Assembly: GCF_013409985.1 (NCBI RefSeq)
Contig: NZ_JACCBY010000003.1
Location: forward strand, 248,001-312,000
Length of the DNA stretch: 64,000 nucleotides
Reading direction: 5' to 3'
From: Sphingomonas melonis
GTDB taxonomy: Bacteria > Pseudomonadota > Alphaproteobacteria > Sphingomonadales > Sphingomonadaceae
Part shown: in pieces, positions 1 to 64,000 of the stretch
Numbering within the stretch: the stretch's first letter is position 1
Layout of the letters: each line of letters starts with the position of its first letter
Position numbers and translations under genes: made by a program
Notes under the pieces: generated by a model
What the model was told of the DNA's origin: nothing
The model's database searches: none
What the model saw: the letters and a program-made list of their open reading frames with translations, nothing else

Positions 1-1251
1 GGACATTTCTTCGGCGGAATAGGGATTGATCAGCACCGCGTCGGTGAGCTGGCAGGCGGCGCCGGCGAAGCGCGACAGGATCAGCACGCCGGGGTCCTCG
101 GGGTTCTGCGCCGCGACATATTCCTTGGCGACGAGGTTCATGCCGTCGCGCAGCGGCGTGACGAGGCCGATCTTGGCGGCGCGATAGATGCCGGCGAGTA
201 CGTCGCGTGGATAGCCCTGGTTGACGTAGCGGATCGGCACCCAGTCGATATCGGCATAGGCGCCGTTGATCCGCCCCGCGAGCCCCTCGAGGTTGCTGCG
301 GATCTTCTGATAGCTGCCGACGGTCGCGCGGCTCGGCGGCGCGATCTGGAGCAGGGTGACTTCCTTGCGCTCCTCGGGATGCTCGTTGAGGAAGCGTTCG
401 TAGCCGAGGAACCGCTCCTCCAGCCCCTTGGAATAATCGAGCCGGTCGACGCCGACGATCATGTCGCGGCCGACCGCGGCGTCGCGCATCTGGCGGAAGG
501 CGAGGCGGCCGCGCGTGCTGGTGGCAAGGCCGGCGAATTCCTTGGCGTCGATGCCGATCGGGCAGGCCATCACCTTCACCCGGCGGTCGTCGAGCACCAG
601 CTCGTCGCCCTCCATCTGCGCGCCGAGTTCGGCGAGCGCATAATCCCGGAACGAATGCAGCCATTCGTCGGTGTGGAAGCCGATGACGTCATAGGCGAAC
701 AGGCTGCGCACCAGCGCCTGCGCCTCGGGCAGGATCGACAGCAGCCGGCGCGGCGGCCAGGGGATATGCAGGAAGAAGCCGAGCCGGTTGGTCGCGCCGC
801 GCTTGCGCAATTCCTCGCCGAGCGGAAACAGGTGATAGTCCTGGATCCAGACGGCGTCGTCCTCTTCGATCAGCGGCTGGACGGTATCGGCGAAGCGTTC
901 GTTGACGCGCTGATAGCCGCCGGCAAATTCCCGTTCGTATTCAGCCAGATCGACGCGATAATGGAACAGCGGCCACAAGGTGCGGTTGGCATAGCCGTTG
1001 TAATATTCGTCGATATCCTGCTCTTCGAGGTCGACGGTCGCGGTGGTGACGCCCTCGTTGCGCTGGAAGGTGATCTGGCCGGTATATTCGTCGGTCTGAT
1101 CGCCCGACCAGCCGAACCAGATCCCCTTATATTCGCGCAATGCGGAGGCGAGGGCGACGGCAAGGCCGCCCTGTGCGCCCGAGTCGGAGCCCTTCGGGGC
1201 GGAAACGCGATTGGATATGATGATCAGGCGGCTCAGCGGATCGAACTCCAT
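1..1251 (-). CDS. otsA: Trehalose-6-phosphate synthase, 3' end outside window
   Basis: Glycosyltransferase family 20 enzyme that joins glucose from a nucleotide sugar to glucose-6-phosphate, giving trehalose-6-phosphate in the cytoplasm. The visible 417 residues start [20 protein letters not shown]. Then come the GGLAVAL and WFGWSG motifs of the family's N-terminal region, and near the left edge [11 protein letters not shown] and NPYSAEEMS, typical of the sugar-nucleotide-binding half. The family is usually about 460-470 residues, so roughly the last 50 are missing. The ATG lies inside the last codons of the upstream GH15 gene (19-nt overlap), so it is probably translationally coupled in an otsB-GH15-otsA operon. 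Function is inferred from family motifs and operon partners, with high confidence. Confidence 0.95.
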
Positions 1252-3038
1252 GGTTTTGACAACAGGGCGGCACAATTGATCATGCCGACCAGCGAATAGG
1301 TCTGCGGGTAATTACCCCACAATTCACCCGATGTCGGGTCGATATCCTCCGAAAGAAGCCCTGCTGCGGTGCGCCGTGCCAGCATCTCGTCGAACAGCGC
1401 ACGCGCATCGGCGTGCCGGCCGGTGAAGTGCAGCGCCTCGATCAGCCAGAAGGTGCAGACGTTGAACGCGGTTTCGGGCAGGCCGAAATCGTCCTCGGTG
1501 TCGTAGCGCAACATGTGGCTGCCGCGGCGCAGCCCCTTTTCGACCGCGTCGAGCGTGCCGATGAAGCGGGGATCGTCGGGCTCGAAGAAGCGCAGGTCGA
1601 GCAACTGGATCAGGCTGGCGTCGAGATCGTCGCCCGAGAAGGTCGCCGACATGCGGTTGGTCTCTGGCCGCCAGGCGCGCGATTCGATCTCGGCGCGGAT
1701 CTTGTCGGCGCGATCCTGCCAGAAGGCGCAGCGTTCCTGGAGGCCGAGCACCTGCGCGGCATTGGCGAGCCGGTCGCATGCCGCCCAGCACATCGCCGAC
1801 GAATAGGTGTGGACGCTCTGCCGCGTGCGCAGCTCCCACAGGCCGGCGTCGGGCTGGTCGTGGAACTGCCAGGCACGTTCGCCGACATGCTCCAGGCTCT
1901 CGAAATCCTCGCGACCCGACTGGCGGAACAGCCGCTGGTCGAAGAAGGCGTGGACGCTGCACAGCACGATCTGGCCATAGGCATCGTGCTGGATCTGCTC
2001 ATAGGCCTGGTTGCCGACGCGCACCGGACCCATGCCGCGATAACCGGCGAGGGCGGGAGCGAAACGCTCCTCCAGCGTCGGTTCGCCGAGCACGCCATAC
2101 AGCGGCTGGATGTGGCCGCCCGCCGCGCTGTCGACGATGTTGCGGAGATAGCCGAGATAGCCCTCCAGCACGTCGAGCGCGCCCAGGCGGTTGAGCGCCT
2201 GCACCGTGTAATAGGCGTCGCGCACCCAGCAATAGCGATAGTCCCAGTTGCGCTCCGACCCGGCATGTTCGGGGATCGAGGTGGTGAGCGCGGCGACGAT
2301 CGCGCCGGTCTCCTCGTGCTGGCACAGCTTCAGCGTGATCGCCGAGCGTATGACGACATCCTGCCATTCGAGCGGGATGGCGAGGCCGCGCACCCATTCC
2401 TGCCATTCGGTGATCGTCTGCGCGAGCATCGCCTCGACCGTCTCGGCGAGGTCGCCGCTGAAGCTTTCGTCCGGCCCGAGGAAGAAGTGCAGCGGCCGTT
2501 CGAGGCGGAAGGCGCGCTCTTCCTGCACCATGCCGATCGGCGCGGTGGTGGTGAGGCGCAACTGCATCGAATCGAGCACGATGCGCAGATGGTTGGAGCC
2601 GCCGATCTGCTCGCGGCAGGTGCCGCCCCAGCCGCAGGTGGTGCGCAGCTTGACGGTGACGCGCGGGCTGCCGGCGATCGGGCGGACGATGCGCGCGAAG
2701 GCGACCGGGCGGTAGGTGCGCCCCGTCCGCACAAAGCGCGGACAGAAGTCGGTGACCTCCAGCACGTTGCCGGCATCGTCGGTGTGCGTGCTGACCAGGA
2801 TCGGCGTGTTGCGGATATAATGCTGTTCGACCTTGACCGAATTCTCGATGCCGATCGCCCAATAGCCGCTGTCGGGCTCGGCACCGCCGACCAGAGCGGA
2901 GAAGAGCGGATCGCCGTCGACGCGGGGCACGCAGGCCCAGACGAAGCGACCGGCGCGGTCGATCAGCGCGCTGACCTGGCAATTGCCGATCGGCCAGAGG
3001 TCGACGCTCATCGCGGACGCGTCGGGCGTAGAGGTCAT
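1233..3038 (-). CDS. Glycoside hydrolase family 15 protein (trehalase/glucoamylase-like)
   Basis: 601-residue cytoplasmic protein with no signal peptide. The N-terminal domain begins with the WPIGNCQVSALID stretch typical of bacterial GH15 proteins. The (alpha/alpha)6 catalytic domain shows NWDYRYCWVRDAYY, a general-acid region around GLWELRTR, and a C-terminal GELWGNYPQTYS that carries the second expected carboxylate. GH15 covers glucoamylases, glucodextranases and some trehalases. Position between otsB and otsA favours an alpha-glucan or trehalose substrate, but substrate is inference. I chose the ATG at 3038 because it overlaps the otsB stop as ATGA; an in-frame start at 3071 would lie inside otsB. 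Its 3' end overlaps otsA. Confidence 0.9.
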   Translation of the reverse strand: MTSTPDASAMSVDLWPIGNCQVSALIDRAGRFVWACVPRVDGDPLFSALVGGAEPDSGYWAIGIENSVKVEQHYIRNTPILVSTHTDDAGNVLEVTDFCPRFVRTGRTYRPVAFARIVRPIAGSPRVTVKLRTTCGWGGTCREQIGGSNHLRIVLDSMQLRLTTTAPIGMVQEERAFRLERPLHFFLGPDESFSGDLAETVEAMLAQTITEWQEWVRGLAIPLEWQDVVIRSAITLKLCQHEETGAIVAALTTSIPEHAGSERNWDYRYCWVRDAYYTVQALNRLGALDVLEGYLGYLRNIVDSAAGGHIQPLYGVLGEPTLEERFAPALAGYRGMGPVRVGNQAYEQIQHDAYGQIVLCSVHAFFDQRLFRQSGREDFESLEHVGERAWQFHDQPDAGLWELRTRQSVHTYSSAMCWAACDRLANAAQVLGLQERCAFWQDRADKIRAEIESRAWRPETNRMSATFSGDDLDASLIQLLDLRFFEPDDPRFIGTLDAVEKGLRRGSHMLRYDTEDDFGLPETAFNVCTFWLIEALHFTGRHADARALFDEMLARRTAAGLLSEDIDPTSGELWGNYPQTYSLVGMINCAALLSKPWSSIR

Positions 3039-3817
3039 GCAGCGAGGCTTTCGGTTGCGGCTTCGAGCCAATGGAGGGTCTGTGCGACACTTTCGAGACG
3101 ATAGGCGGCGGCGGTCGCCCGCGGCGCGCCGATCAGCACGCCGGCGCCGCCGAGCGCACGCGCCGCGACCATCGCCGGTTCGTCGGTATCGTCATCGCCG
3201 AGGAAGACGGGGCGTTTGCCGGCCATCGCCGGGCTCTGCATCAGGGCGGTGAGCGCGGTGCCCTTGTCGGCACCGGGCACGCGCACCTCGACCATCATCT
3301 TGCCGGTCTGGAGGTGCAGGCCGGCGTCGGCGGCGAGCCGGCCGGCGAGCGCGTGCGCCTCGGCCTCGGCGGTGGGCACCGCGCGATAGTGGAGGGCGGC
3401 GCCCAGCGGCTTTTCCTCGACCAGCACACCCTGTGTTGCAGTTGCGAAGGCTTTCATCTCGGTCACTATACGGTCGAGGGCCGCCGGGCGTTCCGCGCGG
3501 GTATGGCGGCCGTCGGGCCAGAGCACTTCGAGGCCGTGGCTGCCCGAGACGGCGAAGCGCGGATCGCCGAACAGCGCGCGGATGCCGCTGACCGGCCGGC
3601 CCGAGATGATCGCGACACGCCCGTCGAGCGCGTCGGCGAGCCGCTCGATCAGGGCGGCGAGGCGGGCGTCGACCGCGACTGCTTCGGGATGGTCGGCCAG
3701 TTCGACGAGCGTGCCGTCGAAATCGAGGAACAGCGCGGCGTCACGCAGCAGGTCGGCGGGGGGCGGGGGGAGATCGGTCACGCGGCGCGGTGTCGGGGAT
3801 TGGGCTGCGGGGGTCAA
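3035..3817 (-). CDS. otsB: Trehalose-6-phosphate phosphatase
   Basis: HAD-superfamily phosphatase that dephosphorylates trehalose-6-phosphate to trehalose. HAD motif I is LFLDFDGTLVELADHP, with both aspartates present. Motif II is in VAIISGRPVSGI, and motif IV is FLGDDDTDEPA near the C-terminus. About 250-260 residues is normal for OtsB. No ATG is available at the 5' end: the full frame opens with TTG at 3817, and a GTG at 3781 (248 residues, starting before DLPPPPADLL) is equally plausible. Neither has a clear Shine-Dalgarno sequence. First gene of the overlapping trehalose operon; the stop overlaps the next ATG by ATGA. Confidence 0.92.
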   Translation of the reverse strand: MTPAAQSPTPRRVTDLPPPPADLLRDAALFLDFDGTLVELADHPEAVAVDARLAALIERLADALDGRVAIISGRPVSGIRALFGDPRFAVSGSHGLEVLWPDGRHTRAERPAALDRIVTEMKAFATATQGVLVEEKPLGAALHYRAVPTAEAEAHALAGRLAADAGLHLQTGKMMVEVRVPGADKGTALTALMQSPAMAGKRPVFLGDDDTDEPAMVAARALGGAGVLIGAPRATAAAYRLESVAQTLHWLEAATESLAA

Positions 3818-3979
3818 GGTGGCGGCGGCGGCCGCGGTGCGCGAAGCTTGCCGAAGTTGCCGCTACGTCGGGACGAAAAGCGCCCCTCCGCGAACTCCGC
3901 CCCGGCCCAACGGAAAGGGCTGCCCGCAGCGCTGACGCGGCGGGGGCGGGCGCGAGCCTGCTCGCCCGCGTCCACCCGG

Positions 3980-5779
3980 TTACGCGGCGATCGCGTACGG
4001 CTTGATGTCGCCGCTGAGGTACAGGTTGCGGGCCTTGGCGCGCGACAATTTGCCCGAGCTGGTGCGCGGTAGCGTGCGCGGCGGGATCAGTTCGATGACG
4101 CAGTTCATGCCGGTCACCGAACGGACGCGCTCGCGGATCTCCTCGCGCAGCCGCTGGCGTTCGGCCTCGTCGCTGCTGCGGCACTGGACCAGCACCGCCG
4201 GCGTCTCCTCGCCGCCGGGCGTGGTGATCGCGAAGGCGGCGATGTCGCCCGCCTTGAAGCCGGGCAGCTGCTCGACCGCCCATTCGATGTCCTGCGGCCA
4301 ATGGTTCTTGCCGTTGACGATGATCATGTCCTTGGCGCGGCCGACGATGTAGATGTAGCCGTTCGACATGTACGCCATGTCGCCGGTGTCGAGCCAGCCG
4401 TCGCTCATGCATGCGTCGGTCGCCGCGGAATCGCGGAAATAGCCGACCATGACGCTCGGCCCCTTGCACCACAATTTGCCGATCGCGCCGTCGGGCAGGG
4501 GAGTGCCGTCCTCCTCGCGGATCTCGACCGTCATGTCGCGCACCGGCTTGCCGCAATTGACGATGGCGCGGAAGCGCTGCGGGCGCGGGCCGTCGTTGGC
4601 CGCGATCGAATCGGCGCCGCCGGACAGCTGCGTCTCCTCGACCAGTTCGACGCGGATGCCCTCGCCCGGCGGCATCAGCGACACCGCCAGCGTCGCCTCG
4701 GCGAGGCCGTAGCTGGGCAGGAAGGCGCTCGCCTTGAAGCCGGCGTCGGCGAAGGCGTCGACGAACGCCTGCATCACGTCGGGACGGATCATGTCGGCGC
4801 CGTTGCCCGCGACGCGCCAGCGCGACAGGTCGAAGCGCTGCGACGCCTTGGTCTGCGACGACATGCGGCGCGCGCAGATGTCATAGCCGAAGGTCGGCGA
4901 ATAGCTCAGCGTCGTACCGTCGTGGCGGCTGATGAGGTCGAGCCAGGCAAGCGGGCGGCGCGCGAAATCCTCGGTCTTGAGGTAATCGGTCGAGACCTGG
5001 TTGGCGATCGGCGACAGGAAGCAGCCGACGAGGCCCATGTCGTGATACCAGGGCAGCCAGCTGACGCAGCGATCGGTGCCGTCGGGCGCGATCTCCATGC
5101 CGTGGCTGTGCGCCGCCAGATTGTTGAGCAGCGCGTGGTGGGTGATCGCAACGCCGTGCGGAAAGCGGGTCGAGCCGCTCGAATATTGCAGATAGGCGAT
5201 CGCCTGCCCGTCCGCCTGCGGCAGCGCCGTCGCGGGCGCCGGACGCGCGCCGAACTCGGACCAGTCGAGCCCCTCGGTGCCGGCGAGCCGGGCCGCCTCG
5301 GCCGCCATCGCCGCCAGCTCGGGCGGGAAGATCAGCATCTTGGGTTCGCAGCTGGCGAGCTGGACGCGGAGCTGTTCGATATAGGAATCACGGCCGCCGA
5401 ACGAGGTCGGCAGCGGCAGCGGCACCGGCCAGGCGCCGGCATAGACCGCGCCGAAGAACAGGGCGGCGAATTCCGGCCCGGTCTCGGCGACCAGCGCGAT
5501 GCGATCCTCGGGCTGCACGCCGGCGCCGATCAGGCGATAGGCCATCAGGATCGCATCGGCGCGCAGCTCGGCGAAGGGATAGGGGCGGGCGAGCGCACCG
5601 CGCGCATCGTGGAAGTTGAGGCCGCGCACGCCCTGCGCCGCATAGTCGAGCGCGTCGCCCAGCGTGGCGAAATCGGCATACCGACGGGGCAGGTCGTCCA
5701 GCGTCGGCGTGGCCGCCATCTGGGGCGTCGGCGAAGGCGCAGACTGCTCGGTCATCACAAAATCCTGTTCATTCGCCAT
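3980..5779 (-). CDS. Fatty acyl-AMP ligase (AMP-binding superfamily)
   Basis: 599-residue adenylate-forming enzyme expected to activate a fatty acid to the acyl-AMP, usually for transfer to a carrier protein rather than CoA. The ATP-binding loop reads QYSSGSTRFPHGV (about residue 190). CVSWLPWYHDMGLVGCFL and LSYSPTFGYD are typical of fatty acyl-AMP ligases. The C-terminal hinge is WLDTGDMAYMSNGYIYIVGR, with the final lysine region in RTSSGKLSRAKARNLYL. A second ATG eight codons downstream (MTEQSAP) is possible. No acyl carrier protein, polyketide synthase or CoA-utilising partner lies beside it, so the pathway cannot be named. Divergent from recX. Confidence 0.85.
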   Translation of the reverse strand: MANEQDFVMTEQSAPSPTPQMAATPTLDDLPRRYADFATLGDALDYAAQGVRGLNFHDARGALARPYPFAELRADAILMAYRLIGAGVQPEDRIALVAETGPEFAALFFGAVYAGAWPVPLPLPTSFGGRDSYIEQLRVQLASCEPKMLIFPPELAAMAAEAARLAGTEGLDWSEFGARPAPATALPQADGQAIAYLQYSSGSTRFPHGVAITHHALLNNLAAHSHGMEIAPDGTDRCVSWLPWYHDMGLVGCFLSPIANQVSTDYLKTEDFARRPLAWLDLISRHDGTTLSYSPTFGYDICARRMSSQTKASQRFDLSRWRVAGNGADMIRPDVMQAFVDAFADAGFKASAFLPSYGLAEATLAVSLMPPGEGIRVELVEETQLSGGADSIAANDGPRPQRFRAIVNCGKPVRDMTVEIREEDGTPLPDGAIGKLWCKGPSVMVGYFRDSAATDACMSDGWLDTGDMAYMSNGYIYIVGRAKDMIIVNGKNHWPQDIEWAVEQLPGFKAGDIAAFAITTPGGEETPAVLVQCRSSDEAERQRLREEIRERVRSVTGMNCVIELIPPRTLPRTSSGKLSRAKARNLYLSGDIKPYAIAA

Positions 5780-5852
5780 CGGGCGAAACCATCTTACTGT
5801 GCGCTATAACGCGCGATCATCGTTCTAAATCCGGTGCCAGTGTGGCAACAAC

Positions 5853-6383
5853 ATGGCCATGAGGCAGGAACGGCGCACTCTTCCCCCGCTCGATGCCGCC
5901 GCTTTGGAGCGATTGGCGCTGCGCTATGTCGAGCGGTTCGCGACGACGCGCGGCAAATTGGCCGACTATCTGCACCGCAAGATCCGCGAGCGGGGCTGGG
6001 ACGGCGAGGCCGCCGATCCGCAGGCGCTGGCGCAGCGGATGGCCGATCTCGGCTATGTCGACGACCGGCTGTACGCCGAGAGCAAGGCGGCGGCGCTGGC
6101 ACGGCGCGGGCTGGGCGCGCGGCGGGTGACGATGGCGCTGCGCCAGGCGCGGGTCGGGGAGGCGGAGACCGAAGAGCTGGCGCCGGCGATCCGCGAACAG
6201 GCGGCGGCAGCGGCGCTGACCTTCGCCCGCCGCAAGCGGATCGGGCCGTTCGGGCCGCCCAACGACGACCGCGCGGTCCGCGACAAGCAACTCGCCGCCA
6301 TGCTTCGCGCCGGACATGCAATGGCCTTGTCCCAACGGATTGTCGCAGCGCGGGACGAAGCGGAGCTGGGAGATTTCGACTAG
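5853..6383 (+). CDS. recX: Regulatory protein RecX
   Basis: 176-residue RecX-family protein, expected to modulate RecA filaments in recombination and the SOS response. The helical repeats are visible: ALRYVERFATTRGKLADYLH, then GYVDDRLYAESKAAALARRG, followed by GARRVTMALRQARV. The tail is less conserved. Length and helix content fit the family. It sits apart from any recA gene, which is common in alphaproteobacteria. An alternative ATG lies two codons downstream at 5859. No strong Shine-Dalgarno is present, and the short gap to the divergent ligase gene must hold both promoters. The cold-shock gene follows 64 nt later on the same strand. Confidence 0.85.
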   Translation: MAMRQERRTLPPLDAAALERLALRYVERFATTRGKLADYLHRKIRERGWDGEAADPQALAQRMADLGYVDDRLYAESKAAALARRGLGARRVTMALRQARVGEAETEELAPAIREQAAAAALTFARRKRIGPFGPPNDDRAVRDKQLAAMLRAGHAMALSQRIVAARDEAELGDFD

Positions 6384-6447
6384 ACCCCCCTTTCGCAATT
6401 GCAGCAGCGATGAACCGTGCTAGCGTAGCGTCAATAGGGGTGCAGTG

Positions 6448-7050
6448 ATGCGTAGCGAGCCGCAATGGGAGGGCGACGAGCGCGACGACGGGGTGACGCC
6501 CGGCGACCGTGCTGGTGTGCAATCCGCGACCAAGGACGGCGAGGGGCCGATCACCATCGCCGGGGTGATCAAATGGTTCGACGTGACGCGCGGCTTCGGC
6601 TTCGCGGTCGCCGACGATCGCGCGCTCGGCGACGTTCTGATCCATTTTTCCGTCCTGCAACCCTATGGCCGCCGCAGCCTGCCCGAGGGCGCGCGGGTCG
6701 AGACGCTCGCGGTGCAGCGTGGCCGTGGCTATCAGGCGCGCGAAGTGGTCGCGATCGACCTGTCGAACGCCGTCGAAGAGGCGCCGCGCCCGCCGCGCGC
6801 CGCCGACCGCGTCGATCCGGTTGCCTTGATCGACGAGGCGGGGCCGTTCGAGGGCGTCGCGGTCAAATGGTTCAACCGGTTGAAGGGATACGGCTTCCTG
6901 GTGCGCGACAGCGATGGCAGCGACGTGTTCGTCCATATGGAGACGCTGCGCCGCGCGGGCGTCGGCGCGATCGAGCCCGAACAGCGGCTGCGCGCGCGCA
7001 TCGTCGCCGGCCGCAAGGGCCCGCTCGCCGTCAGCGTCGAGCCGGCCTAG
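6448..7050 (+). CDS. Protein with two cold-shock domains
   Basis: 200-residue protein built of two cold-shock (OB-fold, single-strand nucleic acid binding) domains. Domain 1 spans roughly residues 28-95, with [16 protein letters not shown] and VLIHF as RNP1- and RNP2-like motifs. Domain 2 spans roughly 133-200, with [14 protein letters not shown] and VFVHM. The linker is Arg/Pro-rich and the first 25 residues are acidic. Classical Csp proteins are single domains of about 70 residues; the tandem form is recurrent in alphaproteobacteria. A GTG directly before the ATG (6445) could also start it. Only 4 nt separate it from the next gene, so co-transcription is likely. Likely role: RNA chaperone or transcript regulation, by family. 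Confidence 0.88.
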
Positions 7051-7054
7051 GATC

Positions 7055-7552
7055 ATGATCGGATCGAAGGCGATCCTGGCGGTGATCGCCGTCCTCGGCA
7101 TCGGCGTGGCGCTGATCGCCCTCCGCCAGGGGGTGTTCACCGGCACGGCGGCGACCGAAGCGACGGCCAGGATGCTGCCGGTGACGATCACCAGCGCCAA
7201 CGGCCCGCACGTCTTCCGCGTCGAGCGGGCGGTCACCACCGCGGAGCAGACGCGCGGGCTGATGTACCGCACCGACCTCAACCCCGATGGCGGCATGCTC
7301 TTCTATCCCTATCCCCCCGGCGGCGGCGCGCCGCGCGAGGCGAATTTCTGGATGAAGAACACGCCGACCCCGCTCGACATGCTGTTCATCCGTGCCGACG
7401 GCACGATCGCGACATTGGTCGAGAACACCGTGCCCTTCTCTGAAACGCCGGTGCCCTCGCGCGAGCCGGTCGTCGCGGTGCTCGAACTGGTCGGTGGCCG
7501 CGCCGCGGATCTCGGCATCGCCGAGGGCGACAAGGTGACCTGGCCCAAGTGA
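7055..7552 (+). CDS. DUF192 family exported protein
   Basis: 165-residue protein with an N-terminal hydrophobic segment (about residues 5-23, ILAVIAVLGIGVALIAL) that acts as a signal sequence or anchor. A DUF192 domain follows. Its hallmarks are TRGLMYRTDL, GGMLFYP and the FWMKNTPTPLDMLFI signature, then VLELVGGRAADLGIAEGD. DUF192 has a known fold but no agreed biochemical role. I use the ATG at 7055, 4 nt after the cold-shock stop; the reading frame extends upstream only into that gene. An independent function beyond the DUF cannot be read from the sequence. Confidence 0.88.
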   Translation: MIGSKAILAVIAVLGIGVALIALRQGVFTGTAATEATARMLPVTITSANGPHVFRVERAVTTAEQTRGLMYRTDLNPDGGMLFYPYPPGGGAPREANFWMKNTPTPLDMLFIRADGTIATLVENTVPFSETPVPSREPVVAVLELVGGRAADLGIAEGDKVTWPK

Positions 7553-7808
7553 CGGCACCTGCGGAGGTTGGGCTGTCCTGTGACCCGATACGGGCGGGCC
7601 TTCGTATTGCCGCGACGGAGGCACCACGGCTCCCGGCGTGCGTAGGCGCTTAGGCGCGAAGGTTCGGCGGCACTGAAGGGGCAGGTCCGCACATGCGACC
7701 TACGCCGTGGTTTCCGGTGTTCGCCGCACCATGCTTCCGCCCCAACGCCGCCAACGCTACGATCCCCGGTTGAAGGGCGCCGCCGCAGCGGGTAAGCGCA
7801 GGCGCATC
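7553..7808. other. Intergenic stretch, no gene seen
   Basis: 256-base gap between the DUF192 gene and the NDUFA12-family gene. It holds scattered short GC-rich inverted repeats but no convincing coding region, tRNA, terminator or recognised promoter. The upstream in-frame extension of the NDUFA12 gene (from 7707) does not look like family sequence, so I treat it as non-coding. Confidence 0.4.
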
Positions 7809-8204
7809 ATGGGCATCAACCTCAATCCCTTTACCTGGTGGAACGGCGCATCCTGGGGCACGATGCTCTACGGGCTGCGCGGCATGACTCAGGTCGGCAC
7901 CGACTCGCTTGGCAACGTCTATTATCAGGGGGGCAAGGACGGCAGCGGCCGTGCGCGCCGCTGGGTGATCTACGAGGGCGCGAACGACGCCAGCCGCGTG
8001 CCGCCCGAATGGTTCAGCTGGCTGCACCATCATATCGACGACGTGCCCGATCGCGCGCTGCCCGCGCCGCGGCCGTGGCAGAAGCCGCCGGTGCCCAACA
8101 TGACCGGGACGCCGCTCGCCTATCGCCCCTCGGGCGCGCTGGAGAAGGGCGGCAAGCGCGCCGCCGCGACCGGCGACTACGAAGCCTGGACGCCGGAAGG
8201 GTGA
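7809..8204 (+). CDS. NADH:ubiquinone oxidoreductase subunit NDUFA12 family protein
   Basis: 131-residue soluble protein homologous to the NDUFA12 (B17.2) accessory subunit of complex I, found in alphaproteobacteria and mitochondria. Diagnostic stretches are FTWWNGASWGTMLYG near the start, GNVYYQGG, RRWVIYEG, and SRVPPEWFSWLHHHIDDVP in the middle, with the typical PNMTGTPLAYRP near the end. I chose the ATG at 7809, matching the family N-terminus. Its stop overlaps the GTG of the DUF2155 gene (GTGA). The main nuo operon is not in this window, as is usual for this accessory gene. Confidence 0.92.
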   Translation: MGINLNPFTWWNGASWGTMLYGLRGMTQVGTDSLGNVYYQGGKDGSGRARRWVIYEGANDASRVPPEWFSWLHHHIDDVPDRALPAPRPWQKPPVPNMTGTPLAYRPSGALEKGGKRAAATGDYEAWTPEG

Positions 8205-8863
8205 CGCGACGCTGGCTCGCCGCCGGCGTCCTGCTGGTGGTGCTGGGGCTGGCCGGGGTGTTCGGCTTTCGCGCGTGGCAGCGCTCGCAGGAGGCTGACC
8301 GCGCGGTCGCCGTCCAGGATTTCACGCCGAGCGGCGCCAATCCGGGCGAGGCGATCGAGACGGTCGAAACCACCGATGTCGCGCTGCCGACCGGCGGCAC
8401 GCCGATGGCGCAGCGCGTGGCGGTGGTCGGCCTGCTCAACAAGCGCAACGGCATCAGCCGCGACCTCACGTTGAAGCCGGGGCAGGCGGTCCGGGTCGAC
8501 GATGCGATCGTGCGCCTGCGCGCCTGCGAACATACCGCGCCCTGGGAGCAGGACCAGCTTACCGGCGCCTTCGTCCAGCTCGACGTGCGCGGCAGCGACC
8601 GTCAGTGGCGGCGCACCTTCTCGGGCTGGCTGTTCAAGGAGCGGCCCGCGCTCAACGTCGTCCAGCACCCGGTCTACGATGTCTGGACCAAGAGCTGCAC
8701 GATGTCCTGGCCGGCGACCGGGCCGGAGACGACATCGCTGTCCGGCGGTGCGCCCGCGGGCAGCCGGTCGAGCGCGAAGAAGTCGCCCGCCGCCGACGAT
8801 GCCGACGCGACGCCCGACGAGCCGATCGTCCCCTCCAGCGCCCCGGCGAGCAACGCGCAATAA
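8201..8863 (+). CDS. DUF2155 domain-containing membrane-anchored protein
   Basis: 220-residue protein starting at a GTG that overlaps the previous stop (GTGA). Residues 5-25 form a hydrophobic anchor (LAAGVLLVVLGLAGVFGF). The DUF2155 domain spans roughly 70-165, with LLNKRNGISRDLTLKPGQ, IVRLRACEHTAPWEQ, FSGWLFKERPALNVVQHP and a terminal YDVWTKSC. The two cysteines (RACEH and KSCTM) are family-typical. The last 50 residues are a low-complexity Ala/Ser/Pro/Asp tail. That tail is coded on DNA that also codes, antisense, for the end of aat. Function unknown; the NDUFA12-DUF2155-aat order is a conserved neighbourhood in alphaproteobacteria. Confidence 0.88.
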   Translation: MTRRWLAAGVLLVVLGLAGVFGFRAWQRSQEADRAVAVQDFTPSGANPGEAIETVETTDVALPTGGTPMAQRVAVVGLLNKRNGISRDLTLKPGQAVRVDDAIVRLRACEHTAPWEQDQLTGAFVQLDVRGSDRQWRRTFSGWLFKERPALNVVQHPVYDVWTKSCTMSWPATGPETTSLSGGAPAGSRSSAKKSPAADDADATPDEPIVPSSAPASNAQ

Positions 8864-9405
8864 TCCGACCGGTCGATCTCCACCGCGCCGAGCGAGGCGA
8901 GGTGCGAGGTCTGGAACTGGCAGTCGAGCAGCGTGAAGCCGCCGACCTTCAGCCGCGCGACCAGCCAGGCGAGCGCGACCTTGGAGGCATCGGTGCGCCG
9001 GCTGACCATCGATTCGCCGAAAAAGGCACGGCCGAGCGCAAGGCCGTAGAGGCCGCCGACCAGCTCGTCGCCCTCCCAGCATTCGATCGCGTGCGCGAAG
9101 CCCATCCGGTGCAGCATGACGAAGGCGCGTTCTATACCGCTGTTGATCCACGTGTCCGGCCGATCCTCGGCGCTTTCGGCGCAGAGCTGGATCATCCGGT
9201 CGAACGCGGTGTCGGCGGTGACGCGGAACCGGTCGCGTGCGATCGTCTTGCGCAGCGAGCGCGACAGGCGGAAGCCGTCCAGCGGCAGGATCGCGCGGCT
9301 GCGCGGCTCGACCCAATAGACGCTGGCGGCGTCGCGATGGTCCGCCATCGGGAAGACGCCGACCGCATAGGCGCCGAGCACGGTTTGCGGATCAAGCATG
9401 TCCAT
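8674..9405 (-). CDS. aat: Leucyl/phenylalanyl-tRNA-protein transferase
   Basis: 243-residue enzyme that adds Leu or Phe from aminoacyl-tRNA to N-terminal Arg or Lys of proteins, marking them for ClpS/ClpAP degradation (N-degron pathway). Family signatures are AYAVGVFPMADHRDA and VYWVEPRSRAILPLD near the N-terminus, then WINSGIERAFVMLH, ECWEGDELVGGLYGLALG, FFGESMVSRRTDASKVAL and LLDCQFQTSHLASLGAV. The ATG at 9405 (MDMLDPQTVL) fits the family; upstream in-frame sequence does not. The 3' end overlaps the 3' end of the DUF2155 gene by 190 nt on the opposite strand. The shared part codes for a Ser/Ala/Gly-rich insertion followed by a conserved-looking tail ending QLLVQTS. Confidence 0.93.
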   Translation of the reverse strand: MDMLDPQTVLGAYAVGVFPMADHRDAASVYWVEPRSRAILPLDGFRLSRSLRKTIARDRFRVTADTAFDRMIQLCAESAEDRPDTWINSGIERAFVMLHRMGFAHAIECWEGDELVGGLYGLALGRAFFGESMVSRRTDASKVALAWLVARLKVGGFTLLDCQFQTSHLASLGAVEIDRSDYCALLAGALEGTIGSSGVASASSAAGDFFALDRLPAGAPPDSDVVSGPVAGQDIVQLLVQTS

Positions 9406-9478
9406 CACCGCTGAGGTGGCGCAGGCGGGGCGGTGGTGCAAGTGGCCTGCACGCTGCCGCCCGGCCCGAGCGGGTCGG

Positions 9479-10093
9479 TCAGCCGAGCGGCAGCGCGGCG
9501 AACTCGGGCGTATCCTCGGCCCGCGCGGACAGCGCCGCGAGCGCCGGGCATCGTGCCGCGGGTACGGCATCCGGCAGCACGTTGCTGGTGAACCGCCACG
9601 CCACCGCCGCGGTGATGTCCGCCTGCATCCGCCGGCCGGGCACGAGCCAGTCCTCGACCCTGGCATAGCTGTCCTCGAGCAGGTCGTAGGCGGTCTGCAA
9701 TTGCCCGCGTACGCGGTCGAGCCATGGCTGGTGCTGCTTGTCGGCGGGGCGTAGCGTCGTCTCGTAGACGATCTGCACGGTCTTCTCGCAGGCGGCGAGC
9801 GCCAGGCCGATCGCGCGCTGCGACGCCAGGAAGGCGGCGGGATCGTCGGGCAGTAGGCGCCGTTCCGCCGGCACCATACGGTCGAGATAGCCGAGGATCA
9901 GCGTCGAATCGATCAGCACGGTGCCGTCGTCGGTGACCAGCGTCGGCGCCTTCACCGTCGGGTTGATCGCGCTGAACGCGTCGAAGTCGCGGAACACGGA
10001 CAGGGGTTCGTGTTCAAAGGCGAGGTCCATCGCCTTCATCGTGATCGCCACCCGGCGGACAAAGGGCGAATCGAGCATGCCGATCAAACGCAT
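9479..10093 (-). CDS. Glutathione S-transferase family protein
   Basis: 204-residue cytoplasmic protein of GST type. The N-terminal thioredoxin-like domain starts MRLIGMLDSPFVRRVAITM and contains the glutathione-binding TVKAPTLVTDDGTVLIDSTL (cis-Pro and the D/E-S pair), ending in ILGYLDRMVP. The all-helical C-terminal domain follows, with a DITAAVAWRFT motif at the position of the conserved N-capping aspartate. A serine at the catalytic end of the first strand (DSPF) is typical of zeta/beta-like bacterial GSTs. Substrate unknown. I chose ATG 10093. It lies 37 nt downstream of the parA-like gene on the same strand, so the two may be co-transcribed. Confidence 0.85.
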   Translation of the reverse strand: MRLIGMLDSPFVRRVAITMKAMDLAFEHEPLSVFRDFDAFSAINPTVKAPTLVTDDGTVLIDSTLILGYLDRMVPAERRLLPDDPAAFLASQRAIGLALAACEKTVQIVYETTLRPADKQHQPWLDRVRGQLQTAYDLLEDSYARVEDWLVPGRRMQADITAAVAWRFTSNVLPDAVPAARCPALAALSARAEDTPEFAALPLG

Positions 10094-10130
10094 GGGGCCA
10101 ATCCTTTCGAGATGGGGGTGGAAGCGTCGG

Positions 10131-10841
10131 TTATTTCGCCAGCCGCGCCTCGATCGTCGTCCACAATTTGGCGAACGCCTGCGCGCCCGCTGACCGCGGG
10201 GCATAGGTGGCGACGGGGGCGCGATGCTCGGCCATCGCCTCGACCGCGCTCGCCATCGGGATGACGGGCCAGTCGGGATGGGCGGCGAGCGCATCGGCGT
10301 GGAGGCGGCGGCGGCGGTCGACCATCATATGGACGGGCAGCACCGGCACCTTGCCGCCGAGGTGGCGGACCACCTCGTCATGCGCGCGCTGCGCGAAGGG
10401 CGAGGGGATCACCGGCAGCACGATGAGGTCGGCGGCGCGGATCACCTGTTCGCTCGTCTCGGTCAGGCCGGGCGGGCAATCGAGCAGGACATGGTCGTAG
10501 TCGCCGATCTGTTCGATCAGGCGATCGAGCCGGCGGCGCTTGCCGATATCGTGCAGCACCAGATCGAGCGTGCGCAGCGAATCGTCGGCCGCGATCAGGT
10601 CGAGCAGCGGGACGTCGGTGGGGCGGGTATGCGCGGCGGGCTTGGCGTCCTTGGTGAACAGCGCGCGCGCATGATCGCCGACCGGCGTGCGGCCGAGCAC
10701 CCAGCTGCTCGATGCCTGCGGATCGAGATCCCACAGGATCGTGCGCCGCTTCGACACCGCGGCGCTGCTGTAGGACAAATTGACCGACAGCGTGGTTTTA
10801 CCCACGCCGCCCTTCGAACTGTAGATCGCAATCGTCGCCAT
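10131..10841 (-). CDS. Orphan ParA/MinD-family ATPase
   Basis: 236-residue P-loop ATPase with a deviant Walker A motif at the extreme N-terminus (YSSKGGVGKTTLSVNLSYSS). The A' region is ILWDLDPQASSSWVLG and Walker B is DHVLLDCPPG, followed by the DLIVLPVIPSPFAQRA strand typical of ParA proteins. There is no N-terminal DNA-binding extension and no parB, minE or plasmid gene nearby. A chromosome-partition role is therefore not supported by context; positioning some other cargo is possible. The downstream neighbour is a GST. Upstream lies a lipoprotein gene with its own terminator. Confidence 0.85.
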   Translation of the reverse strand: MATIAIYSSKGGVGKTTLSVNLSYSSAAVSKRRTILWDLDPQASSSWVLGRTPVGDHARALFTKDAKPAAHTRPTDVPLLDLIAADDSLRTLDLVLHDIGKRRRLDRLIEQIGDYDHVLLDCPPGLTETSEQVIRAADLIVLPVIPSPFAQRAHDEVVRHLGGKVPVLPVHMMVDRRRRLHADALAAHPDWPVIPMASAVEAMAEHRAPVATYAPRSAGAQAFAKLWTTIEARLAK

Positions 10842-10903
10842 GCGCGCGTGCGTACCGGAATGGACCTATATCGGCAACGGCGGATGAGCGCCGCCATGCA
10901 AAA

Positions 10904-10929
10904 GGGCCGGCGGATCGCTCCACCGGCCC
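10904..10929 (-). terminator. Rho-independent terminator of the lipoprotein gene
   Basis: GGGCCGG (10904-10910) pairs perfectly with CCGGCCC (10923-10929) around a 12-nt loop. Read on the minus strand, the stem is followed at once by TTTTGC. It lies 23-48 nt past the lipoprotein stop and before the parA-like start, so it should separate the two genes. Confidence 0.7.
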
Positions 10930-10951
10930 CCGGGATTGTGCGGTGCCGCAG

Positions 10952-11338
10952 TTAGGACTTGCAGCTCTGCGACGGCTTGCCGGGCTGGGTGACGGTGATC
11001 GTCTTGGGATCGCCGGTCAGCTTCCAGCCGCCCTCGGCGACCAGCGGATCGCCCGCCTTGTCGGCGGTCAGGCGCGTCGGCGTGCCGGTCTGCGTGGTCT
11101 TGACCAGCGCCAGCTTGTCGCCCTCGAACAGGGTGACGTAGAGGAGGCTGTTGTCCTTGCAGCGGAAGGTCTTCTCCGCCTTGATCGCGGGCGGCAGTTC
11201 GACCGGGCCGCGGTTGGCCAGCGCGTTGGCCATCGGATCGGGGTTGGAATCGAGCACTTCGGCCGAGTTGGGCTTGGAGTTGCAGGCCGCCAGCGCGAGC
11301 AGCGCGGCGGTGGCGGAGAGGAGGAGAGGGCTCTTCAT
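10952..11338 (-). CDS. Small secreted lipoprotein of unknown function
   Basis: 128-residue protein starting MKSPLLLSATAALLALAACN, a clear lipoprotein signal with the lipobox LAAC (Cys19). The mature part has a short Asn/Pro-rich linker. A compact domain follows: FRCKDNSLLYVTLFEGDKL, then LTADKAGDPLVAEGGWKLTG and a second cysteine pair partner in PSQSCKS. The two non-lipid cysteines could form a disulphide. A fold resembling small periplasmic lysozyme-inhibitor or C-type lysozyme-inhibitor domains (MliC-like) is possible from the pattern of a Cys followed by beta strands, but I am not sure. It is transcribed alone, with its own terminator. Confidence 0.75.
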   Translation of the reverse strand: MKSPLLLSATAALLALAACNSKPNSAEVLDSNPDPMANALANRGPVELPPAIKAEKTFRCKDNSLLYVTLFEGDKLALVKTTQTGTPTRLTADKAGDPLVAEGGWKLTGDPKTITVTQPGKPSQSCKS

Positions 11339-11473
11339 AGCGGCGCGACGCTTCGCGCATGCAGCAAGGAGCGTCAAGCAAGATGACTGACGTATGTGAC
11401 CTAGCTCGGGAAAATGCGCCGAACGCCGCCCGGCGCAGGGCGGCCGCAAGCGACGTGCTCCGGCTTGGCTGCG

Positions 11474-11490
11474 GCGAAGCTTAGCTTCGC
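11474..11490. repeat. Short perfect hairpin upstream of cysK
   Basis: GCGAAGC (11474-11480) and GCTTCGC (11484-11490) form a 7-bp perfect inverted repeat with a TTA loop, 35 nt before cysK. There is no T-run on either side. It could be a weak terminator or an operator; I see nothing to decide. Confidence 0.35.
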
Positions 11491-11525
11491 TTGCCGCTGG
11501 CCTCGCCACGCGCCATCTAGCGGCG

Positions 11526-12494
11526 ATGCACACGACGCCCGATACCCTGGCCCTGATCGGCAATACCCCCCTCGTCCGCCTCAAGGGGCCGAGCGAGGAG
11601 AGCGGGTGCGACATCTTCGCCAAATGCGAATTCGCCAACCCCGGCGCGTCGGTCAAGGATCGCGCGGCGCTCGCCATCGTCGAGGATGCGGAGGCGCGCG
11701 GCGTGCTCCATCCCGGCGGCACGATCGTCGAGGGGACGGCCGGCAACACCGGCATCGGCCTCGCCCTGGTCGCCAATGCCAAGGGCTATCGGACGATCAT
11801 CGTCATGCCCGAGACGCAGAGCCGCGAGAAGATGGACACGCTGCGCGCGCTCGGCGCGGAGCTGGTGCTGGTTCCGGCGGCGCCTTATGCCAGCCCCTAT
11901 CATTTCGTGCACACCTCGCGCCGGATCGCCGAAGAGCGCGACAATGCGCTGTGGGCCAACCAGTTCGACAATGTCGCCAACCGCCGCGCGCATATCGTCG
12001 GCACCGCCGAGGAGATCTGGCAGCAGATGGAGGGGCGGATCGACGGCTTCACCTGCGCGGCGGGCACCGGCGGGACGATCGCCGGGGTCGGCCTGGGGCT
12101 GAAGGCGAAGGACGAGCGGATCTGCATCGCGCTCAGCGATCCGCACGGCGCGGCGCTGTATGAATATTACGCGCATGGCGAGCTGCGTGCCGAGGGCAGT
12201 TCGGTTGCCGAGGGGATCGGGCAGGGGCGGATCACCGCCAATCTGGAAGGCGCGCCGATCGACACGCAATTCCGCATCTCCGATCAGGAGGGCTATCGCT
12301 GGGTGCGGCGGCTGCTCGACGAGGAGGGGCTGTGCCTCGGCCTGTCGTCGGGGATCAACGTCGCGGGCGCGGTGCGGCTCGCCGGGCATCTCGGGCCGGG
12401 CAAGCGGATCGCGACCATCCTGTGCGACACCGGCTTCCGCTATCTCTCGTCGCTGTACGACCCTGAATGGCGCGCCGCGAAGGGGCTGGCATAA
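11526..12494 (+). CDS. cysK: Cysteine synthase A (O-acetylserine sulfhydrylase)
   Basis: 322-residue PLP enzyme making cysteine from O-acetylserine and sulfide. The N-terminus has LIGNTPLVRLKGPS. The PLP lysine sits in FANPGASVKDRAAL (about residue 46), followed by the asparagine loop VEGTAGNTGIGLAL, the glycine-rich phosphate loop AAGTGGTIAGVG and a C-terminal TILCDTGFRYLSS. Length and motif order are those of the CysK/CysM family. The C-terminus is the CysK kind and lacks a cystathionine synthase extension. It is monocistronic as far as can be seen. The downstream small membrane protein begins 102 nt later. Confidence 0.94.
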   Translation: MHTTPDTLALIGNTPLVRLKGPSEESGCDIFAKCEFANPGASVKDRAALAIVEDAEARGVLHPGGTIVEGTAGNTGIGLALVANAKGYRTIIVMPETQSREKMDTLRALGAELVLVPAAPYASPYHFVHTSRRIAEERDNALWANQFDNVANRRAHIVGTAEEIWQQMEGRIDGFTCAAGTGGTIAGVGLGLKAKDERICIALSDPHGAALYEYYAHGELRAEGSSVAEGIGQGRITANLEGAPIDTQFRISDQEGYRWVRRLLDEEGLCLGLSSGINVAGAVRLAGHLGPGKRIATILCDTGFRYLSSLYDPEWRAAKGLA

Positions 12495-12596
12495 CGCGGC
12501 GGAGGGGTCGGCGGCGCGAGTCGCACCGGCTGTCTAACCCACCGCAAACCGCTTATTCGACAAAGCGGTGACGAACCGTTACAGACATACGGCAAG

Positions 12597-12881
12597 ATGA
12601 GAGCCGTGCGAGACAGCCAGCAGACGATGCAACGGATCAAGGTCGGCGTGATCGGCCTGGTCGCGGTGATGCTGCTGATCGCGGTCGCCAGCGCGATTCT
12701 CGGCTCGGCGACGCGCGAGCGGCCGATCGCCGCCGCCGGCTCGGCGCAGGCCGATGTCGTCGCCAACATCGCCATGACCAACACCGGCGCCGCTGCCGCC
12801 GCCGCGGCCGGTGCCTCCGGCGAGCCGCTCGCCGAATTGGGCGTCGCCCCCTCGACCAGCAACAGCCAAGCGCCGCGTTGA
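12597..12881 (+). CDS. Small single-span membrane protein, unknown
   Basis: 94-residue protein with one strong hydrophobic helix (about residues 16-36, VGVIGLVAVMLLIAVASAIL) after a short basic start (RDSQQTMQRIK). The periplasmic-side tail is Ala-rich and disordered-looking. A start at the internal methionine (MQRIKV, residue 11) is possible. No family is recognised. It lies between cysK and mraZ. A frame with a clean transmembrane segment in this strand-consistent position supports a real gene, but the low-complexity tail limits confidence. Confidence 0.6.
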   Translation: MRAVRDSQQTMQRIKVGVIGLVAVMLLIAVASAILGSATRERPIAAAGSAQADVVANIAMTNTGAAAAAAAGASGEPLAELGVAPSTSNSQAPR

Positions 12882-13015
12882 TGATCCGCCGGGGAAATCC
12901 GGGGATCGCGGCGATTTTCTGCGTAAGTAGATGCATTTTAATGCCTTCGCGCAAGGCCGCGCGGGGCGTCGTACGCGCCGTCCGCCCGCCCGGATAGCAA
13001 GGGGCGGGGCCGTTT

Positions 13016-13049
13016 CCCCGCATTTCCCCAAAAATCCCGTTGCGTCCCC
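13016..13049. promoter_or_regulatory. Candidate MraZ operator: four GGG(G)A repeats at 10-bp pitch
   Basis: On the minus strand, GGGG, GGG, GGGG and GGGG blocks, each followed by A, lie at 13046-13049, 13036-13038, 13026-13029 and 13016-13019. Their spacing is exactly 10 bp, one helical turn. MraZ is known in other bacteria to bind direct repeats of a TGGG-like core with about 5-nt spacers upstream of its own operon. Here the repeats are 130-165 bp before mraZ and read opposite to the operon. Assignment to MraZ is inference. Confidence 0.5.
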
Positions 13050-13053
13050 GGGG

Positions 13054-13072
13054 TGCTGTTGATACCAACAGC
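13054..13072. repeat. Perfect 7-bp inverted repeat before mraZ
   Basis: GCTGTTG (13055-13061) and CAACAGC (13066-13072) flank an ATAC loop, immediately downstream of the GGG repeat array. It could be a second operator or a leader hairpin of the dcw transcript. No consensus -35/-10 pair can be assigned with confidence here. Confidence 0.35.
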
Positions 13073-13180
13073 GTCAACGGGGCAGGCATCACCGGTTGCG
13101 TTCAATCGCAGCGGACCGAAGGGCGACGGCGCGTCGCTTTTCGGAACGGTGGGCTGTGCACGTCAGGGTGCGAGACGGGC

Positions 13181-13681
13181 GTGGCAGAAAGGGGCGATTA
13201 TCAGGGAAGCGGTCTTGCCCTTGTCGATGACAAGGGTCGCGTCGCCATCCCCAATGCGCTCCGCTCGACGTTGGCCGAGAATGCGCCGCGCCCCGACGGC
13301 AAGGACGGTGGCACGGTCATCATCGCCGCGCACGAGGACCAGCCCTGCCTGATCGCCTACGATCCTGCCTATCTCGCCGAGCTCAAGCGCGAGCTGAACG
13401 AGCGGGTCGCGCTGTCGCGCGGTCCCGACGGCAAGATCGACCACAATATCAAGCGCGGCGGAGCCAATGGCGAAGCCGTGCCGTTCGACGGATCGGGGCG
13501 CTTCATCATGCCGGGTTTTCCCCGTTTCTATGCCGGTATCGGGGCCCATGCCTTCTTCTGGGGCACGCTCGACTATATCGAGATCTGGGATCCGAAGACC
13601 CTGCTGTCGACGCCCAACATCGCGCCGCAGATGGTCGCCGCCTGCCGCTATTACTGCCAGGAAAAGGGCATCGCGCTGTGA
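13181..13681 (+). CDS. mraZ: Transcriptional regulator / division protein MraZ
   Basis: 166-residue MraZ with two AbrB-like (SpoVT-type) domains. The first holds [16 protein letters not shown] (about residues 10-25). The second holds [17 protein letters not shown] (about 107-123), with the family's tail [18 protein letters not shown]. MraZ is the conserved first gene of the dcw cluster and represses it through GGG repeats in the species studied. No ATG fits: the frame begins upstream with non-family sequence. The GTG at 13181 (VAERGDYQG), just before the conserved start, is the best choice. Its stop overlaps the GTG of rsmH (GTGA), implying coupling. Confidence 0.88.
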
Positions 13682-14625
13682 CCGGCGTGAATGACGCCCC
13701 GCACATCCCGGTGCTGCTCGACGAGGTCGTCGCGGCGCTCGCCCCCGCCCCGGGCGAGCGAATCGTCGACGCGACCTTCGGCGCGGGCGGCTACACGCGG
13801 GCGATCCTCGCGACGGGGGCGCAGGTCATCGCCTTCGATCGCGACCCCGATGCGATTGCCGCCGGCCGCGCCGCCGACCTGCCCGGCCTGACGCTGGTGC
13901 ACAGCGATTTCTCGGCGCTGGAGGCGGCACTCGATTCGCCGGTCGACGGGCTGACGATGGATATCGGCGTGTCGTCGATGCAGCTCGACCAGGCCGAGCG
14001 CGGCTTCTCCTTCCAGTCGGACGGGCCGCTCGACATGCGGATGAGCCAGGAGGGGCCGAGCGCCGCCGACTTCCTCAACACCGCCGACGAGGAGGCGATC
14101 GCCGACATCCTCTATCACTATGGCGACGAGCCCAAGTCGCGCCGCGTCGCGCGGGCGATCGTCGCGGCGCGGCCGCTGACCCGTACGTCGGAGCTGGCCA
14201 ATGTGGTGCGCAAGGCGCTCGGCCATCGCCCGCACGACAAGAAGGACCCGGCGACGCGCACCTTCCAGGCGATCCGCATCCACGTGAATCGGGAATTGGG
14301 CGAACTCGCCGACGGCCTCGCCGCGGCCGAGCGCGTTTTGAAGCCGGGCGGTCGCTTGGCGATCGTCACCTTCCACAGTCTGGAGGATCGGCTGGTCAAG
14401 CGCTTCCTGCGCGACCGGTCGGGCAATGCGCCGGGCGGTTCGCGGCACCTGCCGCAGGCGGATGCGGGCATCGCTCCGAGTTTCGAGGCCGTCGGCCGCG
14501 CGGTGCGCGCCGGCGAGGCCGAGGTCGCGCGCAATCCCCGCGCGCGCTCGGCGACGTTGCGGACCGCCCGGCGAACGGCGGCGCCCGCTTGGGGCAATGG
14601 CAATCTGGCGGAGGTGACATCATGA
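13678..14625 (+). CDS. rsmH: 16S rRNA (cytosine-1402-N4)-methyltransferase
   Basis: 315-residue SAM-dependent methyltransferase acting on C1402 of 16S rRNA in the ribosomal P site. Motifs are [15 protein letters not shown] at the N-terminus, the SAM-binding [35 protein letters not shown], the [15 protein letters not shown] helix, and the C-terminal [17 protein letters not shown]. It begins with GTG overlapping the mraZ stop, and its own stop overlaps the ftsL ATG (ATGA). Second gene of the dcw cluster, as in most bacteria. Confidence 0.95.
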
Positions 14626-15248
14626 CGGCGGCGTATCGGTTGAAGGGGATCGGGTGGTTCGGTGGCTGCGTCGCCATCGTCCTCGGCTTCTACCTGGTCT
14701 CGCTGCAGGTCGCGGCGGAGCGCAAGAAGCTCGAGACGATGGATCGCAAGATCGATTCGGCGCAGCGCGACATCCGCGCGCTGGAGACCGAGTTCGAGAC
14801 GCGCGCCAACCTCGCCCAGCTCGAGAAATGGAACGGCGAGACGCTGGCGCTGGCCGCGCCCGTCGCCGGCCAGTTCGTGACCGACGAGAGCGCGCTCGCC
14901 AGCCTCGACGTCAACCGGGTCGGCGCGCCGGCGCCGGGGACGAAGATGGCCGCGCTCGTCGTGCCCTCGCTCGCCACCGTCAACGTCGCCGCCCCCGCCG
15001 CCACGCCCGCGCCCGCCGTCGTCCAGGTCGCCGCCGCGCTGCCGACCGCCAAGCGCGCCGTCATCAAGGTCGCCGCGATGGAGAAGAGCGCGCCGATGCT
15101 CGCCAAGCTCAACGAGGCGGCGCGCGGCAAGGTCGCGGTCGCCAAGGTGCGGCCGCAGGCGGTCGCGATGCTCGACAAGAAGCTGCTCTCCGACACCACG
15201 CTCGGCGACATCCTCAGCAGCGCGCGTGCGGAGGCCCGCAAGCGTTGA
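14622..15248 (+). CDS. ftsL: FtsL-like cell division protein
   Basis: 208-residue bitopic membrane protein in the ftsL position between rsmH and ftsI. The short cytoplasmic start is followed by one transmembrane helix (about 12-29, [17 protein letters not shown]). A coiled-coil-like stretch then covers about 33-68 ([20 protein letters not shown]), as in FtsL/DivIC proteins. Unlike the roughly 100-residue FtsL of enterobacteria, it carries a long Ala/Pro/Val-rich extension (about 95-180). Its function with FtsQ/FtsB to recruit FtsW/FtsI is assigned from position and topology, since FtsL sequence is poorly conserved. Confidence 0.85.
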
Positions 15249-16957
15249 CCGTCATCGTCGCCCGGCCCGCACAGCAGCGGCGCAACGCCACCCAGCGCCA
15301 TGCGCTGGTGGCGACGTCGCACATGCGTCTGATGATGCTGCTGATGCTGTTCGCGGCGGCGGTGACGCTCGTCATCGGCCGGCTGGCGATGCTCGGCATC
15401 ATGTCGGGCGGCGAGGCGGAGGCGCGCGTCGCCGCGCTCGCCGCGCGCGGTGACATCGTCGACCGCAACGGCGCGCCGCTCGCGCGCACGATCGACGCCT
15501 GGACGATCGCGGTCCACCCCAAGCAGATCATCGGCGACAAGATGGAGATCGCCAGCCGCCTCGCCGCGCTGATGCCCGACCGCGGCGATCAGGCGTGGTT
15601 CTACGGCCAGCTCACCCGTCCGGTCAGCTTCGTCTATCTGCAGCGCCGCGCCAGCCCCGCGCTGGTCGAGCAGGTCAATGCGATCGGCGAGCCGGCGCTG
15701 GTCTTCGCGCGCGAGACGCAGCGCCTCTATCCGCAATCGACGATGGCGAGCCACGCGCTCGGCTTCCTCTCCACCGACGGCCACGGCATGAGCGGCATGG
15801 AGCGCGTGCTCGACGAGCGGCTGCTCGATCCGACCAAGGCGGGTCAGCCGGTCGCGCTGTCGCTCGACGTGCGGGTGCAGGCGGCGATGGAGAGCGAGCT
15901 GAGCCGCGCGATGAACACCTTCTCGGCGCGGGGCGCAGGCGGCATCGTCCTCGACGTCGCCACCGGCGAGGTGATCGCGATGGTCTCGCTGCCGACGTTC
16001 AACCCCAATCGCGTCGGCATGGCGGGCTCGGAGGAACTGCGCAACGTCACGACGCAGAGCGTGTTCGAGCTCGGCTCGACCTTCAAGCCGATCACCGTCG
16101 CCACCGCGATCGACACCGGCACGGTGACGCTCAACCGCAAGTTCGACGCGACGCACCCCTTGAAGGTCGGCGGCTTCACCATCCATGACGAGCGCGGCGA
16201 TCCGCAGCGCTGGCTGTCGATGCCCGAGACGCTGATCTATTCGTCGAACATCGCGACCGCGCGCATCGCCGACGAAATCGGGCCGCAGAAGATGCAGGCC
16301 ATGTTTCGCAAACTGGGTTTCGACACCAAGCCCGATATCGAGTTGCGCGAAAAGGGGCGGCCGCTGATGCCGACCTATTGGGCGCGGACCACGACGATGA
16401 CCACCGCCTACGGCCATGGCATCGCGGTGACGCCGCTGCATCTCGCCAACGCCTATGCCGCGCTGGTCAATGGCGGCATCTGGCGGCCGGCGACTTTGCT
16501 CAAGGTGGAGCCAGGCAAGGCGCCGGTCGGCCGCCGCGTCATCAGCGAGGCGACCAGCGCGCGGATGCGCCAGATGCTGCGACTTATCGTGTTGCGCGGC
16601 ACCGGGCGCAAGGGCGAGGCGCCGGGCTATCGCGTCGGCGGCAAGACCGGCACCGCCGAGGCGGCGGTGGCGGGCGGCTACGACCATTCGCGCAACGTCG
16701 CGACCTTCGCCGCGGCTTTCCCGATGGACGCGCCGCGCTATGTCGTGTTGGCGATGCTCGATTCGCCGCTCGGCACGAAGGAGACGTTCGGTTGGAAGAC
16801 TGCCGCCTGGAATGCGGCGCCCGTCGTCGGGCGGACGATCTCGCGCGTCGGCGCGATGCTCGGCGTGGTGCCCGACGAGCGGCAGGACATCGACGTGTCG
16901 GACCTGATGCCGCTGATCTGGCAGGACCCGACGCGCAAGACGGCGAACGGCAATTGA
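15245..16957 (+). CDS. ftsI: Peptidoglycan DD-transpeptidase FtsI (PBP3)
   Basis: 570-residue class B penicillin-binding protein that crosslinks septal peptidoglycan. One transmembrane anchor lies at about 28-48, followed by the non-penicillin-binding domain with RGDIVDRNGAPLART. The transpeptidase domain has SxxK as STFK (about residue 278), SxN as SSN (about 333) and KTG in GGKTGTAEA (about 467). The start is unusual: a TTG overlapping the ftsL stop as TTGA. The next ATG (MRLMML, 15324) would remove the basic cytoplasmic segment. MurE follows 10 nt later. Confidence 0.94.
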   Translation: MTVIVARPAQQRRNATQRHALVATSHMRLMMLLMLFAAAVTLVIGRLAMLGIMSGGEAEARVAALAARGDIVDRNGAPLARTIDAWTIAVHPKQIIGDKMEIASRLAALMPDRGDQAWFYGQLTRPVSFVYLQRRASPALVEQVNAIGEPALVFARETQRLYPQSTMASHALGFLSTDGHGMSGMERVLDERLLDPTKAGQPVALSLDVRVQAAMESELSRAMNTFSARGAGGIVLDVATGEVIAMVSLPTFNPNRVGMAGSEELRNVTTQSVFELGSTFKPITVATAIDTGTVTLNRKFDATHPLKVGGFTIHDERGDPQRWLSMPETLIYSSNIATARIADEIGPQKMQAMFRKLGFDTKPDIELREKGRPLMPTYWARTTTMTTAYGHGIAVTPLHLANAYAALVNGGIWRPATLLKVEPGKAPVGRRVISEATSARMRQMLRLIVLRGTGRKGEAPGYRVGGKTGTAEAAVAGGYDHSRNVATFAAAFPMDAPRYVVLAMLDSPLGTKETFGWKTAAWNAAPVVGRTISRVGAMLGVVPDERQDIDVSDLMPLIWQDPTRKTANGN

Positions 16958-16967
16958 GGAGGGTGAG

Positions 16968-18383
16968 ATGAGGTTGGGCGCACTCACCGGCGGCAACGAA
17001 GAGGCGATCGTCACCGGCTTCGCGATCGACCATCGCAAGGTCGCCCCCGGCACCGTCTTCGGCGCCTTCCAGGGCGCACGCGTCAATGGCGAGGATTATA
17101 TCGCCGACGCGGTCCGGTCGGGCGCGATCGCGGTGGTGACCCGCCCGGGCGTGCCGGTCGAGGGCGCCTTCGCGATCGTCGACGACAATCCGCGCGAACG
17201 CTTCGCCCGCGCCGCCGCCGCCTTCTTCGCGCCCTTTCCGGAGGTCGCGGTGGCGGTCACCGGCACCAACGGCAAGACCTCGACGGTCGAGATGACGCGG
17301 CAGCTGTGGCGGATGGCGGGGGCGCATGCCGCCTCGATCGGCACGCTCGGCGTCACCACCGCCGACGAGCGCGTGACCACCGGCCTGACCACGCCCGACG
17401 TCGTCACCTTCCTGTCCAACGTCGCCGGCCTCGCGCGCGAGGGGATCACCCATGTCGCCTTCGAGGCGTCGAGCCACGGCCTCGTCCAGTATCGCACCGA
17501 GGGGCTGACCGTCGCCGCCGCAGCCTTCACCAATCTCAGCCGCGACCATCTCGATTATCACGGCGACATGGGCGCCTATCTCACCGCCAAGCTGCGTCTG
17601 TTCTCCGAGGTGCTGAGCCCGGAGGGGACCGCCGTGGTCTGGGCCGACGACATGTATGCGCCGCGGGTGATCGACCTGGCGCAGGCGCGCGGCAACCGGC
17701 TGGTGACGGTCGGCGAGCGCGGCGCCACGCTGCGGCTGGTCGAGCGCGACCCGACGCTGCTGGGGCAGGGGCTGACGATCGAGGCGGAGGGGCAGACGCA
17801 CCGCGTCATGCTGCCGCTGATCGGCGGCTATCAGGCGGCGAACGCGCTGGTCGCGGCGGGGCTGGTGATCGCCACCGGCGGCGACGTGGCGCGGACGATC
17901 GCCGATCTCGCGCGGCTGCAACCGGTGCGCGGCCGGCTGGAGCGCGCGGCGATCGCGCGCAGCGGCGCGCCCGTCTATGTCGATTACGCGCATACCCCCG
18001 ATGCGCTGGAGGCGGCGATCGCCGCGCTCAAGCCGCATGCCGGCGGCCGCCTGATCGTCGTCTTCGGTGCCGGCGGCGACCGTGACCCCGGCAAGCGCGA
18101 GACGATGGGCCAGGTCGCGCAGATGCAGGCCGACCTCGCCATCGTCACCGACGACAATCCGCGCACCGAAGACCCCGCCGCGATCCGCGCCGCGATCCTG
18201 AAGGGCGCCACCAACGCCCGCGAGATCGGCGACCGTCGCGAGGCGATCGCCGCGGCGATCGGCGAGGCGGGGCCGCAGGACATCGTGCTGATCGCCGGCA
18301 AGGGCCACGAACAGGGCCAGATCGTCGGCGACATGGAACTGCCCTTCGACGACGTCACCGTCGCGCGGGAGTATGCGGCGTGA
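16968..18383 (+). CDS. murE: UDP-MurNAc-tripeptide synthetase (meso-DAP adding)
   Basis: 471-residue Mur ligase adding meso-diaminopimelate to UDP-MurNAc-L-Ala-D-Glu using ATP. The N-terminal domain binds UDP. The P-loop is VTGTNGKTSTVEM (about residue 99), and the carbamoylated-lysine region follows FTNLSRDHLDYHGDM. The amino-acid selector DNPR (about 396-399) is the form that binds meso-DAP rather than lysine, and the C-terminus has LIAGKGHEQ. A clear GAGGAGGG Shine-Dalgarno precedes the ATG. The coupling chain of the dcw operon breaks after this gene, where a repeat element is inserted. Confidence 0.95.
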   Translation: MRLGALTGGNEEAIVTGFAIDHRKVAPGTVFGAFQGARVNGEDYIADAVRSGAIAVVTRPGVPVEGAFAIVDDNPRERFARAAAAFFAPFPEVAVAVTGTNGKTSTVEMTRQLWRMAGAHAASIGTLGVTTADERVTTGLTTPDVVTFLSNVAGLAREGITHVAFEASSHGLVQYRTEGLTVAAAAFTNLSRDHLDYHGDMGAYLTAKLRLFSEVLSPEGTAVVWADDMYAPRVIDLAQARGNRLVTVGERGATLRLVERDPTLLGQGLTIEAEGQTHRVMLPLIGGYQAANALVAAGLVIATGGDVARTIADLARLQPVRGRLERAAIARSGAPVYVDYAHTPDALEAAIAALKPHAGGRLIVVFGAGGDRDPGKRETMGQVAQMQADLAIVTDDNPRTEDPAAIRAAILKGATNAREIGDRREAIAAAIGEAGPQDIVLIAGKGHEQGQIVGDMELPFDDVTVAREYAA

Positions 18384-18398
18384 AGGGCGGCACTGTTG

Positions 18399-18498
18399 CT
18401 CCCCTCCCTTTCAGGGGAAGGGCTGGGGGTGGGGAAGTCCCATGCGTCCTCGGTAAGACACCGCCCCACCCCAACCCCTCCCCTGAAGGGGAGGGGCT
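18399..18498. repeat. Paired-hairpin intergenic repeat between murE and murF
   Basis: Two GC-rich arms (18399-18434 and 18463-18498) are imperfect inverted copies of each other, and each can also fold on itself around TTTCAGGGG / CCCCTGAAGGGG. The 28-nt centre is not symmetric. The right arm ends in GGGGAGGGG, 5 nt before the murF ATG, so it forms murF's Shine-Dalgarno sequence. No transposase is present. It looks like a REP/MITE-type non-autonomous element. Confidence 0.7.
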
Positions 18499-18501
18499 TG
18501 T

Positions 18502-19896
18502 ATGACGCTCTGGACCGCCGCCGAGATCGCCGCCGCTACCGCAGGCACCGCCTCCGCTGAGTTCGCCGCCACCGGCGTCGCCTTCGACAGCCGCGAGGTC
18601 GGCGCCGGCGACCTGTTCGTCGCGCTGACCGGCGAGAGCACCGACGGCCACCGCTTCCTGCCGCAGGCGTTCGCGCAGGGCGCGGCGGGCGCGATCGTCT
18701 CCGACCCGACCGACCATCCGCACGTCCGCGTCGCCGACACCTTCGCGGCGCTCAACGACCTCGGCCGCGCCGCCCGCGCGCGCATGGCGGGGACGGTGAT
18801 CGGCGTCACCGGCTCGGTCGGCAAGACCAGCGCCAAGGAGGCGCTGTTCGCCGCGCTCGACCGGTCGCTGCCCGGCGCGGTCCACCGCTCGGTCAAGAGC
18901 TACAACAACCATACCGGCGTGCCCCTCAGCCTCGCCCGCATGCCGCGCGACACCAGGGTCGGCGTGTTCGAGATGGGCATGAACCACGCCGGCGAACTCG
19001 CCGAACTGACGCAACTGGTGCGCCCGCATATCGCGATCGTCACCGCCATCGCGCCGGCGCACACTGCCTTCTTCCCCGACGAGAGCGCGATCGCCGACGC
19101 CAAGGGCGAGATCTTCCGCGCGCTCGAACCCGGCGGCGTCGCGATCGTCCCCTATGACAGCCCGCATCGCGACCGGCTGATCGCCGCGGCGGCGCCCTAT
19201 GCGGCGCGCACCGTCACCTTCGGCCTGACCAAGGGCGCCGACGTGCGCGCGATCGAGGCGATGCGGCTGCCCGCCGGCGGCTCGTTCGTCACCGCGCAGA
19301 TCGGCGAGCGCGAACTGTCGTTCACCTTGTCGCAGCCCGGCATGCACTGGGTCTCCAACGCGCTGGCGGTGCTCGCCGCGGTCGATGCCGCGGGGGCCGA
19401 TCTCGCCCGCGCCGGCCTTGCGCTCGCCGAACTCGGTGGGCTGACCGGGCGGGGCGCGCGCTTCGTCGCGCCCGTCGAGGGCGGCGAGATGCTGGTGATC
19501 GACGAAAGCTACAACGCCAACCCCGCCTCGATGCGTGCGACGCTCGCGGTGCTGGCCGAGGAGTCGGGCCGCCACCTCGCCGTGCTCGGCGAGATGCGCG
19601 AACTGGGCGAAGGATCGGACGCCTATCACGCCGACCTCGCCGATCCGGTGCTCGCCGCGCGGGTCGAAGCGGCCGTGCTGGTCGGTGAAGCGATGGCGCC
19701 GCTCGCCAAGGCCCTTGAGGGACGCACCCAAGTCATGCATGTGGCCGACGCCGCCGCCGCGCTCGGCCGGTTGAAGGACCTGGCCCGCGCCGGGGATGCG
19801 GTGCTCGTCAAAGGGTCTAACGGTGTCGGGTTGTCGCGGGTGGTCGCGGGACTCGCCAATGCGGGCGATCAGCGATCGCTGGGGGGCGGAACGTAA
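18502..19896 (+). CDS. murF: UDP-MurNAc-pentapeptide synthetase
   Basis: 464-residue Mur ligase adding D-Ala-D-Ala to UDP-MurNAc-tripeptide. The N-terminal domain has [17 protein letters not shown]. The P-loop [14 protein letters not shown] (about residue 102) carries SVGKTS rather than the commoner SNGKTT, as seen in many alphaproteobacteria. Further motifs are [23 protein letters not shown] and the C-terminal [13 protein letters not shown]. The ribosome-binding site comes from the preceding repeat. The TAA stop overlaps the mraY ATG (TAATG). Confidence 0.94.
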
Positions 19897-20966
19897 TGCT
19901 ATATTGGATCGCCGAGCATCTGGGCTTCACCGGATTGCTGAACCTCATCCGCTACCAGTCCTTCCGGACCGGTGCGGCGGTCGCGACGGCGCTCCTGATC
20001 GGGCTCATCATCGGGCCGCGCTTCATCGGCTGGCTGCGCGTGCGCCAGGGCAAGGGGCAGCCGATCCGCGCCGATGGGCCGCAGACCCACCTCGCCAAGC
20101 GCGGCACGCCGACGATGGGCGGGCTGATGATCCTGACCGCGATGAGCCTCGCCATCCTGATCTGGATGGACCTCAGCAACCCCTATGTCTGGTCGTGCCT
20201 GTTCGTGACCTTGGGCTTCGGCGCGATCGGGTTCATGGACGATTACGACAAGGTGAGGAAGGCGAGCACCGCGGGCATCTCTGGCCGGACCCGGCTGCTG
20301 CTCGAATTCGCCATCGCCGGCATCGCCTCGTGGATCATCATGGGCCAGAACGGGCCGCACCTCTACCTGCCGTTCACCGACCGGCTGTACCTCGACCTCG
20401 GCTATGCCTTTCCGCTGTTCGCCGCCTTCACCATCGTCGCCTTCGGCAATGCGGTGAACCTGACCGACGGGCTCGACGGGCTCGCGACGATGCCGGTGAT
20501 CATCGCCAGCGTCGCCTTCATGCTGATCGTCTATCTCGCCGGCAACGTGAAGTTCGCCACCTATCTCGGCATTCCGCACGTGCCCGGCGCGGGCGAGCTG
20601 GCGATCTTCTGCGGCGCGGTGATCGGCGCGGGGCTCGCCTTCCTCTGGTTCAACGCGCCCCCCGCCGCGGTCTTCATGGGCGACACCGGCAGCCTGGCGC
20701 TCGGCGGCGCGCTCGGCACGATCTCGGTCGTCGCGCATCACGAGATCGTGCTCGGCATCGTCGGTGGCCTGTTCGTCGTCGAGGCGCTGTCGGTGATCAT
20801 CCAGGTGTTCTTCTACAAGCGCACCGGCAAGCGCGTCTTCCGCATGGCGCCGATCCACCACCATTTCGAGCAGCTCGGCTGGAGCGAGCCGACCGTCGTC
20901 ATCCGCTTCTGGATCATCAGCCTCGTGCTCGCGCTCGCCGGCCTGTCGACGTTGAAGCTGCGGTGA
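19896..20966 (+). CDS. mraY: Phospho-MurNAc-pentapeptide translocase
   Basis: 356-residue integral membrane enzyme (about 10 helices) that transfers phospho-MurNAc-pentapeptide to undecaprenyl phosphate, making lipid I. Family motifs are [17 protein letters not shown], the aspartate-rich [33 protein letters not shown] and the histidine cluster [14 protein letters not shown] near the C-terminus. Length is normal. Its stop overlaps the GTG of murD (GTGA), so expression is probably coupled on both sides. Confidence 0.96.
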
Positions 20967-22258
20967 TCACCAGCCCGACCTTCGCCGGCCGGCGCTATGC
21001 GGTGCTCGGCCTCGCCCGCTCCGGCCTCGCCACCGTCCGCGCGCTCGCCGCGAGCGGCGCCTATGTCGTCGGCTGGGACACCAGCGCGGACGCGCGCGAG
21101 CGCGCATCCGCGATCGACGGTGTGATCGTCCACGATATCGCCGAGCTGAGCCTCGACGGCGCGGCGGGACTGGTCGTCTCGCCCGGCGTGCCGCTCAACA
21201 CGCATCCGCTTGCCGCGCGCGCGCGCGAGGCGGGCGTGCCGGTGATCGGCGATATCGAATTGTTCGCGCAGGCGCGTGGCGACCTGCCGCCGCACAAGGT
21301 CGTCGGCATCACCGGCACCAACGGCAAGTCGACCACCACCGCGCTGATCCACCACATCCTGAAGACCGCGGGCGTGCCGACGCTGATGGGCGGCAATATC
21401 GGCCTGCCGATCCTCGAACAGGCGCCGCTGCCGGCCGGCGGCGTCTACGTCCTCGAACTGTCGAGCTATCAGATCGACCTGACGCAGAGCCTCGATTGCG
21501 AGGTCGCGGTGCTGCTCAACGTCACCCCCGACCACCTCGACCGCTATGACGGGTTCGAGGCCTATGCCGCGTCCAAGGCGCGGCTGTTCGCGATGCAGTC
21601 GCCGCAGCATGACGCGATCGTCGGCATCGGCGACGCCCCCTCGGCGCAGATCGCGCGCGGCCTGTCCGCGCGGGGCGACCATCTCACCAAGATCGCCCCC
21701 GGCGTCTGCATGGACCAGTCGCGCTGGCCGGCGCTGCAAGGTCCGCACAACGCGCAGAACGCGCTCGCTGCGATCGCCGCGGTCAAGGCGCTCGGCGTGA
21801 CCGAGGCGGACATCGATCGCGGCCTCGCCAGCTTCACCGGGCTGCCGCATCGCATGGAGACCGTCGCGGTCCGCCACGGCGTGACCTTCGTCGACGACAG
21901 CAAGGCGACCAACCCGGAAAGCACCGCGCCCGCGCTCGGCGCGTTCGGGCGCATCCACTGGATCGTCGGCGGCAAGCGCAAGGGCGACGACCTCGATGCC
22001 TGCGCGCCCTATTTCGATCATGTCGCCGCGGCCTATACGATCGGCGAGGCGGGGCCGCTGTTCGCCGACCTGCTGAACGGCCGCGTTCCGGCGGTGACGC
22101 ACAGCGGCGACCTCGCCACCGCGGTCGCGCAGGCGGCGGCGGCGGCGGGCCCCGGAGATACCGTGCTCTTGTCGCCGGCCTGTGCTAGTTTCGACCAGTT
22201 CCGCGATTACGAGGAGCGCGGCGCCGCGTTCCGCGCGGCGGTGGAGGCCCTCGCATGA
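20963..22258 (+). CDS. murD: UDP-MurNAc-L-alanine:D-glutamate ligase
   Basis: 431-residue Mur ligase adding D-Glu. It shows a Rossmann-like N-terminal domain ([17 protein letters not shown]), [13 protein letters not shown], the P-loop [19 protein letters not shown] (about residue 112), [24 protein letters not shown] and C-terminal [12 protein letters not shown] with [19 protein letters not shown]. The start is a GTG overlapping the mraY stop; the frame extends upstream only into mraY. The stop overlaps ftsW (ATGA). Confidence 0.95.
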
Positions 22259-23487
22259 CCAGTGCCGGTATGACCGACGCGCACCGCGACACGCTGATCG
22301 CCAAGGTCAAGCGGCGCGGCGGCCGGGGCGACCGTTCGCCGCTCGGCACCTGGTTCTGGGACATCGACCGGATGCTCCTGTTGCTGACGCTGTTCCTGAT
22401 CGCGATCGGGCTGATCGCGGTCGCGGCGGCGAGCCCGGCGACCGCGGTCCGCTATTCCGGCGAGCATCACAAGTTCACGCCGCTCTATTATTTCTGGCGC
22501 CAGCTGATCTGGGTCGGCGTATCGCTGCCGGTGCTGTTCGGCGTGTCGATGCTGCCGGTGCCGCTGGCGCGGCGGCTGGCGCTCGGCGGCGCGGCGGTGC
22601 TGATCGCCTGCCTCGCGCTCACCCCCTTCGTCGGCAACAGCATCAACGGCGCGCGCCGCTGGATCGGCTATGGCTTCGCGCAGATCCAGCCGTCCGAATT
22701 CCTCAAGCCGATGTTCATCGTCACGGTCGCCTGGCTGATGTCGCTGAAGGCGAAGGACCCGGAACTGCCCACCGTGCTGATCACCGGGGCGCTGACCGCG
22801 CTGATCGCGGGGCTGCTGATGCTGCAGCCCGATTTCGGGCAGACGGTGATCTTCTGCACGGTCTGGCTGGCGATGCTGATGATCGCGGGCACGCCGATGC
22901 GCGTCCTCGGCGGGATCATCGCGCTGGTCCCGGTCGGCCTGACCGCGGCGTACATGTTCTACGGCACCGCGCGCAACCGCATCGACGCCTTCCTGTTCCC
23001 GAGCGTCGAGGGCGAGGGGGCGAGTGACCATTTCCAGACCAACGCCGCGCATGCGACGATCACCAGCGGCGGCTGGACTGGCACCGGCCCCGGCGGCGGC
23101 ACGGTCAAGTTCGGCCTGCCCGAGGCGCATACCGATTATATCTATTCGGTGATCGGCGAGGAATTCGGCCTGATCGCCTGCGCGATCATCGCGATCGTCT
23201 TCCTCGCCATCGTCGTGCGTGTCTTCGTCAAGCTGCTCGACGAGCAGGACGAGTTCAAATTGCTTGCCGCGTCGGGCCTCGCGGTGCAGTTCGGCGCGCA
23301 GGCGCTGGTGTCGATGGCGGTGAATACCGGGCTGGCGCCGTCGAAGGGGATGACGCTGCCGTTCATCAGCTACGGCGGTTCGTCGATGATCGCGCTGTCG
23401 ATCGGCATGGGGCTGCTGCTCGCGTTCACGCGGCGCAACCCGTTCCTGACGCGCAGCCCGTATGTGGTGAGATGGGGATCGAATTGA
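22255..23487 (+). CDS. ftsW: Septal peptidoglycan glycosyltransferase FtsW (SEDS family)
   Basis: 410-residue polytopic membrane protein that polymerises lipid II at the septum with FtsI. It has a basic cytoplasmic N-terminus and about ten helices. SEDS signatures are INGARRWIGYGFAQIQPSEF, MLQPDFGQTVIF, the large periplasmic loop ending PEAHTDYIYSVIGEEFGL, and near the C-terminus GLAPSKGMTLPFISYGGSS. Cognate murG overlaps its end, and ftsI lies upstream in the same operon. Confidence 0.94.
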   Translation: MTSAGMTDAHRDTLIAKVKRRGGRGDRSPLGTWFWDIDRMLLLLTLFLIAIGLIAVAAASPATAVRYSGEHHKFTPLYYFWRQLIWVGVSLPVLFGVSMLPVPLARRLALGGAAVLIACLALTPFVGNSINGARRWIGYGFAQIQPSEFLKPMFIVTVAWLMSLKAKDPELPTVLITGALTALIAGLLMLQPDFGQTVIFCTVWLAMLMIAGTPMRVLGGIIALVPVGLTAAYMFYGTARNRIDAFLFPSVEGEGASDHFQTNAAHATITSGGWTGTGPGGGTVKFGLPEAHTDYIYSVIGEEFGLIACAIIAIVFLAIVVRVFVKLLDEQDEFKLLAASGLAVQFGAQALVSMAVNTGLAPSKGMTLPFISYGGSSMIALSIGMGLLLAFTRRNPFLTRSPYVVRWGSN

Positions 23488-24629
23488 GCAAGCATTACGT
23501 CCTCGCCGCGGGTGGTACGGGGGGGCATATGGTCCCCGCCGCGGCGCTGGCCGAGGAATTGACCCGCCGCGGCCATCGCGTCGCGCTGATCAGCGACCAG
23601 CGCGGCGTCCGCTTTCCCGGCCTGTTCGACGGTATCCAGACGCACGTGCTGCCCGCCGGCCGCTTCCAGGTGAAGCGGCCGCAGGGCTGGCCGTCGGCGG
23701 TGCGCGAGATGCTGCGCGGCCGGGCGATGGCGCGCGAATTGTACCGCACCTTCAAGCCCGCGGCGGTGATCGGCTTCGGCGGCTATCCCGCGATGCCGGC
23801 GCTGCTCGCCGCCTTCGCCAACAAGATCCCGACCGCGGTGCACGAACAAAATGCGGTGCTCGGCCGCGTCAACCGACTCGTCGCCGGCCGCGTCGATGCG
23901 ATCGCGACCTCTTATGCCACCACCGAGCGGCTGGCGGCGAAGCATGAGGCCAAGGTGCATCTGGTCGGCAACCCGGTGCGCGACGCGGTGCTGGCGCTGC
24001 GGGCGCGGCCCTATCCTTTGCTCGAGGAGGACGGCATCTTCCGCGTCCTCGTCACCGGCGGCAGCCAGGGCGCGAGCATCCTCAGCCAGGTGGTACCGGA
24101 CGGGCTGGCGATGCTGCCGATCACCTTCCGCCGCCGGTTGCAGGTCACGCATCAGGCGCGGATCGAGGATATCGACGCGGTGCGCGCGCAATATGCCGAG
24201 CATCAGATTCCGGCCGAGCTTGCCACCTATCTCCCCGATATGCCCGAACAGCTCGCCTGGGCGCATCTGGTGATCGCGCGCGCCGGCGCCTCGACCATTG
24301 CCGAGCTGACCGCGGCGGGGCGGCCGGCGATCCTCGTGCCGCTGCCCGGCGCGACCGACGACCATCAGACCGCCAACGCGCGCGAGATCACCAAGGCGGG
24401 CGGCGCGCGCACCATCCCGCAGCCCGAATTCACTGCGGTCGAACTGGCCAAGCAGATGCAGAAGCTCGGCCTCGACCCGGTCGCGCTGGAGAATGCCGCG
24501 ACCCGCGCCAAGAGCGTCGGCCGCCCGCATGCGGTCCGCGACCTCGCCGATCTGGTCGAGAGCCTCGACGCGCCGGTGTCGCGCCTGCCGGTCGCCACGT
24601 CCGGCTCGCGGCAGGAGGCGTTCGCGTGA
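23472..24629 (+). CDS. murG: Lipid II synthase, N-acetylglucosaminyl transferase
   Basis: 385-residue GT-B enzyme that adds GlcNAc to lipid I on the inner membrane face. It shows VLAAGGTGGHMVPAAALAEEL at the N-terminus, VIGFGGYPAMPAL, AVHEQNAVLGRVNRL, LVTGGSQGASILSQV, the UDP-GlcNAc-binding RAGASTIAELTAAG, and LPGATDDHQTANA. Two starts are possible: ATG 23472 (16-nt overlap with ftsW) or TTG 23484 (TTGA overlap, which fits the pattern of the operon). The C-terminal residues after about 350 are less conserved. The coupling chain breaks after this gene at another repeat. Confidence 0.94.
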   Translation: MGIELSKHYVLAAGGTGGHMVPAAALAEELTRRGHRVALISDQRGVRFPGLFDGIQTHVLPAGRFQVKRPQGWPSAVREMLRGRAMARELYRTFKPAAVIGFGGYPAMPALLAAFANKIPTAVHEQNAVLGRVNRLVAGRVDAIATSYATTERLAAKHEAKVHLVGNPVRDAVLALRARPYPLLEEDGIFRVLVTGGSQGASILSQVVPDGLAMLPITFRRRLQVTHQARIEDIDAVRAQYAEHQIPAELATYLPDMPEQLAWAHLVIARAGASTIAELTAAGRPAILVPLPGATDDHQTANAREITKAGGARTIPQPEFTAVELAKQMQKLGLDPVALENAATRAKSVGRPHAVRDLADLVESLDAPVSRLPVATSGSRQEAFA

Positions 24630-24676
24630 TCGCCCGTCGTCGCATGTTCGGGTCCGACCGCGTCCTCACCTACCCC

Positions 24677-24781
24677 GTCACCCCGGACTCGTTCCGGGGT
24701 CCACTCTGCGGCGAGGGGAACGGCTTGAAGCGCGAGCGTGGGGTTGAGGCGCGGTGGACCCCGGAACGAGTCCGGGGTGAC
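24677..24781. repeat. 28-bp-arm palindromic repeat between murG and murC (family A)
   Basis: Arms at 24677-24704 and 24754-24781 are perfect 28-nt inverted copies. Each contains a self-complementary CCCCGGACTCGTTCCGGGG-like core and starts GTCACC. The asymmetric centre begins CTCTGCGGCGAGG. Two more copies with the same arms and centre motif occur at 41732-41837 and, inverted, at 55259-55362. No open reading frame is inside. Confidence 0.8.
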
Positions 24782-24849
24782 GGATGTCTTGGGGCGCCCG
24801 TCCCGGTCTCATCGGCGGCGCCTTCTTCCTGCGTAGCGAGGATTCGCGC

Positions 24850-26268
24850 ATGATCCGCGGCGTCGCGACCGATATCGGGCCGATCCATTTCGTCGGCATC
24901 GGCGGCATCGGCATGTCCGGCATCGCCGAGGTGATGAAGAACCTCGGCTATACCGTGCAGGGCTCCGACGTCGCCGAGGGCTATGTCGTGCAGGGATTGC
25001 GCGACAAGGGCATCGCAGTGACGATCGGCCATGCCGCCGCCAATGTCGCCGACGCGGCGGTGGTGGTCACCTCGACCGCGATCACCCGCACCAATCCGGA
25101 GGTCGAGGCGGCGCTGGAGCGGCGCATCCCCGTCGTCCGCCGCGCCGAGATGCTCGCCGAGCTGATGCGCCTCAAATCGACCGTCGCGGTCGCCGGCACG
25201 CACGGCAAGACGACGACGACCTCGATGGTCGCGGCGCTGCTCGATGCCGGCGGGATCGATCCGACCGTCATCAACGGCGGCATCATCAACAGCTACGGCT
25301 CGAACGCGCGATTGGGCGCGAGCGACTGGATGGTGGTCGAGGCGGACGAGAGCGACGGCAGCTTCCTGCGCCTCGACGGCACGATCGCGGTGGTCACCAA
25401 CATCGATCCCGAGCATCTCGACCATTACGGCTCGTTCGACGCGGTCAAGGACGCCTTCGTCGAGTTCGTCGAGAACGTGCCCTTCTACGGCGCGGCGCTG
25501 CTTTGCCTCGATCACCCCGAGGTACAGAACGTGCTGCCGCGCGTCCGCGACCGCCGCGTCGTCACCTATGGCTTCTCGGCACAGGCGGATATCCGCGGCG
25601 TCAACGTCACGCCGGTGCCGGGCGGCAACCGCTTCGAGTGCATCGTGCGCGAGCGGGACGGCACCACCCGCTCGATCGAGGGGGTCGAGCTGCCGATGCC
25701 CGGTCGCCACAATGTCCAGAACGCGCTTGCCGCGATCGGCGTCGCGCTCGAACTCGGCATCCCCGATGCGACGATCCAGCAGGGCTTCTCCGCCTTCGGC
25801 GGCGTCAAGCGGCGCTTCACCAAGGTCGGCGAGGTCGCGGTCGACGGCGGGTTCGTCACGATCATCGACGATTACGGCCATCATCCGGTCGAGATCCGCG
25901 CCGTGCTCGCCGCGGCGCGCGAGGGCGCGCGCGGCCGGGTGATCGCGGTTGTCCAGCCACACCGCTATTCGCGGCTCGGCAATCTGATGGAGGACTTCCA
26001 GACCGCGTTCAACGACGCCGACCGCGTGCTCGTCACCCCGGTCTATGCCGCGGGCGAGGCGCCGGTCGAGGGCGTCGATGCGCAGGCGCTGGTCGACGGG
26101 CTCAAGCGCCGCGGCCATCGCTCGGCGACGACGATCGCCGATGCCGATGCGCTGGCGGACGAACTCGCCGCGACGATCCAGGCGGACGACATGATCGTCT
26201 GCCTCGGCGCGGGCGACATCACCAAATGGGCGGCGGGGCTGGCCACGGCGATCGGAGAGCGGCGATGA
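24850..26268 (+). CDS. murC: UDP-MurNAc:L-alanine ligase
   Basis: 472-residue Mur ligase adding L-Ala, the first peptide-side step. Motifs are [18 protein letters not shown] at the N-terminus, the P-loop [18 protein letters not shown] (about residue 116), [28 protein letters not shown] and [17 protein letters not shown] use the ATG at 24850, preceded by GCGAGGA. An in-frame ATG 22 codons upstream would add residues unlike the family and translate the repeat flank. The stop overlaps the ATG of orf66 (ATGA). Confidence 0.95.
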
Positions 26269-26465
26269 ACGACTGGTTCGATGCGGGGCTGAAGCTCCAG
26301 AAGCAGATGCTCGACGCGCAGCGTAAGTCGCTGGAGGCCGGCAGCCATGCGATTGGCGCCGGCGAGGCACTGGTCCAGGCGCAGGAGGCGACCCGCAAGG
26401 CCGCCGAGGCCAATCTCGCCGCGATCCAGGCGTGGACGCGACTATGGGGTGTCGGCCCTTGGTGA
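26265..26465 (+). CDS. 66-residue amphipathic helical protein inside the dcw operon (orf66)
   Basis: Unrecognised small protein, starting [20 protein letters not shown] and ending [10 protein letters not shown]. The middle is Ala/Gln/Glu-rich and predicted by eye to be one long amphipathic helix (heptad-like spacing of L, A and I), with tryptophans at both ends. This pattern recalls short phasin-like or membrane-surface-binding helices. There is no signal peptide or transmembrane segment. Both ends are coupled: ATGA with murC and GTGA with murB. That arrangement makes translation very likely. A role in wall synthesis is only inferred from position. Confidence 0.75.
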
Positions 26466-27364
26466 ATGCGGACACCATCGCGCTGCCGGCCGTGCGCGGG
26501 CGCCTGACCGAGGGCGCGCCGCTGGCGCCGCTCGTCTGGTTCAAGTCTGGCGGCACCGCACAATGGCTGTTCGAACCCCGGGATGCCGACGATCTCGCCG
26601 ACTTCCTGCGCGATCTCGACCCGGCGGTGCCGGTGATGGCGCTCGGGCTCGGCTCGAACCTGATCGTCCGCGACGGCGGCGTGCCCGGCGTGGCGGTGCG
26701 GCTCGGCAAGGCGTTCGCGCAGGTCGAGCGGCTCGACGACACGACGCTGCGCTGCGGCGGCGGCGCGAGCGGCATCCTCGTCTCCTCGACCGCGCGCGAT
26801 GCCGGGATCGGCGGCGTCGAATTCCTGCGCTCGATCCCCGGTACGGTCGGCGGCTTCGTGCGGATGAACGGCGGCGCCTATGGCCGCGAGGTCAAGGACG
26901 TGCTGGTCGACTGCGACGTCGTGCTGCGCTCGGGCGAGCGCCGCACGCTGGCGGCGGCCGATCTCGGCTACACCTATCGCCACAGCACGCTGCCCGCGGG
27001 CGCGGTGGTCGTCGCGGCGACCTTCCGCGGCCACCCCGCCGAGCCCGCCGCGATCGCCGCCGAGATGGACCGGATCGCCGCCGAGCGCGAGGCGTCGCAG
27101 CCGCTGCGCTCGAAGACCGGCGGCTCGACCTTCAAGAACCCCGCCGGCCACAAGGCGTGGGCGTTGATCGACGCCGCCGGCTGTCGCGGCCTGACCCGTG
27201 GCGATGCGCAGGTGTCGGAGAAACATTGTAATTTCCTGCTCAACCTCGGCTCGGCCAGCTCGGCGGAGATCGAGGCGCTGGGCGAAGAGGTACGCGACAG
27301 GGTGAAGGCACATTCGGGCGTGACATTGGAATGGGAAATCCAGCGGGTTGGGGTGGCGAAGTGA
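26462..27364 (+). CDS. murB: UDP-N-acetylenolpyruvoylglucosamine reductase
   Basis: 300-residue FAD enzyme that reduces enolpyruvyl-UDP-GlcNAc to UDP-MurNAc with NADPH. Motifs are LVWFKSGGTAQWLFEP, the FAD loop LGLGSNLIVRDGG, FLRSIPGTVGGFVRMNGGAYG split around the flavin, SKTGGSTFKNPAGHKAW with the catalytic serine, and VSEKHCNFLLN. It starts with GTG overlapping the orf66 stop (GTGA); no ATG at the right place exists. The coupling chain ends here at a third repeat. Confidence 0.95.
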   Translation: MNADTIALPAVRGRLTEGAPLAPLVWFKSGGTAQWLFEPRDADDLADFLRDLDPAVPVMALGLGSNLIVRDGGVPGVAVRLGKAFAQVERLDDTTLRCGGGASGILVSSTARDAGIGGVEFLRSIPGTVGGFVRMNGGAYGREVKDVLVDCDVVLRSGERRTLAAADLGYTYRHSTLPAGAVVVAATFRGHPAEPAAIAAEMDRIAAEREASQPLRSKTGGSTFKNPAGHKAWALIDAAGCRGLTRGDAQVSEKHCNFLLNLGSASSAEIEALGEEVRDRVKAHSGVTLEWEIQRVGVAK

Positions 27365-27382
27365 TGGCGACGACGATCAATT

Positions 27383-27523
27383 CCTCCCTCGCTTTAGCGG
27401 TGGAGGGGGACCGCCCGGCTCAGCCGGGTGGTGGAGGGGGCGTTTCCCCAAACGCGAATCTCACCGTATCCTCCCCCTCCGTCACGCTCTCCGGGCGCGC
27501 CACCTCCCCCTGGCGGGGGAGGA
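27383..27523. repeat. Paired-hairpin repeat between murB and ddl (family B)
   Basis: The left end CCTCCCTCGC and right end GGCGGGGGAGGA are inverted, with internal hairpins (for example CCCGGCTCAGCCGGG) and a CGTTTCCCC segment. Its right half, read in reverse, matches 55407-55459; its left half matches both ends of the element at 54036-54163. The right terminus GGGGGAGGA lies 4 nt from the ddl ATG and serves as its Shine-Dalgarno. Confidence 0.7.
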
Positions 27524-27527
27524 TTTG

Positions 27528-28466
27528 ATGCACATCGCAGTCCTCATGGGCGGCTGGTCCGCCGAACGACCGGTGTCGCTGCAATCGGGCAACGGCTGCG
27601 CCGACGCGCTCGAATCGCTCGGCCATCGCGTCACCCGGATCGACATGGGCCGCGACGTCGCCGCCCGGCTCGCCGAGGCGCAGCCCGATCTCGTCTTCAA
27701 CGCGCTGCACGGCTCGCCCGGCGAGGACGGCAGCGTGCAGGGCATGCTCGACCTGATGGGCATCCCCTATACCCATTCGGGCCTCGCCACCTCGGTGATC
27801 GCGATCGACAAGGTGCTGACCAAGCAGGTGCTCGTCCCCGCCGGCGTGCCGATGCCGGGCGGCCGCATCGTCCAGTCCGCCGAGGTCTTCGAGCGCGATC
27901 CGCTGCAGCGGCCCTATGTGCTTAAGCCGATCAACGAAGGTTCTTCGGTCGGCGTCGCGATCGTCACCGAGGACGGCAATTACGGCAATCCGATCGGCCG
28001 CGACGTCGCCGGCCCGTGGCAGGAATTCGAGCAGCTGCTCGCCGAACCCTATGTGCGCGGCCGTGAGCTGACCACCGCTGTGCTCGGCGACCGCGCGCTC
28101 GGCGTCACCGAGCTGAAGCCCAAGAACGGCTGGTACGATTTCGACGCCAAATATACCGACGGCCTGACCGAGCACGTCTGCCCCGCCGACATCCCCGACC
28201 GCATCGCCGATGCCTGCAAGAGCCTCGCGCTTGAGGCGCATCGCCTGCTCGGCTGCAAGGGCGCATCGCGCTCCGACTTCCGCTGGGACGACGAGCGCGA
28301 CGTCGACGGGCTGTTCCTGCTCGAGGTCAACACCCAGCCGGGCATGACCCCGCTCAGCCTCGTCCCCGAACAGGCGCGCCATATCGGCATGAGCTACGCC
28401 GAGCTGGTCCAGGCGATCGTCGACGAAGCGCTCAAGGATCGCGCCGCGAAGGACCATCGGGGATGA
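27528..28466 (+). CDS. ddl: D-alanine-D-alanine ligase
   Basis: 312-residue ATP-grasp enzyme making D-Ala-D-Ala for MurF. Motifs are VLMGGWSAERPVSLQSG at the start, FNALHGSPGEDGSVQGMLD, YVLKPINEGSSVGV (ATP lysine), the loop FDAKYTDGLTEHVCPA, and FLLEVNTQPGMTPLSLVP with the metal-binding E and N. The ATG at 27528 matches the family start, although the frame is open upstream through the repeat. The stop overlaps ftsQ (ATGA). This gene alone in the block gets its ribosome-binding site from a family B repeat. Confidence 0.95.
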   Translation: MHIAVLMGGWSAERPVSLQSGNGCADALESLGHRVTRIDMGRDVAARLAEAQPDLVFNALHGSPGEDGSVQGMLDLMGIPYTHSGLATSVIAIDKVLTKQVLVPAGVPMPGGRIVQSAEVFERDPLQRPYVLKPINEGSSVGVAIVTEDGNYGNPIGRDVAGPWQEFEQLLAEPYVRGRELTTAVLGDRALGVTELKPKNGWYDFDAKYTDGLTEHVCPADIPDRIADACKSLALEAHRLLGCKGASRSDFRWDDERDVDGLFLLEVNTQPGMTPLSLVPEQARHIGMSYAELVQAIVDEALKDRAAKDHRG

Positions 28467-29392
28467 GCCGCACGATCAAGCGCGGGCCGCCGCCCAAGCG
28501 GCCGACCGGGCGGCGCAAGCAGCCGGTGCGCAAGGTCTCGCTGGTCGAGCGCGCGGTGTCCGCGATGCCGGTCAGCGAGGACACGATCCGCAAGGCGGCG
28601 ACCTGGACGATCACCGGCGGCGGCATCGCGCTGGCGCTCGCCGCCGTGACGTGGATCGGCATTCCCGGCATGATCGGCGCCGCCATCGCCGAAGGGGCGG
28701 GGCAGGCGGGCTTTCGCGTCGAGCAGATCGAGGTGACCGGCCTCAAGCGGATGGACCGGATGAGCGTCTATGCGGTCGCGCTCGACCAGCAGAGCCGTGC
28801 GATGCCGCTCGTCGATCTGGAGGCGGTGCGCCAGAAGCTGCTCCGCTACGGCTGGATCGCCGACGCGCATGTTTCGCGGCGGCTGCCCGATACGTTGCTC
28901 GTCGATATCGTCGAGCGCAGCCCGGCGGCGGTGTGGCAGGACAACGGCCAGCTGACGCTGATCGACAAGGACGGCGTGCTGCTCGAACCGGTGCGCCCCG
29001 ACGCGATCCCCGATCTGCCTTTGGTGATCGGCCCCGGCGCCGACCGGCAGGAGGCGGGCTATCAGGCGCTGCTCGCCGCCGCGCCCGCGCTGAAACCGCG
29101 CGTCAAGGCAGCGACCTGGATCGGCAACCGCCGCTGGGACCTCACCTTCGACAGCGGCGAGACGCTGGCGCTGCCCGAGGACGGCGCGCCGGCGGCATTG
29201 CTGAAATTCGCCGAACTCGATGGCGCGCGGCCGCTGCTCGGACGCGGCTGGATTCGATTCGACATGCGCGATCCGAGCAAATTGGTCGCGCGCAAGCCGG
29301 GGGCGAGCATGGCGCATAACGTGCCGGACCCGAGCGAGGTGGCGACACCGTCGACCGATACGACCAACAGGCAAGCGGGGGCTGAGGGCTAA
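28463..29392 (+). CDS. ftsQ: Cell division protein FtsQ
   Basis: 309-residue bitopic membrane protein linking early and late divisome parts. It has a long basic cytoplasmic tail (Lys/Arg/Pro-rich, residues 1-50) and one transmembrane helix (about 53-72, TITGGGIALALAAVTWIG). A POTRA domain begins at FRVEQIEVTGLKRMDRMSVY, and the FtsQ/DivIB domain contains DAHVSRRLPDTLLVDIVE, AVWQDNGQLTLIDKDGVLL and a C-terminal beta region ending in RWDLTFDSGETLALPE. The tail after about 285 is disordered. The stop overlaps ftsA (TAATG). Confidence 0.93.
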   Translation: MSRTIKRGPPPKRPTGRRKQPVRKVSLVERAVSAMPVSEDTIRKAATWTITGGGIALALAAVTWIGIPGMIGAAIAEGAGQAGFRVEQIEVTGLKRMDRMSVYAVALDQQSRAMPLVDLEAVRQKLLRYGWIADAHVSRRLPDTLLVDIVERSPAAVWQDNGQLTLIDKDGVLLEPVRPDAIPDLPLVIGPGADRQEAGYQALLAAAPALKPRVKAATWIGNRRWDLTFDSGETLALPEDGAPAALLKFAELDGARPLLGRGWIRFDMRDPSKLVARKPGASMAHNVPDPSEVATPSTDTTNRQAGAEG

Positions 29393-30654
29393 TGGCGAAG
29401 GTTGCACCGGAAGGATTGATCACGGCGCTCGACATCGGGTCGTCGAAGGTCTCGGCGATGATCGCGCAGAAGGGCGATGGCGGCGAGCTTATCGTGCTCG
29501 GCACCGGCCAGCGCGAGAGCCGCGGCGTCAAGCGCGGCTATATCGCCGACATGGCGGCGACCGAGGCGGCGGTGCGCGAGGCGGTGGAACAGGCCGAGCG
29601 GATCGCCGGCATCAACATCGAGAACGTCTGGGTAGGCTTCTCCGCCGGCGGCCTGGTCAGCGACGTCGCCGAGGTCGAGTTCGAGCTGGGCGGCCATCGC
29701 GTCGAACAGCAGGATATCGACGCGCTGCTCGCGGCGGGGCGCAACTCGATCGATCCGCAGGGGCGGATGGTGCTCCACGCCCAGCCCGCGCTCTACACGC
29801 TCGACGGGCTCACCGGCGTCAAGAAGCCGCTGGGGCTGCACGCCGATCGACTCGGCGTGCACATCCATGTCGTCGCCGCCGACGGGTCGCCGGTCCGCAA
29901 CCTCGATCTGTGCGTCCGCTCGGCGCATCTCGAGGTCAAGTCGATCATCGCCTCGCCGGTCGCGACCGGCCTTGCCTGCCTGTCCGACGAGGAGCGCGAG
30001 CTTGGCGTCGCGCTGGTCGAGCTGGGGGCGGGGATCACCAATGTCTCGCTGTTCGCCGGTGGCATGCTGGTCGGCCTGTGCTCGATCCCGATGGGCGGGC
30101 AGGACATCACCGACGATATCGCCAGCGCGTTCGGCACCCGCCGCGCGCAGGCGGAGCGGATGAAATGCTTCCACGGCTCGGCCAATGCCTCGCCGCGCGA
30201 CAATCACGAGATGATCCCGGTGATGCCGATCGCCGCCGAGGACGACGTCCATGGCGGCATGCAGATCACCAAGGCGCAGTTGATCGGCATCGTCCGCCAG
30301 CGGCTGGAGCATCAGATGGACGAGATTCGCAAGTCGCTCGCCCAGCTCAAGTTCGAGGGGCCGGTCGGGCGGCAGGTGGTGCTGACCGGTGGCGGCGCGG
30401 AGCTGAAGGGCATCGCCGATTACGCGCAGCAGGCGCTCGGCCGCTCGGTGCGGATCGGTCGCCCGCGCGGGCTGACCGCGCTGCCCGAGGCGCATGGCGG
30501 CCCGGCGTTCGCGACGCTGGCGGGGCTCGCCTTCTACGCGGCGGCCGACCCGGTCGATCTGCGCGGGGTGGCGCCGCAGCAAACCACCGTTCATCGCCAG
30601 CGTGGCATGGGCATGGTGCGCAAGCTGATCCAGGCGGCGCGGGCGAATTATTGA
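29392..30654 (+). CDS. ftsA: Cell division protein FtsA
   Basis: 420-residue actin-like protein that tethers FtsZ to the membrane. ATPase motifs are ITALDIGSSKVSAMIAQ (phosphate 1), LVELGAGITNVSLFAGG (phosphate 2) and VVLTGGGAELKGIADYAQQ (adenosine). The 1C domain lies between about 85 and 165. The C-terminus (MVRKLIQAARANY) is a short amphipathic helix suitable for membrane binding. It is coupled to ftsQ. The gap of 111 nt to ftsZ is the longest repeat-free gap in the block. Confidence 0.95.
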   Translation: MAKVAPEGLITALDIGSSKVSAMIAQKGDGGELIVLGTGQRESRGVKRGYIADMAATEAAVREAVEQAERIAGINIENVWVGFSAGGLVSDVAEVEFELGGHRVEQQDIDALLAAGRNSIDPQGRMVLHAQPALYTLDGLTGVKKPLGLHADRLGVHIHVVAADGSPVRNLDLCVRSAHLEVKSIIASPVATGLACLSDEERELGVALVELGAGITNVSLFAGGMLVGLCSIPMGGQDITDDIASAFGTRRAQAERMKCFHGSANASPRDNHEMIPVMPIAAEDDVHGGMQITKAQLIGIVRQRLEHQMDEIRKSLAQLKFEGPVGRQVVLTGGGAELKGIADYAQQALGRSVRIGRPRGLTALPEAHGGPAFATLAGLAFYAAADPVDLRGVAPQQTTVHRQRGMGMVRKLIQAARANY

Positions 30655-30695
30655 GCGCCGATGACGACGATTGCGCGTTTTCTGTGGCACCGCAT

Positions 30696-30700
30696 GAGTC
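30696..30700. promoter_or_regulatory. GANTC (CcrM-type) site upstream of ftsZ
   Basis: GAGTC lies 66 nt before the ftsZ ATG in the ftsA-ftsZ gap. GANTC is the target of the cell-cycle methyltransferase CcrM, and GANTC sites control ftsZ in Caulobacter. One 5-bp match is weak evidence; there is no clear -35/-10 pair beside it. Confidence 0.3.
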
Positions 30701-30765
30701 GTTGAGGCAAAAGAGTAAATCAGTGTCCCGGCGCGTTTACCGGATGGGGCGGAGAAAGTTAGGTC

Positions 30766-32280
30766 ATGAGCATCGAATTCATCACTCCCGAGGTCGACGA
30801 GCTGACCCCCCGCATCGCCGTGATCGGCGTCGGTGGCGCCGGCGGTAACGCCATCGCCAATATGATGCGCGCGGACGTGCAGGGCGTCGATTTCCTCGTC
30901 GCCAACACCGACGCGCAGGCGCTCAAGTCGTCGATCGCACCGCATCGCATCCAGCTCGGCGCGAAGATCACCCAGGGCCTCGGCGCCGGTTCGCGTCCCG
31001 AGATCGGCCGCGCCGCGGCGGAAGAGACGATCGACGATCTCGCCAAGCGGCTCGAAGGCGCGCACATGTGCTTCATCGCCGCCGGCATGGGCGGCGGCAC
31101 CGGCACGGGTGCCGCGCCGGTGATCGCCAAGGCGGCGCGCGACATGGGCATCCTCACCGTCGGCGTGGTGACCAAGCCGTTCAGCTTCGAGGGCAACCGT
31201 CGCGCCAAGAGCGCCGACGGGGGCATCGAGGAGCTGCAGAAGTATGTCGATACGCTGATCGTCATCCCCAACCAGAACCTGTTCCTGATCGCCAACGCCA
31301 ATACGACGTTCAAGGAAGCGTTCGAGATGGCGGACGAGGTCCTCCAGCAGGGCGTGCGCGGCATCACCGACCTGATGGTCATGCCCGGCCTCATCAACCT
31401 CGACTTCGCCGACGTCCGCTCGGTGATGCAGGAGATGGGCAAGGCGATGATGGGCACCGGCGAGGCGTCGGGCGACAATCGCGCGCTCGAGGCGGCGCAG
31501 AAGGCGATCGCCAACCCGCTGCTCGACGGCGTCAGCATGCAGGGCGCCAAAGGCGTCATCATCTCGATCACCGGCGGCGACGACATGCGCCTGCTCGAAG
31601 TCGACGAGGCGGCGAATCACATCCGCGATCTCGTCGATCCCGATGCCAACATCATCTGGGGCTCGGCGTTCAATCCTGAACTGGAAGGCCGCATCCGCGT
31701 GTCGGTGGTCGCCACCGGCATCGATTCGGACGTCAAGCCGGGTGCCGCCGCGCCTGCGCCGGAGGCCGCCAAGTCGTTCAGCTTCGGCATGGGCCGCAAG
31801 ACCGACGACAGCACCTCGTTCCGCCCGACCAACGCCTCGACGCCCGAGGCGGCTGCCGCTCCGGCGCCCGCCGCGCCTGCGCCCGTCGCCCCCTCGGCGC
31901 CTGCCGCCCCGGCGCCGCTCGACCTGCAATCGCTCGATGCGGTGAAGCCGGACACGCGCGCCGCCAGCGACGATGAGCTGGTGCTCGGCGCCGAGACGAT
32001 CGTGCCGCCGGCGCAGCCCAAGGCCTATGGCGACGAGCCCTATGTCGCCCCCGCGCGTGCCCCGGCACCCGAAGCGGCGGCCGGCCGCCGTCCGTGGATC
32101 GCGCCCGGCAGCGAAGCCGCGGCACCCGATGCGGCACCGGCCCCGCGCGTCAAGCTCGGCGGCACGCTGTTCGAGCGCATGTCCAACGCCGCCCGCGGCC
32201 CGGCACGCGAAGAGGCGCCGGAGGACGGCAAGGACCCGATCGACATCCCGCGCTTCCTGCATCGCCAGAACAACCAGTAA
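30766..32280 (+). CDS. ftsZ: Cell division GTPase FtsZ
   Basis: 504-residue tubulin homologue forming the Z ring. The GTP-binding domain has [18 protein letters not shown] and the tubulin signature [19 protein letters not shown] (about residue 107). The T7 loop region [20 protein letters not shown] supplies the catalytic aspartates. A long Ala/Pro-rich linker (about 325-480) follows, longer than in E. coli but usual for alphaproteobacteria. The conserved C-terminal peptide is [12 protein letters not shown], close to the alphaproteobacterial form that binds FtsA. GGAGAAAG precedes the ATG by 8 nt. Confidence 0.96.
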
Positions 32281-32286
32281 CGCCGC

Positions 32287-32309
32287 GGTCCCCGCTTGCG
32301 CGGGGAGCC
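32287..32309. terminator. Hairpin just after ftsZ
   Basis: CCCCGC and GCGGGG (about 32290-32305) form a short GC hairpin 10 nt past the ftsZ stop. No T-run follows. It may end the dcw transcript or be part of the adjacent repeat. Confidence 0.4.
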
Positions 32310-32313
32310 TTCG

Positions 32314-32422
32314 GTTCGTCATCCCGGCGCAGGCCGGGCCCCATGGATAGGTGTCGCTGATGTGGCGCGCCGACGCTGCGGTATCGTGACCATGGGTCCC
32401 GGCGTTCGCCGGGATGACGAAC
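32314..32422. repeat. Paired-hairpin repeat after ftsZ (family C)
   Basis: Inverted arms at about 32314-32346 (GTTCGTCATCCCGGCG start, CCATGG end) and 32390-32422 flank a 43-nt unrelated centre. Each arm also folds as CCCGGC..GCCGGG. It differs in sequence from the other repeats in the window. The rest of the gap to 32577 shows no gene. Confidence 0.65.
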
Positions 32423-32577
32423 AGGGGGCGCCGGCCCCACCCGATCCCGGCGCGCCCGCCGAACAAGACCAGAGCCCCCGTCACCGATGTTCGTCGCCGC
32501 CCAGCCACCGTTCGCCGCGCGACCCGTGATCGGACATTGCCGGTTCAGGGACGCTCGGCTCTAGTCGCCGCGACCTC

Positions 32578-34623
32578 ATGCGATCTCCGTTATCCTCCTT
32601 TCTGGCGCCTGCCGCGCTCCTGTTGGCGACTGCGCCATCCGCCCTGTTCGCGCAGGAGGTGGTGCAGGCGCTGCCCGGCACCACCGACGCCGACCGGCTC
32701 GCCGAGCAGATGCGCGCGCTCGCGTCCAACCCGCGCGACCTCAACGCGCTGATCGCCGCCGCCGACCTGTCGCTGTCGCTCGGCGATCTCAGCGGCGCCG
32801 CCTCGCTTTATGCGCGCGCCGAGAAGGTGTCGGCCACCGATCCCCGCATCAAGGCGGGTGAGGGCGCGATCCTCGTCCGCTCCGAACGGCCCGGCGAGGC
32901 GCTGCGCTATTTCGCGCAGGCCGAGGCCGGCGGCGCCGACGTGCGCCGTTTCGCCGGCGACCGCGGCCTCGCTTATGATCTGATCGGCCAGCAGGAGCGC
33001 GCCCAGCGCGACTATCGCCTCGCGCTCAAGACCGATCCGGATGACGAAATCGTCCGCCGCTACGCGCTGTCGCTCGCTATCTCGGGCAAGCGCGAACAGG
33101 CGCTGGAGACGCTCGACCCGTTGCTGCGCAAGACCGATCGCAGCGCGTGGCGCATCCGCGCCTTCATCCTGGCAATGGGTGGCGACCAGGCGGGTGCCGA
33201 GAAGATCGCGACCACCATGCTGCCGCCCGGCATGGCGCAGGGGCTGACGCCCTTCTTCCGGCGACTCCCCGCGCTCCCCGCCGCCGACCGCGCCTTCGCG
33301 GTCCATTTCGGCGAGGTGCATACCACGCCCGAGCGGCTCGCGGACGCGCGGCTCGCGCCGATCCTGCCGCAGCTCGCGCCCGAGCCCGCCCCGGTGGCGC
33401 TCGCCGCGGTGCAGCCCGCCGCCCAGCCCGGCAAGAAGGATCGCCGCCGCCGCGGCAACCGCGACGGCGTGGCGCTCGCGTCGACCACGCAAGCCGTGCA
33501 GTCGCGTGCCGCGCCCCGTGCGGTCACACCTGCGCCGGCGCCCGCGCCCACCTACCAGCAGGCGACCGCCGCGCTCGCCCGCGTCCAGCCGCTGCCGCAA
33601 CAACCGCAGCGCGCGCCGGTGACGCTGGCCGGCACCAGCACCGCAACGACCGTGCCGACGCCGACACCGACACCCGCGCCGATGTCGTCGCCGGCACCGA
33701 CGCCCGCGCTGTCGCAGACCCGTCCCGCGACACCTGCGGTCACGCCGTCGACGCCGGTCCAACTCGCCGCAGTCCAGCCACGTCCGCCGCTGCCGACCAG
33801 CGCCAGCGCGCCGGCCCCATCGGTCACGCCAGCACCGACGCCGACACCTACCCCGACACCGGCCCAAACCTACGCCGCTGCTCCCGCGCAGCCCGCCTAT
33901 ACGCCGCCGACCGCCGCGGTCCCGGCGGAACCCGCCACCGCGACGACCACCCCGCCGGCGAGCTACAGCGCGCCACCGTCGCGCGCCGAGGCGGACAGCG
34001 TGCTCGCCCGGATCGTCGCCGGCCTGTCGATCCCGGCGTCGGAGCTCGGCGTCGTCACGCCGGTCAAGCCCGCTCCGGCGACGGTGCCGCCCGCCGACAC
34101 CGCCGCGCGCGTCGTCGCCGAGGCCAAGGCGAAGGAGGCGCGCGACGCCGCCGCCGAGAAGGCGCTGGCGATCCAGACCGCGGCCGAGAAGCGCGCCGCC
34201 GACCGCAAGGCAGTCGCCGACAAGAAGGCGCTGGCCGCCAAGAAGCTCGCCGATGCGAAGAAGCTCGCCGATGCCAAGGCCGCCGCCGAAGAGAAGAAGG
34301 CCGCCGTTGAGGAGAAGCGGCTCGCCCGCGCCAATCCCGAACGGATCTGGGTGCAGGTCGCCGGCGGCGCCAACGAGAATGATCTGCCCAAGGCCTATGC
34401 CGCGGTGAAGGCCAAGGCGCCGTCGGTGTTCGGCAGCCGCGCCGCCTGGTCGACGCCGCTGCGCGCGACCAACCGCGTGCTGGTCGGCCCGTTCAAGACC
34501 GATGCCGAGGCGCGCAGCTTCGTCAACCAGCTCAAGAAGGAGGGCGTCTCGACTTTCACCTTCACCAGCGAGGCCGGCCAGGCCGTGACCAAGCTCGGGT
34601 CCGGCAAATCGTCGGCCAAGTGA
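32578..34623 (+). CDS. Exported TPR and SPOR domain protein
   Basis: 681-residue protein with a Sec signal (about 1-25, ending ALFAQ). A TPR-like helical region covers about 30-190 ([20 protein letters not shown], then [19 protein letters not shown]). A very long Ala/Pro/Thr linker (about 265-480) contains PTPTPTP runs, and an Ala/Lys/Glu-rich coiled stretch covers about 500-585 ([20 protein letters not shown]). The C-terminal SPOR domain (about 593-670) contains [20 protein letters not shown] and [23 protein letters not shown] domains bind denuded septal glycan, so a division role beside ftsZ fits. The stop overlaps the dgt GTG. Confidence 0.85.
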
Positions 34624-35786
34624 GTCCGCGCGCACCCTGGGCGTCCGATCCGGCGCGCAGCAGGGGCCGCCTGCATGAGGAACAGACCGGGACCGCACGC
34701 GGCCCCCGCGACGACTTCCAGCGCGATCGCGACCGCATCATCCACTCGATCAGCTTCCGTCGCCTGCGTCACAAGACTCAGGTGTTCATGGCGCCCGACG
34801 GCGATCATTTCCGTGTCCGCCTGACCCACAGCCTTGAGGTGGCGCAGATCGGCCGCACGATCGCGCGGGTGCTCGGCCTCAACGAGGATCTGACCGAGGC
34901 GCTGTGCCTCGCGCATGACATCGGCCATCCGCCGTTCGGCCATGCCGGCGAGGATGCGCTGAAGGTCGCGCTCGCCGATGCCGGGGGGTTCGATCACAAC
35001 GGCCATACGCTGCGCGCGCTGACGCTGATCGAGCGGCCCTATCCGCGCTGGGACGGGCTCAACCTGACGTGGGAAACGCTGGAGGGGCTCGCCAAGCACA
35101 ACGGTCCCGTCCGTCATCCCGGCTGGGCGCTGCGCGAGGCCGACGCGCACTTCCCGCTCGACCTCACCAGCCATGCCAGCCTGGAGGCACAGGTTGCCGC
35201 GATCGCTGACGATATCGCCTATGACAATCACGATATCGACGACGGCCTGCGCGCCGGGCTGCTGACGCTCGACCAGTTGCTCGCGGTGCCGATCGTCGCG
35301 CGCGGCTGGACGGCGGCCTGCGCGCGCTTTCCCGATGTCGCGCCCAAACGGCTGGCGAGCGAACTTGTCCGCAGTCAGATCGGCACGATGGTCAACGACC
35401 TGATCGAAGAGACGCGCCGTCGCATCGCCGCCTCGGGCGTCGCCAGCGCCGACGACGTGCGCGCGGCGGGGGAGGCGCTATGCGGCTTCTCGCCGCAGAT
35501 GCGCGAGGAGGAACGCGACCTCAAGCGCTTCATGTACGCCAACCTCTATCACCATCCGCGGCAGCTGGCGGCGGCCGACACCGCGCATGGCATCGTCGCC
35601 GGCCTGTTCGAGGCCTATCGCGCCGATCCGTCGGCGATGAGCGCGGAATGGGCGCAGGACGTGCCCGCCGACGAACCCGGCCGCAGCCGCCATATCGCCG
35701 ACTTCATCGCCGGCATGACGGACCGCTACGCCATCGCCCGCTATCGCGAGCTGGTCGGCGACATCGAGCTGCCCGAAGGCTTCTGA
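34620..35786 (+). CDS. dgt: Deoxyguanosinetriphosphate triphosphohydrolase-like protein
   Basis: 388-residue HD-domain phosphohydrolase expected to cleave dNTPs to the nucleoside and triphosphate. It shows [35 protein letters not shown] and [21 protein letters not shown], which supply the H...HD metal ligands, and [20 protein letters not shown] with the last aspartate. The start is GTG overlapping the upstream stop (GTGA), giving [17 protein letters not shown], which matches the family's alphaproteobacterial type I form. The gene pair with a SPOR protein looks like an operon, though no functional link is obvious. Confidence 0.9.
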
Positions 35787-35862
35787 GCAAGGCGGGCGCC
35801 CGTGCGCGGGCGCCGGGGGATGACCGCCCGGCTCCCCGACGCTCGGGGCGCCCGCCCGGGGA

Positions 35863-36159
35863 TTAGCGCGACGCCAGCCGCGTCGCGCCGACCGCGCCCT
35901 TGGCATCAGCGGTGCGGAACGCCACGGCCGTGCCGTTGGCGGCGCCGGTCACCCGCCCGCCGCTCACCACGAAGCGGAAGGATTCGCCGCCGGGATAGTG
36001 GCGGCCGCGGATCACGTGCCGGTTCGGCGCAATGTCGGTGGCGGTATAGACATAGGTGTCGCCGCCCTGCTGGAAGGTACGTTCGCCGTCGCGGGCCAGC
36101 GCGCCGGTCGAGGTCAGGGTGGCCGCAGCCGCGGCCAGGATAACAACGGTCTTGCGCAT
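35863..36159 (-). CDS. Small secreted protein, unknown
   Basis: 98-residue protein with a clear Sec signal (MRKTVVILAAAAATLTSTGALA, cleavage after ALA). The mature part of about 76 residues has alternating beta-like segments (GGDTYVYTATDIAPNRHVIR, then FRFVVSGGRVTGAANGTAVA) and no cysteine. No family is recognised. Start at 36159, preceded by GAGAGGCGATC; a frame start 5 codons upstream is less likely. It is transcribed alone and convergent with dgt. A well-spaced promoter lies upstream. Confidence 0.75.
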   Translation of the reverse strand: MRKTVVILAAAAATLTSTGALARDGERTFQQGGDTYVYTATDIAPNRHVIRGRHYPGGESFRFVVSGGRVTGAANGTAVAFRTADAKGAVGATRLASR

Positions 36160-36224
36160 GATCGCCTCTCGCAAAGGATGCTCCGAGCCCGTTCAGGTCC
36201 TCCCCGGTCACGTTCTTGGCGGCG

Positions 36225-36253
36225 CCTATATTGCAGTGCAGCATGGAGCTCAA
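36225..36253 (-). promoter_or_regulatory. Sigma70-type promoter of the small secreted protein gene
   Basis: On the minus strand TTGAGC (36253-36248) and TATAGG (36230-36225) are separated by 17 nt, close to the housekeeping consensus. The predicted start is about 58 nt before the gene's ATG at 36159. Confidence 0.55.
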
Positions 36254-36366
36254 ATGCAAAGCCGGACCGGGCCGATTGCGGCGCGTGCAACCGGCTCGGG
36301 CAGCGGCTGGTACAGTTTTGCGACAGGTCGGCGCTAGTATCGCAGGGCAGGGGCGAGGAGCGTGCA

Positions 36367-37863
36367 ATGTCTGAAGCTGCCATCGCGTTGAATCGGTTCG
36401 GTTTAGGTACGCGGGCGGACGAGTCGCCACCCGCCGACCCGCATCGCTGGCTCACCCTGCAACTCGAGTCCTACCAGCCCGCACCACCCCCGACGGCCAC
36501 TGCGCCGACCAGCGCCAAGGTGTCGGCGGATGTCGCTGCCTATCAAGCGGCGCAACGTATGATGCGCAAGGCGCCCGCCCCGGCCGCCGCTGCCCCGCCG
36601 GCACCCATGCCCGCCGCGCCGGCATCGACCACCGCACCGGCTATGGTGTCCCCGTCCGCCCCCGCGGCCGACCCGCAGCGCGACGCCCGCCAGCAGGCGC
36701 TCGACGCGACCCAGCATGCCCTGCAACAGGATTATGTCGACCTGATCGGCGCCCGTACCGGCGCCGCCCTGACGACCGCGACGCCGTTCGCCGAACGGCT
36801 GGTCTGGTTCTGGTCGAATCACTTCGCCGTCTCGGCGGACAAGTCCGAGCTGGCCGGCCTGTCCGGCACGCTGGAGATGGAGGCGATCCGGCCGCACGTC
36901 ATGGGCCGCTTCGCCGATATGCTGTTCGCGGTCGAGCGGCATCCGGCGATGCTGCTCTACCTCGATCAGGCGGTCTCGGTCGGTCCCGACAGCCCGCTCG
37001 GCGCGAAGGTCGCCGCGCGCGGCCAGCGCAAGGTCGGGCTCAACGAGAATCTGGCGCGCGAGATCATGGAATTGCACACGCTCGGCGTGCGCACCGGCTA
37101 TACCCAGGCCGACGTCACCGAATTCGCCCGTGCGATGACCGGCTGGACGGTCGGCGTGATCGGCGGTGGCGCGGGCGCGCGCTTCGTCACCGCGCGGCCG
37201 CCGGGCAGCTTCGCCTTCGTCCCCGACATCCATCAGCCCGGCGCGCGTACCATCCTCGGCAAGACCTATCCGCCCGGCGAGGAGGATCAGGCGCAGGCGG
37301 CGCTCGCCGACTTCGCGGTCCACCCGGCGACCGCGCGGCATGTCGCGACCAAGCTCGCCCGCCATTTCGCCGGCGACACGCCGCCGCCGGCGATGGTCGC
37401 GCGGCTGGAGAAGGCGTTCCGTCGCTCGGGGGGCGATCTGCCCACCGTCTACCGCGCGCTGATCGCCTCGCCGGAGGCGTGGCGGCCCGCGCCCGCCAAG
37501 TTCAAGACGCCGTGGGAATGGACCGTCTCCTCCTATCGCGCGCTCGGCCTCGCCGACGTCAAGCCGCAGGCGGTGCAGGGGCTGCTCAACCAATTGGGCC
37601 AGCCGATGTGGAAGCCGGGCCAGCCGATCGGCTATGACGACACCGCGCCGAGCTGGGCCGGGCCGGATGCGGTGATGCGCCGCGTCGAGGCGGCGGAGCG
37701 GCTCGCCGCCCGATCGGCGCGGACGATCGACGCGCGCGCGCTGGCGCCGCGGCTGTTCCCCGACGCGCTGACGCCCGCCACCGGCCAGGCGCTCGCCCGC
37801 GCCGAAAGCCCGGGGCAGGCGCTCGCGCTGCTGCTCGTCTCGCCCGAAATGATGCGGAGGTAA
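36367..37863 (+). CDS. DUF1800 family protein
   Basis: 498-residue protein with the DUF1800 start SEAAIALNRFGLGTRADE. The core shows FAERLVWFWSNHFAVSADK, RFADMLFAVERHPAMLLYLD, GLNENLAREIMELHTLGV, YTQADVTEFARAMTGWTV and VATKLARHFAGDTPPPAMV. An Ala/Pro-rich insertion lies at about 70-110. There is no obvious signal peptide. DUF1800 genes nearly always sit next to a DUF1501 gene, as here (4 nt apart), and the pair is thought to act in the envelope. Biochemical function is unknown. I use ATG 36367, where the family N-terminus begins. Confidence 0.9.
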   Translation: MSEAAIALNRFGLGTRADESPPADPHRWLTLQLESYQPAPPPTATAPTSAKVSADVAAYQAAQRMMRKAPAPAAAAPPAPMPAAPASTTAPAMVSPSAPAADPQRDARQQALDATQHALQQDYVDLIGARTGAALTTATPFAERLVWFWSNHFAVSADKSELAGLSGTLEMEAIRPHVMGRFADMLFAVERHPAMLLYLDQAVSVGPDSPLGAKVAARGQRKVGLNENLAREIMELHTLGVRTGYTQADVTEFARAMTGWTVGVIGGGAGARFVTARPPGSFAFVPDIHQPGARTILGKTYPPGEEDQAQAALADFAVHPATARHVATKLARHFAGDTPPPAMVARLEKAFRRSGGDLPTVYRALIASPEAWRPAPAKFKTPWEWTVSSYRALGLADVKPQAVQGLLNQLGQPMWKPGQPIGYDDTAPSWAGPDAVMRRVEAAERLAARSARTIDARALAPRLFPDALTPATGQALARAESPGQALALLLVSPEMMRR

Positions 37864-37867
37864 GATC

Positions 37868-39016
37868 ATGGATCGTCGCTCCTTCCTCGCCGCCGGCGGC
37901 CTCGGCCTGCTCGGCACCTTCGCGCCGCGCATGGCCTTCGCCAGGGCGGCCACGGCCAAGCGCTTCGTTTTCATCATCCAGCGCGGTGCCGCCGACGGGC
38001 TCGGCACGATCGGTCCGGTCGGCGACCCCGCCTTCGTCGGCGCGCGCGGCGAACTGGCCGCCGACCTGACCGCCGGCACCAAGCTCGACGCGATGTTCTC
38101 GCTCCACCCGGCGATGGCCAATGCCGCGGCGCTCTATGCCAAGGGGCAGGCGTTGTTCGCTCACGCCGTCGCCTCGCCCTATCGCGATCGCTCGCATTTC
38201 GACGGCCAGAACGTGCTCGAGACCGGGGGCGCCGGCGCCTACCAGCTCAAGGACGGCTGGATGAACCGCCTGCTCGGCGTCGTGCCGACCGACGACGCCA
38301 AGGCGATCGCGATCGCCGCCACCGTGCCGGTGGCGCTGCGGGGCGCGCACGAGGTGGCGAGCTATGCGCCCTCGTCGCTGCCCGATGCCTCGGACGATTT
38401 GCTCGCGCGGGTGACGCAGCTCTATCAGGGCGACGCGCAGCTGCACGGCCTGTGGAACGAGGCATTGCAGACGCGCCAGCTCACCGGCGACCTCGCCCGC
38501 GACAATGGCCGCAACGCCGCGGCGACGGGCGCGCTGGCGGCGCGGCTGCTCGCGCCGGTGAACGGCGCGCGGATCGCGACGATCGAGACCGGCGGCTGGG
38601 ACACGCACGCCGGCCAGCGCGGCCGGCTGGCGACGCAGCTCAAGGGGCTCGACGCGATGATCGGTGCGCTTCAGACGGGGCTCGGCCCGGTGTGGGACGA
38701 CACGCTGGTGCTGGTCGCGACCGAATTCGGCCGCACCGTCGCGATCAACGGCACCGGCGGCACCGACCACGGCACCGGCACCGCGGCGATGCTGTTCGGC
38801 GGCGCGGTGAAGGGCGGCCGCGTCTTCGCCGACTGGCCCGGCCTCGCCACCGCCAACCTCTACGAGGCCCGCGACCTCAAGCCGACCACGCCGCTCGACG
38901 CCTTCATCGGCGGCGCCGTCGCCGACCATTTCGCGGTCGAGCCACCGCGCGCGATGGCGGCGCTGTTCCCGGCGAGCGCCCGGACGGCGGCGATCGAGGG
39001 GCTGCTGCGGGTGTGA
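37868..39016 (+). CDS. DUF1501 family protein, Tat-exported
   Basis: 382-residue protein starting MDRRSFLAAGGLGLLGTFAP, a twin-arginine signal peptide with the RRSFL motif, cleaved after AFARA. The DUF1501 domain (sulfatase/alkaline phosphatase-like) shows FVFIIQRGAADGLGTIGPVG, LHPAMANAAALYAKGQALF, SHFDGQNVLETG, GGWDTHAGQRGRLATQLKGL and EFGRTVAINGTGGTDHGTGT, whose Asp/His residues resemble metal ligands. Partner of the DUF1800 gene just upstream. Export probably uses the tatABC products encoded 5 kb downstream. Substrate unknown. Confidence 0.9.
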   Translation: MDRRSFLAAGGLGLLGTFAPRMAFARAATAKRFVFIIQRGAADGLGTIGPVGDPAFVGARGELAADLTAGTKLDAMFSLHPAMANAAALYAKGQALFAHAVASPYRDRSHFDGQNVLETGGAGAYQLKDGWMNRLLGVVPTDDAKAIAIAATVPVALRGAHEVASYAPSSLPDASDDLLARVTQLYQGDAQLHGLWNEALQTRQLTGDLARDNGRNAAATGALAARLLAPVNGARIATIETGGWDTHAGQRGRLATQLKGLDAMIGALQTGLGPVWDDTLVLVATEFGRTVAINGTGGTDHGTGTAAMLFGGAVKGGRVFADWPGLATANLYEARDLKPTTPLDAFIGGAVADHFAVEPPRAMAALFPASARTAAIEGLLRV

Positions 39017-39211
39017 CGCGCCCCGCGCAGGCGGCAGCTCCCCGGTGCGGGACCATCGTCGAGGCTGATCGGACGAGGACCTTGCTACAAGGGCCTATCC
39101 CCGCCCGCTGTCCACATCCGGCATCGCTGCTACACCGGCGGCGACCGTGGCGGGCTGGCTCTTCAGGGGAAACGGAAGGGGTCCATCTTGTCCATGTTGC
39201 GCCGCAGCCAT

Positions 39212-39240
39212 TTGAACCTGCCCCGCTTGTAAGCTAGGGC
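39212..39240 (+). promoter_or_regulatory. Candidate promoter of argS
   Basis: TTGAAC (39212-39217) and TAGGGC (39235-39240) are separated by 17 nt. The -35 is close to consensus; the -10 is poor, as is common in GC-rich alphaproteobacteria. It lies 26 nt before the argS ATG. The rest of the 250-base gap upstream shows nothing recognisable. Confidence 0.4.
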
Positions 39241-39266
39241 AGGGGACTTTCGCCGAACGGACGCCC

Positions 39267-40991
39267 ATGACGCTTTACACCCGCTTTGCCGCGCATGTCG
39301 CCGCGGCCCTCGATACCCTCGTCGCCGCCGGCACGCTGCCTGCCGACCTCGACCGCAAGAACGTGACGGTCGAGCCGCCGCGCGACGCCAGCCACGGCGA
39401 TCTCGCCACCAATGCGGCGATGGTCCTCGCCAAACCCGCCAAGCTCAACCCGCGCGCGCTCGGCGAGGCGCTCGCCGCCGAACTGGCGAAGCTGGACGAC
39501 GTCGCCGAGGCGAGCGTCGCCGGCCCCGGCTTCATCAATTTGCGCCTCACTGATGCCGCGTGGCGCGACGAACTCGCGCAGATTCAGGCGGCGGGCGACG
39601 ATTACGGCCGCTCAACGCAGGGGCAGGGGATCACCGTCAACGTCGAGTACGTGTCGGCCAATCCGACCGGCCCGATGCACATGGGCCATTGCCGCGGTGC
39701 GGTCGTCGGCGATGCACTCGCCGCGCTGCTCGAATATGCCGGCCACACGGTGATCCGCGAATATTACGTCAATGATGCCGGCGGCCAGGTCGACGTGCTC
39801 GCCCGCTCGGCGCACCTGCGCTATCGCGAGGCGCTCGGCGAGACGATCGAAATCCCCGAGGGCCTGTACCCCGGCGATTATCTCGTCCCGGTCGGCAAGG
39901 AGCTCGCCGCGGAGTTCGGCGACCGCTACGTCGGCGCGCCGGAGAGCGAATGGCTGGCGCTGTTCCGCACCCGCGCGGTCGCGGCGATGCTGGTGATGAT
40001 CCGCGCGGATCTCGCGCTGCTCGGCATCCACCACGACCTGTTCTCGTCCGAGGCGGAGTTGCAGGCGGCCGGCAAGCCCGAGGCGGCCGAGGCGGAGCTG
40101 CGCGCGCGCGGCCTCGTCTATGACGGCGTGCTCGAAGCCCCCAAGGGCGAGACGCCCGAGGATTGGGAGCCGGTCGAGCTGCCGCTGTTCCGCTCCAGCC
40201 AGTTCGGCGACGATCAGGACCGGCCGATCAAGAAGTCGAACGGCCAATGGACCTATTTCGGCGCCGATCTCGCCTATCACTTCCAGAAGAGCCAGACCGC
40301 CGACCAGCTCATCGACATCTGGGGCGCCGACCATGCCGGCACCGTCAAGCGCATCCAGGCCGCGGTCGCCGCGCTGACCGGCGGCAAGACGCGCTTCGAC
40401 GTCAAGCTCGTCCAGATGGTGCGGCTGCTGCGCGGCGGCGAACCGGTCAAGATGTCGAAGCGGGCGGGCAATTTCGTCACGCTCGCCGACGTGGTGCGCG
40501 AGGTCGGCAAGGATGTCGTCCGCTTCACCATGCTGACCCGCCGCTCCGACGCACAGATGGACTTCGACTTCGCCAAGGTGGTCGAGGCGTCGAAGGACAA
40601 TCCGGTCTTCTACGTCCAATATGCCCATGCCCGCGTCGCCTCGCTGCATCGCCGTGCCGAGGAAGCGGGGATCGCGGCGCGTGATGCCGACCTGTCCCGG
40701 CTTGATACGGAGGAGCTCGCGCTGGTGAAGCTCGCGGCGCAATTCCCGCGCATCGTCGAAACCGCCGCCACGGCGCGCGAACCGCATAGAATTGCCTTTT
40801 ATCTGTATGACTTAGCTGCTGCCTTCCATGCGCTCTGGAATGTCGGTAACGACCGGCCGGACCGCCGCTTCCTGGTGGTCGACGACCATGATGCCACCGC
40901 CGCGCGTCTGTTCTTGGCGACGGCGATCGCGCAGATTATCCGTAACGGGCTCAGCATCATGGGTGTGGTCGCGGTTTCGGAGATGAAGTGA
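39267..40991 (+). CDS. argS: Arginyl-tRNA synthetase
   Basis: 574-residue class I aminoacyl-tRNA synthetase charging tRNA-Arg. It has the N-terminal Add1 domain (VEPPRDASHGDLATNAAMVL), the HIGH-equivalent PTGPMHMGHCRGAVVGDAL (about residue 135), the AWTYFGADLAYH-type stretch (QWTYFGADLAYHFQK) and the KMSK-like EPVKMSKRAGNFVTL (about 398). The C-terminal anticodon-binding helical domain ends in a family-typical LAAAFHALWN and LSIMGV. The stop overlaps the ATG of the next gene (TGATG). Confidence 0.96.
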   Translation: MTLYTRFAAHVAAALDTLVAAGTLPADLDRKNVTVEPPRDASHGDLATNAAMVLAKPAKLNPRALGEALAAELAKLDDVAEASVAGPGFINLRLTDAAWRDELAQIQAAGDDYGRSTQGQGITVNVEYVSANPTGPMHMGHCRGAVVGDALAALLEYAGHTVIREYYVNDAGGQVDVLARSAHLRYREALGETIEIPEGLYPGDYLVPVGKELAAEFGDRYVGAPESEWLALFRTRAVAAMLVMIRADLALLGIHHDLFSSEAELQAAGKPEAAEAELRARGLVYDGVLEAPKGETPEDWEPVELPLFRSSQFGDDQDRPIKKSNGQWTYFGADLAYHFQKSQTADQLIDIWGADHAGTVKRIQAAVAALTGGKTRFDVKLVQMVRLLRGGEPVKMSKRAGNFVTLADVVREVGKDVVRFTMLTRRSDAQMDFDFAKVVEASKDNPVFYVQYAHARVASLHRRAEEAGIAARDADLSRLDTEELALVKLAAQFPRIVETAATAREPHRIAFYLYDLAAAFHALWNVGNDRPDRRFLVVDDHDATAARLFLATAIAQIIRNGLSIMGVVAVSEMK

Positions 40992-41710
40992 TGGCGGACG
41001 GACTGGATCTGCGCGACGAGGACCGGCTGCCGTGGCTCGAAACCGTCGAGCCCGACGAGGAACAGGGCGCGCCGATCGGGAAGACGATCGCGCTGGTCGT
41101 CATCGGCCTCGCCGTGCTCGCCGCGATCATCTTCGGCATCTACAAGCTCCAGACCCGCGCCAGCGCCGACGGCCAGCTGATCGCCGCGCCGGAGGGCGAC
41201 TATAAGGTCAAGCCGGACGATCCCGGCGGCCTGAAGGTGAAGGGCGAGGGCGATGCCGCGATCGCGACCAGCGCGGGCAAGGCGGGCAACGGCTCGATCG
41301 ATCTCAGCGCGGTGCCGGAAAAGCCGATCGACGGCCATCGCGTGGCGCCGACCGCCAAGCCGGCCGGCACCGGCGGCAGCAACGCGGTCGCGCAGGTGCC
41401 CGCGTCGAGCGGCAAGCTTGTCGCCGCGCAGCCGGTCAGCGTCCAGCGCCGGCCGGCCGCCGATGCCGGCGCCAGCGGCTCGCTGGTCCAGCTCGGCGCC
41501 TATCCGACCGAGGCGCTGGCGAACGGCGCCTGGGACACGTTCTCCAAGCGGTTCAGCTACCTCGCGCCGCTCGGCAAGTCGGTGCAATCGGTCGCCATCG
41601 GCGGCCGCACCCTCTACCGCCTGCGCGTCAACGCCGGCAGCGCCAACCAGGCGGCCGACATCTGCGGCCGGCTGCGCGTGGCGGGCGAAAGCTGCTTCGT
41701 CGCAAGCTGA
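40991..41710 (+). CDS. SPOR domain membrane protein
   Basis: 239-residue bitopic protein. It has an acidic cytoplasmic start (LDLRDEDRLPWLETVEPDEE), one transmembrane helix (about 36-55, TIALVVIGLAVLAAIIFGIY), a Gly/Ala-rich linker and a C-terminal SPOR domain (about 163-237) containing SLVQLGAYPTEALANGAW and LYRLRVNAGSANQAADICGR. SPOR domains bind denuded glycan at the septum. Its coupling to argS and position before nagZ, scpA and scpB is a conserved alphaproteobacterial arrangement. Two cysteines at the end (DICGR, ESCFV) could pair in the periplasm. Confidence 0.88.
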   Translation: MADGLDLRDEDRLPWLETVEPDEEQGAPIGKTIALVVIGLAVLAAIIFGIYKLQTRASADGQLIAAPEGDYKVKPDDPGGLKVKGEGDAAIATSAGKAGNGSIDLSAVPEKPIDGHRVAPTAKPAGTGGSNAVAQVPASSGKLVAAQPVSVQRRPAADAGASGSLVQLGAYPTEALANGAWDTFSKRFSYLAPLGKSVQSVAIGGRTLYRLRVNAGSANQAADICGRLRVAGESCFVAS

Positions 41711-41731
41711 GGCGGGGAGGCCTATCCCCCC

Positions 41732-41837
41732 GTCACCCCGGGCTTGTCCCGGGGTCCACTCTGCGGCGAGGCGCGCAGCCTGAGCCTCCTGCCATTCCCC
41801 CGCGGCCCAGTGGACCCCGGAACGAGTCCGGGGTGAC
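41732..41837. repeat. Palindromic repeat before nagZ (family A)
   Basis: Arms at 41732-41759 and 41810-41837 are inverted, nearly identical to the murG-murC copy. The left arm has GGCTTGTCCC in place of GACTCGTTCC. The centre begins with the same CTCTGCGGCGAGG. Nothing else is seen in the remaining gap to nagZ. Confidence 0.8.
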
Positions 41838-41960
41838 GGATTGTTCGGGGAAAGCGATCGAGCCTCATCGCCGCGACCCAATGCGATTGCCCTGCCCGTC
41901 GGGGGCGGACACAGGCCACCAACCCTCGCATCTTGCGCATACCCGCGCTAACCGTGCGGC

Positions 41961-42962
41961 ATGAAGCCCGTCATCTTCGGCATCGCCGGTCTCGCCCTCA
42001 CTCCCGACGAACGCGCCTTTTTCACCGAGGCGGAGCCGGCCGGCTACATCCTCTTCAAGCGCAATATCCGCGATCGCGCGCAGGTCCGCGCGCTCACCGA
42101 TTCCCTCCGCGACCTGTCCGGCCGCGCCGACCTGCCGATCCTCATCGACCAGGAGGGCGGCCGCGTCGCCCGCATGGGGCCGCCGGAATGGCCCGCCTTT
42201 CCCGCCGGCCCCGCGTTCGCCGCGCTCTACGAGACCGCGCCGATGTCGGCGATCCAGGCGATGCGCGCCAATGGCCAGGCGCTCGGCCTGATGCTCGCCG
42301 AGGTCGGCATCACCGTCGATTGCGCCCCGATCATCGACGTCGCCCAGCCCGACACCACCGAGGCGATCACCTGCCGCACCTACGGATCGGAGCCGATGCA
42401 GGTCGCCGCGCTCGGCCGCGCGATGCTGGAGGGGCTGGCGGCCGGTGGCGTCGTCGGCGTGGTCAAGCACATGCCGGGTCACGGCCGCGCGCGGGTCGAC
42501 AGCCATCATCTCCTCCCCACCGTCACCGCCAGCGCGGCGGAGCTCGAGGTCGATCTCGAACCCTTCCGCACGCTCGCGCAGGCGCCGATGGGGATGACCT
42601 CGCACATCGTCTTCGACGCATGGGATCGCGAGCGGCCGGCGACGCTGTCGCCGCTGGTCATCGAAAAGGTGATCCGCGGGGCGATCGGCTTCGACGGGCT
42701 GCTGATGACCGACGACATCGACATGAAGGCGCTCTCCGGCACCGCGGGCGAGAAGGCGGCGGGAGCAATCGCCGCCGGTTGCGACCTCGTGCTCGATTGC
42801 TGGGCGCGAATGGACGAGATGATCGAGATCGCCGGGCGGCTCGGCCCGATCGGCGACGCCGCCCGCGCGCGTCTCGACCGTGCCATGGCGAGTGTCGGCG
42901 CGCCCGCAGGCGATGTCGATGACCTGATCGCAACGCGCGACGCCTTCCTCGCTCTGGTCTGA
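41961..42962 (+). CDS. nagZ: Beta-N-acetylhexosaminidase
   Basis: 333-residue GH3 enzyme that removes GlcNAc from anhydro-muropeptides in cytoplasmic wall recycling. It shows PILIDQEGGRVARMGPPEWP and the diagnostic histidine loop VVKHMPGHGRARVDSHH (about residues 170-186), where H and D form the unusual acid/base dyad. The nucleophile region is LLMTDDIDMKAL (about 250). There is no signal peptide, as expected. The stop codon overlaps the scpA ATG by one base, starting the nagZ-scpAB-tatABC run. Confidence 0.93.
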   Translation: MKPVIFGIAGLALTPDERAFFTEAEPAGYILFKRNIRDRAQVRALTDSLRDLSGRADLPILIDQEGGRVARMGPPEWPAFPAGPAFAALYETAPMSAIQAMRANGQALGLMLAEVGITVDCAPIIDVAQPDTTEAITCRTYGSEPMQVAALGRAMLEGLAAGGVVGVVKHMPGHGRARVDSHHLLPTVTASAAELEVDLEPFRTLAQAPMGMTSHIVFDAWDRERPATLSPLVIEKVIRGAIGFDGLLMTDDIDMKALSGTAGEKAAGAIAAGCDLVLDCWARMDEMIEIAGRLGPIGDAARARLDRAMASVGAPAGDVDDLIATRDAFLALV

Positions 42963-43687
42963 TGGCCGAATCCGAACAGCTCACGCTCGATCTGGAGGGG
43001 TGGGAAGGGCCGCTCGACCTGCTGCTGACGCTCGCGCGCGCGCAGAAGGTCGATCTGCGCAAGCTGTCAATCCTCGCGCTCGTCGAGCAATATCTGCGCT
43101 TCATCCAGCAGCGCCAGACGCTGCAACTGGAGGTCGCCGCCGATTATCTCGTGATGGCGGCGTGGCTCGCCTATCTCAAATCGGCGCTGCTGCTGCCGCG
43201 CGATCCCGAGCAGGAGCCGGACCCCGAGGAACTGGCGCTGCGGCTGCAATTGCGGCTGGAACGGCTCGCCGCGATGCGCGAGGCGGGCGCGCGGCTGATG
43301 GCACGCAACCGGCTCGGCCGCGACGTGTTCGTGCGGTCCGCGCCCGAGGGGCTGCGGACGATCCGCCACGCCCGCTGGCATGCCGAGATCTACGATCTCA
43401 TCTCCGCTTACGGGCGGGTCAGCGCGCGTACCCGGCCGGTGATGCATGTCGTCGCCGATCGTGAGGTGATGACGCTGGAAGCGGCGCTGGAGCGTGTCTC
43501 GCGGCTGATCGGCATCGAGCTCGACTGGGCGACGCTGGAGAGCTTCCTGCCCGACGGCTCCGGCCGGCTGCGCAAGTCGGCGCTCGCCTCCTCGTTCCTC
43601 GCCGCGCTCGAACTCGCCAAACAGGGGCGGGTGGAGTTGCGCCAGCAGGCGCCGTTCGCGCCGCTCTACCTGCGGGCGCTGCGATGA
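42962..43687 (+). CDS. scpA: Segregation and condensation protein A
   Basis: 241-residue kleisin that bridges the SMC heads with ScpB for chromosome compaction. The N-terminal half carries GPLDLLLTLARAQKVDLRKL, VEQYLRFIQQRQTLQLEVA and DYLVMAAWLAYLKSALLLP. The C-terminal winged-helix part includes LASSFLAALELAKQGRVEL and ends APLYLRALR. Length is typical. Its stop overlaps the scpB ATG (ATGA). Confidence 0.93.
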   Translation: MAESEQLTLDLEGWEGPLDLLLTLARAQKVDLRKLSILALVEQYLRFIQQRQTLQLEVAADYLVMAAWLAYLKSALLLPRDPEQEPDPEELALRLQLRLERLAAMREAGARLMARNRLGRDVFVRSAPEGLRTIRHARWHAEIYDLISAYGRVSARTRPVMHVVADREVMTLEAALERVSRLIGIELDWATLESFLPDGSGRLRKSALASSFLAALELAKQGRVELRQQAPFAPLYLRALR

Positions 43688-44262
43688 CCCCGCCGGACGA
43701 TGGCGTGCGCGCGGTCGAGGCGCTGCTGTTCGCCGCTGCCGAGCCGCTCACCGTCGATTCGATCCGCGCCTATGTCGGCAAGGTCGATGTGCGCGCGGTG
43801 CTCGCCCGGCTCGAGCAGGATTATGCCGGCCGCGGCATCGTCCTGGTCCGTCGCGGCGACCGCTGGCATTTCGAGACCGCGCCCGATCTCGCCCATCTGC
43901 TGCGCCGCGACCGCGAGGAGGTGCGGCGGCTCAGCCGCGCCGGCATCGAGACGCTGGCGATCATCGCCTATCACGAGCCCGTGACCCGCGCCGAGATCGA
44001 GGCGATCCGCGGCGTCGCGACGGCGAAGGGCACGCTCGACGTGCTCATGGAGGCGGGCTGGGTGCGGCCGGCGGGCCGCCGCGAACTGCCCGGCCGGCCG
44101 CTGATGTATGCCACCACCCCGGGCTTCCTCAGCCATTTCGGCCTGGAAAGCCGCCGTGACCTGCCCGGTGTCGAGGATCTGCGCGCCGCCGGCCTGCTCG
44201 ATCCCGTCGACCTCGCGCTGGAGGAAGCTTTGGTGGTGGCAAAGGACGGCGATAGCGATTAG
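43684..44262 (+). CDS. scpB: Segregation and condensation protein B
   Basis: 192-residue protein made of two winged-helix domains, partner of ScpA in the SMC complex. Conserved stretches are RAVEALLFAAAEPLTVDSIR, WHFETAPDLAHLLR, SRAGIETLAIIAYHEPVTRAE and GRPLMYATTPGFLSHFGLES. It is coupled to scpA; tatA follows 27 nt later. Confidence 0.93.
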   Translation: MTPPDDGVRAVEALLFAAAEPLTVDSIRAYVGKVDVRAVLARLEQDYAGRGIVLVRRGDRWHFETAPDLAHLLRRDREEVRRLSRAGIETLAIIAYHEPVTRAEIEAIRGVATAKGTLDVLMEAGWVRPAGRRELPGRPLMYATTPGFLSHFGLESRRDLPGVEDLRAAGLLDPVDLALEEALVVAKDGDSD

Positions 44263-44289
44263 ATAAGGCTGCATTCTAGGAGATAAGCC

Positions 44290-44529
44290 ATGGGCAGCTT
44301 CAGCCCGATCCATCTGCTCGTTCTTGCGGTCGTCGCGATCCTGCTGCTCGGCGGCGGCCGATTCTCCAGCCTGATGGGCGATGTCGCCAAGGGCGTGAAG
44401 AATTTCAAAAAGGGCATGGCCGAAGAGGACCATGACACGACGACCAAGCCGGCGCCGCGCATCGAGGCGCAGAAGGCGGCCGAGCCCGCGTTCGATCGCG
44501 ACGGCGAGCGCGTCCGCGAAGACCGCTAA
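44290..44529 (+). CDS. tatA: Twin-arginine translocase subunit TatA
   Basis: 79-residue protein with the TatA start MGSFSPIHLLVLAVVAILLL (transmembrane helix about 7-21). An FG-like hinge (GGGRFSSLMGD) and an amphipathic helix (VAKGVKNFKKGMAEED) follow, then a charged tail. It forms the size-variable pore for folded proteins. AGGAGATAAGCC before the ATG is a good ribosome-binding site. Confidence 0.93.
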   Translation: MGSFSPIHLLVLAVVAILLLGGGRFSSLMGDVAKGVKNFKKGMAEEDHDTTTKPAPRIEAQKAAEPAFDRDGERVREDR

Positions 44530-44559
44530 GCTGCGCCCTTCAGATAGTCACGGCATCCG

Positions 44560-44937
44560 ATGTTCGGCGTAGATTCTTCCGAATTCCTGCTAATCGCCGT
44601 CGTCGCGCTGCTCGTTATCGGGCCTAAGGACCTGCCGAAGGCGATGCGGGTCGTCGGCTATTGGGTCGGCAAGGCGCGGGGAGTCAGCCGCTCGTTTCGG
44701 CAAGGCTTCGACAACATGGTCCGTGAAGCCGAGCTGGAAGAGATGGAGAAGCGCTGGGCGGCCGAGAATGCGCGGATCATGGCGGAGCATCCCGCCACGT
44801 CCGAGGCTGAATCCGTTGCCGCTGCCGAGCCGGTCGCGGCTGTGGACCATGACGCGCCGGTGATGGTCGAGAAGCCCGCGGTTTCGCCGGCACCCGACCA
44901 TCGGCCTGTGGTCCAGACGGATATCACCCCGTCATGA
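44560..44937 (+). CDS. tatB: Twin-arginine translocase subunit TatB
   Basis: 125-residue TatB. The start MFGVDSSEFLLIAVVALLVI has the transmembrane helix with the conserved glutamate (residue 8), then GPKDLPKAMRVVGYWVGKAR and a long amphipathic helix (SFRQGFDNMVREAELEEMEK). The C-terminal tail is Ala/Glu/Pro-rich. It recognises Tat substrates together with TatC. The stop overlaps tatC (ATGA). Confidence 0.93.
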   Translation: MFGVDSSEFLLIAVVALLVIGPKDLPKAMRVVGYWVGKARGVSRSFRQGFDNMVREAELEEMEKRWAAENARIMAEHPATSEAESVAAAEPVAAVDHDAPVMVEKPAVSPAPDHRPVVQTDITPS

Positions 44938-45719
44938 GCGGCATGGATATGGAAGACGAGATCGACGCCAGCCGCGCGCCGTTGCTCGACCATCTCATCG
45001 AACTGCGTCGGCGCCTGCTATACTGTATCGCAGCCGTGGTCGTGGCGTTCGGCGTCAGTTACTGGTTCGCGGAGGACATCTTCGGCTTTCTGGTCCAGCC
45101 GTTGCTGCATGCCGGGCAGAAGACGGTCATCTACACCCAGCTTTTCGAGGCCTTCCTCGTCAAGGTGAAGGTCGCCTTCTTTGCGGCGATGATGATCGCC
45201 TTTCCGATCATCGCCAACCAATTGTGGCAATTCGTCGCGCCCGGTCTGTATCGTCAGGAAAAGCGTGCCTTGCTGCCGTTTCTGCTGGCGACGCCGCTGC
45301 TCTTCATATCGGGTGCCGCGCTCGCTTATTACATGGCGATACCGATGGCGCTGCACTTCCTGCTCGGTTTCCAGGGCGACGTAGGCGGTGTCCACCAACA
45401 GGCGCTTCCCGCGATCGGCAATTACCTATCGATCGTCATGCAGTTCCTGTTTGCGTTCGGGCTCGCCTTCCTGCTGCCGGTGCTGCTGATGCTGCTCGAA
45501 CGGGCCGGGATCGTCACCCGCAAGCAGCTCATTGGTGCACGCCGGTATGCCATCGTCGGCGCAACCGCGATCGCCGCAGTGCTGACGCCGCCGGACCTGA
45601 TGAGCCAGGTGCTGCTCGCCGTGCCGCTGATCCTGCTCTACGAAATCGCCATCATCGGCATCTGGTTCACCGAGCGCAAGCGCTCGAAGAATGCCGCTAG
45701 CGAAGTGGTCAAAGCCTGA
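44934..45719 (+). CDS. tatC: Twin-arginine translocase subunit TatC
   Basis: 261-residue six-helix membrane protein, the RR-signal receptor. It shows DEIDASRAPLLDHLIELRRR at the N-terminus, with the conserved HLxELR. FEAFLVKVKVAFFAAMMIAF, WQFVAPGLYRQEKRALLPF, and FGLAFLLPVLLMLLERAG complete the signature, followed by ATAIAAVLTPPDLMSQ. The most likely local client is the DUF1501 protein with an RR signal. Confidence 0.95.
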   Translation: MSGMDMEDEIDASRAPLLDHLIELRRRLLYCIAAVVVAFGVSYWFAEDIFGFLVQPLLHAGQKTVIYTQLFEAFLVKVKVAFFAAMMIAFPIIANQLWQFVAPGLYRQEKRALLPFLLATPLLFISGAALAYYMAIPMALHFLLGFQGDVGGVHQQALPAIGNYLSIVMQFLFAFGLAFLLPVLLMLLERAGIVTRKQLIGARRYAIVGATAIAAVLTPPDLMSQVLLAVPLILLYEIAIIGIWFTERKRSKNAASEVVKA

Positions 45720-45793
45720 TCTTTCCTGTGACGGAGCGGCTCGGCGCCAAATGGGCGTTTGACGAACTGCTGCTCACGCCATGGCACAGACAC

Positions 45794-45826
45794 AAAAAAG
45801 CCCCCGCCCGTGAGGGCGGAGGCTTT
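45794..45826 (-). terminator. Strong terminator between tatC and the entericidin gene
   Basis: Thirteen positions each side (45797-45809 and 45814-45826) pair with one mismatch around a GTGA loop. On the minus strand the stem ends in six T residues, ideal for the entericidin-like gene. On the plus strand the arms end GGCTTT, so it may also stop tatC transcripts. Confidence 0.8.
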
Positions 45827-45848
45827 CCCAACCACGTGAGGTGGAAGC

Positions 45849-45983
45849 TTACTTGGCGTCGTCGGCGGTCTTGGCGACGGTGCTGCCGGCCGACTTCACG
45901 TCCTTGCCGACGCCTTCGACCGTGTTGCACGCGCTGACCATGAGCGCGCCTGCGACGACGACCAATCCGAGAACCTTACGCAT
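45849..45983 (-). CDS. Entericidin-like small lipoprotein
   Basis: 44-residue lipoprotein: MRKVLGLVVVAGALMVSACN gives the signal and lipobox VSAC (Cys19), and the mature 26 residues, NTVEGVGKDVKSAGSTVAKT and a short tail, match the entericidin A/B (EcnA/B) family pattern. Entericidin B is linked to stationary-phase lysis in enterobacteria; in alphaproteobacteria the role is unclear, and such small lipoproteins are often stress-induced. AGGAGG lies 5 nt before the ATG. A near-match to an EcfG promoter lies upstream (see findings). The gene is just downstream of the stress-response locus. Confidence 0.85.
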   Translation of the reverse strand: MRKVLGLVVVAGALMVSACNTVEGVGKDVKSAGSTVAKTADDAK

Positions 45984-46089
45984 AGAACCTCCTGGGCTTG
46001 AATAGCGCTAGGGGAATGATCGGGCGGCGCATTCGTTCCGGAAGCGGAACTCTTTGCCCGCGCGGGGCGCGCTATCGCTGAAATGAGTA

Positions 46090-46138
46090 AGGCCCGGAAG
46101 CAATCACCGGGGGGGGGAGGGTGAGTGCTTCCGGGCCT
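46090..46138. repeat. 13-bp perfect hairpin with poly-G/poly-C loop
   Basis: AGGCCCGGAAGCA (46090-46102) and TGCTTCCGGGCCT (46126-46138) are perfect inverted repeats. An inner TCACC/GGTGA pair extends the stem and leaves a loop with G9-A-GGG on the plus strand (46109-46121), or CCC-T-C9 on the minus strand. It lies downstream of phyP on the minus strand and may terminate that transcript, though no T-run follows. A further G7 tract sits at 46159-46165. Confidence 0.6.
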
Positions 46139-46249
46139 ATGTCGTGGACCGCGAGAGCGGGGGGGCATAAAGTCGCGATCCGTATTGCATAACCCGACCC
46201 CGGATTGTTGGTTCCGTGCAAATACGGTGGGTGGAGAAATTATTTTCGG

Positions 46250-47842
46250 TCAGTCGCGCCCGAGCACCGCAATGGCGATTTCATACGCGCCGGTCATCGG
46301 ATCGTGGTGCAGCGGTGCCCGCAGCTGCCGCGACAATCCCTCGATCACCCGGCCGTAGCGCGTCGACAGCAGCGTCTCGAGCGTCTCGCTGGCAACGAAG
46401 GCGCGCGAGACGACGCGCAGCTTCGCCTTCTTGTCGTCGTCGCCCGGCTTCACCGCGACGCGGATCTGTGCGGCGCGGTCGCAGTTCATCGCCAGCTCGA
46501 TCGTCTCGGTGACGAGGAACGCCACCGCGACCGCCACATCCTGGTTGACCAGATAGGGATCGACGTCGAGCGCGATCGCCAGGCTGGTCGCGCCCTCGGG
46601 TGCGGTGGCGCGGATATTGGAGGCCAGTTCGCCGATCACCGCCCGCAGGTTGAGGCCGCGATTGTCCTCCATCTCGGCGAAATGGTTGCGGTGGACCACC
46701 GCCAGCGCATCGACCCGGCGCTGGATCGATGCATAGGCGGCCGTCGCGTCCGGGCTCGGCGCGCCGCGCGCATGGAAGTTGATCAGGCTGGAGATGACCT
46801 GCAGGTTGTTCTTAACGCGGTGATGAACCTCGCGCGTCAGCTTGGTCTGCCGCACCACCGCCTCGGCGAGGCCGGCCTCGTGCAGCGCGACCGTGCGGCT
46901 GATCGCGCGGAAGGTGTCGCCGAGTTCGCGGATCTCCTGCGCGGGCAGCGGCCCGAGCTGGCCCGGATCGATCACCTCGCCGGGCGTGTAGGAGGCGACG
47001 CTGGCACGCAGCAGGCGCAACGGCCGGATCAGCAGCCGGTCGACGATGAACCATGCCAGCCCCGCAGCCGCCGCCCACATCAGCAGCGGCAACGTCAGCG
47101 CGACGAGGAAGGAGGAGGTGATCGGCGCGCTGCGCGTGCTGGTCCGCAGCGTCAGCCCGCCAAGGCCGAGGTCCGTCTCGACGGTTTCGACGCGGTCGAG
47201 CGGCCCGAGGTCGGGAATGCTCGCCAGTTCGAGCGAGTTGCCGTCATGCACCAGCGCGCTGGCGAGCGGCACCGCGCGGCTGGTCGGCGTCGCGAGGCGC
47301 GCCAGGAAGGTGCGCGGGAAGAACACGCGTGCGCTGGGGCCGCGGCGGGGGCCGGCAACCGACAGGATCAGGCCCTTGTCGGGTACGATCGCCGCGCCGA
47401 CGGCGGTGCTGGTGTCGATCGCCACGTCGGTGTCGAACGGCTCGCCGCACAGCAGCCGGCCGTTATGGTCGACGATCGAGAAGCGGGTGCCGGTGGTGGC
47501 CTGTTGCGCGAACACGCCCTGCGCGCGGGCGCAACTCGGGGCGTCGCCGGCATCCGCCTGCAACGCGTTCACCGCGACCCGAAGCGCGGTCATATCGCCG
47601 ATCAGTTCGATGGCGATGCTGCGCGCGCTCTCGTTGGCGGCGATGCGAAGCCGCGCACGCGCTTCCGCGTCCGCCGTCCTGCCGGTCTGCAACGTCGCGC
47701 CGATCGCGATCAGCGCGAGCAGCAGCAGCGCAACACTGAGCATGATGAACAGCTTGGCACCGGTGGGCAGGCGCGAAAGCGCCGACACCGGGGCCATCGC
47801 CGCACGTCGTGTGGATGATGCGGCGGCGTGGGGTGTGGCCAT
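46250..47842 (-). CDS. phyP: PhyP-like HisKA_2 sensor kinase/phosphatase of the general stress response
   Basis: 530-residue membrane protein. It has TM1 at about 31-51, a periplasmic sensor domain at about 52-243, TM2 at about 244-268, a HAMP-like linker at about 270-325, and a HisKA_2 dimerisation domain with REVHHRVKNNLQVISSL (the HRxxN motif, His341). The remaining C-terminal part aligns in place with a HATPase domain but lacks a recognisable N box (NELxxNA is VTETIELA here) and any DxGxG G1 box. In Sphingomonas, PhyP from the same locus is a negative regulator of PhyR that acts as a phosphatase. This domain state and the nepR neighbour fit that role. Symbol assigned by synteny and architecture. 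Confidence 0.8.
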   Translation of the reverse strand: MATPHAAASSTRRAAMAPVSALSRLPTGAKLFIMLSVALLLLALIAIGATLQTGRTADAEARARLRIAANESARSIAIELIGDMTALRVAVNALQADAGDAPSCARAQGVFAQQATTGTRFSIVDHNGRLLCGEPFDTDVAIDTSTAVGAAIVPDKGLILSVAGPRRGPSARVFFPRTFLARLATPTSRAVPLASALVHDGNSLELASIPDLGPLDRVETVETDLGLGGLTLRTSTRSAPITSSFLVALTLPLLMWAAAAGLAWFIVDRLLIRPLRLLRASVASYTPGEVIDPGQLGPLPAQEIRELGDTFRAISRTVALHEAGLAEAVVRQTKLTREVHHRVKNNLQVISSLINFHARGAPSPDATAAYASIQRRVDALAVVHRNHFAEMEDNRGLNLRAVIGELASNIRATAPEGATSLAIALDVDPYLVNQDVAVAVAFLVTETIELAMNCDRAAQIRVAVKPGDDDKKAKLRVVSRAFVASETLETLLSTRYGRVIEGLSRQLRAPLHHDPMTGAYEIAIAVLGRD

Positions 47843-47850
47843 GCCCTCTG

Positions 47851-48021
47851 CTAGGCGAGCTTGTTCAACAGGTCGAGCATTTCGTCAGGAACGCTTTCAT
47901 CAATCGTCCGCTGGTACGCGGAGCGAAGAGCCGCGCCCATGTCGCGATCCTTGCTCTGGACCTTGGCAGGAGACTTTTTGGAAGACGTCTTCTTGTCCTT
48001 GTCGCTGGGCAGTTCCAACAT
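47851..48021 (-). CDS. nepR: Anti-sigma factor NepR
   Basis: 56-residue protein, MLELPSDKDKKTSSKKSPAK at the start, then the NepR core MGAALRSAYQRTIDESVPDE and MLDLLNKLA. The two helices of this core bind sigma EcfG and, on stress, phosphorylated PhyR. It is short but characteristic. The stop is 8 nt before phyP on the same strand, so the two form an operon. An EcfG-type promoter lies about 90-120 nt upstream. CAGGGGGAC before the ATG is the likely ribosome-binding site. Confidence 0.92.
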   Translation of the reverse strand: MLELPSDKDKKTSSKKSPAKVQSKDRDMGAALRSAYQRTIDESVPDEMLDLLNKLA

Positions 48022-48113
48022 GTCCCCCTGGGTGACCCGGTCGTGCCGGGCAATCGACGCACAACGAACGGGAGCCGCAATTCAGAGCGGCTGACCCATT
48101 CAATCGGCGATGA

Positions 48114-48138
48114 AACCAAATTGGCCCTCGATGGTTCC
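48114..48138 (-). promoter_or_regulatory. EcfG-type promoter of nepR-phyP
   Basis: On the minus strand GGAAC (48138-48134) and GTT (48116-48114) are separated by 17 nt, matching the GGAAC-N16/17-(C)GTT consensus of general stress sigma EcfG. The -35 lies inside a CGATGG..CCATCG inverted repeat (48129-48142). The predicted start is about 85 nt before nepR. Confidence 0.7.
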
Positions 48139-48290
48139 ATCGTGGCGCGAAATTTCCGCAGGTCCCTGGGGCCGGCCGGGTTCTTCGACAAACATCGTTG
48201 CAAAGCGGCGGGCGCCCGCACAGATCAGGCGTCCGTTCGATATCTCAGGTCCCGGTATCCGGGCAGTTCTTCAGGGAGTGATCACCACCC

Positions 48291-49100
48291 ATGTCGCTTG
48301 GACAGCAACTCGCACCGCATCTTCCCTTCCTGCGGCGCTATGGCCGGGCCCTGACCGGCAGCCAGCAGCAGGGCGACAAATATGTCCGCGCCACGCTCGA
48401 AGCGATCGTCGCGGCACCCGATCAGTTTCCGCGCGACGTCGATCCGCGCCTCGGCCTGTACCGCATGTTCCAGGGCATCTGGTCGTCGGCCAATTCGGAT
48501 GGCGAGGAGCAGACCTCGCCGAGCGACGCCGAAGGCACCGAGGCCGTCGCCCGCGCCCGCCTCGCCCGCATGACTCCGCTGTCGCGCCAGGCGCTGCTGC
48601 TCACCGCGATGGAGGGCTTCACCCCCGAGGACGCGGCCTATCTGATCGACGTCGACACCAGCGAGGTCGAATCCCTGGTGTCGGAAGCGCTGGCCGAGAT
48701 CGAGAAGCAGACCCGCGCGCGGGTGCTGATCATCGAGGACGAGCCGATCATCGCGATGGATATCGAGACGATCGTCCGCGATCTCGGCCATGAGGTGACC
48801 GGCGTCGCCGTCACCCGCGACGAGGCGGTGGCGCTGGCGATGGAGGATCGTCCCGGCCTCGTGCTCGCCGACATCCAGCTCGCCGACGACAGTTCGGGGA
48901 TCGATGCGGTCAAGGACATCCTGGCCGAGTTCGAAGTGCCGGTGATCTTCATCACCGCATTCCCGGAGCGTCTGCTCACCGGCGAGCGGCCGGAGCCGAC
49001 CTTCCTGATTACGAAGCCGTTCCAGCGTTCGACGGTCAAGGCGGCGATCAGCCAGGCGCTGTTCTTCGACGAGGCGACGATCCCCAACGCGGTCGCGTGA
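48291..49100 (+). CDS. phyR: General stress response regulator PhyR
   Basis: 269-residue response regulator with an N-terminal sigma-like domain (about 1-140: LPFLRRYGRALTGSQQQGDK for the sigma2 part; LSRQALLLTAMEGFTPEDAA for the sigma4 part). The C-terminal receiver (about 144-262) has RVLIIEDEPIIAMDIE with the acidic pocket, LVLADIQL (phospho-acceptor Asp194), FITAFPE and FLITKPF. When phosphorylated it mimics sigma and sequesters NepR. It is divergent from nepR-phyP. GGGAGTG precedes the ATG by about 10 nt. A hairpin just after the stop separates it from the next genes. Confidence 0.96.
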   Translation: MSLGQQLAPHLPFLRRYGRALTGSQQQGDKYVRATLEAIVAAPDQFPRDVDPRLGLYRMFQGIWSSANSDGEEQTSPSDAEGTEAVARARLARMTPLSRQALLLTAMEGFTPEDAAYLIDVDTSEVESLVSEALAEIEKQTRARVLIIEDEPIIAMDIETIVRDLGHEVTGVAVTRDEAVALAMEDRPGLVLADIQLADDSSGIDAVKDILAEFEVPVIFITAFPERLLTGERPEPTFLITKPFQRSTVKAAISQALFFDEATIPNAVA

Positions 49101-49106
49101 CCCGTA

Positions 49107-49138
49107 CCGGCGCGGCGGCCCGAGGGGCGCCGCGCCGG
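49107..49138 (+). terminator. Hairpin after phyR
   Basis: CCGGCGCGGCG (49107-49117) and CGCCGCGCCGG (49128-49138) are perfect 11-nt inverted repeats around a 10-nt loop, 7 nt past the phyR stop. No T-run follows. It is probably an intrinsic or Rho-assisted end of phyR transcription. Confidence 0.55.
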
Positions 49139-49172
49139 CATCGACTTACCACCGCAGGCCCAAGAAAGTTAC

Positions 49173-49197
49173 GGACCCAAAACGGACGTCAGGTGTT
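49173..49197 (+). promoter_or_regulatory. Weak candidate EcfG-type promoter before the 45-residue gene
   Basis: GGACC (49173-49177) and GTT (49195-49197) are 17 nt apart, one mismatch from GGAAC-N17-GTT. Transcription would begin 1-3 nt before the ATG at 49206, giving an essentially leaderless message. Confidence 0.25.
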
Positions 49198-49205
49198 TGA
49201 CGCAC

Positions 49206-49343
49206 ATGGCTGATCAGAACGAACCCGTCCATGTCACCACCACCGAGGCGCGGGCGGGCTCGACTCCGGGCGTCACCCGATATGTGCTGGGTGTGTCGCT
49301 GGTCCTGATCATCGCGATCTTCGCCTTTCTGATCCTGCGATAA
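49206..49343 (+). CDS. 45-residue single-span membrane protein between phyR and ecfG
   Basis: MADQNEPVHVTTTEARAGST followed by PGVTRYVLGVSLVLIIAIFA and FLILR: a hydrophilic N-terminal half with no Cys or charge cluster, then one transmembrane helix (about 28-44) reaching almost to the C-terminus. This is a tail-anchored layout, N-terminus probably in the cytoplasm. No family is recognised. It lies on the same strand as phyR and ecfG, 105 nt after phyR and 94 nt before ecfG. Clean composition and position suggest a real gene. A link to stress signalling is inference only. Confidence 0.6.
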   Translation: MADQNEPVHVTTTEARAGSTPGVTRYVLGVSLVLIIAIFAFLILR

Positions 49344-49437
49344 CACGGCTCACCCCGTCTCACTGGCATTTGCCGGCGCGGACCCTTATCTTGCTGCTCG
49401 AGGCGGCGATGATGTCCCCGGCTTTGAACGGAATTGC

Positions 49438-50091
49438 ATGACCCAGCCCGCTACGCGTGATGACGAATACGAAGACGACGACGCTCCCGTGGCGCCGGTC
49501 GAGCACGTTGCGCTGTCCGATCCGGAATTCAAGAAGCAGCTGGCGCAGGTCATTCCGCATCTGCGCGCCTTCGGCCGGTCGCTGTCCGGCAGCCGTGATC
49601 TCGCCGACGACCTCGTGCAGGAAACGCTGCTGAAGGCGTGGGCGGCGCGGCAGCGTTTCCAGGCCGGCACAAACATGCGCGCTTGGACCTTCATCATCCT
49701 GCGCAACCTCTATCTGTCGCAGATGCGCCGCGCGCGGTTCAAGGGCGAGTGGGACGATCTCGTCGCCGACCGCATCCTCGCGGCGCCGGCCAGCCAAGAT
49801 CGCCATGTCGAACTCGGCGACATGCAGCGCGCCTTGCTCCACCTGCCGCAGCCGCAGCGCGAGGCGTTGATCCTGGTCGGCGCTGGCGGCTTCGCCTATG
49901 AAGAGGCTGCGGAAATCTGTCAGGTCGCGGTTGGTACGATCAAGAGCCGCGTCGCGCGTGGCCGCGTCGCGCTCGAGACGATCCTCAGCGAGGGCTCGCT
50001 GCCGTCGCGGCGCGAGCATGAGACCGACGTCAACAAGACCGCGCTCGACACGATCATGGGCGAAGTGGACGAACTCAGCCGCGGGCATTGA
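49438..50091 (+). CDS. ecfG: General stress response ECF sigma factor EcfG
   Basis: 217-residue ECF sigma factor with an acidic N-terminal extension (about 1-30). Region 2 holds HLRAFGRSLSGSRDLADDLV, QETLLKAWAARQRFQAGTNM and FIILRNLYLSQMRRARF. Region 4 holds LLHLPQPQREALILVGAGGF, YEEAAEICQVAVGTIKSRV and ARGRVALE. Length is above the ECF average because of a C-terminal tail. Membership in the EcfG group follows from sequence and the phyR/nepR context. It directs transcription of stress genes once NepR is titrated by PhyR. A good terminator follows. Confidence 0.94.
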   Translation: MTQPATRDDEYEDDDAPVAPVEHVALSDPEFKKQLAQVIPHLRAFGRSLSGSRDLADDLVQETLLKAWAARQRFQAGTNMRAWTFIILRNLYLSQMRRARFKGEWDDLVADRILAAPASQDRHVELGDMQRALLHLPQPQREALILVGAGGFAYEEAAEICQVAVGTIKSRVARGRVALETILSEGSLPSRREHETDVNKTALDTIMGEVDELSRGH

Positions 50092-50130
50092 TCCGCCGCG
50101 GGTGGTCCGCTCCTTTATTTAAGCTGTTGC

Positions 50131-50160
50131 ACGGCCTCGCAGAACCTGCGGGGCCGTTTT
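50131..50160 (+). terminator. Rho-independent terminator of ecfG
   Basis: ACGGCC.CGCAG and CTGCG.GGCCGT pair around an AAC loop with one bulge, ending in TTTT. It starts 40 nt past the ecfG stop. Confidence 0.8.
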
Positions 50161-50245
50161 GTCATGGATCTGCCATCGGCCAGTCACCGCCGTGACGCGT
50201 AAAGCCGTCAACGCGCCCTAAGGCCAAGAGCCAAAAGGGAAATCC

Positions 50246-52732
50246 ATGACGATCCGTTCGATGTTGCTGACCGGCGCGACCGCGCTTGCCTTCTGCGTTG
50301 CGCACGCCGCCGACGCGCAGACCGTGACACCTGCCGCGCTGCCAGCCGGGGACGGCAGCAGCGCCACGGCGCCGCAGACCGTCGCCGCCGACGATGCGCC
50401 CGATGGCGAGATCGTCGTCCGCGGCACCGCGACCCGCTCGGTGACGCAGATCTCCGGCAGCGAGATCCAGAAGATCCTGCCGGGGCTCAGCCCGTTGAAG
50501 GCGCTGCAGACCCTGCCCGGCGTGACCTTCCTGACCGCCGATCCCTGGGGCAACAACGAGCAGAACATCTCGCTGTTCATCCATGGCTTCAACGCGCAGC
50601 AGCTCGGCTATACGCTCGACGGGGTGCCGCTCGGCGACCAGCAATATGGCAATTACAACGGCCTCAGCCCGCAGCGCGCGATCATCTCCGAAGACGTCGG
50701 CCGCGTCGTGCTTGCCTCGGGTGCGGGCGATCTCGGCACCGCCTCGACCAGCAATCTCGGCGGCGCGATCGACACCTTCTCCAGCGACCCGCGCGATGCG
50801 TTCGGCATCACGCTGCAACAGGTGGTCGGCAGCTACGACACGTCGCGCACCTATGGCCGGATCGACAGTGGCGATATCGGCTACAATACGCGCTTCTACG
50901 TCTCTGGCGTGCGCCACGATGCGCGCGCCTGGGATTTCAACGGCAAGCAGGGCGGCTATCAGGCCGACGGCAAGATCGTCCACGACGACGCCACCGGCAA
51001 GCTGACCGCCTTCTTCTCCTATTCGGACAAGACCGAACCCAACGAGGATGCGACCGCGATCGTCGTCCGCCCCGCGACGGCGACCAGCGCCGCGGTCGAT
51101 AACCGCGGTGTCGCGCCTTATACCCGGCCGTTCTTCTATCCCGACTTTGCCGCGGCCCGCGCCTATTACGGCTCTGCCGAATATGCCGCGGTCAACGCCG
51201 CGCCCGGGTCCAACTACCGCAATTACTACAGCGACGCGCAGCGCACCGACTATCTCGGCTACGTCAAATACGACTGGCACGCCGCGCCCGGCCTGACCTG
51301 GTCGAACCAGGCCTATTTCCACCATAACGACGGCGTCGGCGTGGTCGCCGGGCCTATCACCGCGGCGGGGCTGCCGCTGCTCTTCTCCTTCTATTATCCC
51401 GGCGCGGCGGGCAGCAATCCCAACTCGGCGGCCAATCTGGCGCGGCTCAGCACGATCTTCGGGGGATCGGGGCTGGCGACGCGCACCACCGAATATCGCA
51501 TCGATCGCGTCGGTGCGATCTCGACCCTGGTCGCGCAGATCGGCAACCATAATGTCGAGATCGGCGGCTGGTACGAGCATCAGAGTTCGTCGGCCTATCG
51601 CCGCTGGTACGCGCTCGACGTCAACGATCCCTCCTCGCCCTATACCCGCCCGCTCGACGAGGCGCAGCCGCTGATCACCCAATATGGCAGCGAGATTCGC
51701 GTCGAGGAGATCCAGACGCATATCCAGGATGCGTGGCAGATCGTGCCGAGCGTGACGCTGCAGGCCGGCTTCAAGAGCACCTTCCAGAAGGCGCGGCAGA
51801 CGATGCCGGTCCAGCCGATCCCCGGCTCGTTCACCGGCTCGCGCGAATTCCCGGTCGGCCGGCTCAACACCAACAAGGTGTTCCTGCCGCAGGTCGGCGG
51901 CCTGTGGGACGTCACCGGCCACGAGCAATTGTTCTTCAACGTCCAGCAGAACATCCGCCAGTTCCAGACCAGCGCCGCCGCCGGCCTGTCGCCGTTCGCG
52001 CTCGGCAGCCAGACGCTGTTTGAATTCTTCAAGGACAATACCAAGCCCGAGACGAGCTGGACCTATGAGGCGGGCGCCCGCACCCGCCGCACGCTCGACG
52101 CCGGCCCGCTGACGGGCTTCGAGGGGCAGATCAGTTATTATCACGTCGACTTCAGCAACCGCCTGCTCGCGGTCAGCCCGACCGCGACGATCACCGCGAT
52201 CCAGAGCGGCGCGCCGATCATCAACAACGTCGGCAGCGTTCGGACCGACGGCGTCGACATCGCCGGCACTTTCCGCTTTGGCGACGTATTCACGCTGTAC
52301 AATGCGCTGTCGTACAACAATTCGCGCTACAGCGACGATTATCTGACCGGCGCCGGCGCCGCGCAGACGACCGTCCCCACCGCGGGCAAGAAGGTGCCAG
52401 GCTCGCCCGACTGGCTCAACAAGACGGTGGCGACGCTGCGCACCGATGGCGTCGAGGTGCAGTTGATCGGCGATTACATCGGCCGCCGCTACGCGACCTA
52501 TACCAACGATCTCAGCGTGAACGGCTATCTGCAACTGTCCGGGCGGATCGGCTTCGACATGCCGCTGAGCGGGCGGGGGATCGCCAAGACGCTCAACGTC
52601 AGCGTCAACGTCACCAATCTGACCAACAAGCGCGCGGAATCGACGCTCAGCATCGGCGCCGCCTCGGGCACCTACAATTTCTTCCCCGTCGCGCCGCGGC
52701 AGGTGTTCGCGACGATCCGCGCCGGATTCTGA
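50246..52732 (+). CDS. TonB-dependent outer membrane receptor
   Basis: 828-residue beta-barrel receptor. It has a Sec signal (about 1-25, ending AADAQ), a short N-terminal extension and a plug domain (about 55-175) with EIVVRGTATRSVTQISGSEI, LKALQTLPGVTFLTADPWGN and the region around SLFIHGFNAQQLGYTLDGVP. A 22-strand barrel with Tyr/Phe-rich strands follows, ending in APRQVFATIRAGF with the terminal Phe needed for BAM recognition. No STN signalling domain, FecR or siderophore gene is nearby, so the ligand is unknown. A terminator-like hairpin follows. Confidence 0.92.
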   Translation: MTIRSMLLTGATALAFCVAHAADAQTVTPAALPAGDGSSATAPQTVAADDAPDGEIVVRGTATRSVTQISGSEIQKILPGLSPLKALQTLPGVTFLTADPWGNNEQNISLFIHGFNAQQLGYTLDGVPLGDQQYGNYNGLSPQRAIISEDVGRVVLASGAGDLGTASTSNLGGAIDTFSSDPRDAFGITLQQVVGSYDTSRTYGRIDSGDIGYNTRFYVSGVRHDARAWDFNGKQGGYQADGKIVHDDATGKLTAFFSYSDKTEPNEDATAIVVRPATATSAAVDNRGVAPYTRPFFYPDFAAARAYYGSAEYAAVNAAPGSNYRNYYSDAQRTDYLGYVKYDWHAAPGLTWSNQAYFHHNDGVGVVAGPITAAGLPLLFSFYYPGAAGSNPNSAANLARLSTIFGGSGLATRTTEYRIDRVGAISTLVAQIGNHNVEIGGWYEHQSSSAYRRWYALDVNDPSSPYTRPLDEAQPLITQYGSEIRVEEIQTHIQDAWQIVPSVTLQAGFKSTFQKARQTMPVQPIPGSFTGSREFPVGRLNTNKVFLPQVGGLWDVTGHEQLFFNVQQNIRQFQTSAAAGLSPFALGSQTLFEFFKDNTKPETSWTYEAGARTRRTLDAGPLTGFEGQISYYHVDFSNRLLAVSPTATITAIQSGAPIINNVGSVRTDGVDIAGTFRFGDVFTLYNALSYNNSRYSDDYLTGAGAAQTTVPTAGKKVPGSPDWLNKTVATLRTDGVEVQLIGDYIGRRYATYTNDLSVNGYLQLSGRIGFDMPLSGRGIAKTLNVSVNVTNLTNKRAESTLSIGAASGTYNFFPVAPRQVFATIRAGF

Positions 52733-52780
52733 TCGGCGGCGGTGTTGACCCGGCCCCGCGCCGACAGGTACAGAGAGGAC

Positions 52781-52810
52781 GGGCGGTCCGTGCAGGGCCG
52801 CCCTTTCTCG
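52781..52810 (+). terminator. Terminator between the TonB receptor and argD
   Basis: GGGCGG (52781-52786) pairs with CCGCCC (52798-52803), followed by TTTCTCGTTTC. It lies 23 nt before the argD GTG, so it may also act on readthrough into argD. Confidence 0.6.
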
Positions 52811-52832
52811 TTTCGAGATGAGGAGATGCCCC

Positions 52833-54029
52833 GTGACCATTACCGCGCTGATGCCCGTCTATCCACGGTGCGGGGTGCGTCCGGTCCGAGGTGAGGGCTG
52901 CTATCTCATCAGCGAGGACGGCAGCCGCTATCTCGACATGGCCGCCGGCATTGCCGTTAACGCGCTCGGCCACGGCCATCCGCATCTGGTCAAGACGATC
53001 GCGGACCAGGCGGCGACGCTGATGCACGTCAGCAACCTCTACGGCTCACCGCAGGGCGAGGCGCTCGCCGAGCGGATCGTCGCCAACAGCTTCGCCGACA
53101 CCGTCTTCTTCACCAATTCCGGCGCCGAGGCGATCGAATGCGCGATCAAGACCGCGCGCCGCTTCCATTATGCCGCGGGCAATCCGCAGCGTACCAAGAT
53201 CATCACCTTCAACAACGCGTTCCATGGGCGGACGATGGGGGCGATCTCGGCGACCAACCAGCCCAAGATGCGCGACGGCTTCGAACCGCTGCTGCCGGGG
53301 TTCGCCTATGCGCCGTTCAACGATCTCGACGCCGCGCTGGCGCTGATCGACGACACCACCGCCGGCTTTATGGTCGAGACGATCCAGGGCGAGGGCGGCG
53401 TGTCGGTCGGCACGCCGGAGTTCATCACCGGCCTGCGCCGGGCCTGCGACGAGCACGGCCTGCTGCTGATCCTCGACGAGGTCCAGTGCGGCTATGGTCG
53501 GACCGGCAAGATGTGGGCGTATGAGCATTACGGCATCACGCCCGACATTATGGCGGTCGCCAAGGGCATCGGCGCGGGCTTTCCGCTCGGCGCGTGCCTC
53601 GCCACCGAGGCTGCGGCGGCGGGCATGGTGATCGGTACGCATGGTTCGACCTATGGCGGCAACCCGCTGGCAATGGCGGCGGGGCAGGCGGTGCTCGACG
53701 TGATGCTGGCCGACGGCTTCCTCGCGCACGTCGAGGCGATGGGCGAGCGGTTGCGCAGCGCGCTCGAACAGCTGATCCCCAACCACGATCACATCTTCGA
53801 GAGCGTCCGCGGCAAGGGGCTGATGCTCGGCCTCAAGCTCAAGGCCGGCGTCGAACCGCGTGAGTTCGTCGCCCATGCCCGTGACAACCACGGGCTGCTG
53901 CTGGTCGCGGCGGGCGAGAACGTCGTGCGTATCCTGCCGCCGCTGGTGATCGAGGACGCCCACGTCGCCGAATGTATCGACAAGCTGAGCGCCGCCGCGC
54001 GGGTCTTCGTGCCCGCCAGCGACGATTGA
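52833..54029 (+). CDS. argD: Acetylornithine aminotransferase
   Basis: 398-residue class III PLP aminotransferase converting N-acetylglutamate semialdehyde to N-acetylornithine in arginine synthesis. Motifs are [91 protein letters not shown] and the PLP lysine in [21 protein letters not shown] prefer the GTG at 52833, with GAGGAG 7 nt upstream, to the ATG at 52818. A repeat separates it from argF. Confidence 0.94.
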
Positions 54030-54035
54030 TCTAGT

Positions 54036-54163
54036 CCTCCCCCGCCAGGGGGAGGGGGACCGGCGCAGCCGGTGGAGGGGGACGGCGGGCGGCTTTCCGG
54101 GGAAACGCCCCCGCCACCGCGGCGTGATCGCCGCGATCACCCATCCCGCTGCGCGAGGGAGGA
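54036..54163. repeat. Paired-hairpin repeat between argD and argF (family B)
   Basis: The left end CCTCCCCCGCCAGGGGGAGG and right end GCGCGAGGGAGGA are inverted versions of family B termini. An inner CGGCGCAGCCG hairpin and a TTTCCGGGGAAACGCCC segment match the murB-ddl copy. The right terminus GAGGGAGGA is 5 nt from the argF ATG and supplies its Shine-Dalgarno. Confidence 0.7.
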
Positions 54164-54168
54164 CGAGA

Positions 54169-55086
54169 ATGCGCCATTTCCTGAACCTGTCCGATGCCGG
54201 CGCCGATGGCGTCGCCGCGATGCTCGCCGACGCGATCGACCGCAAGGCGGCGCGTGCCGGCTTGCCCAAGGGGCGCGTCGACGCGGACGCGCCGCTCGCC
54301 GGCCATGTGCTGGCGATGATCTTCGAGAAGAACTCGACCCGCACCCGCGTCAGCTTCGACATGGCGATCCGGCAGCTGGGCGGCAGCTCGATTGTCATGG
54401 ATGCCGGCGCGATGCAGCTCGGCCGCGGCGAGAGCATCGCCGACACCGCGCGCGTGCTGTCGGGCTATGTCGACGCGATCATGATCCGCACCGACGACCA
54501 TGCGAAGGTCGAGGACATGGCCCGCTACGCCAGCGTACCCGTCATCAACGGCCTCACCGACCAGTCGCATCCCTGCCAGATCATGGCCGACCTCCAGACG
54601 ATCCTTGAGGATGGCAAGGCGCTGCCCGGGCTCAAGCTGGCGTGGCTCGGCGACGGCAACAACGTGCTCGCCTCGCTGATCGAGGCCGGCGGGCTGATGC
54701 AGTTCGACGTCACCGCCGCCTGTCCGCAGGGGTTCATGCCCGACGATGCGGACGTCGCGCGCGGGCAGGGGCGCGCCCGCGTCGTCGCCTCGCCCCGCGA
54801 AGCCGTAGAGGGTGCCGACGTGATCGTCACCGATACCTGGATCTCGATGGGCCAGGCGCATGCGGAAACCAAGCTCGCCGCGATGATGCCCTATCAGGTC
54901 GACGAGGCGCTGATGGCGCACGCCAAGCCCGATGCGCGCTTCCTCCACTGCCTGCCCGCGCATCGCGGCGAGGAGGTGGTCGACGCCGTCATCGACGGCC
55001 CGCAGTCGCTGATCTGGCAGGAGGCGGAAAACCGCCTCCACGCGCAGAAAGCGGTGCTCCGCTGGGTCTTCGGACAGATCGGCTGA
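54169..55086 (+). CDS. argF: Ornithine carbamoyltransferase
   Basis: 305-residue enzyme forming citrulline from ornithine and carbamoyl phosphate. It shows the carbamoyl-phosphate loop [36 protein letters not shown], the HPCQ motif in [35 protein letters not shown] and the [13 protein letters not shown] ornithine loop. An in-frame ATG 15 codons upstream lies in the repeat; the ATG at 54169 is at the family start. It forms the conserved argD-argF-hslO run. Confidence 0.95.
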
Positions 55087-55258
55087 ACCAAGCGGGGAGC
55101 GCGGGTAAACGGCTATTTCCCGCTGCTCCGTCGCCGACTTTCCGGTGCTCCGTCGGCGGCGCTAGGCCGGATCGATCACCCCAATTCCGTCCCTGCCGGG
55201 GGAGGGCGATCGCCTATGGCCGCGGTGGTGAGGTTCGATCGCCATCCTCCTCATATCC

Positions 55259-55362
55259 GTCACCCCGGACCTGTTCCGGGGCCACCGGGCCGCAAGGGAA
55301 CGGCATCCCATCAAGCCTTTCTCCTCGCCGCAGAGTGGACCCCGGAACAAGTCCGGGGTGAC
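55259..55362. repeat. Palindromic repeat after argF (family A, inverted)
   Basis: Arms at 55259-55285 and 55335-55362 are inverted, matching the copies at 24.7 and 41.8 kb. The centre carries CCTCGCCGCAGAG, the reverse complement of the centre motif of the other two, so this copy is inserted in the opposite direction. It is followed by short GGGGTGAC tandem repeats. Confidence 0.8.
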
Positions 55363-55406
55363 GGGGTGACGGGGTGGGATTAGACGGGATCGACACTCCC
55401 CCAATT

Positions 55407-55459
55407 CCTCCCCCGCAAGGGGGAGGTGGCGCGCCCGAAGGGCGTGACGGAGGGGGAGG
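55407..55459. repeat. Half-length family B repeat
   Basis: CCTCCCCCGCAAGGGGGAGG, then a GGCGCGCCCGAAGGGCGTGAC stretch, and GGAGGGGGAGG at the right end. It is nearly identical to the reverse complement of the right half of the murB-ddl element, so it is either a truncated or a single-unit copy. Confidence 0.65.
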
Positions 55460-55659
55460 TAAGCGATGCCTTCGTTGGCGTGTTCTTTCCCTCCGTCATG
55501 CCACAGCACCCGGTTACACCTGCTCCCGGCATATGCTGGACTGCCGGTCGGCGCTCCCCGGCGGGCCAGGAGTTTTCTCCAGAACTCGAATCCCAATCCC
55601 GCCGCAAGCTGCGGAGCCGGAAGGTTGACCACCATCGTTCCGCATCCCATTTCCCCCCG
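55460..55659. other. Intergenic tail before hslO, nothing recognised
   Basis: The last 200 bases of the 573-base argF-hslO gap hold no gene I can support. Open frames on both strands here are short and compositionally repeat-like. No promoter, terminator or RNA gene could be assigned. Confidence 0.4.
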
Positions 55660-56565
55660 ATGCAACAATCCCCTGATATCGATCGCGCGCTCGGGTTCGC
55701 GATCCCCTCCCGTTCGGCACGCGGGCGTGTCGTGCGGCTTGGGCCGACGCTCGACGCGGTGCTCGCCGCCCACGCTTATCCGCCGGCCATCGAGGCGTTG
55801 CTCGCCGAGGCGCTGACCTTGGCCGCGCTGATCGGTTCGACGCTCAAGGACCCGACGGCGCAGCTCACCATGCAGACGCGCACCGAAAACGGCGTCGTCC
55901 AGCTGCTCGTCTGCGATTATCGCGGCGGCGAGGTGCGCGGCTATATCGATTACGACGCCGATAAACTCGCCACGACGCCCGAGCAGCCGACGTTGTTCGC
56001 GCTGTTCGGCCAGGGCTATCTCGCGATCACCTTCGACCTCGCCGCGACCGGCGAACGCTATCAGGGTATCGTCCCGCTCGACGGCGAGACGCTGGCCGAG
56101 GCGGCGCAGAGCTATTTCGTCCAGTCGGAGCAGATCCCCAGCCTCGTCCGCGTCGGCATCGCCCGTGACGGGGATCGCACGATCGCCGGCGGCCTGTTCC
56201 TCCAGCATCTGCCCGAGGGGGAGGTCGGCCGCGAGCGGCTGCACACCCGGCTCGACCATCCCGAATGGGAGCATGTCGAGGCGCTCGGCCAGACGATGGG
56301 CGCCGACGAACTCGCCGACCCGGCGCTCTCGCTTGAGACGCTGGTCTGGCGGCTGTTCAACGAGGAACCCGACGTGCGCGTGCTCGCCTCGACGCCATTG
56401 GTGCGCGGCTGTCGCTGCACCGGCGATTATATCGCCAGCGTCCTCGCCAAATTCTCGCTGGAGGAGCGGCGTGAGATGGCGGACGACGACGGCTTCATCC
56501 AGGTCGATTGCGCCTTCTGCGCGACGAAATTCCCGGTCGCCGCCGAGGCCGATCCGGTCGCCTGA
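55660..56565 (+). CDS. hslO: Redox-regulated chaperone Hsp33
   Basis: 301-residue holdase chaperone activated by oxidation. The N-terminal substrate domain runs from about 10 to 230 (RGRVVRLGPTLDAVLAAHAY; TENGVVQLLVCDYRGGEVRG). The C-terminal zinc switch is CxC in VRGCRCTGDY and CxxC in VDCAFCATKF, all four cysteines present. The ATG at 55660 matches the family start but has no Shine-Dalgarno. The frame is open further upstream through the repeat without family similarity. Position after argF is conserved in alphaproteobacteria. Confidence 0.93.
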   Translation: MQQSPDIDRALGFAIPSRSARGRVVRLGPTLDAVLAAHAYPPAIEALLAEALTLAALIGSTLKDPTAQLTMQTRTENGVVQLLVCDYRGGEVRGYIDYDADKLATTPEQPTLFALFGQGYLAITFDLAATGERYQGIVPLDGETLAEAAQSYFVQSEQIPSLVRVGIARDGDRTIAGGLFLQHLPEGEVGRERLHTRLDHPEWEHVEALGQTMGADELADPALSLETLVWRLFNEEPDVRVLASTPLVRGCRCTGDYIASVLAKFSLEERREMADDDGFIQVDCAFCATKFPVAAEADPVA

Positions 56566-56629
56566 CCGCCCGGCGCAAGCTGCAGGGATCGCGCGCTTTA
56601 ATCTCCCTTTAAGGTCCGCGCGCTAGGGA

Positions 56630-56727
56630 AACGTGGTGCCTGTTCATGACCGGCACGCTTTTCTCCCAGAGAAGCGGACGCTTCTCTCTCCTTCAAAGGG
56701 CCGCCTTATCCGCGGCCCTTTTCTTTT
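56630..56727 (+). ncRNA. Candidate small RNA or leader with three hairpins and terminator
   Basis: Three hairpins follow one another in the hslO-queC gap: GTGCC/GGCAC (56636-56656), AGAGAAGC/GCTTCTCT (56668-56687) and a perfect 10-bp AAAGGGCCGC/GCGGCCCTTT (56695-56721) followed by TTCTTTT. A pyrimidine-rich CTCTCCTTC segment is left unpaired between the last two. It ends 30 nt before queC. It is either a free sRNA or a terminating leader of queC; I found no match to a preQ1 riboswitch. Confidence 0.4.
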
Positions 56728-56757
56728 GGGCCACTTTGGCCTAGCGCCGCGGGGATC

Positions 56758-57453
56758 ATGACCATGCAAACCGAGGCCCCCCTGGCCGTCGTGCTCGTCT
56801 CCGGCGGGCTCGATTCGATGATCTCCGCCGCCAGCGCGCGCGAGGCCGGCTATCGCCTGCTCGCCCTGTCGATCGACTATAACCAGCGCCACCGCGTCGA
56901 ACTGGCCGCGGCGCGGCGCGTCGCGACGACGCTCGGCGCCGAACGGCATATCGTGCTGCCGCTCGATCTGTCGGCATTCGGCGGCTCGGCGCTCACCGCC
57001 GATATCGACGTGCCCAAGGACGGCGTCGGCGAGGGGATTCCGGTCACCTACGTGCCGGCGCGCAACACCATCTTCCTCAGCCTCGCGCTGGGTTGGGCCG
57101 AAGCGGCGGGCGCGCGCGATCTGTTCATCGGCGTCAATGCGCTCGATTATTCCGGCTATCCCGATTGCCGCCCGGAGTTCATCCAGGCGTTCGAGGGGCT
57201 GGCGGAGATCGCCACCAAGGCGGGGGTCGAGGGCGAGCCGTTCAAGATCCACGCGCCGCTCCAGCATATGACCAAGGCCGATATCGTCCGCGAGGGAAGG
57301 CGGCTCGGCGTCGACATGGGGCTCAGCTGGTCGTGCTACGATCCGGCGCCGGGCGGGGTCCACTGCGGCACCTGCGACAGCTGCCGGCTGCGCTCCAAGG
57401 GATTCGAGGACGCGGGTATTCCCGATCCGACGGTCTACGCCGTCCGGCCCTGA
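56758..57453 (+). CDS. queC: 7-cyano-7-deazaguanine synthase
   Basis: 231-residue ATP-dependent enzyme making preQ0 from carboxydeazaguanine in queuosine synthesis. The PP-loop is [20 protein letters not shown], and the family shows [57 protein letters not shown] and a zinc site with [20 protein letters not shown] (four cysteines). A second ATG two codons downstream is possible. queE follows 4 nt later, so the pair is an operon. The terminator-like hairpin just upstream could control it. Confidence 0.94.
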
Positions 57454-57457
57454 GCGG

Positions 57458-58090
57458 ATGAGCTACGCGGTCAAGGAGATGTTCCTCACCCTGCAGGGCG
57501 AGGGCGTGAACGCCGGCCGGCGTGCGGTGTTCGTGCGCTTTGCCGGTTGCAACCTGTGGAGCGGGCGCGAGCAGGATCGCGCCACCGCCGTCTGCCGGTT
57601 CTGCGATACCGATTTCGTCGGCGTCGACGGGCTGGGTGGCGGCAAGTTCGCCGATGCCGCGGCGCTGGTCGCGGCCGTCGAGGCGTTCTGGGGCGCGGGG
57701 CAGGGGGAGCGGTTCGTCGTCCTCACCGGCGGCGAGCCGATGTTGCAGATCGACGATGCGCTGGTCGACGCGCTGCACGGCGTCGGCTTCCGCATCGCGA
57801 TCGAGACCAACGGCACGCTGCCGGTGCATCCGGGGATCGACTGGGTCTGCGTCAGCCCCAAGGCCGGCAGCGTCGTCGTGCAGCGGTCGGGCGACGAGTT
57901 GAAACTGGTTTGGCCCCAGGCCGGCACCGACATTGCCGAGATCGAACGTTGGGATTTCGCCAACCGCCTGTTGCAGCCGATGGACGACGCGCGCGGCACC
58001 GTCAATATCGAAGCGGCGATCGCGGTGGTGATGGAGCGGCCGCAATGGCGGCTGTCGCTACAGACGCACAAGCTGCTCGGGCTGCGCTGA
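57458..58090 (+). CDS. queE: 7-carboxy-7-deazaguanine synthase
   Basis: 210-residue radical-SAM enzyme that contracts the ring of 6-carboxytetrahydropterin. It has EMFLTLQGEGVNAGRRAVFV and RFAGCNLWSG. The cluster motif is C-x14-C-x2-C (CNLW ... VCRFCDTDF) in place of the usual CxxxCxxC, the form known for proteobacterial QueE. FVVLTGGEPMLQIDDALVDA and RIAIETNGTLPV follow. It is adjacent to queC; the remaining queuosine genes are not in the window. Confidence 0.93.
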   Translation: MSYAVKEMFLTLQGEGVNAGRRAVFVRFAGCNLWSGREQDRATAVCRFCDTDFVGVDGLGGGKFADAAALVAAVEAFWGAGQGERFVVLTGGEPMLQIDDALVDALHGVGFRIAIETNGTLPVHPGIDWVCVSPKAGSVVVQRSGDELKLVWPQAGTDIAEIERWDFANRLLQPMDDARGTVNIEAAIAVVMERPQWRLSLQTHKLLGLR

Positions 58091-58213
58091 CGCCCCGCGG
58101 AGGGCGGGGCGATTGTATGTAAGCGTGTTCATGGGTTTGTCGTCTGCCAGGCCCACCCCGTCCCCCGGACGTGATCGAGACCGCTGCGAAGCCCCCATCT
58201 CCGGCGAAGCATC

Positions 58214-58308
58214 CCAGTGCTCCTGCGAAAGCAGGAGCCTAGGGCCAAGCAAAACAACGTCGTACGGCGCTCGGGACTCCAGTGCTCCTGCTTTCGCAGG
58301 AGCACTGG
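58214..58308. repeat. Paired-hairpin repeat after queE (family D)
   Basis: Hairpin 1 is GCTCCTGC-GAAA-GCAGGAGC (58219-58238). Hairpin 2 is the longer CCAGTGCTCCTGC-TTTC-GCAGGAGCACTGG (58279-58308), perfect over 13 bp. The two units share sequence and are separated by about 40 unrelated bases. The remainder of the 329-base gap (58091-58419) shows no gene. Confidence 0.7.
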
Positions 58309-58419
58309 GGCAGGTTCGCAGATGTCTCGAACACGTCCAATGTAACGGGGTGAGCGCGGTAGGCGACCGCCCCATGCAGGCCGCCATAGGCGATCAGCCC
58401 TCCCGCCCGCGGGCCGGCG

Positions 58420-59181
58420 TTACCGCTGCGCAGTCTCCGTGGCCGTCACCGTCGGCGCCACCGCAGCGGTGGCTGCGGCGGGCACCGACGCGGTCCCGGT
58501 CGGGCGCGCCGGCGGCCAGGTGAAGGCGCCGCACTTCTTGGTGACCCATTCGCCCTTCTTGTTCCAGCAGATCGCATCGAGGCGCGGCTGCGACGCATAG
58601 TCGCGACCCAGATAACGCTGGAAATGCTGCTCGCCATAGGGCGTCAGGCTGTTGCGCAGCTCGCGGACGCGATCCATCGCAAAGGTGCCGAAGCCGCCCC
58701 GCGGCACGAAGGTCGCGTCGCGACCGATGCCGCTCGCCGTCTGGCAAAAGCCGAATTGCGCGGCGACGGTCGCATAGCCGGAATAGGTCCGCGTACCGAA
58801 CTGGTCGAGCGCCGCCTGGCCGAGCTTGGGCGCCTTGTTGACGCGCATGAAATATTTGGTGAGCGTGTCGAACGAGTTCTTCAACTCGGCCTCATGATCC
58901 TTCAGCACCGCGTTATAATTCGGGACGGTGAGCAGCGTCGGCTCGAACTGGCATTGCAGCGCCGCGACGTTGAGCGCCGCACGAACGCTCCACGCCATCG
59001 CGGCACGCAGTTCCGCCTCGGTCGCCCCGGGCAGCGGCTGGCCCAGGCCATCCTCATGCCCCTTCACCGCCTCGCCGCGGAAGTCATGCGAGCGCAGGAA
59101 GAACTGGGCTGAAGCAGGCGCGGCCGCCGTCAGGCAGATCGCCGCGCCGCCAAGCATCAGCGCGGTACGCAACACGGTCAT
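58420..59181 (-). CDS. Secreted protein of unknown function
   Basis: 253-residue protein with a Sec signal (MTVLRTALMLGGAAICLTAA, cleavage near ASAQ). The mature part has helical stretches (EAELRAAMAWSVRAALNVAA, YNAVLKDHEAELKNSFDTLT), the cysteines QCQFE, GFCQT, AICWN and KKCGA that could form two disulphides, and an Ala/Thr-rich low-complexity tail (about 225-253). No family is recognised with confidence. Start at 59181, with GACGAAGAG just upstream; upstream frame is not protein-like. Transcribed alone. Confidence 0.8.
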   Translation of the reverse strand: MTVLRTALMLGGAAICLTAAAPASAQFFLRSHDFRGEAVKGHEDGLGQPLPGATEAELRAAMAWSVRAALNVAALQCQFEPTLLTVPNYNAVLKDHEAELKNSFDTLTKYFMRVNKAPKLGQAALDQFGTRTYSGYATVAAQFGFCQTASGIGRDATFVPRGGFGTFAMDRVRELRNSLTPYGEQHFQRYLGRDYASQPRLDAICWNKKGEWVTKKCGAFTWPPARPTGTASVPAAATAAVAPTVTATETAQR

Positions 59182-59313
59182 CTCTTCGTCATCCTCACCG
59201 AACGGGCATTGTCGGGCGAATCTAGACGGTTTCGCGATCGGACCCAATCCCCGATCGACAAGCGCGAGAATAAAATCCGATGAAATGCGACGGGGCGTTG
59301 CACCCAAAGAAAA

Positions 59314-59344
59314 GGCCGCCCGGTTGCCCGAGCGGCCGTTTCAC
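59314..59344 (-). terminator. Terminator of the Met/Asn/Asp/Thr-rich lipoprotein gene
   Basis: GGCCGC (59314-59319) pairs with GCGGCC (59332-59337) with an inner CGG/CCG, and on the minus strand the stem is followed by TTTTCTTT. It begins about 30 nt past the stop of the lipoprotein gene. Confidence 0.7.
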
Positions 59345-59367
59345 TGTCGTAACAACCTGACGGTTGA

Positions 59368-59631
59368 TTACATGGCGTTGGTGGTCGCCGTGTCGTTCGA
59401 CATCATGGTGTCGTTCGACATCATCGTGTCGTTCGCCATCATGCCACCGTTCGACGCGCCGTCGACGGCGGTCATGTTGTCGCTCATGGTGCCCATGTCG
59501 TCGGTGGTGTTCATGTCGGTGACCATCGTGTTGTCGGTGGTCGTCTCGGTCTTCGGGCCACAGGCCGAAACCGCGAGAGCGGCGCCGGCGATCAGCGAGC
59601 CGGTCAGGACCTTGGAGATGAGTGCACGCAT
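59368..59631 (-). CDS. Small lipoprotein with Met/Asn/Asp/Thr repeats
   Basis: 87-residue lipoprotein. MRALISKVLTGSLIAGAALA leads to lipobox VSAC (Cys24). The mature chain is built almost only of M, N, D, T, S and G, with near-exact NDTMMS repeats (positions about 67-78) and a TNAM end. There are no charged residues other than Asp/Lys/Glu near the start. It looks disordered. Such Met/Asp-rich chains could bind metal (copper, calcium), but that is speculation. GGGAGCTTCC precedes the ATG, and a clear terminator follows. Transcribed alone. Confidence 0.8.
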   Translation of the reverse strand: MRALISKVLTGSLIAGAALAVSACGPKTETTTDNTMVTDMNTTDDMGTMSDNMTAVDGASNGGMMANDTMMSNDTMMSNDTATTNAM

Positions 59632-59746
59632 TGGAAGCTCCCTAGAATAGGATTTGGACGGCTTGCTGGCCCTTTAATACCCAAATCGCAGTGGACATTA
59701 ATCGCATAACGCCCAGCCCTCAAGCCTCGAATTCCGTCCGGCGCGT

Positions 59747-60397
59747 TTATGCCGGACAGGACAGAGAGTGGAGGAATGCCGGAGCGCTCAACGCAAGGGC
59801 GGCATCGAAAGTTGCCAGGCTGCTGTCACGCCCCAGTTCCGCCAGGCTGGTGACCGGAAACTCCGGGAGGCCGCACGGCACGATACCGCCGAAATGCGTC
59901 AGGTCGGGCGCGACGTTGACCGCCAGGCCGTGCAGCGTGATCCAGCGCCGCACCCGCACACCGATCGCGCCGATCTTGGCTTCCGGCCCGCCGTCGCGCG
60001 TCCAGATGCCGACCCGGCCCTCGGCGCGGAACGCATCGACACCCAGTTCGGCGAGTGCGGCGATCACCCAGGCTTCCACCCCGTGGACGAAGCAGCGCAC
60101 GTCGCGCCCGCGCCTGCCGAGGTCGAGCACCAGATAGACGATCCGCTGCCCCGGCCCGTGATAGGTGTATTTGCCGCCGCGCCCGGTCGCGACGACGGGG
60201 AAGCGCGGATCGATCAGGTCGCCGGGCGAGGCGCTGGTGCCGGCGGTATAGATCGGCGGGTGTTCGAGCAGCCAGATCAGCTCGCGCGCCTCGCCGGCGA
60301 GCACCGCCGCCGCGCGCGCTTCCATGGTGGCCAGCGCCTCGTCATAGGGGGTCAGGCCCGGCGATACGCGCCATTCGATGCCATCGATCTCGGTCAT
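59747..60397 (-). CDS. lipB: Octanoyl-ACP:protein N-octanoyltransferase
   Basis: 216-residue enzyme transferring octanoyl from ACP to lipoyl domains, the first step of lipoate synthesis. It shows [40 protein letters not shown], the conserved lysine in [20 protein letters not shown], and the active cysteine in [18 protein letters not shown]. Start at 60397 (MTEIDGIEW). It lies back-to-back with the membrane-protein pair downstream on the plus strand. lipA is not in the window. Confidence 0.94.
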
Positions 60398-60499
60398 GGC
60401 AGCGCATGTGTGCCAGACGCCCGGCGCTTGCAAGTTGGCGAGTGGCCAAGCCGCGGCGCTTGGGCTAACCGATCGCAAACGCGGGCGAAGGGGTGCCGG

Positions 60500-61348
60500 A
60501 TGGTCAAGATGGGCAATGTGTGGGACCGCAGCGCCGAGGTGCTGAACGGCCGCGGCGGGATGCTCGCCGGGATCGCGGCGCTCAGCCTGTACGTGCCGCA
60601 ACTGGTCAACGCCGCCTGGACCACATTCGCGCCGCCGTCGTCAATGACGACCGCGATGATCGGGCTTGTGATCGTCGTCTCGGCGGCGGTTGTCGCAATC
60701 TGGGGCCAGCTCGCGCTGATCGCGGCGTCGCTCGATCCGGCGACCGACCGGCGCGCCGCGATCGCGCAGGCGAATAGCCGTCTTGCTGCCGCGTTGCTGG
60801 TCGCGGTCGTGCTCACGATCGTCATCACCATCGCCTTCCTGCCCTCGATCGTGCTGCTGATCCGCGCCGGCTTCGATTATCAGGCGCTGGCCGCTGGCAC
60901 GCCGATGGCGCCGACGAACCCCGGTGCCGCCGGTCTCGCCGGTCTCTACGCCTTCATGCTCGGGCTGGTGCTGCTGTTCGTCGGTGCGCGGATGCTGCCG
61001 CTCTATGCGGTCGTCCTGCACGAGCGGCTGGGCGTCGCCGCGATCGCGCGCTGCTGGCGGCTGACGCGGCGCCATACGTGGCGGCTGGTCGGTGCGGTGC
61101 TGTTGTTCGTCGTCGTGCTGATGATCGCCACGTGGGCGGCGCAGATGGTGAGCGGGCTGATCTTCCGTCTCGCGCTCGGCGCGGACGCGCAGAAGACGGT
61201 CGCCTTTCTTGCCGCCGCGGTCGGGCAGGCGGTGTCGACCGCGCTGACGCTGGTGGCGATCGTCTTCTCGGCGCAGCTCTATGTCGCGCTGCTCGCGCGC
61301 GAGCGGCTGCTCCGCGAGAAGGCGACGCGCGGCGAGGTTCAGGCGTGA
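60500..61348 (+). CDS. Polytopic membrane protein, unknown (first of tandem pair)
   Basis: 282-residue membrane protein with about six hydrophobic segments (around 23-42, 53-73, 95-120, 145-166, 198-220, 235-262). The stretch [20 protein letters not shown] before the fifth helix is the motif shared with the next gene's SWRMTRRGQLGLLGAI, and with bacterial GPDPase-like membrane domains. No catalytic motif is evident. GAAGGGG precedes the ATG by about 6 nt; a second ATG is 3 codons later. The stop overlaps the next GTG (GTGA). Confidence 0.8.
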
Positions 61349-62097
61349 GGCTGACGCTTGCCGCCTTGTTGAGCGACGCCTGGGCGATGTTCCGGCGCGA
61401 TGCGGATCTGCTGCTGCGCATCGCCAGCCTGTTCTTCTTCCTGCCAACCTATGCGCTGCTGCTGCTTACCGCGCCGCTGCCGATGCCGGACGAGCAGATC
61501 GCCGACACGCAGGCGCGCGCGCAGGCATGGATGACCGCGCTCGACGGCTGGGTCGGCACCTACGGGCTCGGCTCGGTCGGCGCCTATGCCATCACCTATC
61601 TCGGGCTGGCGGTGATCTTCTGCCTGTACCTCGATCCGGAACGGCCAGCATTGGGCGCGGGGATCCAGCGCGCCGCGCGTCGCTTTCCGCGCTTCATCCT
61701 GGCGATGATCGTCGTGTCCATCCCGGCGGGCGCGGGCATGTACGTGCTGCTGCTCCCCGGATTGTGGCTGATGAGCCGCCTGATGCTGGCCGGGCCGATC
61801 CTGTTCGCCGAGCCGCAACGGGGTGCGATGCAGGCCGTGGGCGCGTCTTGGCGGATGACGCGGCGCGGCCAATTGGGGCTGCTCGGCGCGATCGTGACCA
61901 TCTACCTCGCCGCGATCCTCGCCGGACAGCCGTTCATGCTGCTGTCGCGCTATCTTGGCGGCGAGGGCGGCGGCAATCCGGTCGGCGTCGCGATCGTCGA
62001 GGCGTTCGCCGCCGGCGTCGCGATGCTGACGCAGCTGGCGGGCGGGCTGGTGGCGATCTCGGCCTATCGCCGCCTGTCGGCGATGCCGGCGAAATAG
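61345..62097 (+). CDS. Polytopic membrane protein, unknown (second of tandem pair)
   Basis: 250-residue membrane protein starting with a GTG that overlaps the previous stop. Hydrophobic helices lie at about 24-44, 72-95, 115-150, 170-195 and 210-240. It is a shorter paralogue of the preceding protein (same ASWRMTRRGQLGLLGAI-type motif before a helix, same overall order), so the pair arose by duplication. Their coupling suggests a heteromeric complex. Function unknown. Confidence 0.8.
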   Translation: MRLTLAALLSDAWAMFRRDADLLLRIASLFFFLPTYALLLLTAPLPMPDEQIADTQARAQAWMTALDGWVGTYGLGSVGAYAITYLGLAVIFCLYLDPERPALGAGIQRAARRFPRFILAMIVVSIPAGAGMYVLLLPGLWLMSRLMLAGPILFAEPQRGAMQAVGASWRMTRRGQLGLLGAIVTIYLAAILAGQPFMLLSRYLGGEGGGNPVGVAIVEAFAAGVAMLTQLAGGLVAISAYRRLSAMPAK

Positions 62098-62103
62098 TCG
62101 AAC

Positions 62104-62688
62104 CTAGGCCAGATAGGGCACATGCGCGCCGGCCTCGACCGGCAGCAGCCCGATCGCGCGCGGATCGGGGAAGGTTTCGATCGTCCGCCGCACCGCGACG
62201 AACCCCTGCGCGCGATAGAAATTGAGCGCCGAGGGATGATCAAGCGTGCAGGTATGCACCCAGACCCGCGTGATGCCCTTGACCCAGGCACGCGCCATCG
62301 CCTCCGCCATCAGCCAGCGGCCATGGCCTTTGCCGGCGAGTTCGGGCACCAGCCCGAAATAGGACAGCTCGCACGCCCCCGCATGACGAAAGTCGAGTTC
62401 GAGGAAGCCGATCTCGACCCCCGCACGATCGACCGCCGCATAGACCTGCACCTGCGGATCATGGACGATCGCGGTCAGCGCCTCGTCCTCCATCGCCAGC
62501 CGCGAATACCACAGCCACGGCCCGCCGACGCGGCGGAACAGCATGCGGTATTTGCCGGGCTCCGGCCGCTCCCAGCGCACCAGCCGCAGCGGCGAGGCGG
62601 GCAGGGGGCGCAGCGGCGGCCGCCGCGTCATCTCCAGCGTCGTGACGATCGTCGCCAGTTCGCCGGGCGCGACGGGGGTCAGTCCCAT
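62104..62688 (-). CDS. GNAT family N-acetyltransferase
   Basis: 194-residue acetyl-CoA-dependent acetyltransferase fold. Motif A is YFGLVPELAGKGHGRWLMAE (Q/RxxGxG/A form as GKGHGR), followed by WVHTCTLDHPSALNFYRAQG, the B motif. The N-terminal third is rich in Arg/Pro. Substrate unknown. The ATG overlaps the end of hemF by 10 nt, so translation is probably coupled to hemF. An association with protein or small-molecule acetylation in heme synthesis cannot be inferred from this alone. Confidence 0.85.
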   Translation of the reverse strand: MGLTPVAPGELATIVTTLEMTRRPPLRPLPASPLRLVRWERPEPGKYRMLFRRVGGPWLWYSRLAMEDEALTAIVHDPQVQVYAAVDRAGVEIGFLELDFRHAGACELSYFGLVPELAGKGHGRWLMAEAMARAWVKGITRVWVHTCTLDHPSALNFYRAQGFVAVRRTIETFPDPRAIGLLPVEAGAHVPYLA

Positions 62689-63521
62689 GTCGCCACCGGC
62701 GGCAGGCTCATCAGGATCGCATCGATATTGCCGCCGGTCTTCAGCCCGAACAGCGTCCCGCGATCGTAGACGAGGTTGAACTCGGCATAGCGGCCGCGCC
62801 ACGCGCGCTGCTGCGCGACCTCGGCCGCGCCGAACGGCTCGGCCATCCGCCGTCGGACGAGGCGCGGGTAGACGTCGAGGAATGCCTCGCCGACCGCTTG
62901 GGTGAAGGCGAGATTCGCATCGAAGTCGCCTTCGAGATGATCGTAGAAGATGCCGCCGACGCCGCGGTGGACCTGCCGGTGGGGGATATAGAAATAGTCG
63001 TCCGCCCAGGCCTTGAAGCGCGGGTAATAGGCCGGGTCGTGCGCGTCGCAGGCTGTCTTGAACGCGGCATGGAAATCGGCAGTATCGTCCTCCACCGGCA
63101 GCGGCGGGTTGAGGTCGGCGCCGCCGCCGAACCAGCGCTTGGTCGTGACGAGGAAACGCGTGTTCATATGGACCGCCGGCACATGCGGATTGGCCATATG
63201 CGCGACGAGGCTGATCCCCGTCGCGAAAAAGCGCGGGTCGTCGCCGGCGCCGTGGATCGACTTGCCGAATTCGCCGTCGAGCAGGCCCCCGACGGTCGAG
63301 ACGTTGACGCCCACCTTCTCGAACACCTTGCCCTTCATCACCCCGCGAACGCCGCCGCCGCCGGGCGCGCCGGAGGGATCGGTGCGGTCCCAGGCGATAT
63401 AGTCGAACGCCGCGTCCGACCCCGCCTCTCGCTCGATCGCCTCGAACGCAGCGCAGATGCGGGTGCGCAGCGATTCGAACCAGCTACGGGCGGCGGTCTG
63501 TTCGGCGTCGAGGGTCAGCAT
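62679..63521 (-). CDS. hemF: Oxygen-dependent coproporphyrinogen III oxidase
   Basis: 280-residue enzyme that decarboxylates coproporphyrinogen III to protoporphyrinogen IX using O2. It contains GGVRGVMKGKVFEKVGVNVS, MANPHVPAVHMNTRFLV, WFGGGADLNPPLPVEDDTAD, YIPHRQVHRGVGGIFYDHLE and EFNLVYDRGTLFGLKTGGN with the family's C-terminal signature. Length is slightly under the E. coli enzyme. It is cotranscribed with the GNAT gene that overlaps its stop. Confidence 0.95.
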   Translation of the reverse strand: MLTLDAEQTAARSWFESLRTRICAAFEAIEREAGSDAAFDYIAWDRTDPSGAPGGGGVRGVMKGKVFEKVGVNVSTVGGLLDGEFGKSIHGAGDDPRFFATGISLVAHMANPHVPAVHMNTRFLVTTKRWFGGGADLNPPLPVEDDTADFHAAFKTACDAHDPAYYPRFKAWADDYFYIPHRQVHRGVGGIFYDHLEGDFDANLAFTQAVGEAFLDVYPRLVRRRMAEPFGAAEVAQQRAWRGRYAEFNLVYDRGTLFGLKTGGNIDAILMSLPPVATWD

Positions 63522-63636
63522 GGCGTGCTTGTGACAATCCGGGACAGCGAAGTCGAGCGCTGGTCATCGCGCCACATCGCTGGCAAGTCGTTGCCATGAG
63601 CCGATTCACGCGCAAGTCCTTGTTCGCGGCCTGCGC

Positions 63637-64000
63637 GTGACCGCGGCCAGTTCCGCCTTCGTCTGCGCCATGGTCGCAGCGGCCGGCTATTTCGATCGCG
63701 ATCCGGTTCATGTCTATCCGGCAGTGCCGCCGGCGGCGCCGATCGCCGTCGTCAACGTGTCGGGCGACATGGGGCTGCGCTTCCTGCTCGGCGCCTCGAC
63801 CTCGCGCGGCCTGACCGAACAGCACATCCCCGTGGTCGGCATCGCCTCGCCGGCAGTCTTTCGCCAGCGTCGTACCCGTGCCGAGATCGACGCGTTCATC
63901 GCCGATGCCGTGCGCACCGGTCTCGCCCGCACCGGCGCGCGGCGCGTCGTCGTGATGGGGCAATCCTATGGCGCGGACATCGTCCAGACCGGCCTTGCCA
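63637..64000 (+). CDS. VirJ/AcvB-like alpha/beta hydrolase, 3' end outside window
   Basis: 121 visible codons. A hydrophobic start (VTAASSAFVCAMVAAAGYF) leads to FDRDPVHVYPAVPPAAP, then the strand and glycine turn VVNVSGDMGLRFLL, GIASPAVF and the nucleophile-elbow-like VVMGQSYGADIVQTG. These match bacterial VirJ/AcvB periplasmic proteins. No ATG fits; the GTG at 63637 is used. Directly upstream, ATGAGCCGATTCACG (63596) opens a 14-codon frame (MSRFTRKSLFAACA) whose TGA overlaps this GTG. This is either a coupled leader peptide or a -1 frameshift that would restore a basic signal N-terminus. The gene is partial in the window. Confidence 0.7.
   Translation, partial: MTAASSAFVCAMVAAAGYFDRDPVHVYPAVPPAAPIAVVNVSGDMGLRFLLGASTSRGLTEQHIPVVGIASPAVFRQRRTRAEIDAFIADAVRTGLARTGARRVVVMGQSYGADIVQTGLA

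Follow-up and report, generated by a model that had tools for sequence, protein, structure and literature searches.

A conserved 66-codon gene overlapping both murC and murB in Sphingomonas melonis, with a predicted coiled-coil product

The window considered here is a stretch of 64,000 nucleotides of Sphingomonas melonis (contig NZ_JACCBY010000003.1, positions 248,001 to 312,000; source genome 4.41 Mb in 14 contigs). A small open reading frame (ORF) lies in it between two genes of peptidoglycan precursor synthesis, and the features of this junction are as follows.

24850..26268, forward strand: murC, with the Pfam domains Mur_ligase, Mur_ligase_M and Mur_ligase_C
26254..26259, forward strand: GGAGAG, a Shine-Dalgarno-like sequence 5 nt upstream of the ATG of the ORF, read from the sequence
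26265..26268, forward strand: ATGA overlap of the ORF start and the murC stop, read from the sequence; 79 of 84 loci share the -3 offset
26265..26465, forward strand: small protein gene of 66 amino acids, recognized from its frame, its homologues in the genus and its pN/pS
26268..26447, forward strand: codons 2–61, predicted continuous helix with a heptad repeat (AlphaFold2, periodicity, column statistics)
26462..26465, forward strand: GTGA overlap of the murB start and the ORF stop, read from the sequence; in 74 of 84 loci an xTGA start leads into the open murB frame
26462..27364, forward strand: murB, whose GTG start overlaps the ORF stop, with the Pfam domains FAD_binding_4 and MurB_C

The ORF (26265–26465) starts with ATG, ends with TGA (26463–26465) and has no internal stop. 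Its first codon runs into the murC stop (TGA, 26266–26268) and the murB GTG lies at 26462, so both of the overlaps reported in the initial annotation, ATGA with murC and GTGA with murB, can be read directly. The murC start was set at the ATG at 24850, the listed frame being open upstream to 24784. Pfam identified MurC by its three Mur_ligase domains, and confirmed MurB and the neighbouring Ddl. Purine-rich cores, some of merely three bases, precede 74 of the 84 member starts; the GGAGAG in the window sits within murC codons, so that selection on this motif itself appears indistinguishable from selection on murC. The murG-murC gap contains a perfect 30-nt inverted repeat (window positions 24675–24704 and 24754–24783), a 26-base core of which is present at five places in the window when up to 3 mismatches are allowed (0 expected); judged by its sequence, this seems to be a palindromic element of the REP or MITE type. 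The murB-ddl gap (27365–27527, 163 nt) looks repeat-like by eye, as do some of the murC-murB gaps of genomes without the ORF, and no inverted repeat of at least 14 nt was found in it.

An open frame is by itself weak evidence for a gene in such GC-rich DNA, because 84 ORFs of at least 60 amino acids occur between positions 18000 and 34000 of the window. A search with the single sequence matched 65 of 151 genomes of the genus and a 24-row profile matched 67, with no stop inside any match; this conservation excludes chance as an explanation for the ORF, and the frame is not broken in relatives. By coordinates, murB follows directly after 68 of the 69 matched places, and the same was seen for the 69th (genome G011, locus L186) once its locus was read. 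Compared with the five nearest genomes in the sample of the genus, the ORF had pN/pS values of 0.10, 0.13, 0.20, 0.21 and 0.21 (bootstrap upper bounds 0.21–0.41), murC values of 0.12–0.19 and murB values of 0.14–0.26, a clear synonymous bias. Two further close named relatives (L033 and L035) gave 0.18 and 0.17. For two other pairs (L009 and L010) the values for the ORF (0.33 and 0.40) exceeded those for murC (0.25 and 0.24) and were near those for murB (0.33 and 0.46), and in the six most distant pairs tried, for which synonymous sites are probably near saturation, they reached 0.33–0.51. The GC content at codon positions 1, 2 and 3 of the ORF (0.70, 0.49 and 0.84) resembles that of murC (0.70, 0.46 and 0.91) and murB (0.72, 0.52 and 0.90). 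The ORF is thus almost certainly a real protein-coding gene, as the initial annotation had supposed, and its product is under purifying selection, with the 4-nt overlaps kept at both neighbours.

The overlaps were read in 84 member loci, 67 from the genus and 17 from other genera. The ORF starts at position -3 relative to the murC stop in 79 of them (77 on a strict count, since in two this codon is CTG and the ATG directly after it is the more plausible start); four loci have the start at 0 (TGATG) and one has it at +3. On the murB side, 74 of the 84 loci have an xTGA start in the murB frame that is open into murB (58 GTGA, 15 ATGA and 1 TTGA), whereas nine of the remaining ten have no in-frame start there and one runs into a stop. 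The double-overlap arrangement is, therefore, kept across species, and ribosomes presumably use these overlapping starts. Member proteins are 63–66 amino acids long in 78 of the 84 loci, the others having 39, 55, 57, 72, 72 and 78. In the 39-residue member (locus L187, genome G051), about 25 residues are missing from the middle of the protein and some 194 nt separate the ORF from murB; this gene has perhaps been caught in the course of loss. In one genome (G060, contig C1) the ORF and murB occur twice with equal scores, at 5562–6643 and 3653502–3654583, near both ends of a 3.67-Mb contig, which is probably an unremoved overlap of a circular assembly.

The distribution of the gene is patchy. 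It was found in 67 of the 151 genomes of the genus; MurB was matched without the ORF in 82, and two gave no MurB match. At 80 of the 82 non-carrier junctions, which were read, there is no similar ORF between murC and murB; the two genes overlap or are separated by gaps of up to 308 nt, some repeat-like by eye. Remnants of the ORF were sought in 98 non-carrier junctions and none was found (the lowest E value, 0.66, belonged to one strand of L202). With the first profile, 19 of 199 Sphingomonadaceae genomes matched, one of them (G273) by chance, and reading 20 further junctions of the family revealed two members that this profile had missed, one of which had already been matched by the wider profile of the order-level search. 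The profile counts are, for this reason, lower bounds. A still wider profile matched 25 of the 199 genomes; 23 of these matches were verified between murC and murB, in 16 of the 96 genera, and the other two lie elsewhere and were set aside as chance. The matches in G273 (L070), G333 (L267) and G267 (L268) were dropped as chance, as none adjoins murC or murB; that in G273 presumably reads like the small subunit of exonuclease VII. In the order sample, 9 of 196 genomes match, all of them Sphingomonadaceae, and in the class sample 3 of 289, namely the window itself and two chance matches (L196 and L197), rejected because they are partial, L197 contains a stop, and any likeness of either region to murC or murB stays at noise level. 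Two candidate paralogues in the source genome (E 0.44 and 0.72) lie in frames unlike that of the ORF and were also rejected. Within the samples searched, the gene family thus appears to be confined to Sphingomonadaceae. The record titles of 13 of the 15 named loci found with the protein say Sphingomonas; the other two, Microvirga sp. SRT01 (L041) and Arthrobacter sp. TPD3018 (L047), carry a Sphingomonas murC-ORF-murB locus, and these record names look wrong. Sphingomonas aquatilis DSM 15581, a laboratory strain, is also a carrier (83% identical).

Many relatives lack the gene, so that in evolutionary terms it is dispensable, and since 82 of the 149 MurB-positive genomes of the genus have no match, MurC and MurB evidently work without it. 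A quickly built tree of 184 MurC C-termini, 86 of them from carriers, rests on a single protein fragment and does not distinguish gain from loss; on it the carrier state requires 27 changes, at least 13 of them on well-supported branches, against about 61 for shuffled labels. Distances between ORF proteins follow those between MurC proteins (Mantel r 0.61, against 0.15 for the best of 999 shuffles), in keeping with a gene that has mostly been inherited vertically together with murC. Given the shared site, the overlaps and the agreement of the distances, the simplest reading is that the gene is old and has been lost many times; spread among lineages by recombination exchange is a conceivable alternative.

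AlphaFold2 predicted, from the single sequence, one helix over residues 2–61 (best of five models: pLDDT 82.7, pTM 0.44; other four: pLDDT 71.2–64.8) and, with 16 aligned sequences, a helix over residues 3–61 at low confidence (pLDDT 63.8, pTM 0.32). The mean hydrophobicity of the family has a periodicity peak at 103 degrees per residue, or 3.5 residues per turn, which none of 2000 shuffles of the profile reached; the median peak of individual members is at 102.5 degrees (IQR 102.5–103, in the 81 of 84 members that are long enough), and power is 0.124 at 103 degrees against 0.047 at 100 (mean squared ratio 2.6). The most conserved heptad column consists of F5, Q12, Q19, G/A26, G33, Q40, A47, W54 and W61 (position 54 is I in the window protein and W in most members), with a mean entropy of 0.92 against 1.52–2.25 for the other six phases, and the column preceding it of W4, L/M11, A18, A25, A32, A39, A46, A53 and L60. 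The heptad phase differs by just 12 degrees between the two halves of the protein, and the extra residues of two members, about 7 in L032 and 14 in L186, look by eye like tandem heptads. The lengths of 39 (L187) and 55 residues (L184) are not whole-heptad changes and count against a coiled coil, and over residues 2–27 conservation alone gives no helical period (p 0.956; hydrophobicity p 0.07). Tryptophan lies near each end of the window protein, as first noted, at residues 4, 57, 61 and 66; W57 and W61 are invariant in 57 aligned members, and the C-terminal WxxxW is kept in 86 of 88 distinct members, L025 and L027 each lacking one Trp. The product is probably a single long helix, soluble and some eight heptads in length, with an Ala/Gly/Gln stripe and aromatic ends, forming a self-associating coiled coil. 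A helical hairpin that keeps the heptad register would be another possible fold.

At E up to 10, the window protein had no match in either Pfam or NCBIfam. The 57 members gave only scattered weak matches to Pfam (25 families, E up to 10; best DUF4508, E 0.0022, in two members) and none that was convincing to NCBIfam, among the matches listed (25 of 29 families); the best E value of a profile search of the PDB was 0.43, and a fold search with the lone helix gave no match. Alanine-zipper coiled coils (Lpp/OprI, PF11839) have the small-residue heptad stripe in common with the ORF protein and score at noise level (Pfam, 5 of 57 members, best E 0.42; NCBIfam, 3 of 57, best E 0.16 among the matches listed), but the ORF protein, unlike them, has neither an N-terminal signal peptide nor a lipobox Cys (Cys fraction 0.0 in the family alignment). 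In Rhodobacterales, a small gene between murC and murB encodes DUF2484, a membrane protein; this is likewise an insertion at the murC-murB junction in alphaproteobacteria. PF10658, which we take to be DUF2484, is absent among the Pfam matches of the 57 members. In open-licence full texts, no paper was found that describes a gene at this junction or that uses the name DUF2484, and the portions available of the general literature on the dcw cluster and the cell wall, including PMC9275681, mention no gene there.

The double overlap would allow ribosomes that end murC to restart on the ORF and then on murB, and the product would for this reason be made beside MurC and MurB. There it may act as a non-essential coiled-coil adaptor or scaffold, with the nearly invariant C-terminal WxxxW docking on MurB, MurC or another wall protein, and such docking could make precursor synthesis more efficient at the neighbouring MurB and MurC steps. 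An adaptor role for the two enzymes is plausible; the whole chain, from co-translation to a Mur-directed function, is given a probability of roughly 0.3. Co-translation also invites another explanation, in which the ORF does no more than hand ribosomes on from murC to murB, the peptide being of no consequence. The overlaps would suit such a relay, but purifying selection acts on the peptide much as it does on MurC and MurB, and non-carriers manage with direct murC-murB contact or with the gaps described above; this explanation is already disfavoured and most improbable. Production in a fixed ratio to the enzymes would equally serve a small partner that tunes the activity of MurB or MurC downwards, and hence precursor supply, and the repeated changes of state on the tree would come easily to a regulator. 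Long coiled coils are, however, unusual as enzyme inhibitors, and negative regulation seems decidedly unlikely. The helix might instead lie on the inner membrane by a hydrophobic face and its Trp ends and bring the Mur enzymes there: windows of 18 residues have hydrophobic moments of up to 0.55, and Trp is found near both ends. The period is nevertheless 3.5, where an amphipathic helix lying on a surface has 3.6, conservation is strongest in a stripe of Ala, Gly and Gln between aromatic ends, and the window protein has seven acidic (D/E) and seven basic (K/R) residues, all of which makes a peripheral membrane protein unlikely. The amphipathic, Ala/Gln-rich helix of the initial annotation thus fits less well as a membrane-surface helix than as a heptad coiled coil.

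A phasin-like pattern had also been suggested, which would make the product a protein of polyester (PHA) granules. Phasins (Phasin_2, PF09361; PhaM) do resemble it in their Ala-rich amphipathic helices, three of the 57 members match NCBIfam PhaM weakly (best E 0.0056, among the matches listed), and PhaC occurs in 150 of the 151 genomes of the genus, so that granules are possible; this co-occurrence cannot discriminate, since carriers and non-carriers have PhaC alike. None of the 57 members matches Phasin_2 (Pfam, E up to 10). In hhalign comparisons, main phasins or all phasins gave probabilities of 0.1–0.8%, and nine second-type phasins 11.2–13.5% (E 0.002–0.003), a score reached by none of 100 column shuffles but by 6 of 52 circular shifts; without two deviant rows (L243 and L244) the probability fell to 2.4–5.4%, and 21 of 52 shifts reached the score. 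Over all choices of second-type rows the probability ranged from 2.3 to 13.5%. As some circular shifts reproduce it, much of the faint likeness to second-type phasins is explained by a shared heptad rhythm and composition. Sphingomonads make true phasins, and two Phasin_2 proteins are encoded at other sites of the source genome, one of them some 1.4 kb away from the phaC match; the ORF protein differs in being shorter, not beside phaC and set apart by its heptad stripe and C-terminal WxxxW. Homology to phasins is not convincing, and a phasin function is very unlikely. About as probable as the adaptor role is that a coiled-coil protein whose function has nothing to do with the wall sits in the operon for steady expression, the overlaps sparing murC-murB coupling. 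The patchy presence of the gene and the working of the wall enzymes in non-carriers are in keeping with such a hitch-hiker, as is the fact that in none of the 84 member loci is the ORF, with its own start and stop in each, fused to MurC or MurB. A pure hitch-hiker should sometimes move, however, and the verified homologues are all at the murC-murB junction, matches elsewhere being chance-like. A soluble, self-associating coiled coil that is dispensable yet selected fits an accessory scaffold and a hitch-hiking gene equally, and the position in the operon may reflect convenient expression alone.

The scaffold reading can be taken further, more speculatively: the protein might be the founding member of an unnamed family of coiled-coil scaffolds that hold MurC and MurB, perhaps with further Mur enzymes, together in Sphingomonadaceae, a family that joined the junction without breaking its coupling, was repeatedly lost and would be an optional organizer of the cytoplasmic wall-precursor pathway. 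Few bacterial operons have been studied as thoroughly as the dcw cluster, and a selected gene for which neither family nor name was found lies within it. If its product does scaffold Mur enzymes, the coexistence of carriers and non-carriers in a single genus would offer a natural experiment to ask whether the enzymes of cytoplasmic precursor synthesis function as a complex.
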